Assembly (NCBI GenBank): GCA_015060865.1
Contig: SUXS01000009.1
Coordinates: 62,001 to 126,000 of the forward strand
Direction: 5' to 3'
Source of the DNA: Bacteroidales bacterium
GTDB lineage: Bacteria; Bacteroidota; Bacteroidia; Bacteroidales; Bacteroidaceae
DNA length: 64,000 nt
Shown here piece after piece: positions 1-64,000 of this stretch. How positions within the stretch are numbered: position 1 is the stretch's first letter; the number at the start of each line of letters is the position of its first letter. The notes beneath the pieces were generated by a model. The model ran no database searches. It was not told the DNA's origin and saw only the letters and a list, made by a program, of their open reading frames with translations. Made by a program: the position numbers and the translations under genes.

Positions 1-1
1 T

Positions 2-748
2 ACGCGCACCGTTCTTTCAGGGCTAAAGTTATCCAATTTTGTTTCTCCGCTTAATGACCTCAAGGAGATGTCCGAACTTGGTCGAGGTTGGTTGCTATCA
101 TCTACGACCAATCATGTGCATATAGCTACCGATGTTCATCTTTCGTGGTTGACTCAGCTAAAATCCAAATATGACCTCCAGGTCTCTCCTTGTCCAATCA
201 ACGATATGCCCGGCTGGGAAAGGAATGAGATGGAACTTGTTCGCCCCGATAGTAAGTACTTTAAGGTCATTGCCGTGAATGTAACCATCAGTAATCGAGA
301 GGTGGCTTCGTGGTGTCAGCCATTGGTTCAGCCTATGCAAGATGGATTATGCGCTTTTATTGTTAAAAAGATTGAAGGTGTTTACCATTTCCTTGTACAA
401 GCAAAATTGGAATGTGGTAATTTGGATGTCTTGGAGTTGGCCCCTACCGTACAATGCTTGACGGGTAATGTCCCCGAGGACCCTAAGTCTCGTCCTGCTT
501 TCTATGATTATGTAGTTAATGCTCCCAAAGAACGCATTTTACTTGATGCTTTACAGTCTGAAGAAGGAGGGCGTTTCTATCATGAGCAGAATCGTAATCT
601 TTTGGTTGAGGCCGATGAAGATTTTCCAATAGAACTACCTGAACGTTATACATGGATGACGTTAGGCCAGATCTATGAGTTCCTGCGTTTCAATAATTAT
701 CTCAATATCCAAGCGCGCAGTATTATCTCCGCATTAAGTTATAAGTAG
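2..748 (+). CDS. NDP-hexose 2,3-dehydratase (5'-truncated by window edge)
   Basis: The reading frame is open from base 2, so the true start lies outside the window; an internal ATG at 68 is not the start. The visible part matches the C-terminal repeat of the NDP-hexose 2,3-dehydratase family (EvaA/TylX3-like, two tandem repeats). It carries the W-x-QP motif (SWCQPLVQP), then LVQAKLECGN and ELAPTVQ, which correspond to the family signatures LxQAKxExGN and LxPTVQ. Enzymes of this family remove the C2 hydroxyl from dTDP-4-keto-6-deoxyhexose and leave a 3,4-diketo sugar. The next gene starts one base after the stop, so the two are surely co-transcribed. Cytoplasmic sugar-nucleotide synthesis for the capsule is the likely role; the exact substrate is inference. 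Confidence 0.85.
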   Translation, partial: TRTVLSGLKLSNFVSPLNDLKEMSELGRGWLLSSTTNHVHIATDVHLSWLTQLKSKYDLQVSPCPINDMPGWERNEMELVRPDSKYFKVIAVNVTISNREVASWCQPLVQPMQDGLCAFIVKKIEGVYHFLVQAKLECGNLDVLELAPTVQCLTGNVPEDPKSRPAFYDYVVNAPKERILLDALQSEEGGRFYHEQNRNLLVEADEDFPIELPERYTWMTLGQIYEFLRFNNYLNIQARSIISALSYK

Positions 749-749
749 T

Positions 750-1787
750 ATGATACGAATTGGTATTATTTGCCCCTCAGAAATAGCCTTCCGTAGGTTC
801 TTGCCTGCCCTTCAGAAGGCAAATGATAAGATTCAGTTCACCGCAATCGGTATTGCCTCTCCCGAAGAGTGGTTTGGCGATTCTCTTTCCACTGTGTCGC
901 CTCAGCAGGTGCACGAGCAGCAGGCGGGAGAACTCGCCAAGGCACAAGCCGTTGTGCAGCAGTATGGTGGCGAGGTTATCGTGGGCTACGAGCATTTGGT
1001 TATGTCCGATGTCATTGATGCGGTTTATATTCCACTTCCCCCTGCTCTTCACTACGCATGGGCCAAGAAAGCATTAGAGGCCGGAAAGCACGTCTTTGTA
1101 GAGAAACCCTCTACCATCAGCTTGGCCAATACCGATACACTCATTCATCTCGCATCTTCCAAGGGCTTGGCTCTTCATGAGAACTATATGTTTGTCTATC
1201 ACGACCAGATTAGCACCCTCGAAGAGGTTGTCGCCTCTGGTGAGATTGGTGATGTGCGTCTCTACCGCATCTCCTTCGGCTTCCCCTTGCGCCAGCCCAA
1301 TGACTTCCGCTACAACCCCTTGCTCGGTGGTGGTGCTTTGCTTGATGCTGGTGGCTATTGTATGCGTTATGCTAATTATCTCCTTGGAGGCAATGCCAAG
1401 GTCGTGGCAGCCCAGTCCAACTATATCGATGGCTTTCATGTCGATATGTATGGCTCTGCGACAATGGTCAATGCGGATGGGCAAGTTGCTCAGCTTGCCT
1501 TTGGCATGGATAACGACTATAAGTGCGATATTGAGATTTGGGGTAGCAAGGGCACTATCACCTCGGGACGTATCCTTACAGCTCCAGCAGGTTTCGTGCC
1601 TTCATATACAATGAAAAAGAATCAGGATATAGTGACATGTCCTCTTCCTGCCGATGATGCATTCTTGAAGTCTATCTTACGTTTTGTTGATTGTATAGAG
1701 TCTTCACAAGTACGTGAAGAGGAATATGGTATTCTTCATCATCAAGAGTCATTGGTAGAGCAGTTCAAAACAATAGCAAATATTTAA
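750..1787 (+). CDS. Gfo/Idh/MocA oxidoreductase, probable NDP-3-keto-hexose reductase
   Basis: This 345-residue protein has an N-terminal Rossmann fold and the family EKP motif (FVEKPSTIS, about residue 118). The usual GxGxxA nucleotide-binding turn is replaced by GIICPSEIAFRRF, a variant I associate with a sugar-nucleotide subfamily rather than inositol dehydrogenases. It starts one base after the 2,3-dehydratase. In known deoxysugar pathways a 2,3-dehydratase is followed by a Gfo-type 3-ketoreductase that reduces the unstable 3-keto group with NAD(P)H. I infer that role from the neighbour, not from substrate residues. A generic sugar dehydrogenase is the alternative. Confidence 0.8.
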   Translation: MIRIGIICPSEIAFRRFLPALQKANDKIQFTAIGIASPEEWFGDSLSTVSPQQVHEQQAGELAKAQAVVQQYGGEVIVGYEHLVMSDVIDAVYIPLPPALHYAWAKKALEAGKHVFVEKPSTISLANTDTLIHLASSKGLALHENYMFVYHDQISTLEEVVASGEIGDVRLYRISFGFPLRQPNDFRYNPLLGGGALLDAGGYCMRYANYLLGGNAKVVAAQSNYIDGFHVDMYGSATMVNADGQVAQLAFGMDNDYKCDIEIWGSKGTITSGRILTAPAGFVPSYTMKKNQDIVTCPLPADDAFLKSILRFVDCIESSQVREEEYGILHHQESLVEQFKTIANI

Positions 1788-1798
1788 AAGTTTAGCAT

Positions 1799-2887
1799 AT
1801 GAGTAAACCTATTTATGTAACAATGCCCACTTTGGCACCCTTGTCAGAGGTCAATGAATATCTCGAAGCCATTTGGGAAAGTGGTGTGATGACTCATAAC
1901 GGTCCCATCCTTCAACGTTTCGAGAAGGAGGTGAAGGAGTGGCATGATGCAGCCTATCACACTGTAGTCGTTAATGGGACTGTTGCCCTCCAAATGGCAA
2001 TCAAGGCACTTGAGCTAAAAGGAGAAATCATCACTTCTCCCTTTTCATTTATAGCAACAACCTCGGCCATTCAGTACGAAGGTTGTACGCCGGTCTATGC
2101 CGATATTGATCCCGAAACATTAACCCTTGATCCAGCGAAGATAGAGGAAAAGATAACAGAGAACACCGTGGCCATCATGCCGGTTCATGTCTTTGGTAAT
2201 TCGTGTGATATCGAAGCTATTGATGCTATAGCCAAGAAACACAATCTAAAGGTCATCTATGATGCTTGCCATTCTGTGGGTGTCACCTATAAGGGACAGT
2301 CGGTCTTCAATTATGGTGATATTTCTTGCACCAGTTATCATGCAACCAAGATGCTCAACTCCACAGAAGGAGGCGGCTGCTATACCACTAATCCCGAGTT
2401 GGATGCCAAGCTCAAGCGTATTCGTTTCTTTGGCTTTTCCGAAGATAAGACCAATGTCGTTGAGGAGGGCTCTAACTTCAAGATGACTGAGGTACATGCA
2501 GCAGTAGGCCTTTGCAATTTAAAGTATCTTCAGGAGGCTCTTGACGATCGTAGAGAGAAGTATATGCACTATAAGCAGCGTCTGAGTGTATGTCCTATGT
2601 TAAAGTTTCAAAAGATTATCGACGATTGCAATTATAGCTATTTCCCTGTCATCTTCGATTCTGAGTCCACTTTGCTTAAGGTTGAGGCTGCCCTTGCTGC
2701 AGATAAGATTTATGCTCGTCGTTATTTCTATCCTTCCCTCAATACTTTTACCGATATCGTTCCCTATGTAGCAATGCCTATCTCTGAAGACATCTCGAAA
2801 CGAATCCTTTGTTTGCCTTTATACAAAGGACTTGCTTGGGAGGATATGGATAGAATTATTGATATAATGATTGAAACATTGATCTAA
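1799..2887 (+). CDS. DegT/DnrJ/EryC1/StrS sugar aminotransferase
   Basis: This 362-residue PLP-dependent aminotransferase acts on a keto sugar nucleotide. The Schiff-base lysine is visible as K184 in SYHATKMLNSTEGGG, and the pyridine-nitrogen aspartate as D155 in YDACHSVG. Length and motif order fit a complete fold-type I sugar aminotransferase. With a 2,3-dehydratase and a ketoreductase upstream and an acyltransferase downstream, transamination at C4 of a 2,6-dideoxy-4-keto sugar is the most economical proposal. C3 transamination is possible if the reductase acts elsewhere. The C-terminus is followed in the same frame by what looks like the leftover C-terminus of another aminotransferase. 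Confidence 0.88.
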   Translation: MSKPIYVTMPTLAPLSEVNEYLEAIWESGVMTHNGPILQRFEKEVKEWHDAAYHTVVVNGTVALQMAIKALELKGEIITSPFSFIATTSAIQYEGCTPVYADIDPETLTLDPAKIEEKITENTVAIMPVHVFGNSCDIEAIDAIAKKHNLKVIYDACHSVGVTYKGQSVFNYGDISCTSYHATKMLNSTEGGGCYTTNPELDAKLKRIRFFGFSEDKTNVVEEGSNFKMTEVHAAVGLCNLKYLQEALDDRREKYMHYKQRLSVCPMLKFQKIIDDCNYSYFPVIFDSESTLLKVEAALAADKIYARRYFYPSLNTFTDIVPYVAMPISEDISKRILCLPLYKGLAWEDMDRIIDIMIETLI

Positions 2888-2953
2888 ATAAGGCATCATG
2901 AACTGAGTGAGGAGGATTTAGAAAGAGTCCTTGGTATCATTGTGAAAAAGTAA
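2888..2953 (+). pseudogene. 3'-end remnant of a second sugar aminotransferase
   Basis: Directly after the TAA at 2885-2887, the same frame reads HHELSEEDLERVLGIIVKK and then a stop at 2951-2953. This looks like the usual C-terminus of DegT-family aminotransferases (LPLYxxLSxEDxxRVxxII) and aligns with the intact gene's own end, LPLYKGLAWEDMDRIIDIM. The simplest reading is that a gene cassette was replaced by recombination, leaving about 20 codons of the previous occupant. Confidence 0.6.
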
Positions 2954-2957
2954 GTTG

Positions 2958-3602
2958 ATGAAGATTATATATGCATTAGGAGTCGGAGCTTCTACTCCTG
3001 TCTTTTGCGAAATAGCAATTGCTTGTGGTTATGAGATAGGAGGTTTATATCACTATAATAGTGATCGAAATGGCGAAGTTGTTAATGGCATGCAGATTCT
3101 CGGTTCTTTCGAGGATTTGTTTAACACGGCTATTGAAGAGAAGAATTTCTTGTTAACGATGGGTGACCCAAAGCTTCGTCACAATTTGTCGGAGAGAATT
3201 ATAGCTGCAGGTGGAATACTGCCAACATTAATACATCCAACGGCTTTAATATCTCCTAATTGTACAATATCAACAGAGGGAGTTATTATTAGTCCAATGG
3301 TGGTTGTTCAGTCTAATGTGAAAATTGATAAAGGCGTAGCAATATGGGATATGGCATTGATTTGTCATGATGCCATAGTGGACTCTTATGTGTTTATCGG
3401 CCCTAAGGCATTGGTGGGTGCTGCAGTTCATGTATCCCCCTTTGCATATATAGGACAAGCTGCAGTATTAATATCTCATAAGGCAAAAGAAATTGGTTGT
3501 GAATCCTTGGTTGGTGCAGGTGCTGTAGTAACTAAATCTGTTGAAGAATATCAAGTAGTAGCAGGACAACCTGCAAGAGCCATTAAGAAAAAAGATAATT
3601 AA
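2958..3602 (+). CDS. NeuD/PglD-like sugar O/N-acyltransferase (left-handed beta-helix)
   Basis: This protein has about 214 residues from ATG at 2958; a TTG one codon earlier is less likely. The N-terminal part (YALGVGASTPVFCEIA) is the Rossmann-like sugar-nucleotide half of NeuD/PglD proteins. From about residue 85 it runs into hexapeptide repeats (for example HPTALISPNCTIS and GCESLVGAGAVVTKSV) that form a left-handed beta-helix. Such enzymes transfer acetyl groups from acetyl-CoA to amino sugars of sugar nucleotides. Its position right after an aminotransferase suggests N-acylation of the new amino group. The acyl donor and exact acceptor cannot be told from sequence. Confidence 0.83.
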   Translation: MKIIYALGVGASTPVFCEIAIACGYEIGGLYHYNSDRNGEVVNGMQILGSFEDLFNTAIEEKNFLLTMGDPKLRHNLSERIIAAGGILPTLIHPTALISPNCTISTEGVIISPMVVVQSNVKIDKGVAIWDMALICHDAIVDSYVFIGPKALVGAAVHVSPFAYIGQAAVLISHKAKEIGCESLVGAGAVVTKSVEEYQVVAGQPARAIKKKDN

Positions 3603-3605
3603 ATA

Positions 3606-4547
3606 ATGAGACAAAATAATATTCCACTCGTAAGTGTATGTACGATTGTCTATAATCATGAGCCATATTTAAGAGAGTGCTTGGAGGGAATTATAATGCA
3701 AAAGACTAATTTTGCATTTGAAGTGTTGATACATGATGATGCTTCTACGGATAGGTCTGCAGATATAATAAGAGAATATGCAACTAAATATCCTAATGTT
3801 TTTAGACCGAAATATCAAACAGAGAATCAATACTCAAAAGGGGTGAGTTTTGCTGAAATGTTTCAAATTCAAGAGGCTAGAGGAAAGTATATTGCTCTTT
3901 GTGAAGGAGACGATTATTGGACTGATCCCTTGAAGTTACAGAAGCAGGTGGATATCCTTGAGAATAATGAAGAGTACGGATGTGTATACACTGCTTATGA
4001 AACAGTAGATACAAAGGGGAATACTATTGAGTTTCTTCCGAGTGTGCGCCATATGAACCGCTCTTATACAGGTGATATATTTTGCGAATTGTTAGTGGCC
4101 AATTTTCCACAGACTTTGACAGTGATGTTTCGGAAAGAATTGATTAATCGTTTTTCTCCTCCGTATAGTTTTGACTATTCTCTGTTTTTATCAATTGCAA
4201 TCCAACAGAAATTTTATTATCTTCCAGAAAAAACTGGTGCATACCGAATAAATCCGAAGGGTATGGTTCAGTCAGGAGATTTATGTAAAAGATTGGATTT
4301 TAATGCGGTTAAATTATATTACTTTATCGAATATCTAAAGAACAAGGATTTTTGGAGGGAAAAAGAGGAAGACAGACGTATTAAAAGATTTTTATACACA
4401 GATTGCAGTTATGTCTGGAGAAAGAAGAAATATTATAAATATTTGGTAGAATTAATCCGTATAAACCCATTATATATATATATGATACCTATGTGCATAT
4501 TGCATGATATATGTAATATTTTGTCACAAAGAAAATCTTTTAAATAA
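3606..4547 (+). CDS. Family 2 glycosyltransferase
   Basis: This is a 313-residue GT-A fold transferase. It opens with PLVSVCTIVYNHEPYLREC, has the HDDASTD nucleotide-binding loop at residues 43-49, and the metal-binding ExDD-type motif CEGDDYW at about residues 99-105. There is no membrane segment. It begins three bases after the acyltransferase stop. Base composition is clearly AT-richer than in the first three genes, which fits a cassette-like locus. The transferred sugar and linkage are unknown. Confidence 0.88.
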   Translation: MRQNNIPLVSVCTIVYNHEPYLRECLEGIIMQKTNFAFEVLIHDDASTDRSADIIREYATKYPNVFRPKYQTENQYSKGVSFAEMFQIQEARGKYIALCEGDDYWTDPLKLQKQVDILENNEEYGCVYTAYETVDTKGNTIEFLPSVRHMNRSYTGDIFCELLVANFPQTLTVMFRKELINRFSPPYSFDYSLFLSIAIQQKFYYLPEKTGAYRINPKGMVQSGDLCKRLDFNAVKLYYFIEYLKNKDFWREKEEDRRIKRFLYTDCSYVWRKKKYYKYLVELIRINPLYIYMIPMCILHDICNILSQRKSFK

Positions 4548-4548
4548 G

Positions 4549-5592
4549 ATGAATAATAATCGCAATGACATTTTTTCGATGATGAAAGGTGTTGCTATAA
4601 TTGCTGTAGTAATAGGGCATTGTAGTATACCCTGTGTGGAAAGATTTGTCAATCAGTTTCATTTGGCAACATTTTACTTTGTTGCTGGCTATTTCTTTAA
4701 ATATAGTTATGTGTACACTCCGTGGAACTATGTTATAAAAAGGATTAAGCGTTTGTATATTCCTTTTATCTGTTACGGAGGTGCTTTTCTTTTGTTGCAT
4801 AACCTGTTTTGTAGATTAGGATTATATAGTATTGATAGTGTATATTCAATTCAAAAAACTATACACCAGGCCGTATATATGGCTGTGCGCTTTAGCAGCA
4901 ATGAGTTGTTTATGGGAGCTATGTGGTTCTTAAGCTCTTTGTTCTTTGTCTCATTATTGTTCTTGTTGTTAGCTAAAATTTCGTCTTATAGTAGAAAGTA
5001 TCAGAATATTATCTTGTGCGGATTGGTACTAGTGACTTGCTTGCTTGGATATGCTTTCCTACGACTCAAATTTCCAAATCCTTATTGCATATATTATGAT
5101 ATGATGCGCTTGTTGATATTCTATATGGGATATGTTTTCAAGCAGTATCGTATTTTTGAGAGATATGTTAATAAATGGATAGCATTCATGGCACTGGCAT
5201 TACTCCTTATTCCCTATTTGTTGGGAGGTGGAGTATATCTTCAGAGTCCTCATCAATCAAATATCTTTTTGTTTTTCATCGTTCCTGTTGTTGGCCCTAT
5301 TGTAATATGGTATATATGTAAGCTGTTGAATAATAGTAAATTAATTAGGGGGGGGCTTGCCCTCTGTGGAATTTATTCTTTTGAAATAATGGCATTACAT
5401 TTTCTCTCATTTAAATTGGTGACACTTCTACAGATTATCGTTAGTGGAGGACAATGGTCAAACTTATCTGATTTTCCCGTATATCAGGAAAATCTATTGT
5501 GGTGGTCTCCGTTATATACGATTGTAGGAGTTGGCCTTCCTATCTTACTTACGCTTGCATATAATAGATTAAAAATGTCTTTTTCGAAATGA
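4549..5592 (+). CDS. Acyltransferase-3 family membrane protein
   Basis: I chose ATG at 4549 (MNNNRNDIFSMMKG), just after the upstream stop. An in-frame ATG at 4504 would overlap the glycosyltransferase. The protein has about 347 residues and many hydrophobic segments. It opens with the family signature of a glycine-histidine pair in the first membrane helix (AVVIGHCSIP). Members O-acetylate or otherwise acylate surface sugars. A run of eight G residues at 5348-5355 lies inside the coding frame (RGGLALCG) and is a potential slippage site. The stop overlaps the next start (ATGA), so translation is coupled. Confidence 0.82.
   Translation: MNNNRNDIFSMMKGVAIIAVVIGHCSIPCVERFVNQFHLATFYFVAGYFFKYSYVYTPWNYVIKRIKRLYIPFICYGGAFLLLHNLFCRLGLYSIDSVYSIQKTIHQAVYMAVRFSSNELFMGAMWFLSSLFFVSLLFLLLAKISSYSRKYQNIILCGLVLVTCLLGYAFLRLKFPNPYCIYYDMMRLLIFYMGYVFKQYRIFERYVNKWIAFMALALLLIPYLLGGGVYLQSPHQSNIFLFFIVPVVGPIVIWYICKLLNNSKLIRGGLALCGIYSFEIMALHFLSFKLVTLLQIIVSGGQWSNLSDFPVYQENLLWWSPLYTIVGVGLPILLTLAYNRLKMSFSK
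5348..5355 (+). repeat. G8 homopolymer inside the acyltransferase gene
   Basis: Eight consecutive G residues occur within an AT-rich coding region. The frame is open at the present length; gain or loss of one G would truncate the acyltransferase. Confidence 0.7.
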
Positions 5593-6440
5593 TTGGAGTA
5601 GTTATTGTCTCATATAAAAATTTTGATGGTACGGTTGATTTTATAAACAACCAATTGAATAAGATATCTTTACCATTGAAAGTTGTTGTGGTTGATAATT
5701 GTTCTGATGTTCAGCAAGGAGCAATGATGGCTGTGGCATGTAATGGTATTTGTGTTGCGAATGAGAATGAACGTGTTTGTTCAAATGATTCTATATTCAT
5801 TCTTCCTAAGGCGGAGAATTTAGGTTTTGCTCGTGGTAATAATTTAGGCGCAGATTTTCTCCTTCGCAATTTTGAATGTGAATATTTGTTATTTACAAAT
5901 GATGACATTCTGATAGAGGATACAATGGTTTTAGATAAATTAATCGAATGTTTGAATAATAGAGAGATTGGCGCAGTCGGCCCTCGTGTTATTGGCGTTG
6001 ATGGTAACGAACAGTCTCCCCATCATAGGGTAATCACGCCTATGCGTCAGTTAGGATGGAAATTTCTCCCTTTTTTGCGTAAAAAAAAGAGAACCAATTC
6101 TGAAGTTAGTGGAATCCAAGTACCTCAGTCTTCATATTGTTATTGGGTTTCAGGATGTTTTTTTCTTATGAAGGCGACAGATTTCAAGGCGGTTAATGGA
6201 TTTGACCCTTCTACATTCTTATATGCTGAGGAAGTTATTCTTGCAGAGCGCTTAAAGGAATTAGGCAAGAGGGAGTATTTTTGCGCTGGCACGCATGTCG
6301 TTCATTACGGAGGTGCTTCAACACAGAGTATTCAAAGCAAAAAGCTCAAGAAGATTCTAAAAGAAAGTAATTGTATCTATTATCGTAACTATTTGCATAG
6401 TAATCGATTTATTGTTTGGCTATATCGCATGTTCTGTTAG
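5589..6440 (+). CDS. Family 2 glycosyltransferase (rhamnosyltransferase-like)
   Basis: This protein has 283 residues and overlaps the upstream gene by four bases. Motifs include VVIVSYKNFDGT at the N-terminus, VVVDNCSD (about residues 35-42), ENLGFARGNNLGADF and FTNDDILIEDT, the acceptor/metal region seen in GT2 rhamnosyltransferase-like enzymes. A later segment (FLYAEEVILAERLKELG) matches the conserved DE-type catalytic region. It is cytoplasmic or membrane-associated and presumably extends the repeat unit of the polysaccharide. The donor sugar is not determinable. Confidence 0.87.
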   Translation: MIGVVIVSYKNFDGTVDFINNQLNKISLPLKVVVVDNCSDVQQGAMMAVACNGICVANENERVCSNDSIFILPKAENLGFARGNNLGADFLLRNFECEYLLFTNDDILIEDTMVLDKLIECLNNREIGAVGPRVIGVDGNEQSPHHRVITPMRQLGWKFLPFLRKKKRTNSEVSGIQVPQSSYCYWVSGCFFLMKATDFKAVNGFDPSTFLYAEEVILAERLKELGKREYFCAGTHVVHYGGASTQSIQSKKLKKILKESNCIYYRNYLHSNRFIVWLYRMFC

Positions 6441-6453
6441 CATATAATATATT

Positions 6454-7413
6454 ATGGATTTATCAGTAATCATACCCGTATATAATGCTGGAGCTCTTAT
6501 AGATCGCTGTCTTGATTCGATATTCTCTCAGCAAGGAGAATATCAGATAGAGGTAATCTGTGTTGACGATGGTAGTACCGACAATTCGGTGGAGCTTATC
6601 AAGGGGCGTACCGAACAGCACATTGTCCTATTACAACAAGAGAATGCAGGCCCTGCTGCTGCACGTAACAAAGGTATGCGCGTAGCCAAAGGACGATATA
6701 TGGCATACCTCGATGCCGATGACTATTGGTTGCCTGGATTTATTGAAAAGACAATCTCTTTTCTTGATTCTCACCCTGAGTGTATTGCCGTTACTGTAGG
6801 TCAGCGTCACATTACCACTTCGGGTAATCATATTGCACCCTCGATGTTGGAGAACGACACAGACCTGACTTCTATGGTATTGGACGATTTCTTCTCATTT
6901 TGGACCCAGCACAATCATGTTTGTACCGGTAGTATCGTTATCCGTACAGATATTGCAATGTCTACTGGGGGGCAGCGTGAAGACCTTCGTATATGCGAGG
7001 ATTTGGAGTTTTGGGCATACTTAGCTACTTTTGGAAACTTCGGCTTTATTCCTGAGGTACTCTTTGTAAGTGACGGTAGTAAAGTGACAGAAACAATTGG
7101 TTGGGTAGAGAAGCATATCAAGCGTTGGAATGCTGCCGTACCTATTGCTTGTTGGGAACAGCGCCTATTGCAACGCTTGCCCAATCCTCAGCCGAAATCG
7201 TATATTAAGGCTCGTGGGCGTATCGCTCAAAATCTTTCCTATTCCATTCTTCTATCCAGAAGATACGATTTGGCAAGAGAACAGGTGCTAAAGTATGGTA
7301 AGGACTTCCCTCAAGGAAAGATGAAAACATTATTGACCAATGCTGCTCGATGCTCCTTGACTTGGTTCGTCACATCTCGGTTGTTGGTATACCGAGAATA
7401 TCATCGTAAATAA
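6454..7413 (+). CDS. Family 2 glycosyltransferase
   Basis: This 319-residue GT-A protein has a classic N-terminus (DLSVIIPVYNAGALIDRCL), the CVDDGSTDNS loop at about residues 36-45, NAGPAAARNKG, and the LDADDYW metal motif at residues 86-92. From here to about 10300 codon usage becomes more GC-rich than in the preceding two kilobases. It ends six bases before the MBOAT gene. It probably adds one residue of the capsule repeat unit; specificity is unknown. Confidence 0.87.
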   Translation: MDLSVIIPVYNAGALIDRCLDSIFSQQGEYQIEVICVDDGSTDNSVELIKGRTEQHIVLLQQENAGPAAARNKGMRVAKGRYMAYLDADDYWLPGFIEKTISFLDSHPECIAVTVGQRHITTSGNHIAPSMLENDTDLTSMVLDDFFSFWTQHNHVCTGSIVIRTDIAMSTGGQREDLRICEDLEFWAYLATFGNFGFIPEVLFVSDGSKVTETIGWVEKHIKRWNAAVPIACWEQRLLQRLPNPQPKSYIKARGRIAQNLSYSILLSRRYDLAREQVLKYGKDFPQGKMKTLLTNAARCSLTWFVTSRLLVYREYHRK

Positions 7414-7419
7414 TCGTTT

Positions 7420-8874
7420 ATGTTATTCAATAGTTTCACTTTTATCGGATTCTTCCTGGTGGTGTTGCTCCTATTGGTGATGGAGCAATTAACGACACGT
7501 CGCGTAGCTGTGCGCAATGCACTGTTGCTCGCGGCAAGCTATGTCTTTTATGGGTGGTTCAATGTGGGCTTCCTACTCATTCTGCTCTATGTAACATTTG
7601 TCAACTACTTTACGGGGTATCTCCTTGCTAAAGTGAAGGCACCGGACAGACAACAGACGACAGATCACGGGCAACGGACAAAGTTGTGTTTGGGTATAGG
7701 CGTGGTGTTGTCGCTGCTTCCCTTGCTCTTCTACAAGTATGCCGCTTTTGTCCTAACCAATGTACAACTCCTATTGGGTGGTGACCCACATACCGACTGG
7801 CTCCAAGGCTTGGCGATGCCCATCGGTATATCGTTCTTCACCTTCCAGGCATTGTCTTACTCTATCGATGTATATCGCGGTAAGATTACCGAGCGTTGCT
7901 CTTTGCCCGACTTCATGCTCTTCGTCTCTTTCTTCCCCACGGTGCTCTCTGGCCCTATCGAGAAGGCACGTAACCTGATCCCTCAGCTTCGTGCATACAA
8001 CCCTCTTTCTGCCAATACCTTCACCGAGGGCGCGGTGACCTTCATCTGGGGTTTGTTCAAGAAGATAGTCATCGCCGACCGTCTGTGTGCCTATGTCGAC
8101 TGGGTATATGCGGGGGCTGAGTACCAGTCGGGTACTACATTGGCCTTGGCTGCTGTGTTCTATAGTATCCAAATCTATTGCGACTTTAGCGGTTACTCCG
8201 ATATGGCATGGGGCGTGGCCAAGGCATTGGGCTTCGATGTGACGCGCAACTTCCGCTTTCCCTACTTTGCTACGACCATCAAGGAGTTTTGGCGCCGTTG
8301 GCACATCTCGCTCACCTCATGGTTCACCGAGTATGTGTACTTCTCGTTGGGTGGCAACCGCGTGCGACTTAAGGCACGTTGGGTGTTCAACATCTCCATG
8401 GTGTTCATCCTGAGTGGTATCTGGCATGGCGCTTCGTGGAACTTCTTATTATGGGGATGCCTGCATGCGGTGTACTATCTTATCGAGTATGCGTGTGGAC
8501 TACATCGTAAGGAATATCAGACTCCTCGCCTGCTCAAGGTCCCGGCAACCCTATTGGTATTCATATTGGTGACTATAGCGTGGATATTCTTCCGTATCGA
8601 GGACTTCGCTACAGCAACCCATGTGGTGAGCAGAATAGTGACCGATATCGCATCGCCTGTGGCGGTAGGTGCATCCACCTTTACCTTTGTGTGTAACATG
8701 ATGTTGGTGGCTATCTTCCTCGTTTTCGATGGAATGCTCTATAAGCACTGTCTCATCCGTGAAGACCACTTTGCTCAGCCCACGCTGATGAACATCGTGT
8801 GGGTGGTGGCTCTGTTGCTGATGTTAGGCCTCTTTAGCGTCTCGGCTGATAACTTTGTGTATTTTCAGTTTTGA
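7420..8874 (+). CDS. MBOAT family O-acyltransferase (AlgI-like)
   Basis: This 484-residue polytopic membrane protein has the MBOAT signatures PIGISFFTFQALSYSID, FWRRWHISLTSWF (about residue 292) and LSGIWHGASWNFLLWG (about residue 333), which carries the invariant histidine. AlgI-type MBOATs pass acetyl groups across the inner membrane for O-acetylation of exported polysaccharide. The SGNH-like protein at 9409 is a natural periplasmic partner, although a broken S23-like gene now separates them. A low-complexity insertion (KAPDRQQTTDHGQRTK) sits in the loop encoded at 7638-7685 and derives from a repetitive DNA tract. Confidence 0.9.
   Translation: MLFNSFTFIGFFLVVLLLLVMEQLTTRRVAVRNALLLAASYVFYGWFNVGFLLILLYVTFVNYFTGYLLAKVKAPDRQQTTDHGQRTKLCLGIGVVLSLLPLLFYKYAAFVLTNVQLLLGGDPHTDWLQGLAMPIGISFFTFQALSYSIDVYRGKITERCSLPDFMLFVSFFPTVLSGPIEKARNLIPQLRAYNPLSANTFTEGAVTFIWGLFKKIVIADRLCAYVDWVYAGAEYQSGTTLALAAVFYSIQIYCDFSGYSDMAWGVAKALGFDVTRNFRFPYFATTIKEFWRRWHISLTSWFTEYVYFSLGGNRVRLKARWVFNISMVFILSGIWHGASWNFLLWGCLHAVYYLIEYACGLHRKEYQTPRLLKVPATLLVFILVTIAWIFFRIEDFATATHVVSRIVTDIASPVAVGASTFTFVCNMMLVAIFLVFDGMLYKHCLIREDHFAQPTLMNIVWVVALLLMLGLFSVSADNFVYFQF
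7644..7682 (+). repeat. Degenerate GACA-rich repeat tract inside the MBOAT gene
   Basis: The tract consists of degenerate copies of units such as GGACAGACAACAGACGACAG and GGGCAACGGACAA. It is kept in frame and encodes the hydrophilic loop DRQQTTDHGQR, unlike the flanking membrane segments. It resembles the short periodic repeats found in spacers elsewhere in this window. Confidence 0.5.
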
Positions 8875-8879
8875 TACTT

Positions 8880-8957
8880 GTTTAGAGTTTAGTGTTTAGA
8901 GTTTAGTGTTTCCAGGCGGATGGCTCTCTAAACTCTACACCCTAAACTCTAAACAAG
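8880..8957. repeat. Long inverted repeat built of TTTAGAGTTTAG units
   Basis: The left arm (8880-8908) is made of TTTAGAGTTTAGTG units. The right arm (8926-8954) reads the same units on the opposite strand (CTCTAAACTCT). The 29-nt arms pair with only a few mismatches around an ~18-nt loop. A further inverted copy lies at 9370-9401, so the same unit brackets the broken four-helix-bundle gene. Confidence 0.7.
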
Positions 8958-8976
8958 ATTAAATAGTTTAGTGGGT

Positions 8977-9389
8977 ATGGAGGAGAAGTCACATTCGTTT
9001 AAGCAACTGAATGCTTATATAAAGGCGAAAGAACTTGTTATAGACATTTATGGTGTTATAAAGATGTTTCCATAGAGGAACGTTATGCGTTAGCTGATCA
9101 ATTGCGTAGAGCAGTTATATCTGTCCCTTCTAACATCGTTGAGGGTATGAACAGAATCTCAGATAAAGAGAAGGCACACTTCCTTGAGATTGCATACGCC
9201 TCACTGATGGAAGTCTATTGTCAGTTAGATATAGCAACAGAGTTAGGTTATATTGATACGGAGAAGAATAAAGAACTGGAGCAGTCTATAAATACCGTTG
9301 CGAAGTTAATCTCAGGTCTCAGACGTTCCACTATAAGCCCTAAACAAGAAAGCAACACTTCGGGTAGAACTCTAAACACTAAACCTTAA
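8977..9389 (+). pseudogene. Frameshifted four-helix-bundle protein (S23/IVP-like)
   Basis: A first frame from ATG 8977 reads MEEKSHSFKQLNAYIKAKE and stops at the TAG at 9073. The continuation lies one frame over from 9072 (IEERYALADQLRRAVISV, then PSNIVEGMNRIS). Together they give the S23 ribosomal-protein/intervening-sequence four-helix family pattern (xFPxEERYxLxxQxRRAxxSxPSNIxEG). One base is missing at about 9070-9073. The last residues (SGRTLNTKP) come from the flanking repeat. The gene sits between an MBOAT and its likely SGNH partner and is bracketed by TTTAGAG-type repeats, as expected for an insertion. It has no link to polysaccharide synthesis. Distinguishing a real mutation from a sequencing error needs read data. 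Confidence 0.75.
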
Positions 9390-9401
9390 ACACTAAACAA
9401 G
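9370..9401. repeat. Downstream copy of the CTCTAAACACTAAAC repeat
   Basis: CTCTAAACACTAAAC-type units are repeated twice in imperfect form just before ATG 9409. They are inverted relative to the left arm at 8880-8908. Confidence 0.65.
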
Positions 9402-9408
9402 AACAAAC

Positions 9409-10302
9409 ATGAAAAAAATAAAAGGTATACTACTAATTATTGTCCTATTTTTCGCTTGCGACTTTGTCGTGGAGCGGGTGATGAAGCATGGTGTAGATGA
9501 GATGTATGGTCTCAACCAGTATGCCGATGTGCTGCTCGTGGGACATTCGCACCTGATGCTGGCTACCGACAAGCAACAGATGGAACGTGATTTGGGGATG
9601 ACGGTGTCGAAATATACGCGTGAGGGGGTCAACGTGTCGGACCGTAAGATGATGATACAGCAGTTCCTCGACTCGGGCTATGGAGACTCGTTGAAGATGG
9701 TGCTCTATGGTGTGGACCTCTGCACCTTCACGGGCGAGGGGCTCAGTGCCAACTCCTATAAGCTGTTCTATCCCTTCATGGACGATGCCAAGATTGGCCG
9801 TTACATCCGTGAGCAGGGCGGGGCGCAGGACTACTGGCTGCACAAGCTGGTGCGCACCATGCGCTATAGTGACGATGGCATGAAGAATGGCGCTGCACGT
9901 GGCTGGCTACACAACTGGAGTAACCTCAAGAATGGGGTTGTCGATGTAGAAGCTTATAAGCAGCGATTGCTTAATGGGGATGAGCGTCATATCCAGATGA
10001 ATCCCGAACTGATGGCCGAGTTCTGTGCCACGATGGATACGTTGACCTCTCGTGGTATCAAGGTCGCTTTGGTGAATACGCCTACCTTGGATCTGCTCAA
10101 TGCCTATGAGCCCGACCGCTATCAGATGATGGTAGACTGGTTTCAGCAGTATGCCGATAGTCTTGACTTGGTGGAGTATTGGGACTTCAATCCCGAGTAT
10201 TCTCGTCGACATGAGTTATTTCATGACCGTTTACATCTGAATGCCAATGGGCAACAGGTGATTAGTCCTGAAATTGTAAGAAAGATAAAAGAAGCATTAT
10301 GA
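9409..10302 (+). CDS. SGNH-hydrolase-like exported protein, MBOAT partner
   Basis: This 297-residue protein has an N-terminal hydrophobic segment (GILLIIVLFFACDFV) that acts as signal or anchor. LLVGHSHLMLATD (about residues 43-55) carries the serine of the first SGNH block. The C-terminal HDRLHLNANGQQ supplies the D-x-x-H block. The layout resembles AlgJ/AlgX/DUF1574-type proteins that work with MBOAT enzymes to O-acetylate polysaccharide in the periplasm. The MBOAT gene is just upstream across the S23-like pseudogene. Its stop overlaps the next start by four bases. Deacetylase activity is the alternative. Confidence 0.7.
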   Translation: MKKIKGILLIIVLFFACDFVVERVMKHGVDEMYGLNQYADVLLVGHSHLMLATDKQQMERDLGMTVSKYTREGVNVSDRKMMIQQFLDSGYGDSLKMVLYGVDLCTFTGEGLSANSYKLFYPFMDDAKIGRYIREQGGAQDYWLHKLVRTMRYSDDGMKNGAARGWLHNWSNLKNGVVDVEAYKQRLLNGDERHIQMNPELMAEFCATMDTLTSRGIKVALVNTPTLDLLNAYEPDRYQMMVDWFQQYADSLDLVEYWDFNPEYSRRHELFHDRLHLNANGQQVISPEIVRKIKEAL

Positions 10303-11483
10303 ACTATTTTAATCAGTGTCTCCGATTTGCTAAGTCTGGGGGAATATGCGGCGTATTGTTGTTGATTAGGCCCTTGATATATCTTCTGTTTTCACGACGA
10401 AGAGATTTGGATGCCTATTCTTCCATTGACTTTTCTGCATTGGTCTTTATAGCCTACGCGTTTGTCTGCTTTATCGTGGCATGGAAGTCGTTGTATAAAT
10501 CAAAATCTCCTTTTGGTCGAATTTTGATGACAAAGACTCCACTTGTATGGTTTATTGTATTTACTATATATGGAGGAATCAGTATGCTGTGGAGTGTTAG
10601 CTTTACCCTTACTGCATTTCGCGCCTTTGAGTGCATGGCTATGATTTTGTTGATAGTGGCCATTATGCAGTCTTTATTTACCACATGTAGAACTGATAAG
10701 ATTATCGATTGGGTAATTTTGTATGTTGTAGTCGAGATTCTTTTTAGCCTACTGCGTACGTTGCGTTGGACAACGAGCCCATCTGCCTTGCTTGAGTCGT
10801 CCCAAATGATGAGTACGGTATTTTTCTTCTTGGCACTCTATTATCCGAGGAAACGATGGTACCACTATCTAATAATGGTAATGGCTCTCTTCTCTGGCTC
10901 TACTGTGGCCTATATCGGGATGGCAGCTGGAAGTATTAGTGTGCTGTGGACGAATACGAAACATAAGGTACCAATCTTTTTAGGTGTATTAGCAGTGGCA
11001 ACGACTATTGTTGTCATAGGTCCAGAGAAGGTGCTGAAAGAAACAGTTTTTCACGATAAGGAATCTGTCTCATTGGAAGAAACAAGTGGTAGAGATAAAC
11101 TAATGGAAGTTGCAATTGAAACAATGGAAACTCATCCGTGGGGACTCGGTTTTTTTGCTGGGGAGCCTGACGTCTTGTATTCTCGTGGACTGGGTGCGAT
11201 TAATGCTCATAATTCTTTGTTTAGCGCAGGTATTGGTCTTGGTTATATCGGTGTATTGGTTATGGGAATATTCTTAATAAGGATGTTTTTTACAGTTTTC
11301 AGTCGAAAGATACCGATACAATATCGAGCACCGTTGATTGGTTGTTTCTTTGTCGGGTTCTTGCATTGTATGGGTAACCCCGCATTGGGCTCCCGTGTGT
11401 TTGGTGCATGGATTCCTGTGACCTTCTTATTTACATTAATATGTAGTTTCTATGTGTATGGAAGATACGCAAAGAAAGTTTAA
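10299..11483 (+). CDS. O-antigen ligase/polymerase family membrane protein (Wzy- or WaaL-like)
   Basis: This 394-residue protein has about ten hydrophobic segments and one large periplasmic loop towards the C-terminus. The loop contains GRDKLMEVAIETM, then HPWGLGFFAGEP and INAHNSLFSAGIGLGY, the arrangement typical of the Wzy_C/O-antigen-ligase family. In a capsule locus the likely role is polymerisation of the exported repeat unit (Wzy). Ligase activity is possible but less expected inside a biosynthetic cluster. Confidence 0.82.
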   Translation: MNYFNQCLRFAKSGGICGVLLLIRPLIYLLFSRRRDLDAYSSIDFSALVFIAYAFVCFIVAWKSLYKSKSPFGRILMTKTPLVWFIVFTIYGGISMLWSVSFTLTAFRAFECMAMILLIVAIMQSLFTTCRTDKIIDWVILYVVVEILFSLLRTLRWTTSPSALLESSQMMSTVFFFLALYYPRKRWYHYLIMVMALFSGSTVAYIGMAAGSISVLWTNTKHKVPIFLGVLAVATTIVVIGPEKVLKETVFHDKESVSLEETSGRDKLMEVAIETMETHPWGLGFFAGEPDVLYSRGLGAINAHNSLFSAGIGLGYIGVLVMGIFLIRMFFTVFSRKIPIQYRAPLIGCFFVGFLHCMGNPALGSRVFGAWIPVTFLFTLICSFYVYGRYAKKV

Positions 11484-11502
11484 CTCTTAAAATCCTTGTT
11501 TT

Positions 11503-12663
11503 ATGAATAGTAAAAAAGTGTTGTGGGTCAATCCCTCGTTTTTGGATTATAGGATTCCGTTGTATGCTAATTTGAAGGATAAATGTGATGACGAGTTTTA
11601 TTTGCTCTATAGTAAAAGTCGAGTTCCTCAACGTTGTCATGACAAAATCATTGAAATACTAAAGGATAAAGCTTTATACATTGAGAATGAAAAAATCCTT
11701 AAATTTAAGTCTGAGTATATTTATGCGAATAAAGGAATCCGTATACCATTCCCTAAAGGATTGTATGCTAAAATAAAAAAAACGAAACCTAATCTAATTA
11801 TCGCTGAAGGTTTCTTCCAGTTCACTCCATGGGCGGTGTGGTATTCTTTTATTCATCGTATACCTTTGCTCATAGCATATGAGCGTACAGCACATACGGA
11901 ACGCAATTGCCCTCTGTGGCGTAGACTGTATCGGCGCTTTATTGGCCTTTTTGTTGATGGATATATAGTGAATGGGCAATTGACAAAGGAGTATTTAGTG
12001 TCTCAAGGAGTGAAGCCTGAGAATATTTTTACTGGAGGAATGTGCGCTGATAGTCATGGACTTGCTCAAAAAGTAAAGGATATGTTGCCCATGGAAAAAG
12101 TGGCTATGAGAGAATCTATAATCAGTAAAGAATGTCATGGACTCTTGTATATATTTGTGGGGCAGATGATACCAAGGAAGGGGGTATCTCAACTTCTTGA
12201 AGCATGGAACTTACATTGCGAGAGATATCCTGAAGATAGATTGTTACTGGTTGGAAATGGTGTGCAATTACCTGAGTTCCTTGAAAAATATGGTGACAAT
12301 AAAACAATCATATTTACATCTAATGTAGATTATTCAGAAATATACAAGTATTATGCCATTTCTGACGTTTTCATTATTCCCACTTTAGAGGATAATTGGA
12401 GTTTGGTTGTACCTGAAGCTATGGCATGTGGATTGCCTATTGCGTGCTCTATCTATAATGGATGCTATCCTGAATTGGTGAAGAAAGATGAGAATGGCAT
12501 TACTTTTGACCCTTTGAACAGAGATAATATACTTGAAACGTTGGCCTATTTCCATACACAAGACCTTCAGGAGATGGGAAAGAGGTCAATTGAGATTGAA
12601 AGAGAATATAATCCAGAGAATACGGCAGAAAAGATCATTTCTGCAGTGAACAGATATTTTTAA
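11503..12663 (+). CDS. Family 4 glycosyltransferase
   Basis: This 386-residue GT-B fold protein has an unusual N-terminus (KVLWVNPSFLDYRIPLYANL), seen in a subfamily of capsule GT4 enzymes. The C-terminal half has FVGQMIPRKGVSQLLEAW and the donor-binding stretch VPEAMACGLPIACSIYNGC with the E-x7-E-like acidic pair. There is no membrane segment. It lies 19 bases after the polymerase and 11 before the ATP-grasp protein. Sugar specificity is unknown. Confidence 0.88.
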   Translation: MNSKKVLWVNPSFLDYRIPLYANLKDKCDDEFYLLYSKSRVPQRCHDKIIEILKDKALYIENEKILKFKSEYIYANKGIRIPFPKGLYAKIKKTKPNLIIAEGFFQFTPWAVWYSFIHRIPLLIAYERTAHTERNCPLWRRLYRRFIGLFVDGYIVNGQLTKEYLVSQGVKPENIFTGGMCADSHGLAQKVKDMLPMEKVAMRESIISKECHGLLYIFVGQMIPRKGVSQLLEAWNLHCERYPEDRLLLVGNGVQLPEFLEKYGDNKTIIFTSNVDYSEIYKYYAISDVFIIPTLEDNWSLVVPEAMACGLPIACSIYNGCYPELVKKDENGITFDPLNRDNILETLAYFHTQDLQEMGKRSIEIEREYNPENTAEKIISAVNRYF

Positions 12664-12674
12664 TGTGACATCCT

Positions 12675-13562
12675 ATGTACGAGAACAATTTAATCAAAAG
12701 GGTCAGTTATAAGTTCTTTGATCTCCTGCCCGATAAGCTCTTTATACAGCTCAAGTTCTTTAAGAATTTTCATCGATTCCCCAACTTGAAGAATCCACAA
12801 ACTTTTAGTGAGAAGATTCAATGGCTCAAATTGTATGATCGTAACCCTCGCTACACGAATTTGGTGGATAAGTATGAGGTGAAAAAGATCGTGGCAGACC
12901 TTATCGGAGAACAATATATCATCCCTACATTGGGGGTATGGAACAATGCTGATGAGATTGATTACGATGCACTGCCCAATCAGTTTGTGCTGAAGGCAAC
13001 TCATGATAGTGGACGAATTATTATTTGTAAGGATAAATCAAAGTTGGATAAAGAGTGGGCACGGAAGGAGATGGCGAAATCGTTGGAGCGTGACTTCTAT
13101 GCGCTCACGCGTGAGTGGCCCTATAAAAATGTCCATAGAAGAATTATCGCGGAATTGTATATGGAGAATCCCCAAGATCCTGGTAGGGATTTGTCAGATT
13201 ATAAATTCTTCTGTTTTGATGGAATTCCACATTATTGTCAAGTAATACGAAATCGCTCAAGTAAGGAGACGATAGATTTTTATGATATGCAATGGAATCA
13301 TATGCCATTTGTTGGGCTTAATCCTGTAGTCTCTAATGGGCTTAATCCTGTAGAACGGCCAACATGTTTAGATGAAATGGTTGATGTTTGTACTAAATTG
13401 TCTAAAGGCTTCGCTTTTTCTAGAGTTGATTTATATGTTATTGACGATAAGGTGTATTTTGGAGAGATTACTTTTTATCCAGCAAGTGGAATGGGAGTCT
13501 TTACTCCTGTTGAATGGAATATTAAGTTGGGTGATTTGATAAAATTACCAATTGAGGAATAA
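12675..13562 (+). CDS. TupA-like ATP-grasp family protein
   Basis: This 295-residue protein is recognised by NPQTFSEKIQWLKLYDRNP near the N-terminus, LVDKYEVKKIVADLIGEQY, FVLKATHDSGRIIICKDK, DYKFFCFDG and a C-terminal RVDLYVIDDKVYFGEITF. These are hallmarks of the TupA-like ATP-grasp proteins frequent in polysaccharide loci. The family is named after teichuronopeptide synthesis, so an amide-forming decoration of the polysaccharide is conceivable, but the function is not established. A 24-bp tandem duplication at 13314-13353 inserts a second GLNPV element (GLNPVVSNGLNPVERP). Confidence 0.8.
   Translation: MYENNLIKRVSYKFFDLLPDKLFIQLKFFKNFHRFPNLKNPQTFSEKIQWLKLYDRNPRYTNLVDKYEVKKIVADLIGEQYIIPTLGVWNNADEIDYDALPNQFVLKATHDSGRIIICKDKSKLDKEWARKEMAKSLERDFYALTREWPYKNVHRRIIAELYMENPQDPGRDLSDYKFFCFDGIPHYCQVIRNRSSKETIDFYDMQWNHMPFVGLNPVVSNGLNPVERPTCLDEMVDVCTKLSKGFAFSRVDLYVIDDKVYFGEITFYPASGMGVFTPVEWNIKLGDLIKLPIEE
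13314..13353 (+). repeat. 24-bp-period direct repeat within the ATP-grasp gene
   Basis: The 16-mer GGGCTTAATCCTGTAG occurs at 13314-13329 and again at 13338-13353. It keeps frame and adds eight residues. Confidence 0.8.
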
Positions 13563-13584
13563 TAGTAAATAACTGAATCTATTT

Positions 13585-14766
13585 ATGAAAATCTTATATA
13601 TCCATAACGACTATGCTCGTCCGAGTGGCGAGGAGCATGCCTCGGGGGAGATCGCTAACCTATTGGTGGAGCATGGGCACGAAGTGAGATGGTTTAAGCG
13701 TAGCTCGGCGGAGATTGAAGGTAGTATCTTGGGGCAAATCAAGGCGTTCTTCGCTGGAGTGTATAATCCCTCGAGTGCAAAGGCTTTGCACAAAGTGTTG
13801 CGTGAATACCAACCGGATATCGTGCAGGTACAGAATCTCTATCCGTTGATATCTACATCTATTTTCAAAACATTGCGTAGATATGGTGCCCCCGTTGTTA
13901 TGCGTTGCCCCAACTACCGCTTGTTCTGCCCCAATGGGCTATGTCTCGACAGCAGGGGAGAGGTGTGTGAGAAATGTTGGGGTAGAGGGAGAGAGTTTTG
14001 GTGTGTACGTAAGAATTGCGTAAATAGCTTCTTCAAAAGCCTTGGGTACGCAGTGCGTAATGCCTATGCTCGTATCACAGGAGATATCCGCAACGGAGTG
14101 GATGTGTTTATCGTGCAATCAGAATTTCAGAAACGTAAATTTGAGTCACAAGGTGTTCCTGCTCATCGTATCGGTATTCTTCCTGGCATAGCGCCTGTGG
14201 TGAGCGATGTCGCTCACGATGTGGCGATGGGTGACTATGTTACCTTTGTTGGTCGTGTGAGTGCCGAAAAGGGTATCTATGAGTTTATCGATGCGGCGCG
14301 TGCTTTACCTCATATTCCCTTCAAGGTGGCAGGTAACTTGGATGCCTCGTTCAAGATGCCACATGACCTCCCAAGTAATGTCGAATTTGTAGGTTTCTAC
14401 AAGGGTGATGCACTCAACGAACTCTACTTGAGGTCTCGCATTATTGTAGTGCCCAGCAAATGGTATGAAGGCTTTCCGAACGTTATCGTACGGGCTATGC
14501 TGCTAAAGCGTCCTGTGATAACAACCAATATTGGGGCCATGCAGTCTATTATCGATCACGAGAAGAATGGCTTGCTTGTGCCTCCTGCCGACTCAAAGGC
14601 CCTCACTGAAGCTGTCAATAAGTTATGGGGCGATGTGGCTCTCTGCACTGCAATGGGCATTGATGGCAAAGCAAAAGCTGATGCACTCTATTCGCGTGAG
14701 GAAATCTATAAATCGCTAATGGGGATATATGAGCAGGCTTTGGTAAATAGTCGCAAATCAAAATAG
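13585..14766 (+). CDS. Family 4 glycosyltransferase with cysteine-rich insert
   Basis: This 393-residue GT-B protein starts MKILYIHNDYARPSGEEHAS and has a cysteine-rich segment (about residues 108-150) with CPNYRLFCPNGLC, CEKCWGRG and CVRKNC, typical of one GT4 subgroup and possibly metal-binding. The C-terminal domain has FVGRVSAEKGIYEFIDAA and VPSKWYEGFPNVIVRAM, the donor-binding acidic motif. It is more GC-rich than the two genes before it. It is probably another repeat-unit transferase of the capsule. Confidence 0.88.
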   Translation: MKILYIHNDYARPSGEEHASGEIANLLVEHGHEVRWFKRSSAEIEGSILGQIKAFFAGVYNPSSAKALHKVLREYQPDIVQVQNLYPLISTSIFKTLRRYGAPVVMRCPNYRLFCPNGLCLDSRGEVCEKCWGRGREFWCVRKNCVNSFFKSLGYAVRNAYARITGDIRNGVDVFIVQSEFQKRKFESQGVPAHRIGILPGIAPVVSDVAHDVAMGDYVTFVGRVSAEKGIYEFIDAARALPHIPFKVAGNLDASFKMPHDLPSNVEFVGFYKGDALNELYLRSRIIVVPSKWYEGFPNVIVRAMLLKRPVITTNIGAMQSIIDHEKNGLLVPPADSKALTEAVNKLWGDVALCTAMGIDGKAKADALYSREEIYKSLMGIYEQALVNSRKSK

Positions 14767-14778
14767 GGAATATAGGAT

Positions 14779-15785
14779 ATGGATGTAATAAAGCAAATGC
14801 CGAAGCAACGGCAAAGCAATTTTGAACTATTGCGCATCGTGTCAATGATGTTGGTATTATTATGCCATTATGTGCCGACACGCAATTTGGTATGGATGAA
14901 CTTTCTGTAGGGGGAGGGGTGTATCTTAATCTGTGGCTAAGAAGCCTGTCTATTGTTTGTGTACATTGTTTTATTTTGATATCGGGATGGTTTGGGATTA
15001 AGTATAAGATAAAGTCCTTGACTAATCTCTTGTTTCAAATGCTGTTCTGGTGTATCGCTTGTATTGCAATAGCTGTAATCATTACAGGAGACTTGTCTCC
15101 ACTTCCTTCAGTGAAGACTTTTTTAAGTACGATTGTATATGGATGGTTCCCTGAATCATATCTGATATTATTCTTTGTATCTCCAATCTTAAATGCTTTT
15201 ATAAATTCATGTAATGAGAAGGAACTCGGAAGATATATCATTTATTTCTATATCTTGAGTAGCATTGGAGGATATTTGTTGGGATGGTATGAATATAAAG
15301 CAGGAATGAGTGCTTTAAGCTTGTGTGGATTATATCTCATTGGTGCCTATTTGAAGAGAAGTAGCCTTAAGATATTTTCATTACAAGCCAAATATGATAT
15401 GATGATTTATCTTGGATTGGGCTTTATGATGGTCGTTCTAAACTTAGTATTACTACGTATAGGAATATCTTCTTCACCTTATGGATATCTTAATCCTATC
15501 GTAATTTTGATGGCAATCTATTTATTTCTATTCTTTAAAAAGTTAGAGATAAAGCATAATAAAATCATCAATTTCTTTTCAGCTTCAGCTTTCTCTGTAT
15601 ACCTGTTTCATTGTAACATCTATCTGGGTGATAAGATAAGTGGAATGTGGAGAGATATAAATCTGCACTTTGGAGTATTCAGTTCGTTAATTGTAGCGAT
15701 AGTATCTTTTGTTCTGATTTATTTATTCTGTACGTTGATAGATCAGATACGTATATGGGTATATAATCGTTGGGTTATGAAATAG
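14779..15785 (+). pseudogene. Acyltransferase-3 family protein, frameshifted near the N-terminus
   Basis: ATG 14779 opens MDVIKQMPKQRQSNFELLRI, then VSMMLVLLCHYVPTR, the normal start of this family with its histidine in the first helix. That frame stops at the TAG at 14908. The rest of the protein (NLWLRSLSIVCVHCFILISG onward, about 300 residues with nine or so hydrophobic segments) is in the frame one base back. One base appears lost between about 14870 and 14907. A G5-A-G4 run lies at 14910-14919, but slippage there cannot bypass the TAG, so the lesion is upstream of it. Translation from the ATG at 14862 would lack the first helix and is probably inactive. Confidence 0.75.
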
Positions 15786-15828
15786 AACCTTTGGCATAGA
15801 AGATTGTATATATGAAATCGAGTATAAA

Positions 15829-15866
15829 AGACCGCAGGTGGAAACATCTGCGGTCTTTGTGTTTTT
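15829..15866 (+). terminator. Rho-independent terminator
   Basis: Nine-base stem AGACCGCAG / CTGCGGTCT around a 10-base loop, followed by TTGTGTTTTT. It ends the polysaccharide transcript after the second acyltransferase. Confidence 0.8.
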
Positions 15867-16219
15867 GATGAGGGATGCTGATTTCTATTTACTCTTTCTG
15901 CTGATAGATACTGTTTCAGAAAGTGGATGTTTACCTTTCTCTTGTCCTTCAAAGGTAATGAATGTTCCTGAGATAGGCTATGGATAGTGCCTAAAGTTTT
16001 TCATTTTCACGTGGGTTAGGGTCTTGTTTGAGGGTGTTTGATGTAGTAACATTGTGGTGAGAAATGAGCGGTGAGTTGTGAGTGATGAAAGTGAAAACTG
16101 TAATAAGAAGGATAAAGACTATGAAAAGATTTTTGATGCAAGTGATGGAGTGGCTGAGAAGAGGAGTAACAGCCATAAAGAGTGACAAGGGAATAGTGAA
16201 AAGGTAAAGTACACTGAGC
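15867..16219. other. Intergenic stretch with possible gene debris
   Basis: No convincing gene is present. On the minus strand, 15991 down to 15888 reads PISGTFITFEGQEKGKHPLS then ETVSISRKSK and a stop, which may be the 3' end of a lost gene. A 28-codon frame at 16121-16207 (MKRFLMQVMEWLRRGVTAIK) has AAGGAT upstream but no recognised family. A small palindrome, GTACAC-N5-GTGTAC, lies at about 16209-16225. Confidence 0.4.
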
Positions 16220-16282
16220 GTGTACGAAAACGATGATGAAAACCAACATCGAACTTATGGTAGACAGTTTTCATCTAAAGAA

Positions 16283-16768
16283 GTACCCGATTCTCTGATG
16301 CTCCGCATGGCATCGTTCATTGCCACCAGTAACCGCCGTTATTTGCTACACGATGAGAGCGGAAGTCACCGTTTTATCTGTGTGGAGCTGGCGCACTCCA
16401 TTGATGTGGGTACGTCACATCAACAACAAACAGCTCTATACCGAAGTCATGGTTGCTCTTGGTGGTGGTGAGCGTTGCTGGTTTAATGAGGAGGAGACTC
16501 GCCAGCTCGAGGCGCACAATGCCGACTATTCTGCACGTCGTGGCGTGTGGGATTTGTTGAACCGTTACTTCACGGTGTGCGACATTCCCAATGATACAGA
16601 AGAGAGAATCGACACGCTATGGCCAGCTACAGAGGTGTATGACTTTTTCTACGACCTCTCGCCCATGTCTATGGCGGGTATCGAGCGCTCTGGTTTTGCT
16701 CATTATCTAAAACGTCTGGGAGCACAGCAGGTGCGGGTGAAGAATCGGAGGTTGTATGGTGGGAGGAA
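16283..16768 (+). pseudogene. VirE/DUF3874-type protein, 5'-truncated and frameshifted remnant
   Basis: Frame 2 reads PDSLMLRMASFIATSNRRYL, then LLHDESGSHRFICVEL. After about 16415 the homology moves to frame 3: HINNKQLYTEVMVALGGGER, CWFNEEETRQLEAHNADYSA. This is the end of the ATPase part and the DUF3874 domain of VirE-like proteins that are frequent beside Bacteroidales capsule loci (pattern ASFIGTSNRRDLLxDxxGSRRFxCxEV). The N-terminal two thirds are missing and there is at least one frameshift. Nothing recognisable follows until the next gene (16770-17078). It is a relic, not a functional capsule gene. Confidence 0.7.
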
Positions 16769-17078
16769 CGCAATGAGGGATTTCTATATGGTGTTACTTG
16801 TCTCTCTGCTCTCGCTCCGCTGTGCCAATATGAGACAATATTTTCATATGATGGCTTGCCTACTCGGCATAACCCAAGCAAGCTTGGTCATGCTTTCACT
16901 GCGCTGTGCCTGCCACCCCAAATATGAACTTTTTTCACCGTATTAGGTTATAGGATTTGTTGCGCTTATTTAGAAAAAGTTATATGGTCAAGCGATAAAT
17001 ATAAGGAAAATTACGGGAATGAACAGCGTACGCTGTGAAAAAAAGGAAAATTAGTTTAAATATTTCGTTCTTTTTATG

Positions 17079-17086
17079 TATTTTTG
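17079..17086 (+). promoter_or_regulatory. Candidate -7 box (TATTTTTG)
   Basis: Matches the Bacteroidales -7 consensus TAnnTTTG; no good TTTG -33 box is present. It lies at or before the possible ATG at 17076, which argues for translation from the GTG at 17109. Confidence 0.35.
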
Positions 17087-17108
17087 CAAAAATCATCTTG
17101 ATGAAAGG

Positions 17109-17846
17109 GTGAAAAAGTACTTTAATATACGTTACGAATTTGATAAGGCTGTGGTGCAAGAATGCATCGCACTGCAGGTGGAGCAGCCAGAGGCTGGTTA
17201 CATTTGTGTGGCGGATGCCAATATATTGCAGCAGGTGCATAACGATCTCAGCTACCGTGATGTGTTGGATGGAGCTATGTTTTCCATCTGCGACAGTAGT
17301 TGGGTGCCTGTTTTTATAAGTTGGATACATGATGTGCATCATAATCAATATTGTGGTAGTACGATTTTCAAGGATATCCTGGAGATGAAGCGCTATCGGC
17401 AGTTCTTTATGGGTACCTCTACAGAGGTGCTCACTGCACTGAAAGAGAATATTGCCCAGATAGATCCTGCCGTCAATGACATGACCTTCTACGAATTGCC
17501 ATTCTGTAAGGTGGAGGAGTTTGACTACCCAGCCATCGCCGAGATGGTGAACCGTGATAATCCTGACATCATCTGGGTAGCCTTGGGTGCTCCCAAGCAG
17601 GAGATATTCATGAGCAAGTTGAACCCTTATCTTAATCGTGGGGTACAAATTGCCATAGGGGCCGCCTTCAAGTTCTATAGCGGACAGGAAGAGAAACGTG
17701 CTCCGGAATGGATGTGCCGCATGCGTCTGGAGTTTTTGTATCGTATCTATGCGCAGCCTAAAAAGCAGATAAAGCGGTGCTGGCTGATACTTAAAGCACT
17801 CCCACAGATACTGTGGCAAGAGCGAAAACGCAAAAGAGGGAAATGA
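17109..17846 (+). CDS. WecG/TagA/CpsF family glycosyltransferase
   Basis: I chose GTG 17109 (VKKYFNIRYEFDKAVV) because homologues start that way and a -7 box overlaps the alternative ATG at 17076, which would add 11 residues. The protein has about 245 residues. The family motifs are ADANILQQVHNDLSYRD (acceptor and substrate region) and WVALGAPKQEIFMSKL. WecG/TagA enzymes transfer ManNAc-type sugars to lipid-linked intermediates early in polysaccharide synthesis. It has its own candidate promoter and lies beyond the terminator and the VirE relic, so it may be transcribed apart from the upstream operon. Confidence 0.85.
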   Translation: MKKYFNIRYEFDKAVVQECIALQVEQPEAGYICVADANILQQVHNDLSYRDVLDGAMFSICDSSWVPVFISWIHDVHHNQYCGSTIFKDILEMKRYRQFFMGTSTEVLTALKENIAQIDPAVNDMTFYELPFCKVEEFDYPAIAEMVNRDNPDIIWVALGAPKQEIFMSKLNPYLNRGVQIAIGAAFKFYSGQEEKRAPEWMCRMRLEFLYRIYAQPKKQIKRCWLILKALPQILWQERKRKRGK

Positions 17847-17912
17847 TAGGAGGTGATTAGCTTTTGACTCTCCCTTAACCATTCATCGCTCAACTCTTCT
17901 CCCCATAGTCAC

Positions 17913-19100
17913 ATGAAATTCTTCGAACTGCTACAAATAGCGATTGGCCGTAGAATGGAATTTTCGCAGGCTCCTACCGAAGAGGAGTGGCGCGGTCTCT
18001 TCCAATTGGCCAAGAAGCAGGCGATGGTGGGGATTGCTTTTTTAGGGGTTGAAAAATTACCCAAGGAACTGCGCCCCCCAAAGGCGGTACTTGTGTCGTG
18101 GTACCTGCAAACACAGAAAATAAAGGAAAAGAACATTGAACTGGATAAGGCCACTGCTGCTGTGGCTCAAATATTTCGTGAAGAGGGATTTGATAACCTG
18201 ATCCTTAAAGGGCAAGGGATAGCGCAACTCTATCAGGTGAGAGAGGTAGGCACTCATATTGGGGCATACCGAACTCCCGGTGATATTGATGTGTGGCTCG
18301 AAGGTGACCGCAAGACAATAGCTGATTATGTGCGTAGGCATGTGCCTGATGGTGATATCGTATATCATCATGTGGATTTTCCCGTATTGGAGAATGTGCC
18401 TATAGAGGTACACTTTACTCCGTCGTGGATGAACTCTCCCGTGACGAACAGGCGCCTGCAACGATTTTTTAGAGATGAAAGAGAGCTATCGGCTGGTGGT
18501 AACAATCGACAGGCTGCACTCGATGGGCAGATGAAGTGTCTGTCCGAGGTCAATAGAACGGACTCTCTTTGGGCAAAAGAAGCTCATTCCCATGATAAAG
18601 GACTGCCCACACCAACCTTAGCCTTCAATCGGGTATATATATTGGTGCATATCTATCGGCACTTGTTTTTTGAGGGGATAGGATTGCGTCAACTGCTTGA
18701 TTACTACTTCGTGTTGCAGCAGGGCTTCACAGAGGAGGAACGCAAGGAGACAATGCGGGTGCTGTGCTCGTTGAAGATGAAGCGTTTCACAGAAGCGGTA
18801 ATGTGGGTGCTACACGAAGTGTATGGCTTGGAACAAGACTATATGCTCACTGCCCCCAATGAAGTGGAGGGGCGCTTCTTGCTCAATGAGGTGCTGCTTG
18901 CTGGAAACTTCGGACATTATGATGAACGCTTGAAACATACACATGGCGAAAGTGCCTTTCATTGGGGAATGCGTAAGGTGATACGTAATTTCCGTTTCGT
19001 GCGTAGCTATCCATCAGAGGTGCTATGGGGCCCCTTCTTTAAGGGTTGGCAATGGTGCTGGAGGAAATGGGTATGGAATAAAAGGACGCGAAGGGAATAG
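17913..19100 (+). CDS. Nucleotidyltransferase-fold protein (NTP_transf_5-like)
   Basis: This 395-residue protein has the region LILKGQGIAQLYQ followed by RTPGDIDVWLEG, which provides the G-D-x-D metal-binding pair of the nucleotidyltransferase fold. The remainder is alpha-helical (HIYRHLFFEGIGLRQLLDYY). Proteins like this occur at the ends of Bacteroidales capsule clusters. Neither the nucleotide nor the target is known. It lies 66 bases after the WecG-like gene and is followed by a terminator, so the two probably form a transcript. Confidence 0.75.
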   Translation: MKFFELLQIAIGRRMEFSQAPTEEEWRGLFQLAKKQAMVGIAFLGVEKLPKELRPPKAVLVSWYLQTQKIKEKNIELDKATAAVAQIFREEGFDNLILKGQGIAQLYQVREVGTHIGAYRTPGDIDVWLEGDRKTIADYVRRHVPDGDIVYHHVDFPVLENVPIEVHFTPSWMNSPVTNRRLQRFFRDERELSAGGNNRQAALDGQMKCLSEVNRTDSLWAKEAHSHDKGLPTPTLAFNRVYILVHIYRHLFFEGIGLRQLLDYYFVLQQGFTEEERKETMRVLCSLKMKRFTEAVMWVLHEVYGLEQDYMLTAPNEVEGRFLLNEVLLAGNFGHYDERLKHTHGESAFHWGMRKVIRNFRFVRSYPSEVLWGPFFKGWQWCWRKWVWNKRTRRE

Positions 19101-19158
19101 CTGGCGGTAGAAAGGATATAAAAATGAGGCATAAGATGAGACGGATGTCTCAATCAAG

Positions 19159-19197
19159 GAAGAGGATGTACCCATGGGTGCATCCTCTTTCTTTTTG
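19159..19197 (+). terminator. Rho-independent terminator
   Basis: Stem AAGAGGATG / CATCCTCTT around a 12-base loop, followed by TCTTTTTG. It closes the polysaccharide region. Confidence 0.75.
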
Positions 19198-19285
19198 TCG
19201 TTGCTTCTCCTTGCAAACTCTCCCTCTGTTTATAGCGAACGAAGCCTTCAGAGGGTTGGCTAAATGACTAAAAATAAAAATATGC

Positions 19286-19834
19286 TTATTCCACCACTTC
19301 GGCATCCTCTACCTCGATATTGCGTAGGTCGGTGCTTCTGTGTTTCCCCATTCTGATGAGCTGGATAATATCACTCAAGGAACTTACCAAACATCCGATA
19401 CCTATTACGATAAAGGGGAGTGAGGCTGCTTCGAATGGATTGAAGAAGATGAACAAACCCATTAGCAATACGGCTATAGGGAATACGTATAATCCTCCTG
19501 GAACAGGCACTATGTGGCTGGAGGTTGACAAGGTGGCCAACTGATGAATGCCGAGAACAACCAATACTGCTCCCAAGACATACATGAATATCCCGACAAA
19601 GAAGGAGGGCGACAGCACTAACCAAAATCCTAACAGGAAACTGCCTAAAGCTGCAAAGGGAAACATAGGATGGCTGTGGCGGTGACGGAAGTAGGTGAAC
19701 AGGGAATAGAAGCCGGGAATCATGAACAGGATACCAACTGCTATGATGAGGATATTGATGGCTTGGTAGCCCAATGTGACGAGAAGCACTCCTATCAGTA
19801 ATATACTGATACTGCGGACAAGTTGTACGTTCAT
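19286..19834 (-). CDS. DUF308/HdeD-like membrane protein
   Basis: This 182-residue protein has about six hydrophobic segments arranged as three pairs (for example ISILLIGVLLVTLGYQA and ALGSFLLGFWLVLSP), and a charged acidic C-terminal tail (EVEDAEVVE). It matches the DUF308 family that includes the E. coli acid-resistance protein HdeD. Function in Bacteroidales is unknown. It stands alone, divergent from the asparaginase, with a good -7 box about 96 bases upstream. Confidence 0.75.
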   Translation of the reverse strand: MNVQLVRSISILLIGVLLVTLGYQAINILIIAVGILFMIPGFYSLFTYFRHRHSHPMFPFAALGSFLLGFWLVLSPSFFVGIFMYVLGAVLVVLGIHQLATLSTSSHIVPVPGGLYVFPIAVLLMGLFIFFNPFEAASLPFIVIGIGCLVSSLSDIIQLIRMGKHRSTDLRNIEVEDAEVVE

Positions 19835-19929
19835 TGTCTGAGAAGTTTGGATGAATTATCTGTTTAGAATCTCTTTGGATTTTACCGTTAATATGATGTG
19901 ACGAATTTATGACTTTTTATGAGAGTAAC

Positions 19930-19937
19930 CAAATTTA
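19930..19937 (-). promoter_or_regulatory. Candidate -7 box (TAAATTTG) for the DUF308 gene
   Basis: On the minus strand this is an exact TAnnTTTG. The nearest TTTG (19953-19956) is only 15 bases away, closer than the usual 19-21. Confidence 0.4.
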
Positions 19938-19993
19938 TGACTATAAAGTTTTCAAAATTTATAAATTACAAGCCGGATAACTGTTTTTTTCAT

Positions 19994-20001
19994 TATCTTC
20001 G
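19994..20001 (+). promoter_or_regulatory. Candidate -7 box (TATCTTCG) for the asparaginase gene
   Basis: One mismatch to TAnnTTTG. It lies just before the ATG at 20005, so transcription would start at or after that codon and favour ATG 20026. Confidence 0.4.
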
Positions 20002-20025
20002 CAGATGGATAATGCAATAAACCGT

Positions 20026-21066
20026 ATGAGTCAGGAAAAACAGACCTCTATTCTGCTGATATACACAGGTGGTACTATCGGTATGATACAGAACCCAGAG
20101 ACTGGAGCACTGGAGAATTTCAATTTTGACCAATTGCTGCAGCATGTGCCGGAGATCAAACAGTTTAATCTTGATATCTTTGCATACGCCTTTGAACCTC
20201 CTATCGATTCGTCGGATATAGGCCCTGAATCGTGGACGAAAATGGTGGAGATTATCTACTCCAACTATGAACGGTATGACGGTTTTGTGATATTGCATGG
20301 CACCGATACCATGGCCTTTACGGCTTCTGCTCTCAGCTTTATGCTTGAAGGACTGATGAAACCGGTAATCCTTACTGGTAGTCAACTTCCGATAGGTGCT
20401 TTGCGTACGGATGGTAAAGAGAATCTATTGACCTCTATTGAAATCGCGGCTGCAAAGCATGATGACGGTACGCCGGTGGTGCCTGAGGTGTGCATATTCT
20501 TCCACGAAAAACTGATGAGAGGAAATAGGACAACTAAGGTAAGTGCCGAGAATTTTGATGCATTCGAGTCAAATAATTATCCTATCCTGGCCCATTCGGG
20601 TATTGAACTCCAGTATTTCCATGAGCGTATCAGACCTTATGACGCCAACGCGACTTTAGTGCCTCACTATGCCATGAATACGGATATATTCATCTTCTCG
20701 CTCTTCCCGGGAATACAACCGGATGTGGTAAGGAAGGTACTGAATGGCAAGGAACTGAAAGGGATTATATTCCGAACTTTCGGTAGTGGCAATGCTCCGC
20801 AGAAACAATGGTTGGTGGATGCGTTGACCGAAGCAACGAAAGCTGGAAAGATCATTGTAAACATCACCCAATGTAGCACCGGAAGTGTGAAGATGAGGCT
20901 TTATGAGACAGGGCGCCAACTGCTTGCTTCTGGTATTATTAGTGGCAACGACTCTACCGTGGAGGCAGCCATCACCAAACTGATGTTCTTGATAGGCAAG
21001 GGGCTGAGTGCGGAAGAGATTCATGATGAGATGAAACGCTCCATAGCTGGAGAGATAACGGTGTGA
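20026..21066 (+). CDS. ansA: L-asparaginase, type I
   Basis: From ATG 20026 (MSQEKQTSILLIYTGGTIGM) this is 346 residues; an ATG at 20005 would add seven. The catalytic threonine motif TGGTIGM is at the N-terminus, and the second motif HGTDTMAFTASALSFML is near residue 95. KPVILTGSQLPIGALRTDG also matches cytoplasmic type I asparaginases. There is no signal peptide, so it probably acts in the cytosol, hydrolysing asparagine to aspartate and ammonia. The candidate -7 box at 19994 decides the start. Confidence 0.9.
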   Translation: MSQEKQTSILLIYTGGTIGMIQNPETGALENFNFDQLLQHVPEIKQFNLDIFAYAFEPPIDSSDIGPESWTKMVEIIYSNYERYDGFVILHGTDTMAFTASALSFMLEGLMKPVILTGSQLPIGALRTDGKENLLTSIEIAAAKHDDGTPVVPEVCIFFHEKLMRGNRTTKVSAENFDAFESNNYPILAHSGIELQYFHERIRPYDANATLVPHYAMNTDIFIFSLFPGIQPDVVRKVLNGKELKGIIFRTFGSGNAPQKQWLVDALTEATKAGKIIVNITQCSTGSVKMRLYETGRQLLASGIISGNDSTVEAAITKLMFLIGKGLSAEEIHDEMKRSIAGEITV

Positions 21067-21110
21067 GCGGGATACCACATAATCGAGTTTTTTACTAACA
21101 GGATATAAAT

Positions 21111-23363
21111 ATGAGACGATTCATTAGCTTTATGTTATTGGCTATCCTTGGCACAACATTATATGCGCAAGGAACAATAGAGGATTACAAACGTGCTTTC
21201 GGGTTGCGGGCTAAGTATAGCAATAAGGTGTATTATGACAATGTACAACCAAACTGGATAGGCAAGACACACATCTTCTGGTATGTACGCAATACTCCGG
21301 ATGGACGAATCTATGTAGTGGTCAATGCCGACAAACAGAAACGGGTGCAGCTGTTTGACCACAAGAAACTGGCTCAAGCACTGAGAACGGCTACAGGTCG
21401 TGACTATAAGGCTGAGGCCTTGTATCTGGATCGATTGTCGGTAGAAGAGGCGTTGGACGTATGTCGTTTCCAGACAAACGGGCATCGATGGACTTATAAC
21501 ATCCGCAAAAATAAGCTGACGGATGAAGGTGCCATACCGCAGCAACGTGGACGTCAACGCCATTGGATGGAACGGGATGATGAGTTGCATGCTGATCCGG
21601 TAACCTCTCCTGACGGTAAATATACCGCTTATATAAAGAATCATAATATATATGTGCGTTCGCGTGAGACGGGTAAGGAGCGCCAATTGAGTATAGACGG
21701 CACGTTGGCCAATTACTATTCGGCTTATATCAGATGGAGCCCCGACAGTAAAAAGGTGGTGGCATGTAAGATTAGACCTACAGAGAAACGTTATGTGTAC
21801 TACGTGGAGTCATCGCCAACCGATCAGCTGCAACCCAAACTGCACAAGCAGGAATATGCCAAGCCTGGTGATGAGCTGCCCTTCAAGGTTCCTTGCATAT
21901 ATGAGGTAGAGACAGGACGTGCCATTATACCTTCTACGGAGCTGTTTGGACATCAATATTATATCACCTCTCCGGTATGGGATAAGGATAGCCGTACGCT
22001 GACTTTCGAATACAATGAGCGGGGACATCAGAACTATCGGCTGCTGGAACTGTCGGCCGAGGATGGCAGTGTGCGCCCCATCATCAATGAGTCGAGCGAC
22101 AAGTATGTCAATTATTATCGGATATACCGGCATCATCTGAAGGATGGTAAACGCATTATATGGTCGAGTGAACGTGACAACTGGAACCACTTATATATGT
22201 ATGACCGTGCCACAGGAAAGGTGCTCCATCAGATTACAAGCGGTGAATGGTATGTACGTGATGTCCTTCGTATAGATGAAGAGAACGAATGGATATACTT
22301 TACTGCCAATGGCATGCCGCTGGATGAGGCACATGCCAATGAAGACCCATATCATATCCGTTACTATCGTATAGGTTTTGATGGAAATGGACTTGTCTGT
22401 CTGACTCCTGAGGCTGGTACACACAAAGCTTGGTTCTCACATGATATGAAATACTTGGTGGATGTATATTCTACAGCTAACGAAGCGCCTGTTGCTGCAC
22501 TGCGTCAAGTGTCGGATGGCAGCGTGGCGATGCCTCTTGAAAAGGCTGACATCAGCCGACTGGAGGCAGAGGGATGGCATGCGCCTGAAGTGTTTGTGGC
22601 AAAAGGACGTGATGGACAGACGGATATGTGGGGACTCATCATCCGTCCGTCAAATTTTGACCCGACGAAGAAGTATCCTATTGTGGAGTACATATATCAA
22701 GGACCAGGTGACCATTATGTGCCCAAAGCATTCACTCCCCATCATTATTACATGACTTCGTTGGCCGAGCTGGGGTTCATTGTTGTGATGGTAGACGGAA
22801 TGGGTACATCGTTCCGCTCGCGTGAGTTTGAGAATGTATGCTACAAGAATCTGAAGGATGCCGGATTGCCGGATCATATCAGTTGGATAAAGGCTGCTGC
22901 CGACAAGTATGCCTATATGGATATTGACCGTGTGGGTATCTATGGCTGTTCGGCTGGCGGACAGGAAGCCATGACTGCCGTACTTTTCCATCCGGAGTTT
23001 TATAAAGCGGCCTATTCGGCCTGTGGTTGTCATGACAACCGTATGGATAAGATATGGTGGAACGAACAGTGGCTGGGCTATCCTGTAGGTGAGCAGTATA
23101 AAGAGGGTTCTAATGTGGAGAATGCCCATTTGCTTACCCGTCCGCTGATGCTTGTGGTGGGGGAGATGGATGATAATGTGGATCCGGCATCTACGATGCA
23201 GGTAGTGAATGCCCTTATCAAAGCCAATAAGGATTTTGAGTTTGTATTCCTGCCAGGCCAACGCCATACGATGGGAGAGGCCTATGGGGAACATAAACGC
23301 TACGATTTCTTTGTCCGTCACTTATTGGGCATGAATCCTCCGCTTTGGAATGAGGTAAAATAA
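21111..23363 (+). CDS. Exported dipeptidyl-peptidase IV-like serine peptidase (S9)
   Basis: This 750-residue protein has a signal peptide (FISFMLLAILGTTLYAQG). The N-terminal beta-propeller (DPPIV_N) covers about residues 40-480 and the alpha/beta-hydrolase domain the rest. The nucleophile is S614 in YGCSAGGQEAMTAV. The acid is in GEMDDNVDPAST and the histidine in GQRHTMGEAYG. Family S9B usually has GWSYGG at the nucleophile; GCSAGG is a divergent form but keeps the G-x-S-x-G elbow. It probably releases dipeptides from proline-containing peptides in the periplasm. It lies 44 bases after asparaginase, possibly in one transcript. Confidence 0.87.
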   Translation: MRRFISFMLLAILGTTLYAQGTIEDYKRAFGLRAKYSNKVYYDNVQPNWIGKTHIFWYVRNTPDGRIYVVVNADKQKRVQLFDHKKLAQALRTATGRDYKAEALYLDRLSVEEALDVCRFQTNGHRWTYNIRKNKLTDEGAIPQQRGRQRHWMERDDELHADPVTSPDGKYTAYIKNHNIYVRSRETGKERQLSIDGTLANYYSAYIRWSPDSKKVVACKIRPTEKRYVYYVESSPTDQLQPKLHKQEYAKPGDELPFKVPCIYEVETGRAIIPSTELFGHQYYITSPVWDKDSRTLTFEYNERGHQNYRLLELSAEDGSVRPIINESSDKYVNYYRIYRHHLKDGKRIIWSSERDNWNHLYMYDRATGKVLHQITSGEWYVRDVLRIDEENEWIYFTANGMPLDEAHANEDPYHIRYYRIGFDGNGLVCLTPEAGTHKAWFSHDMKYLVDVYSTANEAPVAALRQVSDGSVAMPLEKADISRLEAEGWHAPEVFVAKGRDGQTDMWGLIIRPSNFDPTKKYPIVEYIYQGPGDHYVPKAFTPHHYYMTSLAELGFIVVMVDGMGTSFRSREFENVCYKNLKDAGLPDHISWIKAAADKYAYMDIDRVGIYGCSAGGQEAMTAVLFHPEFYKAAYSACGCHDNRMDKIWWNEQWLGYPVGEQYKEGSNVENAHLLTRPLMLVVGEMDDNVDPASTMQVVNALIKANKDFEFVFLPGQRHTMGEAYGEHKRYDFFVRHLLGMNPPLWNEVK

Positions 23364-23437
23364 TTTATTTGTTTTTAGAAATTTTTTGTTGATTCAAACG
23401 TTATATATATAATGGTTTGAAAAAGTAATGTTGCATT

Positions 23438-25651
23438 ATGGAACGAGTAACCCTATTGCCTTCTGAAAAGCTTTTTGATGGCTGGATTTCACCCATTTAT
23501 CTTCCCGAAGGGAAAGATAAGTATTATTTGCGCAATAAACAAGTGAAGACTCCTAAATCCGGTTGGCGTCATTTGAGGAGTGATGAAATAGAACAATTGG
23601 TGAAGAATAACAATGCTGCTGCAAGCTGGGATACCATCTGGGTGACCGATGACTTTGAACCGCGTATGGTCAAAGACAATAAGTTTTATGGCACCGTGCG
23701 TATTGGCCGCGTGAGCAATAATGCTTTGCAATTTCATGATCTGCGTCTTCCTGTAGGTATCACCAACAGCTCAATCCACTCATGTGATATCGGAGACGAT
23801 TGTGCTATTCACGATGTGCATTATCTCTCTCATTATATCATCGGTAGTCAATGTATGCTGTTTAACATACAGGAGATGTCTACTACTGACCATGCGAAGT
23901 TTGGCAATGGTATTGTGAAAGATGGCGAGAATGAGGCGGTGCGTGTACGCATACAGATTATGAACGAGATTGGATGCCGCAGTGTGATGCCTTTTGATGG
24001 CATGATCGCTGCCGATGCCTATATGTGGGGTAAATATATTGACGACAAAGTATTGCAGCAGCGCTTGTCAGATATTACTCAGAATACGATTGACCATCAC
24101 CGTGGGTATTATGGAACAATTGGTGAAGGGTGTGTCATCAAGAATTCCTCCATCATAAAGGATGTGAAGATAGGACAGGCATGCTATATAAAAGGAGCTT
24201 CAAAACTGAAGAATATTACCATCAATTCATCTGATAAGGAACCTTCGCAGATTGGCGAGAACGTTATTCTTGTAAATGGGATTGTGGGGTATGGGTGTCG
24301 TATTTTCTATTCGTGTACGGCTGTCAAGTTTGTGCTCGGAAACAATTGCAATCTGAAGTATGGGGCACGCCTTATCGATTCTATCATGGGCGATAATAGT
24401 ACGATCTCATGCTGTGAAGTACTTAACAACCTGATCTTCCCGGCTCACGAACAGCATCATAACAATTCGTTCCTGATAGCTTCGGTAATCATGGGACAGA
24501 GCAATATGGCTGCAGGTGCTACAATCGGCTCTAATCATAACAGCCGTACGAATGATAATGAGATTGTGGCAGGAAGAGGCTTCTGGCCCGGATTGTGTAG
24601 CTCTGTCAAGCACTCGTGCAAGTTCGCTTCATTTACTTTACTCTCAAAATCGGACTTCCCTGCTGAGATGATAATCCCACTGCCGTTCTCGTTGGTCAAC
24701 AATAATGTACGTACTAACGAGTTGGAGGTAATGCCTGCCTATTGGTGGATGTATAATATGTATGCCTTGGCACGTAATTCGTGGAAATACCAGAGTCGTG
24801 ACAAACGTCGGACAAAAGTGCAAAACATTGAGTTTGATACTTTCGCTCCTGATAGCATGGAGGAGACTATTGCTGCCCGTAAGCTACTTGAGATCTGGAC
24901 CGCTAAGGCATGGCTGCGTGCTCAAGGTGAGGATGAAAATGGACGTAGCGAAAAATGGTTGCGCGATAAGGGACATGAGTTGCTGCATGGGGATGAGCAG
25001 AGTGTAGAGGCTCTTGACGTATATGGTGAACATATGGAGAAAAGTCTCCGTAAGGTACGTATCCTAAAGGTATACCGAGCGTATCATGCATACGGCGACA
25101 TGCTTATCAACTATGCCATGACTAATATCTTGGCGTATACAGAATCACATCCGGAAATAGACTTGATGGCTCTGTCACGTCAGCTTGAAAGTCGTCGACA
25201 GAGAGAATGGATTAATTTGGGCGGACAGTTGATGATGACTACCGACTTTGATCGTTTACGCATGGACATCCGTGAAGGACGGCTGAACTCGTGGAAGGCT
25301 ATTCATAAACGCTACAATGAGATTTGGAAGAGATATCCGATGGACAAGCTCCGTCATGCTTACTTGTCGTTGTGTTTTGTTATGGGAGTTGACAAGATGG
25401 CTCCAGCTACATGGCTTGAGGTGTTGGCTCACGAGGAACGCATCCAACAATATATTGCCAATCAGGTATATCTGTCTCGCAAGAAAGACCATGACAACAC
25501 CTTCCGCCATGCAACGTATCGTAATGCGGAGGAAATGGATGCTGCCATCGGATCTATAGAAAGCAATGGTTTTGTAAATCAGATGCGTAAGGAGAGTATT
25601 GTCAATCTTGCCAAGATAGATGCTCTGCGCAATAGCTTGGAAGGTATTTAA
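23438..25651 (+). CDS. DUF4954 family protein (left-handed beta-helix)
   Basis: This 737-residue protein is recognisable as DUF4954: FDGWISPIYLPEGKDKYYL near the N-terminus, then many hexapeptide-like turns (SSIHSCDIGDDCAIHDVHYL, IGEGCVIKNSSIIKDVKIG) that should form a left-handed beta-helix similar to UDP-GlcNAc acyltransferase/pyrophosphorylase domains. The last 250 residues are charged and helical. No signal peptide. The family is confined largely to Bacteroidetes and its reaction is not known. A bidirectional terminator separates it from the convergent nadE. Confidence 0.8.
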   Translation: MERVTLLPSEKLFDGWISPIYLPEGKDKYYLRNKQVKTPKSGWRHLRSDEIEQLVKNNNAAASWDTIWVTDDFEPRMVKDNKFYGTVRIGRVSNNALQFHDLRLPVGITNSSIHSCDIGDDCAIHDVHYLSHYIIGSQCMLFNIQEMSTTDHAKFGNGIVKDGENEAVRVRIQIMNEIGCRSVMPFDGMIAADAYMWGKYIDDKVLQQRLSDITQNTIDHHRGYYGTIGEGCVIKNSSIIKDVKIGQACYIKGASKLKNITINSSDKEPSQIGENVILVNGIVGYGCRIFYSCTAVKFVLGNNCNLKYGARLIDSIMGDNSTISCCEVLNNLIFPAHEQHHNNSFLIASVIMGQSNMAAGATIGSNHNSRTNDNEIVAGRGFWPGLCSSVKHSCKFASFTLLSKSDFPAEMIIPLPFSLVNNNVRTNELEVMPAYWWMYNMYALARNSWKYQSRDKRRTKVQNIEFDTFAPDSMEETIAARKLLEIWTAKAWLRAQGEDENGRSEKWLRDKGHELLHGDEQSVEALDVYGEHMEKSLRKVRILKVYRAYHAYGDMLINYAMTNILAYTESHPEIDLMALSRQLESRRQREWINLGGQLMMTTDFDRLRMDIREGRLNSWKAIHKRYNEIWKRYPMDKLRHAYLSLCFVMGVDKMAPATWLEVLAHEERIQQYIANQVYLSRKKDHDNTFRHATYRNAEEMDAAIGSIESNGFVNQMRKESIVNLAKIDALRNSLEGI

Positions 25652-25678
25652 GATTAGGATAGGATGCTTGTATAGATT

Positions 25679-25717
25679 AGAAGTCACGTGCCGAGGTTTA
25701 TGATGCACGTGACTTCT
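25679..25717. terminator. Bidirectional terminator between DUF4954 and nadE
   Basis: Thirteen-base perfect stem AGAAGTCACGTGC / GCACGTGACTTCT around a 13-base loop, with T/A-rich flanks. Confidence 0.8.
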
Positions 25718-25745
25718 TATATTATATGGTGTGAAGTGTTTCCTT

Positions 25746-27659
25746 TTACTCCTCTTTGTTTAGGTTGTTGAGCCAGGCCGTAGCCATGGCGTCGCTTGGC
25801 ATCTGCCAGGATGTACGAGGACTGAGTGATACACTTCCCACCATAGGCCCATCGGGCATGCAGGAACGTTTGAACTGTTGGTTGAAAAATCTGCGAAGGA
25901 ATGTCTGTAGCCAATGCTTGATGGTGGCATTATCGAACCGCCCGGCAAATGTCTGACATGCCAGATAGTATATCTTCTCAGGGATGTAGCAAGAACGCAG
26001 GAAGTGGTAGATAAAGAAGTCGTGTAGTTCGTATGGGCCAACCAGATCTTCAGTCTTCTGCTTGATGCTTCCATCTTCTTTGGCTGGTATCAATTCAGGA
26101 CTGATGGGGGTATTTACTATATCGAGAAGGGTACTGCGTACGACCCCTTCACAATGATGATAGGCGTACCATTGTACCAGGTGTTTTACAAGTGTCTTTG
26201 GCACACCTGCATTGACTCCATACATTGACATGTGGTCTCCGTTATAGGTAGCCCATCCTAACGCTAGTTCAGATAGGTCACCTGTACCTATGACAATCGC
26301 ATTTTCCTTATTGGCAACATCCATCAGCAGTTGTGTACGTTCGCGAGCCTGACTATTCTCATAGGTAGTGTCGTGTACGGAAATGTCGTGTCCTATGTCA
26401 TGGAAATGTTGGATACAGGCTTCTTTGATACTGATTTCGCGTAAGGTGATGCCTAATTCACGCATTAGGGTGAGTGCATTGCTGTAGGTGCGGTCGGTGG
26501 TTCCGAAGCCAGGCATTGTAATGCCTATGATGCCTTGGCGTGGTAAGGCCAACTTATCAAATGTGAGTACACAAACAAGAAGGGCCAATGTGGAGTCGAG
26601 GCCCCCAGAAATACCTATGACCACCTTATCGGCATGTATGTGATGTAGACGTTTGGCCAATCCTGCTGCTTGGATGGAAAGCACTTCATTGCAATGGGAC
26701 TTAAGGGTTTCATCTTTTGGTATGAATGGGGTGGGAGAGAAGGTGCGTACCAATATTTTACCGGATGGAGAAACTGGCTGTACCTGAATATGTGTTATCT
26801 CCTCTTTAAGATTTTGCTGCGCAAAGGCAAACGAGGCATTTCTGCGTCGTTCGGTATGGAGACGATCAATATCAATGTCGTTATATATCAGTTGTTGCCC
26901 TAAAGCAAACCGTTCACTTTCGCATAGGATATGACTGTTTTCTGCAATAAAAGCACTATTGCCATATACTGCATCGGTGGTCGACTCTCCGAATCCGCAG
27001 CTGCAATAGGTATAACCGCAGTGTGTACGTCCCGATTGTTGCATTACAAGCATACGACGGTATGACTGATTGCCCACCATTTCAACTGCCGATGCTAAGC
27101 AGAAGATGAGTTCGGCTCCTGATAATGCCAGATGTGAACTGGGGGGAGTGGGGCAACCTAACTCTTCTCCAAACTCAACGGCAAATCGATATAGGGATGT
27201 GTCAAATAATAAATAGCGACCTATTGGGACTTGTTGGCCAGCATAGCAGATGCTCTCTCTTGTTAAGTGTTTGCCCGATACGAACTTATATGGCTGTTCT
27301 GCTGTAATGATTTTGGGAACAATACCTAAAATATGTCCGCTCTGAATGACAGCTGCGCAGTTGTACAATGCTCCGTTAACCTCTAAAGGCATGCCAATAA
27401 TAAATATATTATCCGTGGAGGCAGTATGACGGGTGAAATGAAATACAGCGTTCTCCGTCTCGCGGAGTAGGGTCGACTGTAGGAATAAATCGCCACAAGT
27501 ACATCCTGTGACACATAGCTCAGGAAATACTGTAATAGCTATGCCTGATTGGTAAGCTTCGTCAGCCATCTTGCATAGTTGCTCTACATTATAGGCCGGA
27601 TTGGCTACACTTACAGTAGGAATAGCTGCTCCCACTCTAACAAATCCATAGTCTGTCAT
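25746..27659 (-). CDS. nadE: NAD(+) synthetase with degenerate glutaminase domain
   Basis: I start at the ATG at 27657-27659 (MTDYGFVRVGAAIPTVS), preceded by a -7 box; an upstream in-frame ATG at 27761 would add 34 unrelated residues. The protein has 637 residues. The C-terminal synthetase domain is intact: VVIGISGGLDSTLALL (PP-loop), MPGFGTTDRTY, TGDLSELALGWATYNGDHMS. The N-terminal nitrilase-type glutaminase keeps the glutamate (FPELCVTG), but the catalytic cysteine is gone: the usual EICEDLW reads EFGEELG, with Gly at residue 164. The substrate loop LPNYxxFYE is also replaced (ITAEQPYKF). The enzyme may therefore use free ammonia to amidate deamido-NAD. Confidence 0.88.
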   Translation of the reverse strand: MTDYGFVRVGAAIPTVSVANPAYNVEQLCKMADEAYQSGIAITVFPELCVTGCTCGDLFLQSTLLRETENAVFHFTRHTASTDNIFIIGMPLEVNGALYNCAAVIQSGHILGIVPKIITAEQPYKFVSGKHLTRESICYAGQQVPIGRYLLFDTSLYRFAVEFGEELGCPTPPSSHLALSGAELIFCLASAVEMVGNQSYRRMLVMQQSGRTHCGYTYCSCGFGESTTDAVYGNSAFIAENSHILCESERFALGQQLIYNDIDIDRLHTERRRNASFAFAQQNLKEEITHIQVQPVSPSGKILVRTFSPTPFIPKDETLKSHCNEVLSIQAAGLAKRLHHIHADKVVIGISGGLDSTLALLVCVLTFDKLALPRQGIIGITMPGFGTTDRTYSNALTLMRELGITLREISIKEACIQHFHDIGHDISVHDTTYENSQARERTQLLMDVANKENAIVIGTGDLSELALGWATYNGDHMSMYGVNAGVPKTLVKHLVQWYAYHHCEGVVRSTLLDIVNTPISPELIPAKEDGSIKQKTEDLVGPYELHDFFIYHFLRSCYIPEKIYYLACQTFAGRFDNATIKHWLQTFLRRFFNQQFKRSCMPDGPMVGSVSLSPRTSWQMPSDAMATAWLNNLNKEE

Positions 27660-27686
27660 AGTTGTATAATTGAGTGAATAATACTG

Positions 27687-27694
27687 CAAATGTA
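27687..27694 (-). promoter_or_regulatory. Candidate -7 box (TACATTTG) for nadE
   Basis: Exact TAnnTTTG on the minus strand, 28 bases before the chosen nadE start; no clear -33 box. Confidence 0.45.
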
Positions 27695-27753
27695 CACTAA
27701 AAAAATGGGGGAAGTTCCTTTTTAAAGAAAAAAGGATAGAAAATAGATGTATT

Positions 27754-27786
27754 TTTCGCAAAGCCCCTAATTTTTCAGTAATTTTG
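27754..27786 (+). promoter_or_regulatory. Candidate promoter of the ABC-F gene
   Basis: TTTC at 27754-27757, a 21-base spacer, then TAATTTTG at 27779-27786 (exact -7 consensus). The start codon follows nine bases later, so the leader is very short. Confidence 0.5.
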
Positions 27787-27794
27787 CACTCATT

Positions 27795-29747
27795 ATGATC
27801 AGTATTGAGAACCTAAAAGTAGAGTTTGGCGCTACGCCGCTGTTTCAGGGAGTCAGCTATATCATCAATCCGAAAGACCGCATAGCTCTTGTGGGCAAGA
27901 ATGGTGCAGGCAAGAGCACCATGCTCAAGATATTGGCAGGCCTACAACAGCCTACCGATGGCACGGTGAGCATGTCCAAGGATATCTCGGTGTGCTATCT
28001 GCCGCAGGTGATGAAACTGGCCGATGAACGCACCGTGCGTGAAGAGACCGAGCTGGCTTTTTCCCATATCAGTCGGCAGAAAGAGATGCTCGACAGGTTG
28101 GCAACCGAGTTGGCCGAGCGTACAGACTATGAGAGTGAGTCGTATCACGAACTCATAGAACGTTTCACTCGCGAGAACGAACGCTTTCAGATTATTGGTG
28201 GTGCCAACTATCATGCCGAGATGGAGCAGACATTGGTGGGCTTGGGCTTCCGTCGTGAAGACTTCGACCGCCCCACCTCGGAGTTCTCGGGTGGCTGGCG
28301 CATGCGTATCGAGTTGGCGAAACTCCTGCTGCAGCACCCCGATGTGTTGCTGCTCGACGAGCCTACCAACCACCTCGATATAGAGAGTATACAATGGCTC
28401 GAGGAGTTCCTCGCACGTAATGGCAAGGCGGTGGTGCTCGTCAGTCACGACCGTGCTTTCATCAATAATGTCACTAATCGTACGATAGAAATCACTTGCG
28501 GCACTATTCACGACTATCGCGTGAAATACGATGAGTATGTGGTGTTGCGTCGTGAGCGTCGTGAGCAGCAGCTCCGTGCATATGAGAACCAACAGAAAGA
28601 GATTGCCGATATCACCGATTTTATAGAGCGCTTCCGCTACAAACCCACCAAGGCCATACAGGTGCAGAGCCGTATCAAGCAGTTGGAAAAGATGGTGCCT
28701 GTGGTCATCGATGAGGAGGATCGCAGTACATTGCGCCTCAAGTTCCGTCCTGCCCAGCGTAGTGGTAGCTATCCCATCATCTGTGAGGATACCGCCAAGA
28801 GCTATGGCAATCATCTTGTATTCAAGGATGTGAACCTCACCATTCGTCGTGGCGAGAAGGTGGCTTTTGTGGGAAGAAATGGTGAAGGCAAGACCACACT
28901 CGTGAAGTGCATCATGGGTGAGATTCCTTTTGAAGGAAAGCTCACCTTGGGTCATAATGTAGAGATAGGCTATTTCGCACAAAACCAGGCTCAGCTCCTC
29001 GATGAAAACCTCACCGTTTTTGATACTATCGACCGTGCAGCAGTGGGGGATATTCGTCTCAAGATACGTGACATCTTGGGCGCTTTCATGTTTGGTGGTG
29101 AGGCATCAGATAAGAAGGTCAAGGTGCTCTCGGGTGGTGAGCGTAGCCGATTGGCCATGATCAAACTCCTGTTAGAATCGGTCAATCTGCTTATCCTCGA
29201 CGAGCCTACCAACCACCTCGATATGCGCTCCAAGGATGTGCTCAAGGAGGCTATCCGTGAATTTGACGGTACCGTCATCCTCGTAAGCCACGACCGTGAG
29301 TTCCTTGATGGCCTTGTGTCCAAGGTGTATGAGTTTGGCGGAGGCAAGGTGAAGGAGCACTTAGGTGGTATCTATGATTTCTTGCAGAGCAAGGGGGGCG
29401 CTGTTTCTACCGACTCAGCCCGTTCGCTGGACTCTGTCATGACTGCTACTAAGTTCGTTCAATCCGCCTCAAAGGAGTCCAATGAGAGGGTTGCTGGAGG
29501 TGGTGCTGCCGACTATGCAGCTCGCAAAGAGCAGGCCAAGGCACAACGCAAGTTGCAGAAGAGGGTAGAGGAGTGTGAGAAACGCGTTACCCAGATAGAG
29601 ACCGAACTGCGGGAACTCGAAGAGTGGATGGCCACACCTACCGGTGCTGCCAACCCAGCTCTTTTTGAGCAATACAACAAACTGAAGAATACACTTGCCG
29701 AAGCCGAGGCCGAATGGGAAGAGGCAATGATGGCGATGGAAAGTTAG
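27795..29747 (+). CDS. ABC-F family ATPase
   Basis: This 650-residue soluble protein has two ABC domains and no membrane part. Domain 1 has Walker A GKNGAGKST and signature FSGGWRMR, then LLLDEPTNHLDIES. Domain 2 has GRNGEGKTT, LSGGERSRLA and LILDEPTNHLDMRS. A linker of about 80 residues lies between the domains and the C-terminus ends in a coiled coil (about residues 575-645). ABC-F proteins bind the ribosome and relieve stalled or misread translation; some give antibiotic resistance. Nothing here points to resistance rather than housekeeping. A peptidase gene follows after 33 bases. Confidence 0.92.
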   Translation: MISIENLKVEFGATPLFQGVSYIINPKDRIALVGKNGAGKSTMLKILAGLQQPTDGTVSMSKDISVCYLPQVMKLADERTVREETELAFSHISRQKEMLDRLATELAERTDYESESYHELIERFTRENERFQIIGGANYHAEMEQTLVGLGFRREDFDRPTSEFSGGWRMRIELAKLLLQHPDVLLLDEPTNHLDIESIQWLEEFLARNGKAVVLVSHDRAFINNVTNRTIEITCGTIHDYRVKYDEYVVLRRERREQQLRAYENQQKEIADITDFIERFRYKPTKAIQVQSRIKQLEKMVPVVIDEEDRSTLRLKFRPAQRSGSYPIICEDTAKSYGNHLVFKDVNLTIRRGEKVAFVGRNGEGKTTLVKCIMGEIPFEGKLTLGHNVEIGYFAQNQAQLLDENLTVFDTIDRAAVGDIRLKIRDILGAFMFGGEASDKKVKVLSGGERSRLAMIKLLLESVNLLILDEPTNHLDMRSKDVLKEAIREFDGTVILVSHDREFLDGLVSKVYEFGGGKVKEHLGGIYDFLQSKGGAVSTDSARSLDSVMTATKFVQSASKESNERVAGGGAADYAARKEQAKAQRKLQKRVEECEKRVTQIETELRELEEWMATPTGAANPALFEQYNKLKNTLAEAEAEWEEAMMAMES

Positions 29748-29780
29748 AATTATCATACAATAATTTATAAACAACAAACA

Positions 29781-31871
29781 ATGAAAAAAACATTTATTGC
29801 TATGGCCATAGTTGCCTTGACTGCATGTAATGCAAAGCACGACAATCCCGTGCTGGCCGATTCGGCACTGCCCTTTGGCGCTCCCGAGTTTGCCAAGTAT
29901 CAATCGACCGACTACGAAGCTGCCTTCATGGAGGGCCTTGCCGAGCAGCGTGCCGAGATTGACGCTATCGTAGCCCAGACAGAGGCTCCCACCTTTGACA
30001 ACACCATCGCTGCACTTGAGCGCAGTGGTAAGAAGTTGGCCAAGGTGAGTGGCGTGTTCTACAACCTCAATGAGACCGATGCCGACGATGTGATGCGCGA
30101 GACAGAGAAAAAGCTGTCGCCCATCCTCACCGAGCACAGCGCCTACATGACGATGAACGAGGCGCTCTTTGCCCGTGTGAAGGCGCTCTACGACACCAAG
30201 GCTTCACTGGGTCTAACCCGTGAGCAGGAGATGGTGCTCGACAAATACTACCGTATGTTTGTGAAAGGTGGTGCCCTGCTCGATGCCGAGAAGAAGGCAC
30301 AGCTCATGGAAATCGACAAGCAGCTCTCGCTGGCCAGTATCGAGTTTGGCGAGAATGCCTTGGCCGAGACCAACGCCTTCGAGCTCGTTATCACTGATGA
30401 GAAGGACCTCGCAGGTCTGCCCCAAAGCTCTATCAACGCTGCACGCGAAGCTGCTCAGGCTGCCGGCAAGGAGGGATGGCTCTTCACCCTACACAAGCCC
30501 AGCTGGATTCCCTTCCTGCAGTATGCCGACAACCGTGAGTTGCGCAAGCAGATGTACCTCGGCTATATCAACCGTGGCGACAACAACAACGAGAACGACA
30601 ACAAGGCTGTCATCGCCCGCATCCTCAAGCTGCGTCAGCAGAAGGCTCAGCTCTTTGGCTACGAGACCTTTGCACAGTATCAGCTCGAGGACAAGATGGC
30701 CAAGACTCCCGAGGCTGCCTATAACCTCCTGATGACTATCTGGAATGCCGCGCTGCCCAAGGCCAAGGCCGAGGCTGCCGAGCTGCAGAAGATGATGGAT
30801 GCCGAGGACAAGGGCGAGAAGCTTGAGGCATGGGACTGGTGGTACTACACCGAGAAGTTGCGCGAGGCTAAGTATGCGCTCAGCGAGAGCGAGCTGCGTC
30901 CCTACTTCTCACTCGACAACGTGCGCAAGGGTGCCTTCATGGTATCGGAGAAGCTCTTCGGCATGAAGTTCCAACCCATCGAGGGATTGGATGTGTACCA
31001 TCCCGAAGTGGAGACCTTCGAAGTACTCGATGCCGACGGCTCACACCTCGCACTCTTCTATACCGACTACTTCCCCCGCGCTACCAAGCGTGCCGGAGCC
31101 TGGATGAACAATATCGTGGATGCATCGAACATCGATGGTGAGAACCAGCGCCCGATGATTGTCAATGTGGGCAACTTCACCCGTCCCACAGGCGACACTC
31201 CCTCTCTCTTGACTATTGACGAGACCCGCACGCTCTTCCACGAGCTGGGTCATGCTCTCCACGGATTCCTCACACAGACCAAGTACCCCTCGGTGAGTGG
31301 TACCAGCGTAGCCCGCGACTTCGTGGAACTTCCCTCACAAATCATGGAGCACTGGGCTATCGAGCCTGAGGTGATGAAGATGTATGCCCTCCACTATGAG
31401 ACGGGCGAGCCTATCACCGATGAACTCATTGCCAAGATGCAGGCTACCTCATCATTTAATTCTGGCTTCGAGACCGTGGAACTTGTAGGTGCTGCCCTGC
31501 TCGATATGGAATATCACATGCTTACCGACTATACAGACTTTGAGGCAAATGCTTTTGAGAAGTCTGTAGCCGACAAGATTGGTCTTATCCCGCAGATTGC
31601 CTTCCGCTATCGCGGTCCCTACTTCAACCACGTGTTCAGCGGTGGCTATGCGGTAGGTTACTACAGCTACCTGTGGGCCGAGGTGCTCGATGCCGACGGT
31701 TTCGAGGCATTCAAGGAGAAGGGTATCTTTGACGAGGCTACCGGTCGCAGCTTCCGCAAGAACATCCTCGAGATGGGTGGTAGCGAAGAGCCTATGACAC
31801 TCTACAAGCGCTTCCGTGGTGCCGAACCCAACCCCGAGGCCCTGCTCCGCAATCGTGGCTTGATTGATTAA
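29781..31871 (+). CDS. M3 family metallopeptidase lipoprotein (Dcp-like)
   Basis: This 696-residue protein has a lipoprotein signal (FIAMAIVALTAC, cysteine at residue 14 from the start). The zinc motif is FHELGHALHGF with the downstream glutamate in the FNSGFETVE region, as in peptidyl-dipeptidase Dcp and oligopeptidases of family M3. It probably removes C-terminal dipeptides from peptides in the periplasm. Codon use is strongly biased to C-ending codons, suggesting high expression. It follows the ABC-F gene closely and ends at a strong terminator. Confidence 0.9.
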   Translation: MKKTFIAMAIVALTACNAKHDNPVLADSALPFGAPEFAKYQSTDYEAAFMEGLAEQRAEIDAIVAQTEAPTFDNTIAALERSGKKLAKVSGVFYNLNETDADDVMRETEKKLSPILTEHSAYMTMNEALFARVKALYDTKASLGLTREQEMVLDKYYRMFVKGGALLDAEKKAQLMEIDKQLSLASIEFGENALAETNAFELVITDEKDLAGLPQSSINAAREAAQAAGKEGWLFTLHKPSWIPFLQYADNRELRKQMYLGYINRGDNNNENDNKAVIARILKLRQQKAQLFGYETFAQYQLEDKMAKTPEAAYNLLMTIWNAALPKAKAEAAELQKMMDAEDKGEKLEAWDWWYYTEKLREAKYALSESELRPYFSLDNVRKGAFMVSEKLFGMKFQPIEGLDVYHPEVETFEVLDADGSHLALFYTDYFPRATKRAGAWMNNIVDASNIDGENQRPMIVNVGNFTRPTGDTPSLLTIDETRTLFHELGHALHGFLTQTKYPSVSGTSVARDFVELPSQIMEHWAIEPEVMKMYALHYETGEPITDELIAKMQATSSFNSGFETVELVGAALLDMEYHMLTDYTDFEANAFEKSVADKIGLIPQIAFRYRGPYFNHVFSGGYAVGYYSYLWAEVLDADGFEAFKEKGIFDEATGRSFRKNILEMGGSEEPMTLYKRFRGAEPNPEALLRNRGLID

Positions 31872-31892
31872 AGAGTGATAGAGCATAACAAT

Positions 31893-31930
31893 AAAGAACG
31901 CGCGAGCATGTCTCGCGCGTTCTTTATTTT
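31893..31930. terminator. Bidirectional terminator between M3 peptidase and catalase
   Basis: Fourteen-base perfect stem AAAGAACGCGCGAG / CTCGCGCGTTCTTT with a 5-base loop and T-rich 3' side. Confidence 0.85.
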
Positions 31931-32003
31931 CAGGCAATCGTTAGTTCGTAAATCTATCAGTATGTGGTGAATAACCACTTGATAGTTGCTCTATTCTATT
32001 TCA

Positions 32004-33470
32004 TTACTCCTTTGCTGCTAACGCTTCTTCAAGCTTGATATTCATGGCTCGTGCCACTCCTTCACCATAGTGCGGATCGGCGCGATAGCAGTTACGTATG
32101 TGACGCTGCTTGATAAAGAGTTCTGCATCGCCCATAGCACGTGCCGTATTGGCAAAAAGTAGTTCCTGTTCCTCGGGAGGCATCAGGCGGAAGAGGTTGC
32201 CTGGCTGGCTGTAGTAGTCGTCATCATACTCCCGCTCATTATAGTTGTAGGCATCACCATGTAAGGGTAGGGGAGGTTCCTTCGTGTGGGGAGAGTCTTT
32301 CCATTCACCCCAGCTGTTGGGCTCGTAACCTTTGGTAGAGCCGTAATTGCCATCCACGCGCATGGCACCGTCGCGATGGTAAGCATGGAAGGGGCAGCGC
32401 GGACGGTTGACAGGTATTTGTTCTAAGTTTACTCCCAAGCGATAGCGCTGTGCATCGCCATAGGAGAAGAGACGTCCCTGCAGCATCTTGTCGGGCGAGA
32501 AACCGATGCCCTCCACTACATTGATAGGATTAAAGGCTGCTTGCTCCACCTCGGCAAAGTAGTTTTCGGGGTTACGGTTTAGCTCCAGTATGCCCACATC
32601 GTGCAAGGGGAAGTCACCGTGTGGCCACACTTTAGTGAGGTCGAATGGGTTGATGCGGTAGTTCATTGCCTCCTCCTCAGTCATCAGTTGCACCTGGAAG
32701 AGCCAACGGGGAAAGTCTCCGCGCTCGATACTCTCGTAGAGGTCGCGTTGGTGCGACTCACGGTCCTTGGCTATGATAGCCTCGGCCTCCTCGTCGGTAA
32801 GACATTTGATACCTTGCAAGGTACGCAGATGGAACTTCACCCAAGTACGCTTATTATCCTTGTTATAAAAGCTGTAGGTGTGACTGCCGAATCCGTGCAT
32901 ATGGCGGTACGACAGGGGAATACCGCGCGGACTCATCGTGATGGTTACCTGATGCAGCGCTTCGGGGAGCAGTGTCCAGAAGTCCCAATTGTTTGATGCA
33001 CTGCGCATGTTGGTGCGCGGATCACGCTTAATGGCGTGGTTGAGGTCGGGAAATTTCAGCGGGTCGCGCAGGAAGAATACCGGTGTGTTGTTCCCTACAA
33101 GATCCCAGTTGCCCTCTTCTGTATAGAACTTCATGGCAAATCCGCGTATGTCACGTTCGGCATCAGCCGCTCCGCGCTCGCCTGCCACGGTGGAGAAGCG
33201 TACGAAACACTCCGTCTGCTTGCCCACCTCACTGAAGATGGCTGCCCGTGTATATTGCGTGATATCGTGCGTCACAGTGAAGGTGCCGTAAGCACCCGAA
33301 CCCTTGGCATGCATGCGTCGTTCGGGTATCACCTCGCGGTCAAAGTGTGCCAGTTTCTCTATCAGCCACGGATCCTGCATCAGTATGGGGCCACGCTGGC
33401 CTGCCGTCTGCGAGTTTTGATTGTCGGCCACAGGGCGTCCGTTGGCCGAGGTTAGTCGTTTCTTTTCCAT
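32004..33470 (-). CDS. katA: Monofunctional haem catalase
   Basis: This 488-residue small-subunit catalase has the distal histidine in [13 protein letters not shown], the asparagine in [13 protein letters not shown], and the proximal haem-ligand tyrosine in [16 protein letters not shown]. The N-terminus ([15 protein letters not shown]) is that of clade 3 catalases. It decomposes hydrogen peroxide in the cytoplasm. In Bacteroides the equivalent gene is controlled by OxyR; no OxyR site could be identified here by eye. It is a single-gene unit, convergent with the M3 peptidase and divergent from the SIMPL gene. Confidence 0.95.
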
Positions 33471-33953
33471 TGTAACAGGGATTTGATGTTTGAATTAGAT
33501 ATTTTTAGAAATAAGTATTAAAGAGTTGATTTGTATTCAGGTAATGCAAATCTTTTAACAAAGTTTATAAGGGATTGTTTATCGAAAAACTTACTTAATC
33601 TTTAGTCTTTTAGAGCATTGTCATGGTGATGATGGATGTTGTAAGTAAAGAATTGTACTGGGAAAAAGGATGATTGCAGCATAAAAAATATATGTAGCCA
33701 TGAACAAAATACCAGTCTGCCGAGTTCTACTGTTGAGCAACAGCAAAAGCTGCTACCTTACATAAATAACTTTTTCTTAATCATTCAATCTGTTAGACTG
33801 CTTCTCTTAGTGATAAGGGGAGCAGTTGTTTATATGATAGTATTGAAAATAATATGCCTTTTACGATATGGATTCTGAGAGTAAAAATCAAGTTTTATAA
33901 CCTACAAGGTTATGTTACAGAAATAATTTGTTACTTTTGCATCATCATAGAAA
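33471..33953. other. Divergent intergenic region katA / SIMPL gene
   Basis: No gene is visible in 483 bases. It is AT-rich and must hold the catalase promoter. On the plus strand TACTTTTG at 33932-33939 is an exact -7 box for the SIMPL gene, 14 bases before its ATG. A weak inverted repeat (CTGCTTCTC / GGGAGCAG) lies near 33800-33825. Confidence 0.5.
33932..33939 (+). promoter_or_regulatory. Candidate -7 box (TACTTTTG) for the SIMPL gene
   Basis: Exact TAnnTTTG; no clear -33 element 19-21 bases upstream. Confidence 0.5.
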
Positions 33954-34691
33954 ATGGATTATATGGAAGAGAATAAATGTGTGCAATCGCGAATGAACAT
34001 GGGCAGTCAAGGTTTAGGCTATTGTTTGATGGTAGGTCTCATCGTAGGGGCTTTGCTGTTAGGAAATGCCATTAAAGTTAGTCGGGCTGATGATCGTGTG
34101 GTTTCGGTTAAAGGGCTGTGTGAGTGTGAGGTAAAAGCGGATAAGGTGATTTGTCCGTTTGCTTATAAGGAGGGAGGCAATGATTTGCAGCATCTTTATG
34201 CTGTTATCGAACAGAAGAACAATGTTATCATTGATTTTCTGAAAGCTGCAGGCTTTGATGAGAATGAGATTACAGTGGCTGCACCTAAAGTGGTAGATAC
34301 ACGCACAGAGTGGAGCGGTAGTCAGAATCCGTATCATTACATTGTTACTTCAGTGGTTACGATATGTACTGATAAGGTAGATGCAATCGTACAATTGCAA
34401 TCGCGCCAAGGAGAATTGCTCCAAAAAGGTATTGCTACTGCAAGTAGTTGGGAATATCAGACAGTGTATTCCTTTACTAAACTTAACGAAATTAAACCTT
34501 CAATGATAGAGACAGCTACTAAAAATGCTCGTGAAACAGCCGAAAAGTTTGCAGCTGATAGCAATAGTAAACTTGGTAAAATTAAGAGGGCAACCCAAGG
34601 ACAGTTTACTATCACTGATCGTGACAGTAATACGCCTTATATGAAGAATGTACGTGTAGTTACCAGTGTGGACTATTATCTCAAAGATTAG
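33954..34691 (+). CDS. SIMPL domain (DUF541) protein, membrane-anchored
   Basis: This 245-residue protein has one N-terminal hydrophobic segment (YCLMVGLIVGALLLGNAI), then a SIMPL/DUF541 domain beginning VVSVKGLCECEVKADKV and ending NVRVVTSVDYYLKD. DUF541 proteins such as E. coli YggE are periplasmic and linked to oxidative stress, but the mechanism is unknown. The catalase next door fits a stress context but is on the opposite strand. ATG 33963 (MEENKCVQ) is an alternative start given the very short leader from the -7 box. Confidence 0.8.
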   Translation: MDYMEENKCVQSRMNMGSQGLGYCLMVGLIVGALLLGNAIKVSRADDRVVSVKGLCECEVKADKVICPFAYKEGGNDLQHLYAVIEQKNNVIIDFLKAAGFDENEITVAAPKVVDTRTEWSGSQNPYHYIVTSVVTICTDKVDAIVQLQSRQGELLQKGIATASSWEYQTVYSFTKLNEIKPSMIETATKNARETAEKFAADSNSKLGKIKRATQGQFTITDRDSNTPYMKNVRVVTSVDYYLKD

Positions 34692-34770
34692 AAGATAGAT
34701 GAAACTTTCTTTGCAGGATTATTTACACAATGAAACTTTTAATGCAGTCAGTATTATATAAAATGGCAAT

Positions 34771-36804
34771 ATGAAAACAAAACAATTAGCAATTTGGACC
34801 ATGGCGGCATTTACCGCTGTGGCATGTACGAACAACAAAACTATGGAATCGGGCATCAAACTTGAAAACCTTGACACCACCGCGGTTGCCGGTGACGACT
34901 TCTATCAGTATGCTTGTGGAGGATGGATGAAAAATCATCCACTTACAGGCGAGTATTCACGTTTCGGTAGCTTCGATAAGCTTGCCGAAGACAATCGTGA
35001 GCAGTTGCGCACTCTCATTACGGATATTGCTGTGGCTGATAATGCACCAGGTACTGTGGCTCAGAAGATAGGTGACCTCTATAATATCGCAATGGATAGT
35101 GTCGCACGCAATGAACGTGGAATGGAACCTATACGTCCGGTGTTTGAACGTATCGGTGCACTGAAGACACACAGTGAAGTGATGCCTCTTGTGGCTGAGT
35201 TGTCACGTAAAGGTATGCCTGGCTTCTTTGGTGTATACATTGATGCGGATATCATGGATAGTAAACAGAATCTTGTACAAATATACCAAGGTGGTATATC
35301 GTTAGGTGAGAAGGAGTATTATCTTGATACTGACGAGGCTACCACTGCTATTCGTGAGGCTTACAAGAAACACATTGTGAATCTGTTTAAACTTGCAGGA
35401 CTTGACGAGGCTGCTGCTACCAAAAAGATGGAATCGGTAATGAAGATTGAGACGGCTATCGCCGAGAAATCGTATAGCGCAGTTGAACAGCGTAACCCAG
35501 CAGCCAATTATCATAAGATGACGATTGAGGAATTACAAAATGAATTTAAAGGTATCGATTGGGTTACCTATTTCAATATACTTGGTATCACCAACCTCAA
35601 AGAACTCAGTGTATCACAAATTCCACCTATTAAAGAGGTGGCACGTATCGTGAGTGAAGAGCCAATGGAGGATATCATCGCTTATCTTCAGTGGAACTTG
35701 CTTGATGGGTCGGCCAATGAACTAAGTGATGACTTTGTAGATGAGAGTTTTGACTTTTACGGCCGTATATTAAGTGGTCGTAAGGAACAGCAACCTCGAT
35801 GGAAACGTGCTGTGGGTGTAGTAAATGGTGTATTGGGTGAAGCTGTCGGACAGATGTATGTAGAGAAATACTTTCCGGCCGCAGCAAAAGAACGTATGGT
35901 GAATTTGGTGAAGAATTTGCAAGTAGCTCTCGGACAACGTATCGATGCACAAGATTGGATGAGCGACAGCACCAAGGTACGTGCTCATGAAAAGCTAAAT
36001 TCTTTCATTGTAAAAGTGGGCTATCCAGATAAATGGAAAGACTATACAGGACTGGTCATTGATCCGGCGAAGACTTATTCAGAAAATTTGATGGTTGCCA
36101 ATGAGTTTTTCTGGAACGATATGATTGCTCGCAAATATGGAAAACCTGTAGACAACACCGAATGGTATATGACTCCACAGACGGTGAATGCTTACTATAA
36201 TCCTACTACCAATGAAATATGTTTCCCTGCTGGCATCTTGCAGTATCCTTTCTTTGACATGAATGCCGATGATGCTTTCAACTATGGAGCTATAGGTGTT
36301 GTGATTGGTCATGAGATGACTCATGGATTTGACGACCAAGGCCGTCAGTTCGATAAGGAGGGGAATCTTTCTGATTGGTGGGCCGAAGGTGACGGCGATA
36401 AATTCAAGGCGAAGACTCAGGTACTTGTTGATCACTTCAACAAGATAGAGGTGCTTCCTGGCCTTTTTGCTAATGGAGAGTTTACCCTCGGCGAAAATAT
36501 TGCAGACCATGGTGGCCTTATGGTGTCGTACCAAGCCTTTAAGAATGCTACAGCCGAACATCCTCTACCTGTAAAAGATGGTTTTACTCCCGAACAACGT
36601 TTCTTCCTTGCATATTCAACCGTGTGGGCAGGTAATATTCGTGATGAGCAAATCCGTGTATATACCAAGAGCGATCCTCATTCACTGGGCCGTTGGCGTG
36701 TAAACGGTACATTGCCTCACATTGATGCTTGGTACGAAGCTTTTGATATCACACCTGATAATAAACTCTATATTCCTATGGAGGAGCGTGCTCAGGTATG
36801 GTAA
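34771..36804 (+). CDS. M13 family metallopeptidase lipoprotein (PepO/neprilysin-like)
   Basis: This 677-residue protein has a lipoprotein signal (WTMAAFTAVACTNN). The N-terminal M13 domain runs to about residue 430. The catalytic part has NAYYNPTTNEI, the zinc motif VIGHEMTHGFDDQGRQFD, and GENIADHGGLMVSYQAF with the third ligand. The C-terminal QVW is a variant of the usual CRVW end. It cleaves peptides at the N-side of hydrophobic residues in related enzymes and is probably periplasmic. A bidirectional hairpin follows. Confidence 0.92.
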   Translation: MKTKQLAIWTMAAFTAVACTNNKTMESGIKLENLDTTAVAGDDFYQYACGGWMKNHPLTGEYSRFGSFDKLAEDNREQLRTLITDIAVADNAPGTVAQKIGDLYNIAMDSVARNERGMEPIRPVFERIGALKTHSEVMPLVAELSRKGMPGFFGVYIDADIMDSKQNLVQIYQGGISLGEKEYYLDTDEATTAIREAYKKHIVNLFKLAGLDEAAATKKMESVMKIETAIAEKSYSAVEQRNPAANYHKMTIEELQNEFKGIDWVTYFNILGITNLKELSVSQIPPIKEVARIVSEEPMEDIIAYLQWNLLDGSANELSDDFVDESFDFYGRILSGRKEQQPRWKRAVGVVNGVLGEAVGQMYVEKYFPAAAKERMVNLVKNLQVALGQRIDAQDWMSDSTKVRAHEKLNSFIVKVGYPDKWKDYTGLVIDPAKTYSENLMVANEFFWNDMIARKYGKPVDNTEWYMTPQTVNAYYNPTTNEICFPAGILQYPFFDMNADDAFNYGAIGVVIGHEMTHGFDDQGRQFDKEGNLSDWWAEGDGDKFKAKTQVLVDHFNKIEVLPGLFANGEFTLGENIADHGGLMVSYQAFKNATAEHPLPVKDGFTPEQRFFLAYSTVWAGNIRDEQIRVYTKSDPHSLGRWRVNGTLPHIDAWYEAFDITPDNKLYIPMEERAQVW

Positions 36805-36872
36805 GTGCTTTATGGTACAATATTGTTGTGTTGTATCAATAGCATAGATTTGTAAGAAACATACAACGAAAT

Positions 36873-36911
36873 ATTATGGCGGACAGTGTGTCATTCATCG
36901 TCCGCCATAAT
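36873..36911. terminator. Bidirectional hairpin terminator
   Basis: Twelve-base stem ATTATGGCGGAC / GTCCGCCATAAT around a 15-base loop, between convergent genes; lacks a long T run. Confidence 0.6.
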
Positions 36912-36958
36912 TGTATACGTGTATTACTGCTTCTACTTATTCTATTGGGAATGTATGG

Positions 36959-39946
36959 CTATTTCATTACGCAACCTATGCTGTGCAATCCATCCATCTT
37001 CACGACGAATGGACGTGGGCTATGCACATGACGGAGTAGGGAACTTTCCCATATGGCAGGTAGAGAGTCAAGATACTCCCTGTCGATGGTCTCTCGTGAG
37101 TTGAAAGCATCTATGGTGAGGTATCCTACACCAAATGATGTGAGGTTTTGGAAGAAATGTGTGCCTTGCGATGGCTCTATATGACGGTGTTCCATGTTGA
37201 GTTCGGCAATCAAGCGAACGGCTGATATGTCAGACCATTCTACAGGTACTCCCAAAGCCATATCTGAACTTCCCCATCGGCCTTCGCCTACAAGGATATA
37301 CCCCCTGTTGGCTGCTGTAAGCTGTCTGTTTAGCTCACGTATCTCGTTGGCAATTATGCGGTTGTTTGCTATACCGAAAGCTCCTTTTTTGAGATAGATG
37401 ATATCGTGGATGTCGTTGGTGATTCCGTTGCCAAGCGAGCGGGTAGAGTAGAGGAGCCGTTCTTCTTGGGGAATGCTTGTGAGGTCCTCGTCAATACATT
37501 CCCGTGTATTTACTATAGGACGTATTTGTAGTGGATAGAATATGCCAACTGATGATGTGTTGCCTGGGGTAAACCTAACAGCAAATTCTATTTCTACGGG
37601 GCGGCGCATCTCGTTGGCTCCATATTGGACGAAGAGCTGTACGATTCTGGCTAAAGGGAAAGCCTCGTAGCGGAGTACGCCTGCAAAAGTAATCAGTTTT
37701 CGACCACGCATGTGTGGTGTGTCATATATCATGTCGTCATCGCGAACATAAGTGGAGGCAACCCAATCAAGTGTCCCGTGCGGTTCGGCTTCTCGTATGG
37801 AGAGTCGGGCTAGGTCAAACGACTCATTGATGGATACAGGCTTGTCTGTACTATCTAAATCAAGTGCTAAGAAGGTGGATTGGGTCTCTTTGAGTGCCAA
37901 CTGCGGCTCGCTGGTCTGTATGACGTGATCGGGGTGGGCTGGGGATACACGTAATGATTTATTGCCGTCTACAATATGTTTCCCAAGCCCGAGTGCCAAG
38001 TTCATGATACCCTCATCGGCAGTTTCTTCTCCTATAGGATAGAAATTGATGGAGCGTGCTACACCGGAACAATGGGGGTAAAAGTACTTATCATGTCTAT
38101 CGCCTACAACTTCTTGCAAGATAATGGCCATCTTTTCCTGATCGATAACATTGCTTGTCGCATTCATGTAAGCTTTAGATCCACTATAGTATACCGAAGC
38201 ATATACCCCTTTGATGGCCGCTGCGATATTTTGCGTCATGGTCTGACTGTCTGAGTTGTCCGATATCATGTAGGTCGCATATACACCGGCATAGGGCTGA
38301 TAATGTGAATCCTCCAATAGAGACGAGGAACGTATGGCTATAGGACCGGTAACCACTTCGCAGAAGGTTTGTATGTCATTGAGCAATTCGTCTGGGAGTG
38401 ATGATGCCTGGAATGCCTGGAGGATGGCTTCGTCAGAAACGTCCGAAAGGGCTATCTGGTAAAGCCCGTTTTCTTCCATGAAGCGGTCGAAGATATCGGT
38501 ACATAGAACCAACGTTTTTGGTATGCGTATATCTACGTTGGGAAGAGATTCGAATACTTCATGCTTCTTTAGGATGTGGTCAATAAATGCTATGCCACGT
38601 CCTTTCCCGCCGAGCGATCCCTCACCAATGCGTGCAAAATGTGAAAAGCGGTCAAAACGTCCTCGTAGATATTCTGCCACTACACCTCGGTTTTTCATTT
38701 TGCGATAATGCACTATTGCATCGAATATTACTTGACGATGTTCGGGTACATTATCGTATTCGTCTTGGGGAATTCGCTTGAGAAATTCGGATAAGGGGAA
38801 CATGGCGCGTGAACATAACCAACGGGATATGTGGTTACGTGCAGTATGGTATACGAATGACTCCTCGGGGATGGTGAAGATGTTGTCTTGGAGTTCTTTT
38901 AGATTATGGATACGTGCGACTTCAGCTCCTGTCTCTGGATCTCTGAATATTAAGTTACCAAAGCCGAAATGCTGTTCTATGCGGTCGCGCAGGTCAATGT
39001 TCATTTTTTTTGAGTTCTTGTCTACAAATCCGGCGCCGACCTCACTTGCCCACATGCGATTGTCCTGTTCGCTCGATTGCATGATTAGTGGCAAGAACTC
39101 GTCGCATGCGCGTATCTCACGTAGTAGTTTTACTCCAGCTTCAGCGTCTTTAGGTGCATTGTCGAACATTGGGAAACGTACGTCGGAGATAACTCCTAAC
39201 GTGTTGTTCCTATACATGTCATACAAACTCCATGCTTCGTTGTAGGTGCGGGCTAGTACAATTTTGGGACGTCCGCGCATACGTAGGGTTGCTTGGTGTG
39301 CATTGAGCGCTTCTGTTGCAAACGAACGGCTCTGCTCCAATACGTATTTATATAGATTGGGTAATATGGAAGAGTAGAATCTGATAGAGTCCTCTACCAA
39401 TAGTATCATTTGTACGCCTCCTTCCATAATGTCGTGCTCAAGATTCATCTTGTCCTCCATGAGTTTGATAATGGAAAGTAGTAGCTCTGTATTGCCCAAC
39501 CAACAGAATACATATTCAAATAAACTCAAGTCCTGTCTCTCCATATAGTGGGTTATACCATGTGAGAAAGGAGTGAGTACTACCAAGGGAATATCGGGAA
39601 ATAGTTGTTTGATATTTCGTCCAATGTCAAAAGCATCAGAATTGTCGGTGCTGGGCATGCATATTACTAAGTCGAAACGCATTTGTTGCAATACCTGTGT
39701 AGCCTCCTCTTGTGTGCTGACTTGGGTGAATCGGGGAGGGTAGCGTAGTCCTAAACGGGTGTATTCTTCAAACACCTTTTCGTCAATGCGGCCGTCGTCC
39801 TCAAGCATGAAGGCATCGTACGGATTGGCCACAAGAAGCACGTTGAATATACGTTTGGCCATGAGGTTGACAAATGAGGTGTCCTTGAGAAATGGGCGTT
39901 TTAAGCTGCTTTTATTCAAATCTGATTGATTATTGTTGTTGGGCAT
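36959..39946 (-). CDS. Receiver-like / PEP-synthase ATP-grasp domain protein
   Basis: The start is ATG 39944-39946 (MPNNNNQSDLNKSSL); the frame is open further upstream to 40201 but that part overlaps the rseC promoter. The protein has 995 residues. The first ~350 residues contain two segments like response-regulator receivers (FNVLLVANPYDAFML and MILLVEDSIRFYSSIL, the latter with VEDS). From about 470 onward lies a pyruvate-phosphate-dikinase/PEP-synthase N-terminal ATP-binding domain: GEGSLGGKGRGIAFID, VTGPIAIRSSSLLEDS, YFYPHCSGVARS. The phosphohistidine and PEP-binding domains of true PEP synthases are absent. A phosphotransfer or signalling role is inference. Confidence 0.75.
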   Translation of the reverse strand: MPNNNNQSDLNKSSLKRPFLKDTSFVNLMAKRIFNVLLVANPYDAFMLEDDGRIDEKVFEEYTRLGLRYPPRFTQVSTQEEATQVLQQMRFDLVICMPSTDNSDAFDIGRNIKQLFPDIPLVVLTPFSHGITHYMERQDLSLFEYVFCWLGNTELLLSIIKLMEDKMNLEHDIMEGGVQMILLVEDSIRFYSSILPNLYKYVLEQSRSFATEALNAHQATLRMRGRPKIVLARTYNEAWSLYDMYRNNTLGVISDVRFPMFDNAPKDAEAGVKLLREIRACDEFLPLIMQSSEQDNRMWASEVGAGFVDKNSKKMNIDLRDRIEQHFGFGNLIFRDPETGAEVARIHNLKELQDNIFTIPEESFVYHTARNHISRWLCSRAMFPLSEFLKRIPQDEYDNVPEHRQVIFDAIVHYRKMKNRGVVAEYLRGRFDRFSHFARIGEGSLGGKGRGIAFIDHILKKHEVFESLPNVDIRIPKTLVLCTDIFDRFMEENGLYQIALSDVSDEAILQAFQASSLPDELLNDIQTFCEVVTGPIAIRSSSLLEDSHYQPYAGVYATYMISDNSDSQTMTQNIAAAIKGVYASVYYSGSKAYMNATSNVIDQEKMAIILQEVVGDRHDKYFYPHCSGVARSINFYPIGEETADEGIMNLALGLGKHIVDGNKSLRVSPAHPDHVIQTSEPQLALKETQSTFLALDLDSTDKPVSINESFDLARLSIREAEPHGTLDWVASTYVRDDDMIYDTPHMRGRKLITFAGVLRYEAFPLARIVQLFVQYGANEMRRPVEIEFAVRFTPGNTSSVGIFYPLQIRPIVNTRECIDEDLTSIPQEERLLYSTRSLGNGITNDIHDIIYLKKGAFGIANNRIIANEIRELNRQLTAANRGYILVGEGRWGSSDMALGVPVEWSDISAVRLIAELNMEHRHIEPSQGTHFFQNLTSFGVGYLTIDAFNSRETIDREYLDSLPAIWESSLLRHVHSPRPFVVKMDGLHSIGCVMK

Positions 39947-40073
39947 ATTTCTGGTATACTTAGTTTGATGCTTGCAAAAACGCTTCGAAGTTAATACTTT
40001 TTTCCAAGAAGTCAATAATGAAGTTGTTTGAACTCTATTTATATTGCGATAATCGAAAAATTGTATAACAAAG

Positions 40074-40105
40074 TTTCCACTTTCTAATAATAAATCGTAA
40101 TTTTG
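40074..40105 (+). promoter_or_regulatory. Candidate promoter of the rseC-rnf operon
   Basis: TTTC at 40074-40077, 20-base spacer, TAATTTTG at 40098-40105 (exact -7). It implies a transcript starting near 40112 and translation from ATG 40127. Confidence 0.6.
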
Positions 40106-40126
40106 CATGATAAATGCAATGTGGAT

Positions 40127-40546
40127 ATGGCAGACGTGATAAAGCATGACGGCATAGTAGACTCTATTGAAGGGAGTTGCATCCATGTACGTATCGTGCA
40201 AGCTTCGGCTTGTGCCGCTTGTGGTGCCAAGAGTTTGTGCTCAGCGGCTGAGAGCAAGGAGAAAATTGTGGATGTGTATGGTGCCGATACTACTGCCTAT
40301 CAAGTAGGGCAACGAGTGATGGTCGAGGGAGCTGCTTCAATGGGAATGAAGGCTGTTCGCCTCGCTTTTCTTTTTCCCCTCTTGCTGCTTGTGGCTGCTG
40401 TGGCCCTGGTCATGTGGCTGGCCGATGGTAATGAGGCTTTGGCCGCTCTGGCTGCATTGCTGGTGCTGACAGTCTATTTCCTTCTCCTTTTTGTGAATAA
40501 GAAGAAGTTGGCCCGTGAGTTTACGTTTATAATCAAACCTATTTAA
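40127..40546 (+). CDS. rseC: RseC/MucC family protein (SoxR-reducing system)
   Basis: From ATG 40127 (MADVIKHDGIVDSIEG) this is 139 residues. An N-terminal cysteine cluster (ASACAACGAKSLCSA) is followed by two hydrophobic helices (LAFLFPLLLLVAAVALVMW and ALAALLVLTVYFLLLF), the RseC/MucC layout. In E. coli RseC works with the Rsx/Rnf complex to keep SoxR reduced. In Bacteroidales it heads the rnf operon and may help assemble or maintain Rnf. Twelve bases separate it from rnfB. Confidence 0.88.
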   Translation: MADVIKHDGIVDSIEGSCIHVRIVQASACAACGAKSLCSAAESKEKIVDVYGADTTAYQVGQRVMVEGAASMGMKAVRLAFLFPLLLLVAAVALVMWLADGNEALAALAALLVLTVYFLLLFVNKKKLAREFTFIIKPI

Positions 40547-40558
40547 ATATCAATAGTA

Positions 40559-41515
40559 ATGAACACAATTTTGGTAGCAGTAATTGCTTTGGGAGTGACA
40601 GCACTGGTCTTGGCCGGTGTACTGTTTGTCGTGTCCAAGCAATTTGCTGTAGAAGAAGATCCACGTGTGGGACAGGTTGCTGAGGTATTGCCGCAAGCCA
40701 ACTGTGGCGGTTGCGGATACCCCGGTTGTGCCGGCTTTGCCGACGCTTGTGTCAAGGCAGGTTCGCTCGACGGTCTGCTGTGTCCTGTAGGTGGACAAGC
40801 TGTGATGACAAAAGTGGCTGACATCCTCGGTTTGAGTGCCGATGCTGCCGAGCCCAAAGTAGCAGTGGTACGCTGCAACGGAACATGCGAGCATCGTCCT
40901 CGGACCGCAGTCTACGATGGTGCTGTGTCATGTAAGATTGCCCATGCTACGGGCTGTGGCGAGACAGGCTGCGCCTTCGGCTGTCTGGGCTGTGGCGACT
41001 GTGTGGCTGCATGTAAGTTCGATGCTATTCGCATGAACCCCACTACCGGTCTTCCCGAGGTTGACGCCGAGAAGTGTACGGCTTGTGGCGCTTGTGTGAA
41101 GGCTTGTCCGCGCATGATCATCGAGTTGCGCAACAAGGGCAAGAATGGCCGCCGCATGGTAGTGCTTTGTGTAAACAAGGATAAGGGCGCCATCACTCGC
41201 AAGGCTTGTGAGGTAGGTTGTATCGGTTGTGGCAAGTGCCAGAAGGTATGTCCGTTCGATGCTATCACCATCGCCAACAACTTGGCTTACATCGACTATG
41301 AGAAGTGCAAGCTCTGCCGTAAGTGTGAAGATGAATGTCCGCAACACAGCATCGTAGCTGTCAACTTCCCTCCGCGTAAGCCGAAACCAGCAGCTACAGA
41401 GGCTCCTAAGACCGCTCCCGCAGCAGAGGCAAAGTCAGCAGCGAAGGCTCCTGAAACGACTGAAACTCCGAGTACTCAGACTGCTCCGAGCACTCCGAAT
41501 ACTCAGAAATCATAA
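40559..41515 (+). CDS. rnfB: Electron transport complex subunit RnfB
   Basis: This 318-residue protein has an N-terminal membrane helix (ILVAVIALGVTALVLAGVLF). Next comes the Fe-S domain with CGGCGYPGCAGFADAC, then four ferredoxin-type clusters: CLGCGDCVAAC, CTACGACVKACP, CIGCGKCQKVCP and CKLCRKCEDECP. RnfB accepts electrons from ferredoxin and passes them into the ion-translocating Rnf complex. The C-terminal 45 residues are a low-complexity Pro/Ala/Thr/Ser tail whose DNA (41455-41515) is a degenerate ACTCCGAGNACT repeat. Confidence 0.95.
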   Translation: MNTILVAVIALGVTALVLAGVLFVVSKQFAVEEDPRVGQVAEVLPQANCGGCGYPGCAGFADACVKAGSLDGLLCPVGGQAVMTKVADILGLSADAAEPKVAVVRCNGTCEHRPRTAVYDGAVSCKIAHATGCGETGCAFGCLGCGDCVAACKFDAIRMNPTTGLPEVDAEKCTACGACVKACPRMIIELRNKGKNGRRMVVLCVNKDKGAITRKACEVGCIGCGKCQKVCPFDAITIANNLAYIDYEKCKLCRKCEDECPQHSIVAVNFPPRKPKPAATEAPKTAPAAEAKSAAKAPETTETPSTQTAPSTPNTQKS

Positions 41516-41539
41516 TTCACAATTCATAATTCAGAATTC

Positions 41540-42877
41540 ATGAAGACATTTAGAATAGGTGGTGTACATCCATCAGAAAATAAGCTGTCAGCCGGGAAGA
41601 AGATCGAGCCTATGGCATTGCCCAAGCAGGCTGTATTCCCGTTGTCACAGCATATCGGCGCTCCCGCCGTACCCTGTGTTGCCAAGGGCGACATGGTGAA
41701 GGTGGGTACCAAGATTGCCGATGCAGGCGGTTTCGTATCGGCTGCCATCTTCTCCTCTGTATCGGGCAAGGTTGCCAAGATTGACTCTGTCATCGATGCC
41801 AGCGGCTACCGCAAGCCTGCCATCTTCATCGATGTGGTAGGAGATGAGTGGGAAGAGAGCATCGACCGCAGCGAGGAGTTGGTGACCAAGTGTGACCTCA
41901 AACCCGAAGAGATAGTAGCTAAGATTAAGGATGCTGGTGTAGTAGGTATGGGTGGAGCCTGTTTCCCCACTCATGTGAAGCTCACGCCGCCTCCTGGCAG
42001 CAAGGCCGAGTGCGTTATCATCAATGCTGTAGAGTGTGAGCCTTATCTTACTGCCGACCACTCATTGATGCTCGAGAAGCCCGAACAGATTCTCATGGGC
42101 GTATCGCTCCTCATGAAGGCGGTAAACGTTACCGTAGGTTATATAGCCATTGAGAACAACAAGCCCGACGCCATCGCACTGATGACCGAGAAGGCCAAGA
42201 ACTTCCCCGGCATTCAGGTTGTGCCCCTCAAGGTGAAATATCCCCAAGGTGGTGAGAAGCAACTCATCGATGCCGTTATCAGCCGTCAGGTGCCTGCACC
42301 TCCCGCCATTCCTATTGCTGTAGGTGCTGTGGTGCAGAATGTAGGTACAGCGTATGCCGTATATGAGGCTGTTATCAAGAACAAGCCCCTCTTCGAGCGT
42401 ATCGTGACAGTGACCGGTAAGTCACTTGCCAACCCCTCAAACTTCCTCACTCGTATGGGTACTCCCATGAGCCAGCTCATCGAGGCTGCCGGTGGCATGC
42501 CCGAGGATACCGGTAAGATTATCGGTGGTGGTCCTATGATGGGTAAGGCGCTCCTCAATGCCGAGGTACCCATCTGCAAGGGTAGCTCTGGCGTACTACT
42601 CATGTCTGAGAAGGAGTCGTTGCGTGGCGAGGAGCAGAACTGTACGCGTTGTGCCAAGTGTGTGGCTGCCTGCCCCATGGGCTTGGAGCCCTACCTGCTT
42701 GCCAAGCTCGGTGAGTATGCCGATTGGGAGCGTGCCGAAAAGGAAGACATCATGACCTGTATCGAGTGTGGTTGCTGCACATTCACCTGTCCGTCAAATC
42801 GTCCTTTGCTCGACTGGGTACGCCTCTGCAAGAATACAGTAGGTGGCATCATTCGTGAACGTAACGCTAAGAAATAA
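41540..42877 (+). CDS. rnfC: Electron transport complex subunit RnfC
   Basis: This 445-residue protein has the nucleotide and FMN-binding region GMGGACFPTHVKLTPPPG, then a SLBB-like domain. Two [4Fe-4S] motifs near the C-terminus read CTRCAKCVAACPMGLEP and CIECGCCTFTCPSNRPLLD. RnfC oxidises or reduces NAD at the cytoplasmic face of the complex. The 24-base spacer before it consists of AATTC-containing repeats. Confidence 0.95.
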   Translation: MKTFRIGGVHPSENKLSAGKKIEPMALPKQAVFPLSQHIGAPAVPCVAKGDMVKVGTKIADAGGFVSAAIFSSVSGKVAKIDSVIDASGYRKPAIFIDVVGDEWEESIDRSEELVTKCDLKPEEIVAKIKDAGVVGMGGACFPTHVKLTPPPGSKAECVIINAVECEPYLTADHSLMLEKPEQILMGVSLLMKAVNVTVGYIAIENNKPDAIALMTEKAKNFPGIQVVPLKVKYPQGGEKQLIDAVISRQVPAPPAIPIAVGAVVQNVGTAYAVYEAVIKNKPLFERIVTVTGKSLANPSNFLTRMGTPMSQLIEAAGGMPEDTGKIIGGGPMMGKALLNAEVPICKGSSGVLLMSEKESLRGEEQNCTRCAKCVAACPMGLEPYLLAKLGEYADWERAEKEDIMTCIECGCCTFTCPSNRPLLDWVRLCKNTVGGIIRERNAKK

Positions 42878-42944
42878 TAGAATCTAGGACTCCGAGAACT
42901 TTGAATCTTTCGAGAACTCCGAGAACTGAAAAATATATTAGAAA

Positions 42945-43922
42945 ATGAATAAACTAACATTATCCTTGTCGCCCCACGTTCACAGTGGCGACAGCGTAAG
43001 CAAGAACATGCGATGGGTAATCATCGCTATGTTGCCTGCTATGTTATGGTCGTTCTATGCATTTGGCATGGGTGCAGTGATTGTGACTGCTGTGTCTGTA
43101 GCCTCTTGCGTATTCTTTGAGTGGGCCATCAACAAGTATATCCTCAAGAACGACAAGTGCACCGTATGCGACCTCTCGGCCGTAGTTACCGGTATCCTCT
43201 TGGCCTTCAACCTTCCGTCAAACCTGCCCCTCTACATTATTATAATAGGAGCCTTGTTTGCTATCGGTGTGGTGAAGATGACCTTCGGTGGCTTGGGTTG
43301 TAACCTCTTCAATCCTGCGCTTGCAGCCCGTGTGTTCCTCTTGATTTCGTTCCCCGTTAAGATGACCGTATTCCCCGAGGTGGGTCAGATGACAGCCTAT
43401 GCCGATGCAGTGACTGCTGCTACTCCGATGGCGGCCATTAAAGCACAAATCTCAACAGGGACTCTTGCTGATGTAAGCCTCCTCGACCTCTTCCTTGGTA
43501 ATGTAGGCGGTTCGCTCGGTGAGGTGAGTGCCCTGTGCCTCCTCCTTGGTCTGGTTATCCTCTTGGTGTCAAGAACCATCACATGGCATATCCCCGTATC
43601 TATCCTTGTCACCGTGTTTGCTCTCACCGGTCTGCTCCACATCGCATACCCCGTTGAGGTAGCTACTCCGTGGCATCATCTCTTCGGCGGTGGTCTCATG
43701 CTGGGTGCCATCTTCATGGCTACCGACTATGTCACCTCTCCGATGACTCCGAAGGGACAGCTCATCTACGGATTCTGCATCGGTTTCCTCACCGTTGCCA
43801 TCCGTGTGTTCGGTGCTTATCCCGAGGGAATGTCGTTTGCTATCCTTATTATGAATGCTTTCGTGCCGTTGATTAACAATGCATGCAAGCCCAAACGTTT
43901 TGCAAAGGAGGTAAAGAAATGA
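42945..43922 (+). CDS. rnfD: Electron transport complex subunit RnfD
   Basis: This 325-residue polytopic membrane protein is of the NqrB/RnfD family. The probable covalent FMN threonine is in the segment VTAATPMAAIKAQ, and TFGGLGCNLFNPALAARVF and MATDYVTSPMTPKGQ are family signatures. Its stop overlaps the start of rnfG (ATGA). The spacer from rnfC (42878-42944) contains repeated ACTCCGAGAACT units. Confidence 0.95.
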   Translation: MNKLTLSLSPHVHSGDSVSKNMRWVIIAMLPAMLWSFYAFGMGAVIVTAVSVASCVFFEWAINKYILKNDKCTVCDLSAVVTGILLAFNLPSNLPLYIIIIGALFAIGVVKMTFGGLGCNLFNPALAARVFLLISFPVKMTVFPEVGQMTAYADAVTAATPMAAIKAQISTGTLADVSLLDLFLGNVGGSLGEVSALCLLLGLVILLVSRTITWHIPVSILVTVFALTGLLHIAYPVEVATPWHHLFGGGLMLGAIFMATDYVTSPMTPKGQLIYGFCIGFLTVAIRVFGAYPEGMSFAILIMNAFVPLINNACKPKRFAKEVKK

Positions 43923-44587
43923 AAAAGCTCGAATCATCACTGACTAATATGCTCCTCGTGCTGACCATCGTGTCAGTAGTGGCTGCATTCCTGCTGGCCT
44001 ATGTCAACAACGTGACCAGTGGCACTATAGCAAAGATCAATGAAGAGGCCTTGAGCTCAGGTATCAAGTCGGTGCTTAATATCGGTGCCGATGAGCAGAT
44101 CGAGACCAATGAGAAGCCCGTCGATGCCTTCGTCGTTTACGAAGTGAGCCGCGATGGCAACTGGGTAGGTACCGCCGTGAAGTCTACCGACAAGAGTGGC
44201 TTTGGTGGCGACATCGAGGTACTCGTAGGCTTCGATGCCGAGGGCAACATCCTTGGCTATGAAGTGCTGAAGCATGCTGAGACCCCTGGCCTTGGTGCTC
44301 GTATGGGCGAGTGGTTCCGCACCGCAACCTCAGGCGAGACCAAAGAGGTGTCTGCCGTATCTAAGGTATTCTTCGGTAAGCCCGACCCCGCTGGCAGCCA
44401 CAACATCATTGGCCGCAACATCGGTAACGAAGGCGAGTTGAAGGTGTCTAAGGACGGTGGCGACGTAGATGCCATCACCGCATCTACCATCACCTCACGT
44501 GCCTTCCTCAACGCAGTGAACAATGCTTATAAGGTGTATAAAGGCAATGCCTCAGATGTGAACTCAGGGGCAACAACTCAACAGTAA
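43919..44587 (+). CDS. rnfG: Electron transport complex subunit RnfG
   Basis: From ATG 43919 (MKKLESSLTNMLLVL), overlapping rnfD by four bases, this is 222 residues. One N-terminal membrane helix is followed by the FMN-binding domain with DVDAITASTITSRAF, where the threonine carries covalent FMN. HAETPGLGARMGEWF is also conserved. It is located on the periplasmic side of the complex. Confidence 0.94.
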   Translation: MKKLESSLTNMLLVLTIVSVVAAFLLAYVNNVTSGTIAKINEEALSSGIKSVLNIGADEQIETNEKPVDAFVVYEVSRDGNWVGTAVKSTDKSGFGGDIEVLVGFDAEGNILGYEVLKHAETPGLGARMGEWFRTATSGETKEVSAVSKVFFGKPDPAGSHNIIGRNIGNEGELKVSKDGGDVDAITASTITSRAFLNAVNNAYKVYKGNASDVNSGATTQQ

Positions 44588-44595
44588 GATAATTT

Positions 44596-44697
44596 TAACC
44601 GCAGATTGCACGGATTACACTGATTCCTTTATATTACATCAAGAAGGGTAAGAATAACAGACTAAATAATCGGAGAAATCTGAGTAATCTGTGGTTA
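44596..44697. repeat. Imperfect inverted repeat in the rnfG-rnfE spacer
   Basis: Arms at 44596-44625 (starting TAACCGCAGATTGCACGG) and 44668-44697 (ending AATCTGTGGTTA) pair at 23 of 30 positions. Each arm is made of ~9-nt units of the form GATTnCnCn. The loop is 42 bases and holds no gene. It may form a hairpin within the rnf messenger. Confidence 0.75.
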
Positions 44698-44712
44698 GAA
44701 ACGAAGAATATT

Positions 44713-45294
44713 ATGAATAATTGGAAAGTATTTTTGAATGGTTTGGTTAAGGAAAACCCCACGTTTGTCCTTCTCCTTGGTATGTGTCCTACCCTGGGTA
44801 CCACCTCTTCGGCGCTCAACGGTATGTCTATGGGCCTTGCCACCACGTTTGTTTTGATATGCTCAAACATCGTTATCGCCTTGTTGAAAAACCTTATCCC
44901 CGATAAGGTACGTATTCCGGCATATATCGTAGTCATTGCATCCTTTGTAACCCTGTTGCAGATGCTCATGCAAGCCTACTTGCCTTCACTCTATGCCAGT
45001 CTCGGATTGTTCATTCCGCTGATTGTGGTTAACTGTATCATCCTTGGTCGTGCCGAAGCCTTTGCAGCCAAGAACACCGCCATCCCCTCACTTTTCGACG
45101 GTCTGGGCATGGGTCTTGGTTTCACCTGGGCGCTCACCCTTCTCGGTGCCGTGCGCGAATTGTTGGGCACAGGTGCCGTATTTGGCTTCACCCTTCTGCC
45201 CTCATCGACCAATATGCTGGCCTTCGTATTGGCTCCCGGTGCCTTCATCGTATTGGGCTACCTCATCGCCATCGTGAATAAAATTAAAAAGTAA
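44713..45294 (+). CDS. rnfE: Electron transport complex subunit RnfE
   Basis: This 193-residue protein has six hydrophobic helices of the RnfE/NqrD family. The two cysteine motifs thought to hold an intramembrane [2Fe-2S] centre with RnfA are visible: LGMCPTLGTTSSALNG and VVNCIILGRAEAF. It is separated from rnfG by the inverted-repeat spacer and from rnfA by five bases. Confidence 0.94.
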   Translation: MNNWKVFLNGLVKENPTFVLLLGMCPTLGTTSSALNGMSMGLATTFVLICSNIVIALLKNLIPDKVRIPAYIVVIASFVTLLQMLMQAYLPSLYASLGLFIPLIVVNCIILGRAEAFAAKNTAIPSLFDGLGMGLGFTWALTLLGAVRELLGTGAVFGFTLLPSSTNMLAFVLAPGAFIVLGYLIAIVNKIKK

Positions 45295-45299
45295 GAATT

Positions 45300-45917
45300 A
45301 TGGAATACATACTGATATTTATCTCCGCGATCTTTGTGAACAACATCGTGTTGTCACAGTTCCTGGGTATCTGTCCCTTCCTCGGTGTGTCAAAGAAGGT
45401 TGAGACCGCCAAGGGCATGGGCTTGGCTGTAACCTTCGTGCTGGTCATCGCCACCATCGTTACCTACCTGTTGCAGATATGGGTGCTCAATCCCTTCGGC
45501 TTGCAGTATCTGCAGACTATCGTTTTCATTCTGGTGATTGCCGCCCTCGTGCAGATGGTCGAGATTGTGCTCAAGAAGCTCTCTCCCTCGCTCTACCAGG
45601 CACTCGGCGTGTTCCTGCCCTTGATTACCACCAACTGCTGCATCCTTGGTGTAGCTATCCTTGTGGCCAACGGCACATACAATGGTCAGGGTCTTGAGCC
45701 CAACCTCCTCACTGGTATTATCTACGCTTTGGCTACCGCTCTCGGCTTCGCTTTGGCACTTATCGTGTTTGCTGGCCTCCGCGAGCAGCTCAGCCTTGTG
45801 CGTGTACCCAAAGGTGTTGAGGGTATGTCTATCGCCCTCGTTACCGCAGGCCTCCTGGCTCTTGCCTTCATGGGCTTCAGTGGTATCGATAAGGGTATCG
45901 CCCAGTTCTTCAGCTAA
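45300..45917 (+). CDS. rnfA: Electron transport complex subunit RnfA
   Basis: This 205-residue protein has six hydrophobic helices of the RnfA/NqrE family, homologous to RnfE. The motifs are LGICPFLGVSKKVETA and TTNCCILGVAILVANG. It is the last gene of the operon B-C-D-G-E-A and is followed by a strong terminator. The complete set predicts coupling of ferredoxin:NAD oxidoreduction to sodium or proton transport. Confidence 0.95.
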   Translation: MEYILIFISAIFVNNIVLSQFLGICPFLGVSKKVETAKGMGLAVTFVLVIATIVTYLLQIWVLNPFGLQYLQTIVFILVIAALVQMVEIVLKKLSPSLYQALGVFLPLITTNCCILGVAILVANGTYNGQGLEPNLLTGIIYALATALGFALALIVFAGLREQLSLVRVPKGVEGMSIALVTAGLLALAFMGFSGIDKGIAQFFS

Positions 45918-45943
45918 TCCGCCAGGATAGTATATATAGATTG

Positions 45944-45978
45944 AGAGCGGGAGTGCACTTGCACTCCCGCTCTTTTTA
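45944..45978 (+). terminator. Rho-independent terminator of the rnf operon
   Basis: Nearly perfect palindrome AGAGCGGGAGTGCA / TGCACTCCCGCTCT followed by TTTTATTT. Confidence 0.88.
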
Positions 45979-46481
45979 TTTCACCCCAGGTGCGACGCTC
46001 CGAAATCGCATATCCCTTTTCTCAAGAACGCAGGTGCGATTTTTCCTATTCCATATGCAAAATGTTTATAAATCGGTTGGCAACCGTTAGGTCGACGCCT
46101 GTAGGGGCTTAAGTCAATGGCGCAGCGTAGCGAGAACAGAGTCAAGCTTGCTTGTGCTATCTGCCGAGCAAGCAGTCCATCTTAAAGCATTGCTTTATAG
46201 CGGCAAACCAACGCGTGGAATCGTACGAAATCACACGCAGGATTTGTACAAAAATCCATCTTACGAGTCTGCCGATGCCAACCAATTTATAAACTTTGCT
46301 TATCCTATTGCACCTTGCCAAGTCAATAATAAAGCTTTTTACTTACCAGCATTACTATTCTACTAACCAGTCAACCTAGTATAGGAATAAGACCAAATCG
46401 TGTAAACCTGTTATAGGGATCAACCTCTAAACTGACAACCTAAATCAGGAAACTACACACATTAACTGCTTTTCTGCGGTT

Positions 46482-46536
46482 GATACATGCAATGAAATTA
46501 GTACAAACATGCAATAGAATTGGTACATGCATGTAC
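46482..46536. repeat. Tandem ~21-nt repeat with ATGCAAT core
   Basis: Three degenerate units: GATACATGCAATGAAATTAG, TACAAACATGCAATAGAATT and GGTACATGCATGTAC. Confidence 0.6.
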
Positions 46537-46540
46537 TGTG

Positions 46541-46605
46541 CGAAACGCAAGGCTCCGGCAATTCTAACAGAGCCTTTCAATAAAACTGACGGAGCCTTTC
46601 GTTTG
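46541..46605. repeat. Inverted GGCTCCG element
   Basis: CGAAACGCAAGGCTCCG at the left pairs with CGGAGCCTTTCGTTTG at the right, with an extra AGAGCCTTTC copy in the middle. The outer ends form a small stem. Confidence 0.55.
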
Positions 46606-46834
46606 AAAAAATCTCTTTGTCTGATTTTCCTGCTTACAGAGTTATTGCCATTTTTTATTTCAGGTGCAACAATTAATGGATACACCTACTCGCCGGAGTA
46701 TTACACTTGCGAAAGATATTGTTCCCCCTTATTTAGCGAAGGTATCGGTCGATAAACGTAATATATACAGCATGTTATAGCTTAAAACCGACACCTTAGT
46801 CTAAAATAGGAAAACACTATTTCGTCAACGTTAA

Positions 46835-46911
46835 CGTCATCGTACAGCCAAAGGCTGTCCTTCCTCTGTTTTAATTTTTCACTTTTAATTTTTAATTCCC
46901 AAAGGTTTTCG
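46835..46911. repeat. 77-bp dispersed repeat, copy 1
   Basis: Runs from CGTCATCGTACAGCC to AAAGGTTTTCG. It differs at only two positions from 49993-50069. It contains the small hairpin ACAGCC-AAA-GGCTGT and a TTTTAATTTTT-type repeat. Confidence 0.85.
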
Positions 46912-46963
46912 TTCACACTAAACCGTAGCTCCGCTGCATTTTTTTCAATAAATCAAATAATTA

Positions 46964-46995
46964 TTTGGCCATTAAGAACAAACCACTTATCTTTG
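46964..46995 (+). promoter_or_regulatory. Bacteroidales-type promoter of the ATPase gene
   Basis: TTTG at 46964-46967, 20-base spacer, TATCTTTG at 46988-46995. Both boxes match consensus exactly; the transcript would start near 47002. Confidence 0.75.
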
Positions 46996-47054
46996 TCGTT
47001 GAAAATTCGCCACCGCGAAAATATCCACCGCGAAAAAGTGTAAAATATTGACAT

Positions 47055-48389
47055 ATGAAGTTCTACGATAGGAAAAACGAGTTGACACTACTGCAATCTA
47101 CGCAGCAAATAGCATTCTCAAATCATTCTCAGATGACCGTACTCACGGGACGTCGTCGTGTAGGGAAGACAAAGTTGATGCTCAAGAGCTGTGAAGGTTC
47201 CCCCACTGCATACCTTTTCGTGGGGCGCAACAACGAAGCCGCTCTTTGTCGCCAGTTTGCTGAAACGGCAAGCAGAGAGTTGGGTGTGTTCATGCCACAA
47301 GGCATCGGTTCGTTTGTAGAGTTGTTCGAGCAACTGATGAGCATAGGCCGCCATCAAGCATTCAACCTCATCATCGATGAGTTTCAAGAGTTCTTCTACA
47401 TCAACGAGTCGGTCTACAGCGGCATGCAGGATGTGTGGGACCGCTATAAAGACACCACACACGTCAACCTTATCGTAAGCGGATCGGTATACACACTGAT
47501 GCACCGCATCTTCATGGAATACAAGGAGCCGCTCTATGGCCGCGCCGACAGCATCATTAAGCTACAGCCCTTTGCCACCAGCGTGCTCAAGGAAATCCTT
47601 GCCGACCATGCCCCCGAGTACAGCAACGATGACCTCTTGGCACTCTACACCTTCACCGGCGGTGTGCCCAAGTATATAGAGATATTGCTTGATCGTGGCT
47701 GCTATACCATGGAGAAGATGGTCGACTACATCACTAGCGGAAACTCCATCTTCCTCGAAGAGGGCAACATCTTGCTCATACAAGAGTTTGGCAAGAAGTA
47801 TGGCAACTACTATGCCATCTTGTCGGCCATTGCTTCGGGTCGCAACACGGCATCAGAGATTTCCGATGCTATGGGCGGGAGCAGTGTGGGCGGGCTCTTG
47901 CAACGCCTTGAAGCAGATTATGATATCATCGCCAAGAAGCGTCCCATCCTTGCCAAGGAGGGTACGCAGACGGTGCGCTATGAGATTGCCGACAACTTCC
48001 TGCGCTTCTGGTTCCGCTATATAGTGAAGAATCAAGACCTCATACAATCGGGGATGCACGCTGCCCTGGCCAAAATCACCAAGGACGACTATTCCACCTA
48101 CTCAGGACTGACATTGGAGCGATACTTCCGCGAGCAACTACGCGAGCAGCAGCTCTATCGCAATATAGGCTCGTGGTGGGAAACCTCAAAGGGCAAGGAT
48201 GCGGCACAAAACGAAATAGACATCGTAGCCATCCACCTCAACGAAAAGCGCGTGCTCCTAGCCGAGGTAAAGCGCCAGCGTAAGAACTTCAAGCCTGAAG
48301 CCTTCATGGAAAAGGTAGAGGCCATCCGCACCAAATTGTTCTTCAAATATAAGATAGACACCACTTGCCTCTCGCTGGAAGATATGTAA
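47055..48389 (+). CDS. AAA ATPase with C-terminal DUF234 nuclease-like domain
   Basis: This 444-residue protein starts MKFYDRKNELTLLQ. Walker A is TGRRRVGKTKLML (about residues 31-43), and Walker B is FNLIIDEFQEFF (about residues 107-118). The sensor region is LIVSGSVYTLMHRIF. The C-terminal DUF234 domain carries NEIDIVAIHLNEKRVLLAEVK-type residues (D, then E-x-K), the core of a PD-(D/E)XK fold. Such ATPases are widespread in Bacteroidales, often as isolated, mobile-looking genes, and their function is not known. It stands alone with its own promoter and terminator, flanked by dispersed repeats. Confidence 0.85.
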   Translation: MKFYDRKNELTLLQSTQQIAFSNHSQMTVLTGRRRVGKTKLMLKSCEGSPTAYLFVGRNNEAALCRQFAETASRELGVFMPQGIGSFVELFEQLMSIGRHQAFNLIIDEFQEFFYINESVYSGMQDVWDRYKDTTHVNLIVSGSVYTLMHRIFMEYKEPLYGRADSIIKLQPFATSVLKEILADHAPEYSNDDLLALYTFTGGVPKYIEILLDRGCYTMEKMVDYITSGNSIFLEEGNILLIQEFGKKYGNYYAILSAIASGRNTASEISDAMGGSSVGGLLQRLEADYDIIAKKRPILAKEGTQTVRYEIADNFLRFWFRYIVKNQDLIQSGMHAALAKITKDDYSTYSGLTLERYFREQLREQQLYRNIGSWWETSKGKDAAQNEIDIVAIHLNEKRVLLAEVKRQRKNFKPEAFMEKVEAIRTKLFFKYKIDTTCLSLEDM

Positions 48390-48414
48390 TCTGTGCCATC
48401 CCATATACAAAGTA

Positions 48415-48445
48415 CTCCCGACTCCCTGAGTTCGGGAGATTTATT
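48415..48445 (+). terminator. Terminator of the ATPase gene
   Basis: CTCCCG-ACTC paired with GAGTTCGGGAG, then ATTTATT. Its sequence closely resembles the terminator of the next gene at 49805. Confidence 0.65.
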
Positions 48446-48475
48446 AATGCACTCGCCCATAACCCTTAACCCATA

Positions 48476-48547
48476 ACCTGCAGCTCCGCTGCTTAGTCAT
48501 CGTCATCGTACGCGCTTGCGTGTTATGCTCTAAAACATTAAAAAATA
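48476..48547. repeat. Dispersed repeat module (TCATCGTCATCGT, ATGCTCTAAAACATT)
   Basis: GCAGCTCCGCTGCTTAGTCA followed by TCGTCATCGTACGCGCTTGCG, then TATGCTCTAAAACATTAAAA. The first part recurs at 49972-50001 and the last at 50137-50157. Confidence 0.7.
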
Positions 48548-48583
48548 ATTGGGTGTCTCAAGCCTTTATTCTTTGATATTTAT

Positions 48584-48591
48584 TACTTTTG
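48584..48591 (+). promoter_or_regulatory. Candidate -7 box (TACTTTTG) for the nuclease gene
   Basis: Exact TAnnTTTG, 36 bases before the start codon; no good -33 box. Confidence 0.5.
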
Positions 48592-48627
48592 TAGTTACAA
48601 ACAGGAATAGCAGTAAAAGACAAGAAT

Positions 48628-49782
48628 ATGTCGAATGAGATTATAAAATCAACAGAACAGCAGTTTGGAGAAGTTGTTGACATTATTCTTCAGCATAAAA
48701 GCCGTGCCACGAAAGCGGTCAACGAAGAATTGCTCCTTACAGCCTGGCAGGTAGGTGGATATGTGTCCGCCAAACTGAAAAGTGAGGAATGGGGTAGCAA
48801 GGTCGTATCTCAACTATCTGAATATATTCGTACCCAGCGGCCCGATATCAAGGGATATAGCAGGAGTAGTATTTATAATATGGTGATGTTTTATGACGAA
48901 TACTCATCAGAAACATTCATCACAACTGTAGAGAAATACTTGAGTCCCGAATTTGTCCAGCCAAGAATTGGACAAATTGAGAAAACACCAAATCCATCTT
49001 CACAAGAGACTACTACAATTGTGCAATCAGCGCCTGTACAAATTGTCCAGTCAGTGCTTGGACAAATGCCTAAGATATTGGAGCTAACCACATTAACCAA
49101 TCACGTGGAGATTCTTTGTCGATGCAAAAGCAATGAAGAACGATTGTTCTATATACTCTATGCTAACAAAGAACATTTGGCAAGTCGGGAACTTCAACGC
49201 TGCATCTCCAATCAGACCTATGCGGCTTTGTTGAGTAAAAAGAGTAACATGTCAAAAGGCTTGCTCGAGGCATACCCTAATGCACCAGTAATATTCAAAG
49301 ACACCTTGTTTGTTGATTTTCTCAGTCTGCCAAAGAAGCATAGTGAAACAAAACTAAAGAACGGTCTGATAGAGCACATGAAACAATTCATCTTAGAATT
49401 GGGTAAGGACTTTATCTTCATGGATCAAGAATACAAACTTACCGTAGGTGCCTCGACATACAAAGCCGATTTGCTTTTCTACCATCGAGGGCTGCAGGCT
49501 TTGGTGGCTGTAGAACTAAAGAAAACCAAGTTCCATCCGCGTGACCTCGGACAATTGGAGTTCTATCTGGAAGCTCTCGACCGTGATGTGAAACGCTCCA
49601 ACGAGAACCCCTCTATAGGCATCGTTCTTTGTCCTGAAGCCGACCGTGTAGTGGTGGAGTATGCCATGAGCCGTAGCATGAGTCCCACGATGATAGCCGA
49701 GTACAAGCGCATCCTTATTCCGCAAGAGCGTATGCAACAGCAGTTGAATGAGTTCTGCAATATGTTCTTAGGCAAAGAATAG
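48628..49782 (+). CDS. YhcG-family PD-(D/E)XK nuclease-domain protein (DUF1016)
   Basis: This 384-residue protein has an N-terminal DUF1016 helical domain (residues ~10-100; ELLLTAWQVGGYVSAKL and YSRSSIYNMVMFYDEY). The C-terminal PD-(D/E)XK nuclease-like domain reads YKADLLFYHRGLQALVAVEL followed by KKTKFHPRDLGQL, giving D, E-x-K and Q. A VQ/GQ-rich linker (about residues 110-150) is encoded by repeated TTGGACAAATTG-like DNA. Related proteins occur in restriction-like or recombination-promoting contexts, but the role is not settled. It is a lone gene with its own -7 box and terminator. Confidence 0.82.
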   Translation: MSNEIIKSTEQQFGEVVDIILQHKSRATKAVNEELLLTAWQVGGYVSAKLKSEEWGSKVVSQLSEYIRTQRPDIKGYSRSSIYNMVMFYDEYSSETFITTVEKYLSPEFVQPRIGQIEKTPNPSSQETTTIVQSAPVQIVQSVLGQMPKILELTTLTNHVEILCRCKSNEERLFYILYANKEHLASRELQRCISNQTYAALLSKKSNMSKGLLEAYPNAPVIFKDTLFVDFLSLPKKHSETKLKNGLIEHMKQFILELGKDFIFMDQEYKLTVGASTYKADLLFYHRGLQALVAVELKKTKFHPRDLGQLEFYLEALDRDVKRSNENPSIGIVLCPEADRVVVEYAMSRSMSPTMIAEYKRILIPQERMQQQLNEFCNMFLGKE

Positions 49783-49804
49783 TTCCCGATTATATGCACA
49801 TAGT

Positions 49805-49840
49805 CTCCCGACTTCACCCGAAGTCGGGAGATTTGTTTTC
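49805..49840 (+). terminator. Terminator of the YhcG-like gene
   Basis: Ten-base stem CTCCCGACTT / AAGTCGGGAG with a 6-base loop and TTTGTTTTC tail. Confidence 0.85.
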
Positions 49841-49916
49841 TTTTTACTTTTTTGCTTAACACGAATGACCATGTAATTATCCAAAATTTCCCGATGGCCG
49901 TTCCTCGTTCCTCGTT

Positions 49917-49961
49917 CAAAGGTTTTCGTCATCGTTATCGTTTTCGTACAGCCAAGGCTGT
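49917..49961. repeat. 45-bp dispersed repeat, copy 1
   Basis: Starts CAAAGGTTTTCGTCATCG and ends ACAGCCAAGGCTGT (a small palindrome). It is identical to 50058-50102. Confidence 0.88.
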
Positions 49962-49992
49962 TTCCTCAACCGCAGCTCCGCTGCTTAGTCAT

Positions 49993-50069
49993 CGTCATCG
50001 TACAGCCAAAGGCTGTCCTCCCTCTGTTTTAATTTTTCACTTTTAATTTTTAATTCTCAAAGGTTTTCG
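49993..50069. repeat. 77-bp dispersed repeat, copy 2
   Basis: 75 of 77 positions match 46835-46911. It overlaps the start of the second 45-bp repeat. Confidence 0.88.
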
Positions 50070-50102
50070 TCATCGTTATCGTTTTCGTACAGCCAAGGCT
50101 GT
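50058..50102. repeat. 45-bp dispersed repeat, copy 2
   Basis: Identical to 49917-49961; begins inside the end of the 77-bp repeat. Confidence 0.88.
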
Positions 50103-50195
50103 CTTATCGTCAACGTTGCAACCTTTGTTACTGCTTATGCTCTAAAACATTAAAAATAACTTCTAATTCCTAACTCCTAATTCCTAATTATTTAC

Positions 50196-50203
50196 TAACT
50201 TTG
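50196..50203 (+). promoter_or_regulatory. Candidate -7 box (TAACTTTG) with no ORF behind it
   Basis: Exact TAnnTTTG. The next protein start is almost 400 bases away, so it could drive a small RNA. Confidence 0.4.
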
Positions 50204-50209
50204 TCGCAT

Positions 50210-50390
50210 CCTTACGCCGATACCTTACTTCAGTTGTACGAATTAAGGTGGTAGGGCGGGGATGACATAATGGAAAAGGCGTTTACTTAGCGCTTTGTTT
50301 TGGCTTATCGGAATCTCGCAAATTCACAGGTCAATCCAAACAAAGCAACGGTGAATGTCTCATGGGTATGTTTTTCGTACTCCTTTATTT
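50210..50390 (+). ncRNA. Possible small structured RNA
   Basis: Downstream of the TAACTTTG box the sequence can fold into one long interrupted hairpin. ATGACAT (50262-50268) pairs with ATGTCTCAT (50355-50363), and CGTT near 50279 pairs with AACG near 50347. GCTTTGTTTTGG (50292-50303) pairs with CCAAACAAAGC (50336-50346). A weak GGGTA/TACTCC stem with TTTATTT ends near 50388. The ~180-nt size and shape recall regulatory RNAs such as 6S RNA, but no diagnostic sequence was recognised. A coincidental fold is possible. Confidence 0.3.
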
Positions 50391-50442
50391 ATATTGGTCG
50401 CGATGATTAGTATAATACAAGGCGCGTATTACATATCGGCGT

Positions 50443-50491
50443 GAGGCTTTCGCGTTGCTCGTTTCGATTGACTGGGCAATGCGAGAGCCTC
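50443..50491 (+). repeat. Large hairpin upstream of the caspase cluster
   Basis: GAGGCTTTCGCGTTGC (50443-50458) pairs with GCAATGCGAGAGCCTC (50476-50491), with two mismatches. Confidence 0.65.
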
Positions 50492-50496
50492 GATAA

Positions 50497-50532
50497 GTGA
50501 AGCGAGCGACAGGTGTTGGCTTCACGCTTTTT
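50497..50532 (+). terminator. Terminator-like hairpin 60 bases before the WD40 gene
   Basis: GTGAAGC (50497-50503) pairs with GCTTCAC (50519-50525), followed by GCTTTTTG. The right arm could alternatively pair with GCGTGAGGC at 50439-50447, so it may be an attenuator or the end of an upstream RNA. Confidence 0.5.
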
Positions 50533-50592
50533 GTATATATGAATTTGTCATTTGGAGCCAGTGACAGTAAGTAATAATGTAGTACTATTGAT

Positions 50593-52680
50593 ATGAAAGC
50601 TCTAAAAGAAACACTCTTAGGCAGGTGGAGTATTGCAATGACTCTTGTATTTGGCACCAGCTTTATGGCACAAGCTCAAGACACGCCAGATCAAAAAACG
50701 GAATATGTGTATAATCAGAAAAAGAATCCATTGGGTTTTGACAACTATCTGATGGCTACCTATTATTATAATGGTAAGCAAACATTTAATCTGCGAAATT
50801 ATGTCGTAAGTGAGACACCGGGAACTGTGAAATCGTTGAAGGTAAACCCATCGGGAAGCTCATTTATGCTGCTTTCACAAAAAAAGGATAAAAATAGAGT
50901 TAGCGTATATGATATGTGGAAAGCCAAGAAGAAGATAGGCGAATTTAAGAATATCAATGATGTATCCGCTATAGCGTACACCCCTGATGCCAAAAGTATC
51001 GTTTTGGCGACAAGTACGAGCATTGATTTTTATGACGCAAGAACCTATCAGCTCCAATCCTCCATAGATGTTCCCTTTGTGGCTAAGGAGATTGCTGTAA
51101 GTCCTAATAATTATAGTCTGGCGGCAACTGACGGAAGTAGTCTGACCGTATGGAACTTGGAAACGAAGACTGTCAGGAAGGAATTCACCGTAACTGAGCC
51201 GATCAATGGAATAGCATTTTCTGATGACAGCAAGATCTTTGCAGTACTTACAGCTGATGGTTTAATGTCGACATATGACACACAGAGCTTTTTACTTACT
51301 CAAAGCTACGATGCCATGGGTAATGCTATAGCTTGTGCTTTTCATCCTAATGGTAAATATGTAGCTGTAGTATGCAGCAACACCCGAATAGCTATTGTCA
51401 ATCTGATGGACAATACATCACGAAGCTATATTGACAACGAAGTGGGTGGCATTACCGATGTTCGTTTTGTTAACGGCTCCGATGGAAGCATATTTATGGT
51501 ATATAATACGGCACAGAATATTACCTATAAGTTGATGAGCGAACTTGCTCCCAATTACACTAAGCTATTGGCCGATGAGTTGAACGAGAAGATGAATGAG
51601 TGGATGAAGCAGATGCCCAATGAGTCACTGGAAGAATATCGTCTTCGTGTAAATGAGGATACGCGTATGGCACAGATGAGACTCTTTGAACAAGAGATTG
51701 CTACTCGTATGGCTGATAATCTTATCAGTATGTCTGATGTTTCTTTAGGTAACTATAGTATGGAGTCCAATATGTTGGCTATTAACTTTGATAATATGCC
51801 GCCGATTTATTTGGAGGTGCCTTCTACCGAGGTGAATGATTTCATGGATTCTCAAAGCCTTGAGTTCCAGAACACCAAGTATGGTTTGACAAATAATGAC
51901 AAATTTGAGCTTATCTACGCAGATGTGCACAACCGAGCTTCAGGAAAGACATACGTATATAATAACCTTGAGCGCCGTTCGCTCGAATACTTGAAGCTGG
52001 ATGAAGAATTTGTACCACTTGCAGTCATACAGCAGTCCAATATGCAAGAGCTCAAACTACAGGAGATTAGAGAGAATGTAATTAGTACGGCGAAAGAGAG
52101 TAATACGATTTCGGACCATACCCATATTGCCGTTAAGACGAACGTGGTGTCATCGACCGATGCTGACGGTAGCAAGATAATGAACTATGTGACCGATTTC
52201 TCTTATACCGTAGAGGCAGGTTTCTCTGGTCAGGAGGATTTCGGACCTGGCAAATACAAAGTAGAGCAGTCTGGAGCAGCTTTGTCAATGCTGGCAATTA
52301 TCCAACAGGCGTTTGAGGGTGAGTTTGCTCCTTATGTGAAGAGTGGCAAGAAACTGCAAGTGAAAGTTACTGGTATGGCCGATGCTTTGCCCATCAATGG
52401 AAAAATCCCCTATGATGGATGTTACGGTGACTATACCAATGAACCAGTTTATAAGAACAATGATTTAGGTAGTATATCCGTAACCAAGGCCGAAGGTATT
52501 ACACAAAATGAGCAATTGGCATTCTTGCGTGCATTGGGAGTGAAGGATTATATTTCAAATAATATTGCAGGATTCTCCACTATGCACACAGATTATAAAT
52601 ACCATATAGAAGTTACCTCTGGTAAAGGTGGGGAGTTCCGCCGTATCAGTGTACAGCTGACCTTTGTAGATGCATTCTAA
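50593..52680 (+). CDS. Exported WD40 beta-propeller protein of the caspase cluster
   Basis: This 695-residue protein has a signal peptide (IAMTLVFGTSFMAQAQD). Residues ~75-330 form WD40-like blades (SLKVNPSGSSFMLLSQKKD, AIAYTPDAKSIVLATSTSID, AFHPNGKYVAVVCSNTRIA). Residues ~345-470 are a module shared with both caspase proteins (SLEEYRLRVNEDTRM, YLEVPSTEVNDF, TNNDKFELIYADV, SGKTYVYNN). The C-terminal ~150 residues resemble a divergent OmpA-type domain (LQVKVTGMADALP, LAFLRALGVKDYI, GGEFRRISVQLTF). It is probably periplasmic, tied to the cell envelope, and may serve as scaffold or sensor for the caspase encoded 29 bases downstream. Confidence 0.75.
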   Translation: MKALKETLLGRWSIAMTLVFGTSFMAQAQDTPDQKTEYVYNQKKNPLGFDNYLMATYYYNGKQTFNLRNYVVSETPGTVKSLKVNPSGSSFMLLSQKKDKNRVSVYDMWKAKKKIGEFKNINDVSAIAYTPDAKSIVLATSTSIDFYDARTYQLQSSIDVPFVAKEIAVSPNNYSLAATDGSSLTVWNLETKTVRKEFTVTEPINGIAFSDDSKIFAVLTADGLMSTYDTQSFLLTQSYDAMGNAIACAFHPNGKYVAVVCSNTRIAIVNLMDNTSRSYIDNEVGGITDVRFVNGSDGSIFMVYNTAQNITYKLMSELAPNYTKLLADELNEKMNEWMKQMPNESLEEYRLRVNEDTRMAQMRLFEQEIATRMADNLISMSDVSLGNYSMESNMLAINFDNMPPIYLEVPSTEVNDFMDSQSLEFQNTKYGLTNNDKFELIYADVHNRASGKTYVYNNLERRSLEYLKLDEEFVPLAVIQQSNMQELKLQEIRENVISTAKESNTISDHTHIAVKTNVVSSTDADGSKIMNYVTDFSYTVEAGFSGQEDFGPGKYKVEQSGAALSMLAIIQQAFEGEFAPYVKSGKKLQVKVTGMADALPINGKIPYDGCYGDYTNEPVYKNNDLGSISVTKAEGITQNEQLAFLRALGVKDYISNNIAGFSTMHTDYKYHIEVTSGKGGEFRRISVQLTFVDAF

Positions 52681-52709
52681 ACACGTATTTCAATAATAAT
52701 TTTTTGGCG

Positions 52710-55319
52710 ATGAAAAAGATTTTCAGATGTCTGTTGCTTGCCATAGGGCTGTCAACATCAGGCAATGCCTCAGCACAAACCATTGAACAGGCATCAGCCC
52801 GGCATCAACAGTTCAATCTGCTGAGGGCACAAGGAGCTGACGATACGGAGATATACTCCGCACTCCATCAATGTTATAATGATTATGTAGCCGTACTGAA
52901 TGCTTCTACTGCGAACGGTGCTGCCTATATGCAAGCTCAGAAAGGCTTACTTGAAATTCATCCGTTTCTACGCAATGGAGCTGCCTATTTCTCCAGTCGC
53001 GGAGTACAGCAGAATGCCTTGATCTTTGCTCAGGCATATATGGATGTGCCTTTGATGGAAGCTTTCAAGCACACGACATTCGTTAAGGATGAGCAGTTTG
53101 TCACGATGGCCTATTTCGCTGCTGCGGGCACTTTCAATATTCGCGACTATGAGAAAGCCATCAACTATTTTAGGGTTTATTTGAGTACCGGTGACCAAAA
53201 AAATAGGCAGAATGTATATGCCTATATGGCAAAGGCATGTATGAATCTCAAGAAGTACGAACTGGCAAAATCCGTTTTGGATGAAGCCATAACACAATAC
53301 CCCTCAGACTTCAATATGCTTTCTATGGCCATCAACACATGCATAGAGCAGGAGGATAATGTAAACCTTCAACGTTATGTTACCCGGGCACTTGAGATAA
53401 AACCCTACGATGAGACGTTGCTCAATATTCAAGGTAAGCTCTACGAAGACACGCAGGAGTTCCAGAAAGCGTTGGTCATATATAAAAAGATGAAAGAACG
53501 GAAACCGAATAGCCTGAATATCATGCAGCATATTGCTCTCAATTATTACAATCTCGGTGTGTTGTACTACAATAAGGCCAGTATGGAGACTGAAGAGAGG
53601 AGTGCCAAGAAATATTCGAGCCAGTCCGGTGAGTATTTTAAGGAGGCCGCTATATGTCTGGAGACCATTGTGGCCAATAGTCCCAACTCTGTCAAGTATA
53701 TGCAAGCCCTGGCCATTGCTTATGACTGTATGGGCAATGACAGTGGTTTTGAGACGGTCAATGGTAAACTGGCGGGTATAGGTGCACAGACCGTAGCAGC
53801 CAACTCTACTCCTACTTTGATAACCCATTCGTCGAAAAGCAGTACGGCAACGTCGCTTGGCAGCGCGGCAGCATCGTCCTATACTGCTGCTTCCAGCGTT
53901 ACACAGCCAACCCCCTCACAGTCTGTGCCCTTGGGCCAGCAAGTACAGGCAACAGACGAAGTACCCCTTTATTCAGCCTATGCCAAGGAGTATGTAGAGA
54001 AGCGTATCAAGACCTGGCAAGCCAAAGACCCTTACGAGACTATTGCAGAGTATCAGGCACGTGTCACCGAGCAGAATCGTGACATCAAGGTGAAAGAACT
54101 GCTCAAGAGTGCTGAGTCAGAATATATCAAGACCTATACACAGCGTGTTCGTATCAATGACTTGCAGCTCAAGCCATACGACGCCGAGCATGAGGTGTTC
54201 CTGGTGGAGTCAAAGTACGGCGACTTCATTGTGCCCGTTCCTCGTGACAATAATGAAGCACGTATTTTTGAGAGCAGTTGGAATGGCATGCAATGCAAGG
54301 ATCCTCAGTTTTATATCAACAATGACAAGCTCACCCTAGCGAGTCTGACCTTCGTCACTCCCACTGGAAACAGTTACCGTTACGATGCCAATAAGGAGCT
54401 GAACTATACCGAAACGGTCGTGGATGTGTCGTTTGACCCCATCAACAGCGAACTCATAGCTACCAATACGGCAACATCGAACACGTCAGGTGCAAAAATC
54501 AGTCGCCAGTCGGTCAAGGTGGGAGCGGTCAAGTCTGATGTAGATGTCAACATCCCGGAGAGCAAGACCAAGCGCGACAACCTCTATGCCCTTATCATTG
54601 CCAATGAAAACTACAATATGGTGTCTGGGGTGCCTTTTGCCTTGAATGACGGGGAGATGTTTGCACAATACTGCGAGAAGACATTGGGGCTCCCTGAGAA
54701 AAACGTACTCCTCTATAAAGATGCATCGTACGGTATCATGCTCAATGCCATGGACAAGGTGAAAAAGCTGGCGGCTGCTCGCGGTGGTGATATGGAGCTC
54801 ATCTTCTACTATGCGGGACACGGCATTCCTGATGAGTCCAGCAAAGACGCCTTCTTGCTTCCTGTCGACTCTGACGGCAAGCAGACCAAGGTATGCTATT
54901 CGCTCGGTGAGATATATCGCGAGTTGGGAGCATTGGACACACGCGGTGTCACCGTATTCCTTGATGCCTGTTTCAGTGGCGCCAAGCGCGATGGAGGTAT
55001 GGTGGCAGAGGCTCGTGGCGTGGCCATAAAACCCAAACCTACAGCCCCTAAAGGCAATATGGTCGTGTTCAGTGCCGTATCTGATGACGAGACTGCGCTT
55101 CCCTACGAGGAGAAGGGGCATGGCATGTTTACCTACTTCCTGCTGAAGAAGTTACAGGAGACCAAGGGCAATGTCACATTGAAGGACCTGGGCGATTATC
55201 TCAAGCAAAAGGTGATGAGCGAGTCTATCCTTGTCAACGACAAGTCGCAGACCCCCACTGTAACCGCTTCCGATGCAGCAAACACCGATTGGCACAAGAA
55301 GAAGCTCTACAGTTTATAA
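52710..55319 (+). CDS. Exported TPR-caspase (peptidase C14 family)
   Basis: The start is ATG 52710 (MKKIFRCLLLAIG), with a TTG two codons earlier as alternative; 869 residues. The signal peptide ends near NASAQT. Residues ~100-360 are TPR-like repeats (YEKAINYFRVYLSTGD, YELAKSVLDEAITQYP, FQKALVIYKKMKERKP). After a Ser/Thr/Ala-rich linker comes the shared module (YETIAEYQARVTEQNRD, KYGDFIVPVPRD, NNDKLTLASLTFV). The C-terminal caspase domain starts at about 621 (NLYALIIANENYN) with the dyad H704 in YYAGHGIPDE and C754 in FLDACFSGAK. It is a protease with metacaspase-like chemistry placed outside the cytoplasm; its substrate is unknown. Confidence 0.88.
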   Translation: MKKIFRCLLLAIGLSTSGNASAQTIEQASARHQQFNLLRAQGADDTEIYSALHQCYNDYVAVLNASTANGAAYMQAQKGLLEIHPFLRNGAAYFSSRGVQQNALIFAQAYMDVPLMEAFKHTTFVKDEQFVTMAYFAAAGTFNIRDYEKAINYFRVYLSTGDQKNRQNVYAYMAKACMNLKKYELAKSVLDEAITQYPSDFNMLSMAINTCIEQEDNVNLQRYVTRALEIKPYDETLLNIQGKLYEDTQEFQKALVIYKKMKERKPNSLNIMQHIALNYYNLGVLYYNKASMETEERSAKKYSSQSGEYFKEAAICLETIVANSPNSVKYMQALAIAYDCMGNDSGFETVNGKLAGIGAQTVAANSTPTLITHSSKSSTATSLGSAAASSYTAASSVTQPTPSQSVPLGQQVQATDEVPLYSAYAKEYVEKRIKTWQAKDPYETIAEYQARVTEQNRDIKVKELLKSAESEYIKTYTQRVRINDLQLKPYDAEHEVFLVESKYGDFIVPVPRDNNEARIFESSWNGMQCKDPQFYINNDKLTLASLTFVTPTGNSYRYDANKELNYTETVVDVSFDPINSELIATNTATSNTSGAKISRQSVKVGAVKSDVDVNIPESKTKRDNLYALIIANENYNMVSGVPFALNDGEMFAQYCEKTLGLPEKNVLLYKDASYGIMLNAMDKVKKLAAARGGDMELIFYYAGHGIPDESSKDAFLLPVDSDGKQTKVCYSLGEIYRELGALDTRGVTVFLDACFSGAKRDGGMVAEARGVAIKPKPTAPKGNMVVFSAVSDDETALPYEEKGHGMFTYFLLKKLQETKGNVTLKDLGDYLKQKVMSESILVNDKSQTPTVTASDAANTDWHKKKLYSL

Positions 55320-55355
55320 AGTAAAAAAGAAATAACATAAATAGATATATCGTAT

Positions 55356-56189
55356 ATGAAAAAACTGCTAATTCTCGCCGCCCTGTTCCTCACGGGGCTT
55401 GCCGTTTCAGCGCAGAGCGTGGTCAGCGGTACGGTGGTGGACAAGGATGGCAACCCTATCGCCAATGCAAGGGTAGAGATGGTAGGCTCTACGGAGTCGT
55501 GTATGACTGGACTCGACGGTACGTTCCGTATGGAGACGCCGTTGGGCGCCAAGAAAGTGAAGGTGCTGTATGTAGGTATGCTCAGTAAGAAGCAGCGTGT
55601 GCGTCCCGATATGACGGTGACGCTCCACGAGGAGAATGTCTGGAACCGTAGGCCCGACAAGTATCGCTGGTTCCTTTCGGCGCAGGCAGCAACTCCCAGT
55701 GGGGATTTGGCTAGTAATTTGGCTAACCCTTCTGTAGGTCTGATGCTTGGCCGTGTCAAGCATGTGGGTTGGTACGTCAAGGCCACAGGCAGCAAGCCTC
55801 TTTCTGCCACGGAGCAGTTTTATTCGTACTATGGTTCTACCCATCTTGAAGCGCTTTGGACAACAGGGAAGATGGAGAGCTGCTATTATTCTGCAACAGG
55901 AGGAGTCATCCTGCGTCTGGGAAGTCCCATACATATCTATGGCGGTTGCGGATGGGGACATCGCGAATTTGCAATGGAGATGAACTGGCACGGAAAGACT
56001 GAAATGGTAAAGATAGGTGTGAGTGATATCTTCGGAACAGGAAAGTCAATACGTCCCTACAATACTTTTGTAGCAGAAGCAGGTGTTATGGTGCGTTTGG
56101 GACATTTTACTCTAAACGCGGGTTGCTCGGAGACGATTGATGGCTACAATTATCTGGTCGGCAATTTTGGTATAGGTTATTGTTTCTAA
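55356..56189 (+). CDS. CarboxypepD_reg-like secreted/outer-membrane protein
   Basis: This 277-residue protein has a signal peptide (LLILAALFLTGLAVSAQS). Residues 21-85 are a carboxypeptidase regulatory-like (CarboxypepD_reg) beta-sandwich (VSGTVVDKDGNPIANARVEM, LDGTFRMETPLG). The rest is rich in beta-strand patterns with alternating aromatic residues and ends in ...GNFGIGYCF, with terminal Phe as in outer-membrane barrels. It starts 36 bases after the caspase gene. An outer-membrane anchor or porin-like role is inference; no specific family was recognised for the C-terminal part. Confidence 0.65.
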   Translation: MKKLLILAALFLTGLAVSAQSVVSGTVVDKDGNPIANARVEMVGSTESCMTGLDGTFRMETPLGAKKVKVLYVGMLSKKQRVRPDMTVTLHEENVWNRRPDKYRWFLSAQAATPSGDLASNLANPSVGLMLGRVKHVGWYVKATGSKPLSATEQFYSYYGSTHLEALWTTGKMESCYYSATGGVILRLGSPIHIYGGCGWGHREFAMEMNWHGKTEMVKIGVSDIFGTGKSIRPYNTFVAEAGVMVRLGHFTLNAGCSETIDGYNYLVGNFGIGYCF

Positions 56190-56206
56190 CTTAATAATCC
56201 GTAGAT

Positions 56207-58114
56207 ATGAAAAAACATATATATACTATAGCATTGTCACTTCTCACGGCAGTGATAATGGTTGGCTGTCAAGAGGATTATAACCCTGTAGACAATATCC
56301 CCGTTGTAGAAACCTCTGCAGCCGAAAATGTTTGGGCTACCAAAGCGACTTTGTGTGGCGTCATAACAAAAGAGGCGTATGATGATTTCAATTTTTCATA
56401 TTTTGAAGAACAAGCTCCGCACTACTTTTTCCTGTTGTCAGAGCATAAGGATTTGACTGATTCTACACGCATAGAGGCTCGTCGTGACTCCGACACTTGT
56501 TATGCTGAGGTCTCTGGATTGACTCCGGCTACTACCTACTATTATGCCTTGTGCGTAGCCAATGACTACTCTATGGTGATGGGAGAGGTACAGTCGCTCA
56601 CGACGGAAAAAAACACTATCATAGAGGTTACGACCTTTGGGATGGTGATGGAGGCCGTTAAAGAGGACCGTGCACCATTGGATGGCTCGTTTAAGGCGGA
56701 AACTGATTGTGAAGCCTTCTTCCTCTTGTCCGAAACACCCACGTTTGAGAATAGTAGGAAGATTCCCGCAAATGTTAACAATGGCAACTGTAGCGCATGG
56801 GCCGAAGGCTTGACTCAAGGTACGACCTATTATTATAAACTCTCTGTCTTTGACCAATACAATAATACCATGGAAGGTGAGGTGCAATCCTTTACTACCA
56901 AGGAAGAGGTTATTGTAGAAATCACCCTTGACCAAATTACACCGGGGCAACTTGTCGACTTGGGCTTAAGTGTTATGTGGGCTGGATGGAATGTAGGGGC
57001 TACATCACCCGAAGGGCTCGGTGGTTACTATGCTTGGGGAGAAATCGAGGAAAAAGATGATTATTTTGAAAAATCATATTTGTATTATGATATAGATGGA
57101 GATTCGTATGTGAATATTGGTAAAGATATTACTGGCTCTGAATATGATGTCGCCCATATGTTGTGGGGTGATGATTGGCGTATGCCAACTTTGGCTGAGG
57201 CAGAGGAACTTGTAAAGAATTGCACTTTCCAGTGGGCATCATTGGAGGGTACGAAGGGATGTCACATTATAGGTCCTAATGGTAATAGTATTTTCTTGCC
57301 TGCTGCAGGTCGTAAGTCTGACACAGAATTAAGAGATTATGGGTCTCAAGGATTCTATTGGATAGGTGAACTGTCTGGTGGCTATAGTCCTGGTGGACAT
57401 TATTTGTATTGTGCCGAAGGTGCATTTGGAAAAGCGAGCGGTCTTGCTCGCTATTGCGGATTCTCTATCCGTCCAGTCAAGAATCCTAAAGAAAACGAGG
57501 TTGTTGTTGCCGAGGCTATAGATCTTGGTTTGAGTGTGAAATGGGCCAGTCATAATGTGGGGGCTACTGCTCCTGAAGAGTATGGAAAATTCTATGCTTG
57601 GGGAGAAACAGAAAAGAAGCATGATTACACCGAAGACACCTACCTTTACTATCAGAATGGCGCATACGTGGAAATTGGTGAGGATATTAGTGGTACTGAA
57701 TATGATGTTGCCCATGTACAGTGGGGGGGAAGTTGGCGTATGCCTTCTAACGATGAATTTGAAGAACTCTTCGAACAGTGCTCTTGGAAGTGGACTTCTG
57801 TGAACGATATTAATGGCTATGAACTGACTGGTCCTAATGGTAATAGTATTTTTCTTCCAGCTGCAGGGGAACGTAATGGTCCTAATGTAAATAATCGCAA
57901 TGTACGTGGGTACTATTGGACAGCATCATCGTATCATGAAAAACAAGATGCTAGAGAACTGTATTTTATGGAAAGTGGCTGGAATACATGGCGTAGCAGC
58001 CGTACACGTGGTTATTCCGTTCGCCCTGTTTATGACGCCAAAGACAATAATAGTGATGTAGATTTGGATGGCTATCCCGAGGATGAGAATTGGGATGCAC
58101 GTAGGCGGAGATGA
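56207..58114 (+). CDS. Surface lipoprotein with two FN3-like and two FISUMP domains
   Basis: This 635-residue protein has a lipoprotein signal (LLTAVIMVGC) followed by QED, an acidic stretch like the Bacteroidetes surface-export signal. Two fibronectin-III-like repeats (about 35-240; GLTPATTYYYALCVAND and GLTQGTTYYYKLSVFDQ) precede two FISUMP domains (Fib_succ_major; about 246-425 and 437-605). Each begins DLGLSV(M/K)WA...NVGAT and ends (G)(F/Y)S(I/V)RPV. FISUMP domains have a C-type-lectin-like fold and occur in adhesins. Their DNA here is ordinary in GC content (about 37% at 57841-57900), unlike the next gene. Probably a ligand-binding surface protein. Confidence 0.8.
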   Translation: MKKHIYTIALSLLTAVIMVGCQEDYNPVDNIPVVETSAAENVWATKATLCGVITKEAYDDFNFSYFEEQAPHYFFLLSEHKDLTDSTRIEARRDSDTCYAEVSGLTPATTYYYALCVANDYSMVMGEVQSLTTEKNTIIEVTTFGMVMEAVKEDRAPLDGSFKAETDCEAFFLLSETPTFENSRKIPANVNNGNCSAWAEGLTQGTTYYYKLSVFDQYNNTMEGEVQSFTTKEEVIVEITLDQITPGQLVDLGLSVMWAGWNVGATSPEGLGGYYAWGEIEEKDDYFEKSYLYYDIDGDSYVNIGKDITGSEYDVAHMLWGDDWRMPTLAEAEELVKNCTFQWASLEGTKGCHIIGPNGNSIFLPAAGRKSDTELRDYGSQGFYWIGELSGGYSPGGHYLYCAEGAFGKASGLARYCGFSIRPVKNPKENEVVVAEAIDLGLSVKWASHNVGATAPEEYGKFYAWGETEKKHDYTEDTYLYYQNGAYVEIGEDISGTEYDVAHVQWGGSWRMPSNDEFEELFEQCSWKWTSVNDINGYELTGPNGNSIFLPAAGERNGPNVNNRNVRGYYWTASSYHEKQDARELYFMESGWNTWRSSRTRGYSVRPVYDAKDNNSDVDLDGYPEDENWDARRRR

Positions 58115-58142
58115 TTGATGGCATCGTTAATGAAAATACACT

Positions 58143-59984
58143 ATGAAAATGAAAAGAATCTTTACAATCTGTATAGTAGCAGTAGCTTGTCTGGTAGCTA
58201 CGCTCTGTAATTCTTGTTCTGTAGAGGAACCAATCTCTACAGATGGTTACACCTATACGATGCGGGTTGATGCCGTATTGAATGGTTTTGATGGTTCTGC
58301 TACACGCTCGGCCTATGATTGGCCCGATGGCGCGAAGCTGTATGTGCAGTTTCACGAGGGGGGAAATCGGGTACAAGGCTTTGCAGAATACAGCGAGTCC
58401 AATGATTGGTGGACGGTGACTACACGCACAGGACTAAGCAATGTGGGTAGCGGCACATGTGAGGCATACTACTTCGAGCATTCAGCAGAGTTTGTCGATG
58501 TGGTGGAGTTGTCCGCAAACGTACCTGTATATCAGGATGTGGCTGGCAGCTATATCTGTGATGGCAATGGTTTGGCTGTGTCACTCGTTCTTACTCCACG
58601 TACGGGACGTATCAGATTCTGTGGTGAGGGGGGGCGTGTGTTCACCGTTTCGGGACTCACTCATCTGTCTGCATATGAGGTTTCGTCCAACAATTTTAGT
58701 TCAACCTCCAAATCCCTGTCACTCACGGTATCTGAGGATGGCTATACTCCTTATCTCTATGCCAGCTTTCCCGAGGCATCGCGTACCCTGACCATTATTG
58801 ATGGTGATATGAAGTACACGCGTGAGTGCACGGAAGCGGTGCTCTTGTCTGGACGAAGCGGTAGCATGACCCTTCCCTCAGCCTCCAGTCATGATGGATG
58901 GGTGATGGAGGAAATCAATCAAATTGATGAGTCTGCCGTAGCCGAAGCCATAGACCTTGGCCTCAGTGTAGAATGGGCAAGCTGGAATGTGGGTGCCACT
59001 GCTCCCGAGGAGTATGGTGGCTACTATGCTTGGGGTGAGACTGAAATGAAGAGTGGTGATGACTATGAAAACTTGGATATAGGTTCAGACATCAGTGGCA
59101 CCGAATACGATGTGGCTCACGTCAAGTGGGGCGATGGTTGGCGTATGCCTACTTTAGAAGAATTTAGGGAACTCGCCACTGGATGCTCTTGGGAATGGAC
59201 ATCGGTTAATAATGTTTATGGGTTGAAGGGTACTGGGCCCAATGGAAACTTTATCTTTCTTCCAGGGTTTCGTGAATCGGGTGGTTGCTACTGGTCTAGC
59301 ACGCTATTCGAGAGCTTCAGTTCCTACGCGCACCATTTCTGCTTCAATAGCGGCGTAGATGGTGGATACTTTGATGTCTTCAGCCGTGCCAGTGGCTACG
59401 CTATCCGTCCAGTCAGAAACAAGGAACCTAAGCCTGAACCTGTTGTTGCCGAGGCTATAGACCTTGGTCTCAGTGTGAAATGGGCAAGCTGGAATGTAGG
59501 CGCTACAGCTCCAGAGGAGTATGGTGACTATTTCGCTTGGGGTGAGACGGAAGTCAAGGATGATTACTCTGAAGACACCTATCTCTATTATCAGAATGGC
59601 GTATACGTGGATCTCGGTGCAGACATCAGTGGCACCGAATACGATGTGGCACACGTCAAGTGGGGCGATAAATGGCGTATGCCTACTCTAGATGAAATCC
59701 TAGAACTCTGCTACAATTGCTCTTGGAATTGGACTACTCAAAACGGTGTCAACGGCTATAAGGTTACTGGCCCGAATGGTAACTCTATCTTTCTTCCCGC
59801 TGCGGGCTACCGCATCGGCACGGAGGTCTACTACCGTGGCTCGGACGGCTCCTACTGGTCTGGCGCGCTGGTCGAGAACGACAGCGGCGACGCGTACAGC
59901 CTCTACTTCGACAGTGGCCACTGGGGCTGGCTCAACTACGGCTACCGCAACCTCGGCTTCACCGTCCGCCCCGTCACAAACTAA
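58143..59984 (+). CDS. Lipoprotein with two FISUMP domains and a DGR-like hypervariable C-terminus
   Basis: This 613-residue protein has a lipoprotein signal ending LCNSC followed by SVEEP. Residues ~35-255 resemble fimbrillin-type domains of Bacteroidales (YTYTMRVDAVLNGFDGSATR, then SVLVLTPRTGRIRF-like strands). Two FISUMP domains follow (about 266-427 and 435-613). The second ends in a stretch (residues ~550-612) whose DNA is 63-67% GC and whose codons are almost all NNC, replaced at positions where related FISUMP ends carry Asn or other polar residues. This is the signature of a diversity-generating retroelement target. No reverse transcriptase or template repeat is in this window, so mutagenesis would act from elsewhere. 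Confidence 0.8.
   Translation: MKMKRIFTICIVAVACLVATLCNSCSVEEPISTDGYTYTMRVDAVLNGFDGSATRSAYDWPDGAKLYVQFHEGGNRVQGFAEYSESNDWWTVTTRTGLSNVGSGTCEAYYFEHSAEFVDVVELSANVPVYQDVAGSYICDGNGLAVSLVLTPRTGRIRFCGEGGRVFTVSGLTHLSAYEVSSNNFSSTSKSLSLTVSEDGYTPYLYASFPEASRTLTIIDGDMKYTRECTEAVLLSGRSGSMTLPSASSHDGWVMEEINQIDESAVAEAIDLGLSVEWASWNVGATAPEEYGGYYAWGETEMKSGDDYENLDIGSDISGTEYDVAHVKWGDGWRMPTLEEFRELATGCSWEWTSVNNVYGLKGTGPNGNFIFLPGFRESGGCYWSSTLFESFSSYAHHFCFNSGVDGGYFDVFSRASGYAIRPVRNKEPKPEPVVAEAIDLGLSVKWASWNVGATAPEEYGDYFAWGETEVKDDYSEDTYLYYQNGVYVDLGADISGTEYDVAHVKWGDKWRMPTLDEILELCYNCSWNWTTQNGVNGYKVTGPNGNSIFLPAAGYRIGTEVYYRGSDGSYWSGALVENDSGDAYSLYFDSGHWGWLNYGYRNLGFTVRPVTN
59790..59984 (+). repeat. Candidate DGR variable region (VR)
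   Basis: About 195 bases at the extreme 3' end of the FISUMP gene are far richer in GC than the rest of the cluster (40/60 and 38/60 G+C in two consecutive 60-base blocks, against 22/60 at 57841-57900). Codons at presumed variable positions are GGC, GTC, GAC, AGC, TAC, CTC, CAC and AAC, which is what adenine mutagenesis of AAC codons produces. The conserved frame reads YWS...GFTVRPV, the usual end of C-type-lectin VRs. Confidence 0.6.
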
Positions 59985-60120
59985 AGCGTAGCGACTATTC
60001 GATTCATTTGATTATTTAATCTATTGAGTTTCGTATAGCGACACCCATTTACTCGAGATTTTCCATTTAATAAACACTTATACAATAATTTTTAGTATTA
60101 ATTCTTAAAGACAAAACGTT

Positions 60121-60798
60121 ATGAAAAAGATGCTTTTTATGTTAGTGGCACTGATGATGAGTGCAGCCACTATTACCGTACAGGCTCAAACCACTCGTGA
60201 GACAATCAAAGAGCGCAAGGCACTGGCCAAAGCTTCGAAGAGTGAACTGAACGAAAAGGCCTCGAAGGCTGCCCGCAAAGAGGCTAAGAAACTGAAGAAA
60301 GAGGGTTGGCAGACTGCTCCAGGTGCTTTACCCTTGGAGAAGCAACTCGACAAGTCCTATATGATGCAATATGAGTTCGACGAGGATATGTTCCCCAAAT
60401 ACCTCATGGGAGAGGCTATGAGTATCGGAACCAACTATGATGCAGCCAAGATGCAGGCATTGGAGCTGGCCAAGCAGAACCTCGCCGGACAGATACAGAC
60501 TGAAGTGACCGCCCTGATTGAGAATACGGTGGCCAACGAACAGATGGAAGCCGAGGAGGCTGCAAGTATCACTCGCAGTGCGATGGCAGCCAAGAACCTG
60601 ATATCACAGAGCATCGGTCGCACCATTACGGTGATGGAGGTATACCGTACACTCAAGAATAAGAACAAGGAGGTGCTCGTGCGCATAGCCTACAACAGCG
60701 AGATGGCCAAGGCTGCTGCCAAGAAAGCCATACGCGAAGATTTGGAAAAGAAGGGCGACGAACTGCACGAGAAGTTGGATGAGCTGCTGGGATGGTGA
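60121..60798 (+). CDS. Secreted LPP20-like protein
   Basis: This 225-residue protein has a signal peptide (LFMLVALMMSAATITVQAQT). A Lys/Ala/Glu-rich helical segment follows (residues ~28-65). A domain of about 140 residues resembles LPP20/FlgT-N-type folds: AMSIGTNYDAAKMQALELAK, LAGQIQTEVTALIENTV, KEVLVRIAYNSEMA. Conserved in Bacteroidales as a hypothetical protein. Twenty-two bases separate it from the DUF4384 protein, which has a similar N-terminal domain, so they probably work together at the envelope. Function unknown. Confidence 0.65.
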   Translation: MKKMLFMLVALMMSAATITVQAQTTRETIKERKALAKASKSELNEKASKAARKEAKKLKKEGWQTAPGALPLEKQLDKSYMMQYEFDEDMFPKYLMGEAMSIGTNYDAAKMQALELAKQNLAGQIQTEVTALIENTVANEQMEAEEAASITRSAMAAKNLISQSIGRTITVMEVYRTLKNKNKEVLVRIAYNSEMAKAAAKKAIREDLEKKGDELHEKLDELLGW

Positions 60799-60820
60799 TT
60801 TCTCTTAATTCAGCCAATAG

Positions 60821-61690
60821 ATGTCACGTATAACCACTCTATTTATATTGTTGACATTCAGCATAGGATTGTCAGCACAGCAGACGAAGAAGGTGCGTGG
60901 TGAGTATACTTACCACGCACCCGAAAACGTCACGCTCGAAGAGGCTAGGCGCACGGCCTTGGAGCGTGCCAAGATACAGCTTATCGCCGATGAGTTCGGC
61001 ACCGTAGTAGCGCAGACCAATACCACCTTCGTGGAAAATACAAATGGAGAATCAAGCGTAGACTTCCAGTCGTTAGGAGCCAGCGAAGTCAAGGGTGAGT
61101 GGATAGAGACCATTGGTGAACCCAAGTACGACATCAGCTACGAGCAAGGGATGCTCGTGGTAAAGGTACGTGTAGAGGGACGTATCCGCGAAATCACTAC
61201 AGCCAAAGTGGAGTTTACTGCCAAGATACTGTGCAACGGCACGGAAGACCGCTTCGAGCACAGCGACTTCAAGGATGGCGATGACCTGTATCTTTCGTTC
61301 ACATCGCCCACCGATGGTTACCTTACCATATACTTGCTTGATACCCACCGCGATGCCTATTGCCTGCTTCCCTACCAGGGCGACTCCGATGGTAAGGTGC
61401 TCGTAGAGCACGGCAAACGTTATGTATTCTTCTCACAAGCCGATGCCCCTATCGCTGAACGTCCTATGGTGGACGAATATGTGATGACCTGTGACAAGGG
61501 TATGGAAAGCAACTTCATCTATATCATCTTCTCGCCCAATGCTTTCACCAAGGCTGCAGACACACAAGAGAGCGAAGTCCTACCGCGTATGCTCCCCTTT
61601 GATAAATTCCAGGAATGGCTCAGCCGCTGCCGCCGTCACGACAAGGACATGGCGGTGGAGATGAGGCAGATTGTGGTACGGGAAGAATAA
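60821..61690 (+). CDS. Secreted DUF4384 domain protein
   Basis: This 289-residue protein has a signal peptide (ITTLFILLTFSIGLSAQQ). Residues 25-125 are LPP20/FlgT-N-like (NVTLEEARRTALERAKIQLI, ISYEQGMLVVKVRVEGRI). Residues ~145-245 match DUF4384 (GDDLYLSFTSPTDGYLTIYL, FFSQADAPIAERPMVDEYV), a domain found alongside caspases and serine/threonine kinases in other bacteria. It probably lies in the periplasm or at the surface and acts as an accessory of the caspase system; that is inference from domain partners and location. Confidence 0.72.
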   Translation: MSRITTLFILLTFSIGLSAQQTKKVRGEYTYHAPENVTLEEARRTALERAKIQLIADEFGTVVAQTNTTFVENTNGESSVDFQSLGASEVKGEWIETIGEPKYDISYEQGMLVVKVRVEGRIREITTAKVEFTAKILCNGTEDRFEHSDFKDGDDLYLSFTSPTDGYLTIYLLDTHRDAYCLLPYQGDSDGKVLVEHGKRYVFFSQADAPIAERPMVDEYVMTCDKGMESNFIYIIFSPNAFTKAADTQESEVLPRMLPFDKFQEWLSRCRRHDKDMAVEMRQIVVREE

Positions 61691-61760
61691 GTCCAATTAA
61701 TTTAGAGACATTAAAAGTGATTATTTCTTTTCTTTTTTGAAGTGAAATCAATGAACTAAT

Positions 61761-63161
61761 ATGAAACGATTACTTTTATTAAGTACATTATCCCTAATCT
61801 CCTTAGTGGGGATATGTCAAACGAAGAAGATTGATGGTATTCTATATGATATCATATCACCTACAGAGGTGCGGGTAGAAGCTGGAAACGAAAAGGTCTT
61901 TAGGAATATAGTTATTCCTAAATTTGTTAAAATCAATAGGACACAATATCGTGTGACGAGCATTGGATCTGAAGCTTTCGATGGTTGCGAAAACCTCACC
62001 TCCATCACCATCCCCGAGGGCGTGACAAGTATTGGGGTGAATGCCTTCCGTGGCTGCAGCAGCCTCACCTCCATTACCATTCCCGAGGGCGTGACGAGCA
62101 TTGGAGGCTTTGCTTTCGAAGATTGCAGCAGCCTCACCTCCATCACCATTCCCGAGGGTGTGACGAGCATTGGATCTGGAGCCTTCTTTTGCTGCAGCAG
62201 CCTCACCTCCATCACCATTCCCGAGGGCGTGACGAGCATTGAAAGTGACGCTTTCCAGGGTTGCAGCAGCCTCACCTCCATCACCATTCCCGAGGGCGTG
62301 ACAAGTATTGGGGTGAATGCCTTCCGTGTCTGCAGCAGCCTCACCTCCATCAATATACCCAATAGTGTTATAAGTATTGAAAGAAACGCATTTGAGTTCT
62401 GTAAATCGTTACGGAGTATCATTATTCCAAATTCAGTAACATTTATCGGAAGACTAGTTTTTTGGGGTTGTGAGAAACTGGAAACTATAATAGTTCCAGA
62501 CGAATGCAACATTGATATACCGTGGGGGTATGGGTATATGGCCATAAATGGGACAGCTTTTTTGGATTGCGATAATCTGAAATCAGTAAAGGGGCATAAT
62601 ATCATGTATCCTAAATGGATTGTTGAACATTTGTCCTGCCGTAATGATAATTCCATGTATGAATGGGCAAAAAACTATAAAGAGAACTCTTATAACTATT
62701 ACGCCTATGATAGAATAATAGAACTGATGTCCGAATGGCAACAGAAGAAAGAGTTTGAGACGACGGCTCAATGGCAGGCACGAGTAACAGAAGCAACAAG
62801 GGCGGAACACTTGAAGAAGGTGCAGAAGCAAGTGCTCGCAGAATTTATAGAGAAGAAGAGGCCTGCGACACTGGAAGGAAATATCGGCAGTTATGATGCC
62901 GATTATGGAGTATTCCCCATCACAACAGACGATTTGGGTACTTTCTACTTGGAGGTGCCAATGGAAGATGCTTCCAAAGTGAAGGAGCAATGGAGCCAAG
63001 CCAAAGTATTGCCTACATACGGTATTGCAGATGACAAGCTGGCAATAGCAAGTGCTGAAGTAAGCGTAAACGGCAAGACCTACAAGACGGCAGACAGGTA
63101 TGAAAACACAGCTACTGACATAGCCATCAATCTCCCCCCCCCTGCAAATCGATTTGGGTAA
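61761..63161 (+). CDS. BspA-like leucine-rich-repeat protein, N-terminal part of an LRR-caspase
   Basis: The frame is open for 466 residues. After a signal peptide (LLLLSTLSLISLVGICQT) it has LRR_5 (BspA/TpLRR) repeats at residues ~50-270 with the unit LTSITIPEGVTSIG. From ~325 it has the module shared with the WD40 and TPR-caspase proteins (EFETTAQWQARVTEATRAEH, GTFYLEVPMEDASKV, ADDKLAIASAEVSVNGKTY). The frame ends at 63159 just after a C9 tract. With eight C residues the frame continues into the caspase domain beginning at 63154. As it stands the product is a secreted LRR protein without protease domain. Confidence 0.8.
   Translation: MKRLLLLSTLSLISLVGICQTKKIDGILYDIISPTEVRVEAGNEKVFRNIVIPKFVKINRTQYRVTSIGSEAFDGCENLTSITIPEGVTSIGVNAFRGCSSLTSITIPEGVTSIGGFAFEDCSSLTSITIPEGVTSIGSGAFFCCSSLTSITIPEGVTSIESDAFQGCSSLTSITIPEGVTSIGVNAFRVCSSLTSINIPNSVISIERNAFEFCKSLRSIIIPNSVTFIGRLVFWGCEKLETIIVPDECNIDIPWGYGYMAINGTAFLDCDNLKSVKGHNIMYPKWIVEHLSCRNDNSMYEWAKNYKENSYNYYAYDRIIELMSEWQQKKEFETTAQWQARVTEATRAEHLKKVQKQVLAEFIEKKRPATLEGNIGSYDADYGVFPITTDDLGTFYLEVPMEDASKVKEQWSQAKVLPTYGIADDKLAIASAEVSVNGKTYKTADRYENTATDIAINLPPPANRFG
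61995..62408 (+). repeat. Six 69-bp tandem repeats encoding LRRs
   Basis: CTCACCTCCAT recurs at 61995, 62064, 62133, 62202, 62271 and 62340, exactly 69 bases apart (23 residues). Units 1 to 5 are nearly identical in DNA, and the first and fifth share the same variable segment (GGGGTGAATGCCTTCCGT). The sixth diverges after its first 15 bases. Confidence 0.95.
63134..63142 (+). repeat. C9 homopolymer at the LRR/caspase junction
   Basis: Nine C residues follow CT at 63132-63133. Reading from the LRR side gives LPPPANRFG and a stop. With one C fewer the frame becomes NLPPLQIDLGNGNTEHT and continues without interruption into the caspase domain. Confidence 0.88.
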
Positions 63162-63990
63162 CGGCAATACAGAGCACACCAAGCCCGATGTAGCCCAAGC
63201 AATAGATCGAAGCATAGACCAGAACATTCCTGTGGTAACCAACAACAACGACCGCACCTTTGCCGTCATCATCGGCAACGAGAACTACAAGGAGGTGGCC
63301 AAGGTGCCTCATGCGCTGAACGATGCCAAGGTGTTTGCCGCCTATTGTGAAAAGACCTTGGGACTTCCCCGGAAGAACATCAAGCAATATGCGGATGCAA
63401 CATTTGGCACGTTACTGTCTGCCATGGAAAACATACAAAGCATAGCCAAGGCATACAATGGTGACATCAATGTGATATTTTACTATGCAGGGCATGGCAT
63501 ACCTAACGAGGGAAGCAATGAGGCCTATCTGCTGCCTGTAGATGCCAACGGCAGGAACACGGCAGCCTGCTACCCGATAGACAAACTGTATGGCGAGCTG
63601 AAGGCACTCGGAGCCAATCAAGTGACCGTATTCCTTGATGCCTGCTTCAGTGGTGCACAGCGTGGCAACGGCATGTTGGCTTCGGCCCGTGGCGTGGCTA
63701 TCAAGGCCAAGCAGGCTGCACCGCAAGGTAATATGGTGGTGTTCTCGGCCGCCAGTGCCGACGAGACAGCCTATCCGTACAACGAAAAGGGGCATGGACT
63801 CTTCACCTACTATCTACTTAAGAAACTGAACGAGACGAAGGGCGATGTTACCCTGGGCGAACTGGGAAGCTACATCTGTGAGAAGGTAGCCCAGGAATCT
63901 GTCGTAAGCAATGGAAAGAGCCAAACACCTACCGTAGTACCCTCAGTAAGCATTGTTGACAATTGGAAGAACCTAAAACTGACAAAATAA
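63154..63990 (+). CDS. Caspase (peptidase C14) domain, C-terminal part of an LRR-caspase
   Basis: The frame starts with no good initiation signal (TTG 63154) and is best seen as the continuation of the LRR gene after a one-base shift. About 278 residues: a linker (residues 1-34), then the caspase fold from FAVIIGNENYK to the end. The dyad is intact: His in YYAGHGIPNE (codon 63493) and Cys in FLDACFSGAQ (codon 63643), 50 residues apart exactly as in the TPR-caspase. The domain is closely similar to that paralogue. It would be expressed only if the C9 tract changes length or ribosomes slip. An ATG at 63996 begins another gene cut by the window. Confidence 0.82.
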   Translation: MGNGNTEHTKPDVAQAIDRSIDQNIPVVTNNNDRTFAVIIGNENYKEVAKVPHALNDAKVFAAYCEKTLGLPRKNIKQYADATFGTLLSAMENIQSIAKAYNGDINVIFYYAGHGIPNEGSNEAYLLPVDANGRNTAACYPIDKLYGELKALGANQVTVFLDACFSGAQRGNGMLASARGVAIKAKQAAPQGNMVVFSAASADETAYPYNEKGHGLFTYYLLKKLNETKGDVTLGELGSYICEKVAQESVVSNGKSQTPTVVPSVSIVDNWKNLKLTK

Positions 63991-64000
63991 GTAATATGAA

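Follow-up and report, generated by a model that had tools for sequence, protein, structure and literature searches.

The window, by which we mean the whole 64-kb stretch of DNA that was analyzed (C28:62001-126000), belongs to a draft genome of 3.03 Mb that is split over 36 contigs and is 92% complete. It carries a gene for a 613-aa protein with two FISUMP-like domains, in a cluster with a neighboring FISUMP gene and two genes for caspase-type (Peptidase_C14) proteins (Table 1). The whole 613-aa protein matched the Lcl_C profile (PF07603, DUF1566; E = 4e-12, 46.9 bits versus a cut-off of 34.9), and its N-terminus contains LCNSC, a putative lipobox-like motif as read from the sequence. The second domain by itself reached 27.4 bits with this profile, below the cut-off. 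The TIGR02145 (FISUMP) profile gave no match to the 613-aa protein at 1e-3 and scored 27 bits with the neighboring gene, below its cut-off of 41.65; FISUMP is the name that the original prediction gave to this type of domain and is not backed by a profile for the 613-aa protein.

Table 1. Features of the locus (positions in the window). Alignment A5 has 25 rows, made up of 24 of the 28 domains found and the window domain
Feature	Position	Strand	Evidence or remark
TPR and Peptidase_C14 (caspase) protein of the cluster	52704..55319	+	PF00656 match
Neighboring FISUMP gene; its second domain is the closest upstream paralog and served as internal control	56207..58114	+	C-terminal GC3 0.27, ordinary
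613-aa Lcl_C (FISUMP-like) protein with two FISUMP-like domains, the second ending in the VR	58143..59984	+	Lcl_C, PF07603
C-terminal part of the first FISUMP-like domain, same gene	59265..59415 (approximate)	+	GC3 0.58, intermediate
Second FISUMP-like domain, bears the VR	59448..59981	+	23 of the 25 sequences in alignment A5 have an Lcl_C match
DGR-type variable region (VR)	59802..59978	+	High GC3; common to the C16 and C33 genes; variation mainly at codon positions 1 and 2
IMH-like conserved 3' end of the VR, GGCTTCACCGTCCGCCCCGTCACA	59955..59978	+	Same motif in C16 and C33
Post-VR spacer	59985..60028	+	89% over 45 columns to the flank of G007:C40, E = 6e-12 (BLAST)
Second Peptidase_C14 (caspase) protein of the cluster	63154..63990	+	PF00656 match

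In diversity-generating retroelements (DGRs), the cDNA that the reverse transcriptase (RT) makes from a template carries errors at adenines and takes the place of the variable region (VR), leaving NNC codons. The composition of the 3' end of the 613-aa gene was as originally predicted, with a jump in GC and in C-ending codons over the last ~195 bases. The GC content of positions 59790-59984 was 0.641, versus 0.491 for the rest of the gene. Of the 63,805 sliding 195-nt windows in the 64 kb, 27 reached this value; these were consecutive (starts 59777 to 59803) and lay over this same 3' end. Nowhere else in the window is the GC content of 195 nt as high. GC3 was 0.92 in the last ~62 codons versus 0.48 upstream, and 45 of 61 codons in the 3' end, versus 146 of 552 upstream, ended in C. 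The encoded peptide, YWSGALVENDSG...GFTVRPVTN, likewise showed the anticipated GFTVRPV-type C-terminal pattern. The cassette is 3'-terminal in a gene whose product has a domain known from DGR targets (Lcl_C/DUF1566). The C-terminal part of the first domain of the same protein may be what is left of an earlier VR that has decayed.

Two long BLAST matches to the 3' end lay elsewhere in its own genome, at C16:1704-1968 (77%) and C33:45689-45901 (75%); both are the 3' ends of other genes with FISUMP-like domains. The three cassettes were equal in length (186 nt including the stop codon). Identity to the two sister genes jumped at ~59802 (GCGGGCTACCGC), which we took as the start of the cassette (end, 59978), and identity among the three extended from GCGGGCTACCGC through GGNNTNACCGTNCGCCCCGTCACA. 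A fourth place, on C15, with two mismatches to the conserved end GGNNTNACCGTNCGCCCCGTCACA, was part of a kinase-FISUMP gene with an ordinary C-terminus. On this contig (L110:2163-5201), each of two adjacent kinase-like proteins had a FISUMP-like domain at its C-terminal end, with ordinary GC3 there (0.33 and 0.27).

Between the upstream part of the domain and the cassette, third-position divergence dropped from 0.59 to 0.11 for window/C16 (65 of 110 third positions different upstream, 7 of 59 in the cassette), from 0.57 to 0.21 for window/C33, and from 0.60 to 0.21 for C16/C33, while codon positions 1 and 2 stayed diverse inside the cassette. Codons for the same amino acid in window and C16 were identical in 36 of 74 cases upstream and in 35 of 37 in the cassette; where the amino acids differed, the third base was the same in 8 of 36 and 17 of 22 codons, respectively. 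All 28 pairs among eight such domains of this genome were used as a control, and the collapse was seen only in the three cassette pairs. In the other 25 pairs, third-position divergence was 0.45 to 0.84 in the C-terminal segment, with no fall of more than 0.1 from the upstream value, and the C-terminal GC3 of the five other FISUMP-like domains compared was 0.27 to 0.58. The copies thus combined nonsynonymous diversity with collapsed synonymous divergence, as expected of a VR. The second domain of the neighboring gene (56207-58114) had 87 of 115 upstream residues in common with the window domain but only 21 of 56 in the C-terminal segment, where 3 codons were identical. Since this paralog is close upstream and dissimilar in the C-terminal segment, the cassette looks to have been swapped into the window domain. 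Of note, the window and C16 cassettes also differed by internal codon insertions and deletions, which a single template would not give and which count against the reading that we prefer below. Strong cassette matches were found in four genomes of the genus (G000, G005, G007, and G014).

Loci of relatives were taken as the best 80 of 574 found, mostly from Bacteroidales metagenome-assembled genomes (MAGs), many of these labeled with a herbivore gut site or faeces, and a repeat scan for adenine-biased mismatches covered 138 loci, with those of fewer than 3000 bases left out. In a Bacteroidaceae MAG (L075), a VR (1676-1881) and a template (2756-2961) differed at 24 positions, 22 of them template adenines. 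An RT gene followed the template (PF00078 match, LTSQ and YVDD motifs), and a gene for 181 aa between VR and template matched PF01624 (MutS_I; 22.3 bits versus a cut-off of 20.6); the target scored 27.4 bits with Lcl_C, below the cut-off. Of 13 further loci recruited with an MSL fragment of the window's own genome (see below), six (L166, L168, L169, L171, L172, and L175) held a VR, an MSL-like gene, a template, and a full-length RT, the similarity of their targets being judged from the VR peptides; the MSL-like gene of L169 had no Pfam match. This made seven intact DGR loci with similar VRs. In the six that aligned without gaps (L172, whose template/VR alignment was gapped, was omitted), 130 of 317 template adenine sites were changed versus 7 of 852 other sites, i.e., 130 of the 137 mismatches between template and target were at template adenines.

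As no cognate template was found, the adenine test was run on heterologous templates. With the template of L169 (T169), 38 of 57 adenine columns varied among the three cassettes of the window's genome versus 28 of 123 other columns (odds ratio, 6.8; P = 2.2e-8), and the excess at adenine columns was also found when the majority of the seven templates was used instead (P = 2e-8); G007C40 and V169, which have no recognized frame, stood outside this column test. The rows for G007C57 and G005C12, which had been cut out of frame, were set aside. Together with the Lcl_C (FISUMP-like) target and the intact DGRs with similar targets in relatives, this variation on template-adenine columns supported the predicted DGR-type VR on a FISUMP protein. 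Against this, the window also differed from T169 at 14 of 57 non-adenine third positions, and selection alone could produce variation in these columns if they correspond to exposed positions of the fold. The window and C16 cassettes differed at 13 of 123 T169-non-adenine columns, a much higher rate than the 7 of 852 such template/VR sites in the intact six. A template would hold these positions constant, yet the sister cassettes have drifted there.

We searched for the template and the RT in the window's genome (draft, 92% complete). BLAST of the VR with E values up to 10 did not find a template there: of the 15 matches, three were the VR itself and the C16 and C33 copies, two fell on upstream FISUMP sequence in C28, and the remaining ten were short (15-27 nt), the two best of these being unrelated on inspection. 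The RVT_1 profile, which does detect the RT type of L075 and L169 (46.7 and 45.2 bits versus a cut-off of 29.6), had no match in this draft, and neither had L075- and L169-type RT queries. In other collections, two exact patterns had 0 matches in viral contigs, and no template was found in phage records or, with the C16 cassette as a query, in plasmid records. Thus, the near-copy of the VR beside a DGR RT that had been expected elsewhere in the genome was found in neither of its parts, as far as a 92%-complete draft allows. Since the draft is in 36 contigs and repeats such as template and VR can break assemblies, the lack of RT and template may be no more than a gap in the assembly. The window had been described as free of RT, Avd partner, and template; a DGR RT or a template was indeed not found in the 64 kb, but an Avd-like PF05635 four-helix-bundle gene is present at ~9054-9317. 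With no RT or template nearby, it was rejected as a DGR Avd. PF05635 had four matches in this genome, three of them over the cut-off (C28 at window position ~9054, C14, and C29), and the C14 and C29 genes were rejected as well, there being no RT or template among nearby ORFs.

Throughout the genus, RVT_1 matched 5 of 19 genomes. By eye, the G014 sequence was retron-like, and those of G008 and G012 were not taken as DGRs; the DGRs of G003 and G006 have other targets and were rejected as a source for the cassette. In G003:C90 (L127/L135), with a putative FGE/SUMF1-like target, 93% of 15 template mismatches were at adenines, and in G006:C26 (L129/L138), which lies beside phage-like genes, 90% of 21. 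The L075 RT as a query matched G003, G006, and G012 only. At an E value of ≤1e-30, an L169/L075-type DGR RT was found in 22 of 399 genomes of the family, with none of the 19 genus genomes among them, and all four genomes with strong cassette matches (G000, G005, G007, and G014) were without this type. A survey of 17 genomes (16 with an MSL match, and G005) found the RT full length in 6, truncated or broken in 2, as weak matches only in 2, and not at all in 7. In G187, a 5' part of MSL ran straight into what matched the C-terminal portion of an RT (residues 212-367); in G224, the RT was in pieces with a stop.

Behind the C16 cassette, a 64-aa ORF matched the first ~60 residues of the MSL-like gene. 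Its PF01624 score (16.4 bits, E = 0.011) was below the cut-off of 20.6, and the label MSL rests on this match and on that of the L075 gene. Like fragments were present in G007 (97%) and G014 (95%), and in each of them the similarity ended at about residue 57-60. The next long ORF on C16 begins at 2622, which leaves no room for a template and an RT behind the cassette. No MSL gene was found beside the target gene of the window. In another genome (G211; 3 contigs, 99% complete), an MSL-like gene and four VR-like ends, with a GC content of only 0.49 to 0.53, lay within 15 kb (L167), and no match to the DGR RT was found in that genome; this locus is a candidate for a further relic.

The spacer following the window VR aligned with sequence flanking G007:C40, a DGR-derived locus of a different species, and the homology reached ~45 nt past the stop codon and ended before the stem-loops present there. 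Folding of the sequence after the window VR yielded a z score of 0.06, nothing beyond chance, and the inverted repeats of the intact loci were not found in the 64-kb window. In the seven intact loci, z scores of the post-VR stem-loop were -2.55 to -9.56; the spacer plus inverted repeats followed the VR in these seven, in C33 (z = -4.25), in the three copies of G007, and in G187, with z scores of -2.11 to -9.56 overall. Scores were weak in C16 (-1.60), G014 (-1.16), and G005 (-0.89) because the folded segments contain another, inserted repeat and stop ahead of the common hairpin region or just inside it; in C16, a CCCGC...GCGGG repeat lies further on, at L096:2106. Used as a pattern, the consensus spacer had 0 matches in the window's genome, where as many as 3 mismatches were allowed, and 0 in the window; because of a deletion in C16 and the diverged window copy, this pattern was too strict to inform, and BLAST was used in its place.

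Two further observations concern these flanks. An imperfect inverted repeat of ~60 nt (TAATGCCA...TGGCATTA) lay between the stop codon and the common post-VR flank in three species (L096:1966-2030, L131, and L134) and was absent from the other copies aligned; it is perhaps a small inserted element. A succession of spacer, variable hairpin, and second small CCCGC/CCGGC hairpin recurred in the post-VR flanks of L166, L168, L175, L164, L146, and L096, in several genera. In the DGR of a Bordetella phage, an inverted repeat just 3' of the IMH is described as helping retrohoming (PMC12875486). By analogy with that role, the window copy, which has no stem-loop, would be a poor target for retrohoming.

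Taken together, the 3' end of the gene is probably a real DGR variable region, now stranded without template and RT. The evidence for an origin of the cassette from a DGR is strong. Present DGR activity at the window gene, and with it the predicted diversification in trans, is not supported, given that no RT or template was found in the assembly, the accessory gene is truncated, the sister cassettes have drifted at template-non-adenine columns, and the downstream stem-loop is missing at the window copy. The VR would have been written in the past by a DGR of the relatives' type, consisting of a target with a VR, an MSL-like gene, a template, and an RT. C16 may be the former target in cis, and the window and C33 genes either remote targets or recipients of cassette and flank by recombination. 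RT and template would since have been lost, and the domain would now be a frozen, slowly drifting ligand-binding variant, for which its family suggests a role in binding at the surface.

An intact RT and template, unassembled or on an unbinned mobile element, might still diversify the window gene, C16, and C33 in trans. We regard this as unlikely and retain it because the draft state of the genome, only 92% complete, leaves room for an unassembled RT; multitarget DGRs with remote VRs have been described (PMC7517822; PMC4891356), and 35 of 37 same-amino-acid codons of window and C16 are still identical. However, an RT of this type is absent from all four genus genomes with strong cassette matches and from all 19 genus genomes, the MSL gene is truncated at C16, G007, and G014, window and C16 differ at the 13 of 123 columns mentioned, and the window copy is without the post-VR stem-loop. 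It is very improbable that no retroelement was involved and that the cassette spread by gene conversion or horizontal transfer and was diversified by point mutation under strong positive selection. Homology that runs on for ~45 nt after the stop codon, farther than simple retrohoming would take it, and the indels between copies fit such a course, but point mutation and selection would not readily keep C at third positions while positions 1 and 2 change, the variable columns match the template adenines of real DGRs, and a fragment of the gene that is sited between target and template in intact DGRs adjoins one copy. An ordinary conserved FISUMP C-terminus with a local fluctuation in GC is scarcely credible and already contradicted, for although FISUMP domains are abundant and their C-termini widely variable in relatives, the five other domains had GC3 of 0.27 to 0.58 and no pair with a third-position collapse.

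The neighboring caspases had been put forward as a striking pairing with a hypervariable ligand binder. Of 80 FISUMP loci (the best 80 of 574 relatives), one had a caspase relative in its flanks, which is too little to call a system. In that locus, from a Paludibacteraceae genome (L095:8435-14023) and taken as a lead only, a three-domain FISUMP gene is followed 18 nt later by a 558-aa ORF, the caspase part of which is ~58% identical to the second caspase of the window. That a remote multitarget DGR outside the assembled chromosome, on a mobile element or an unbinned replicon, still rewrites the putative lipoprotein amid the exported caspases, and that hypervariable ligand sensing feeds extracytoplasmic caspases, seems very improbable to us; if true, the pair in L095 would count as a second, independent instance.

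The probably stranded VR suggests that variable domains made by DGRs can outlive their machinery, here with a cassette that has spread to three genes of one genome and to three other species of the genus (G005, G007, and G014). Orphan VRs would also be recognizable without their template, by third-position collapse, by the adenines of heterologous templates, and by a conserved post-VR flank, and surveys that begin with the RT would miss orphan VRs of this kind. Should an RT turn up, these data would instead be those of a DGR with a remote target in a caspase cluster.

No literature joining diversity-generating retroelement, variable region, and FISUMP was found. DUF1566 or Fib_succ_major DGR targets, including an Mfa2 plus Fib_succ_major lipoprotein, were described in bacteria of the human microbiome in 2014 (PMC4159848), and DUF1566 targets again in 2019 (PMC6642488). 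The window gene resembles the targets described there in its domain family, its 3'-terminal VR, its putative lipoprotein nature, and its probably adenine-driven variation, with the difference that those targets were found as parts of DGR systems, whereas neither template nor RT was found in the window's genome. MSL (PF01624, MutS_I) is reported as a DGR accessory (PMC10053308); compared with that description, the 181-aa gene of L075 is just over the PF01624 cut-off, and the window's genome has just a 64-codon 5' fragment that scores below it. In cyanobacteria, DGRs with remote targets and variable proteins with orthocaspase domains were described in 2020 (PMC7517822), and DGR-diversified conflict systems are described for multicellular bacteria (PMC10907252). 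These systems, with C-type-lectin-like variable domains, and the window, with a putative one, share a caspase context; in the cyanobacterial proteins as presented, however, the caspase-like domain is inside the variable protein (PMC7517822), whereas in the window the caspases are separate genes of the cluster, with a weak linkage (1 of 80 loci). Isolates of Treponema denticola without RT and template keep leftover or remote DGR targets, which were read as remnants in 2016 (PMC4891356). There, as here, VR-bearing targets persist without the core cassette; by that account, the target is another one and the accessory is HRDC, whereas the window's genome has an MSL-like fragment. Both the kind of target and the kind of RT-less leftover are thus known; the window's genome adds a case with an unusually clear fossil record.
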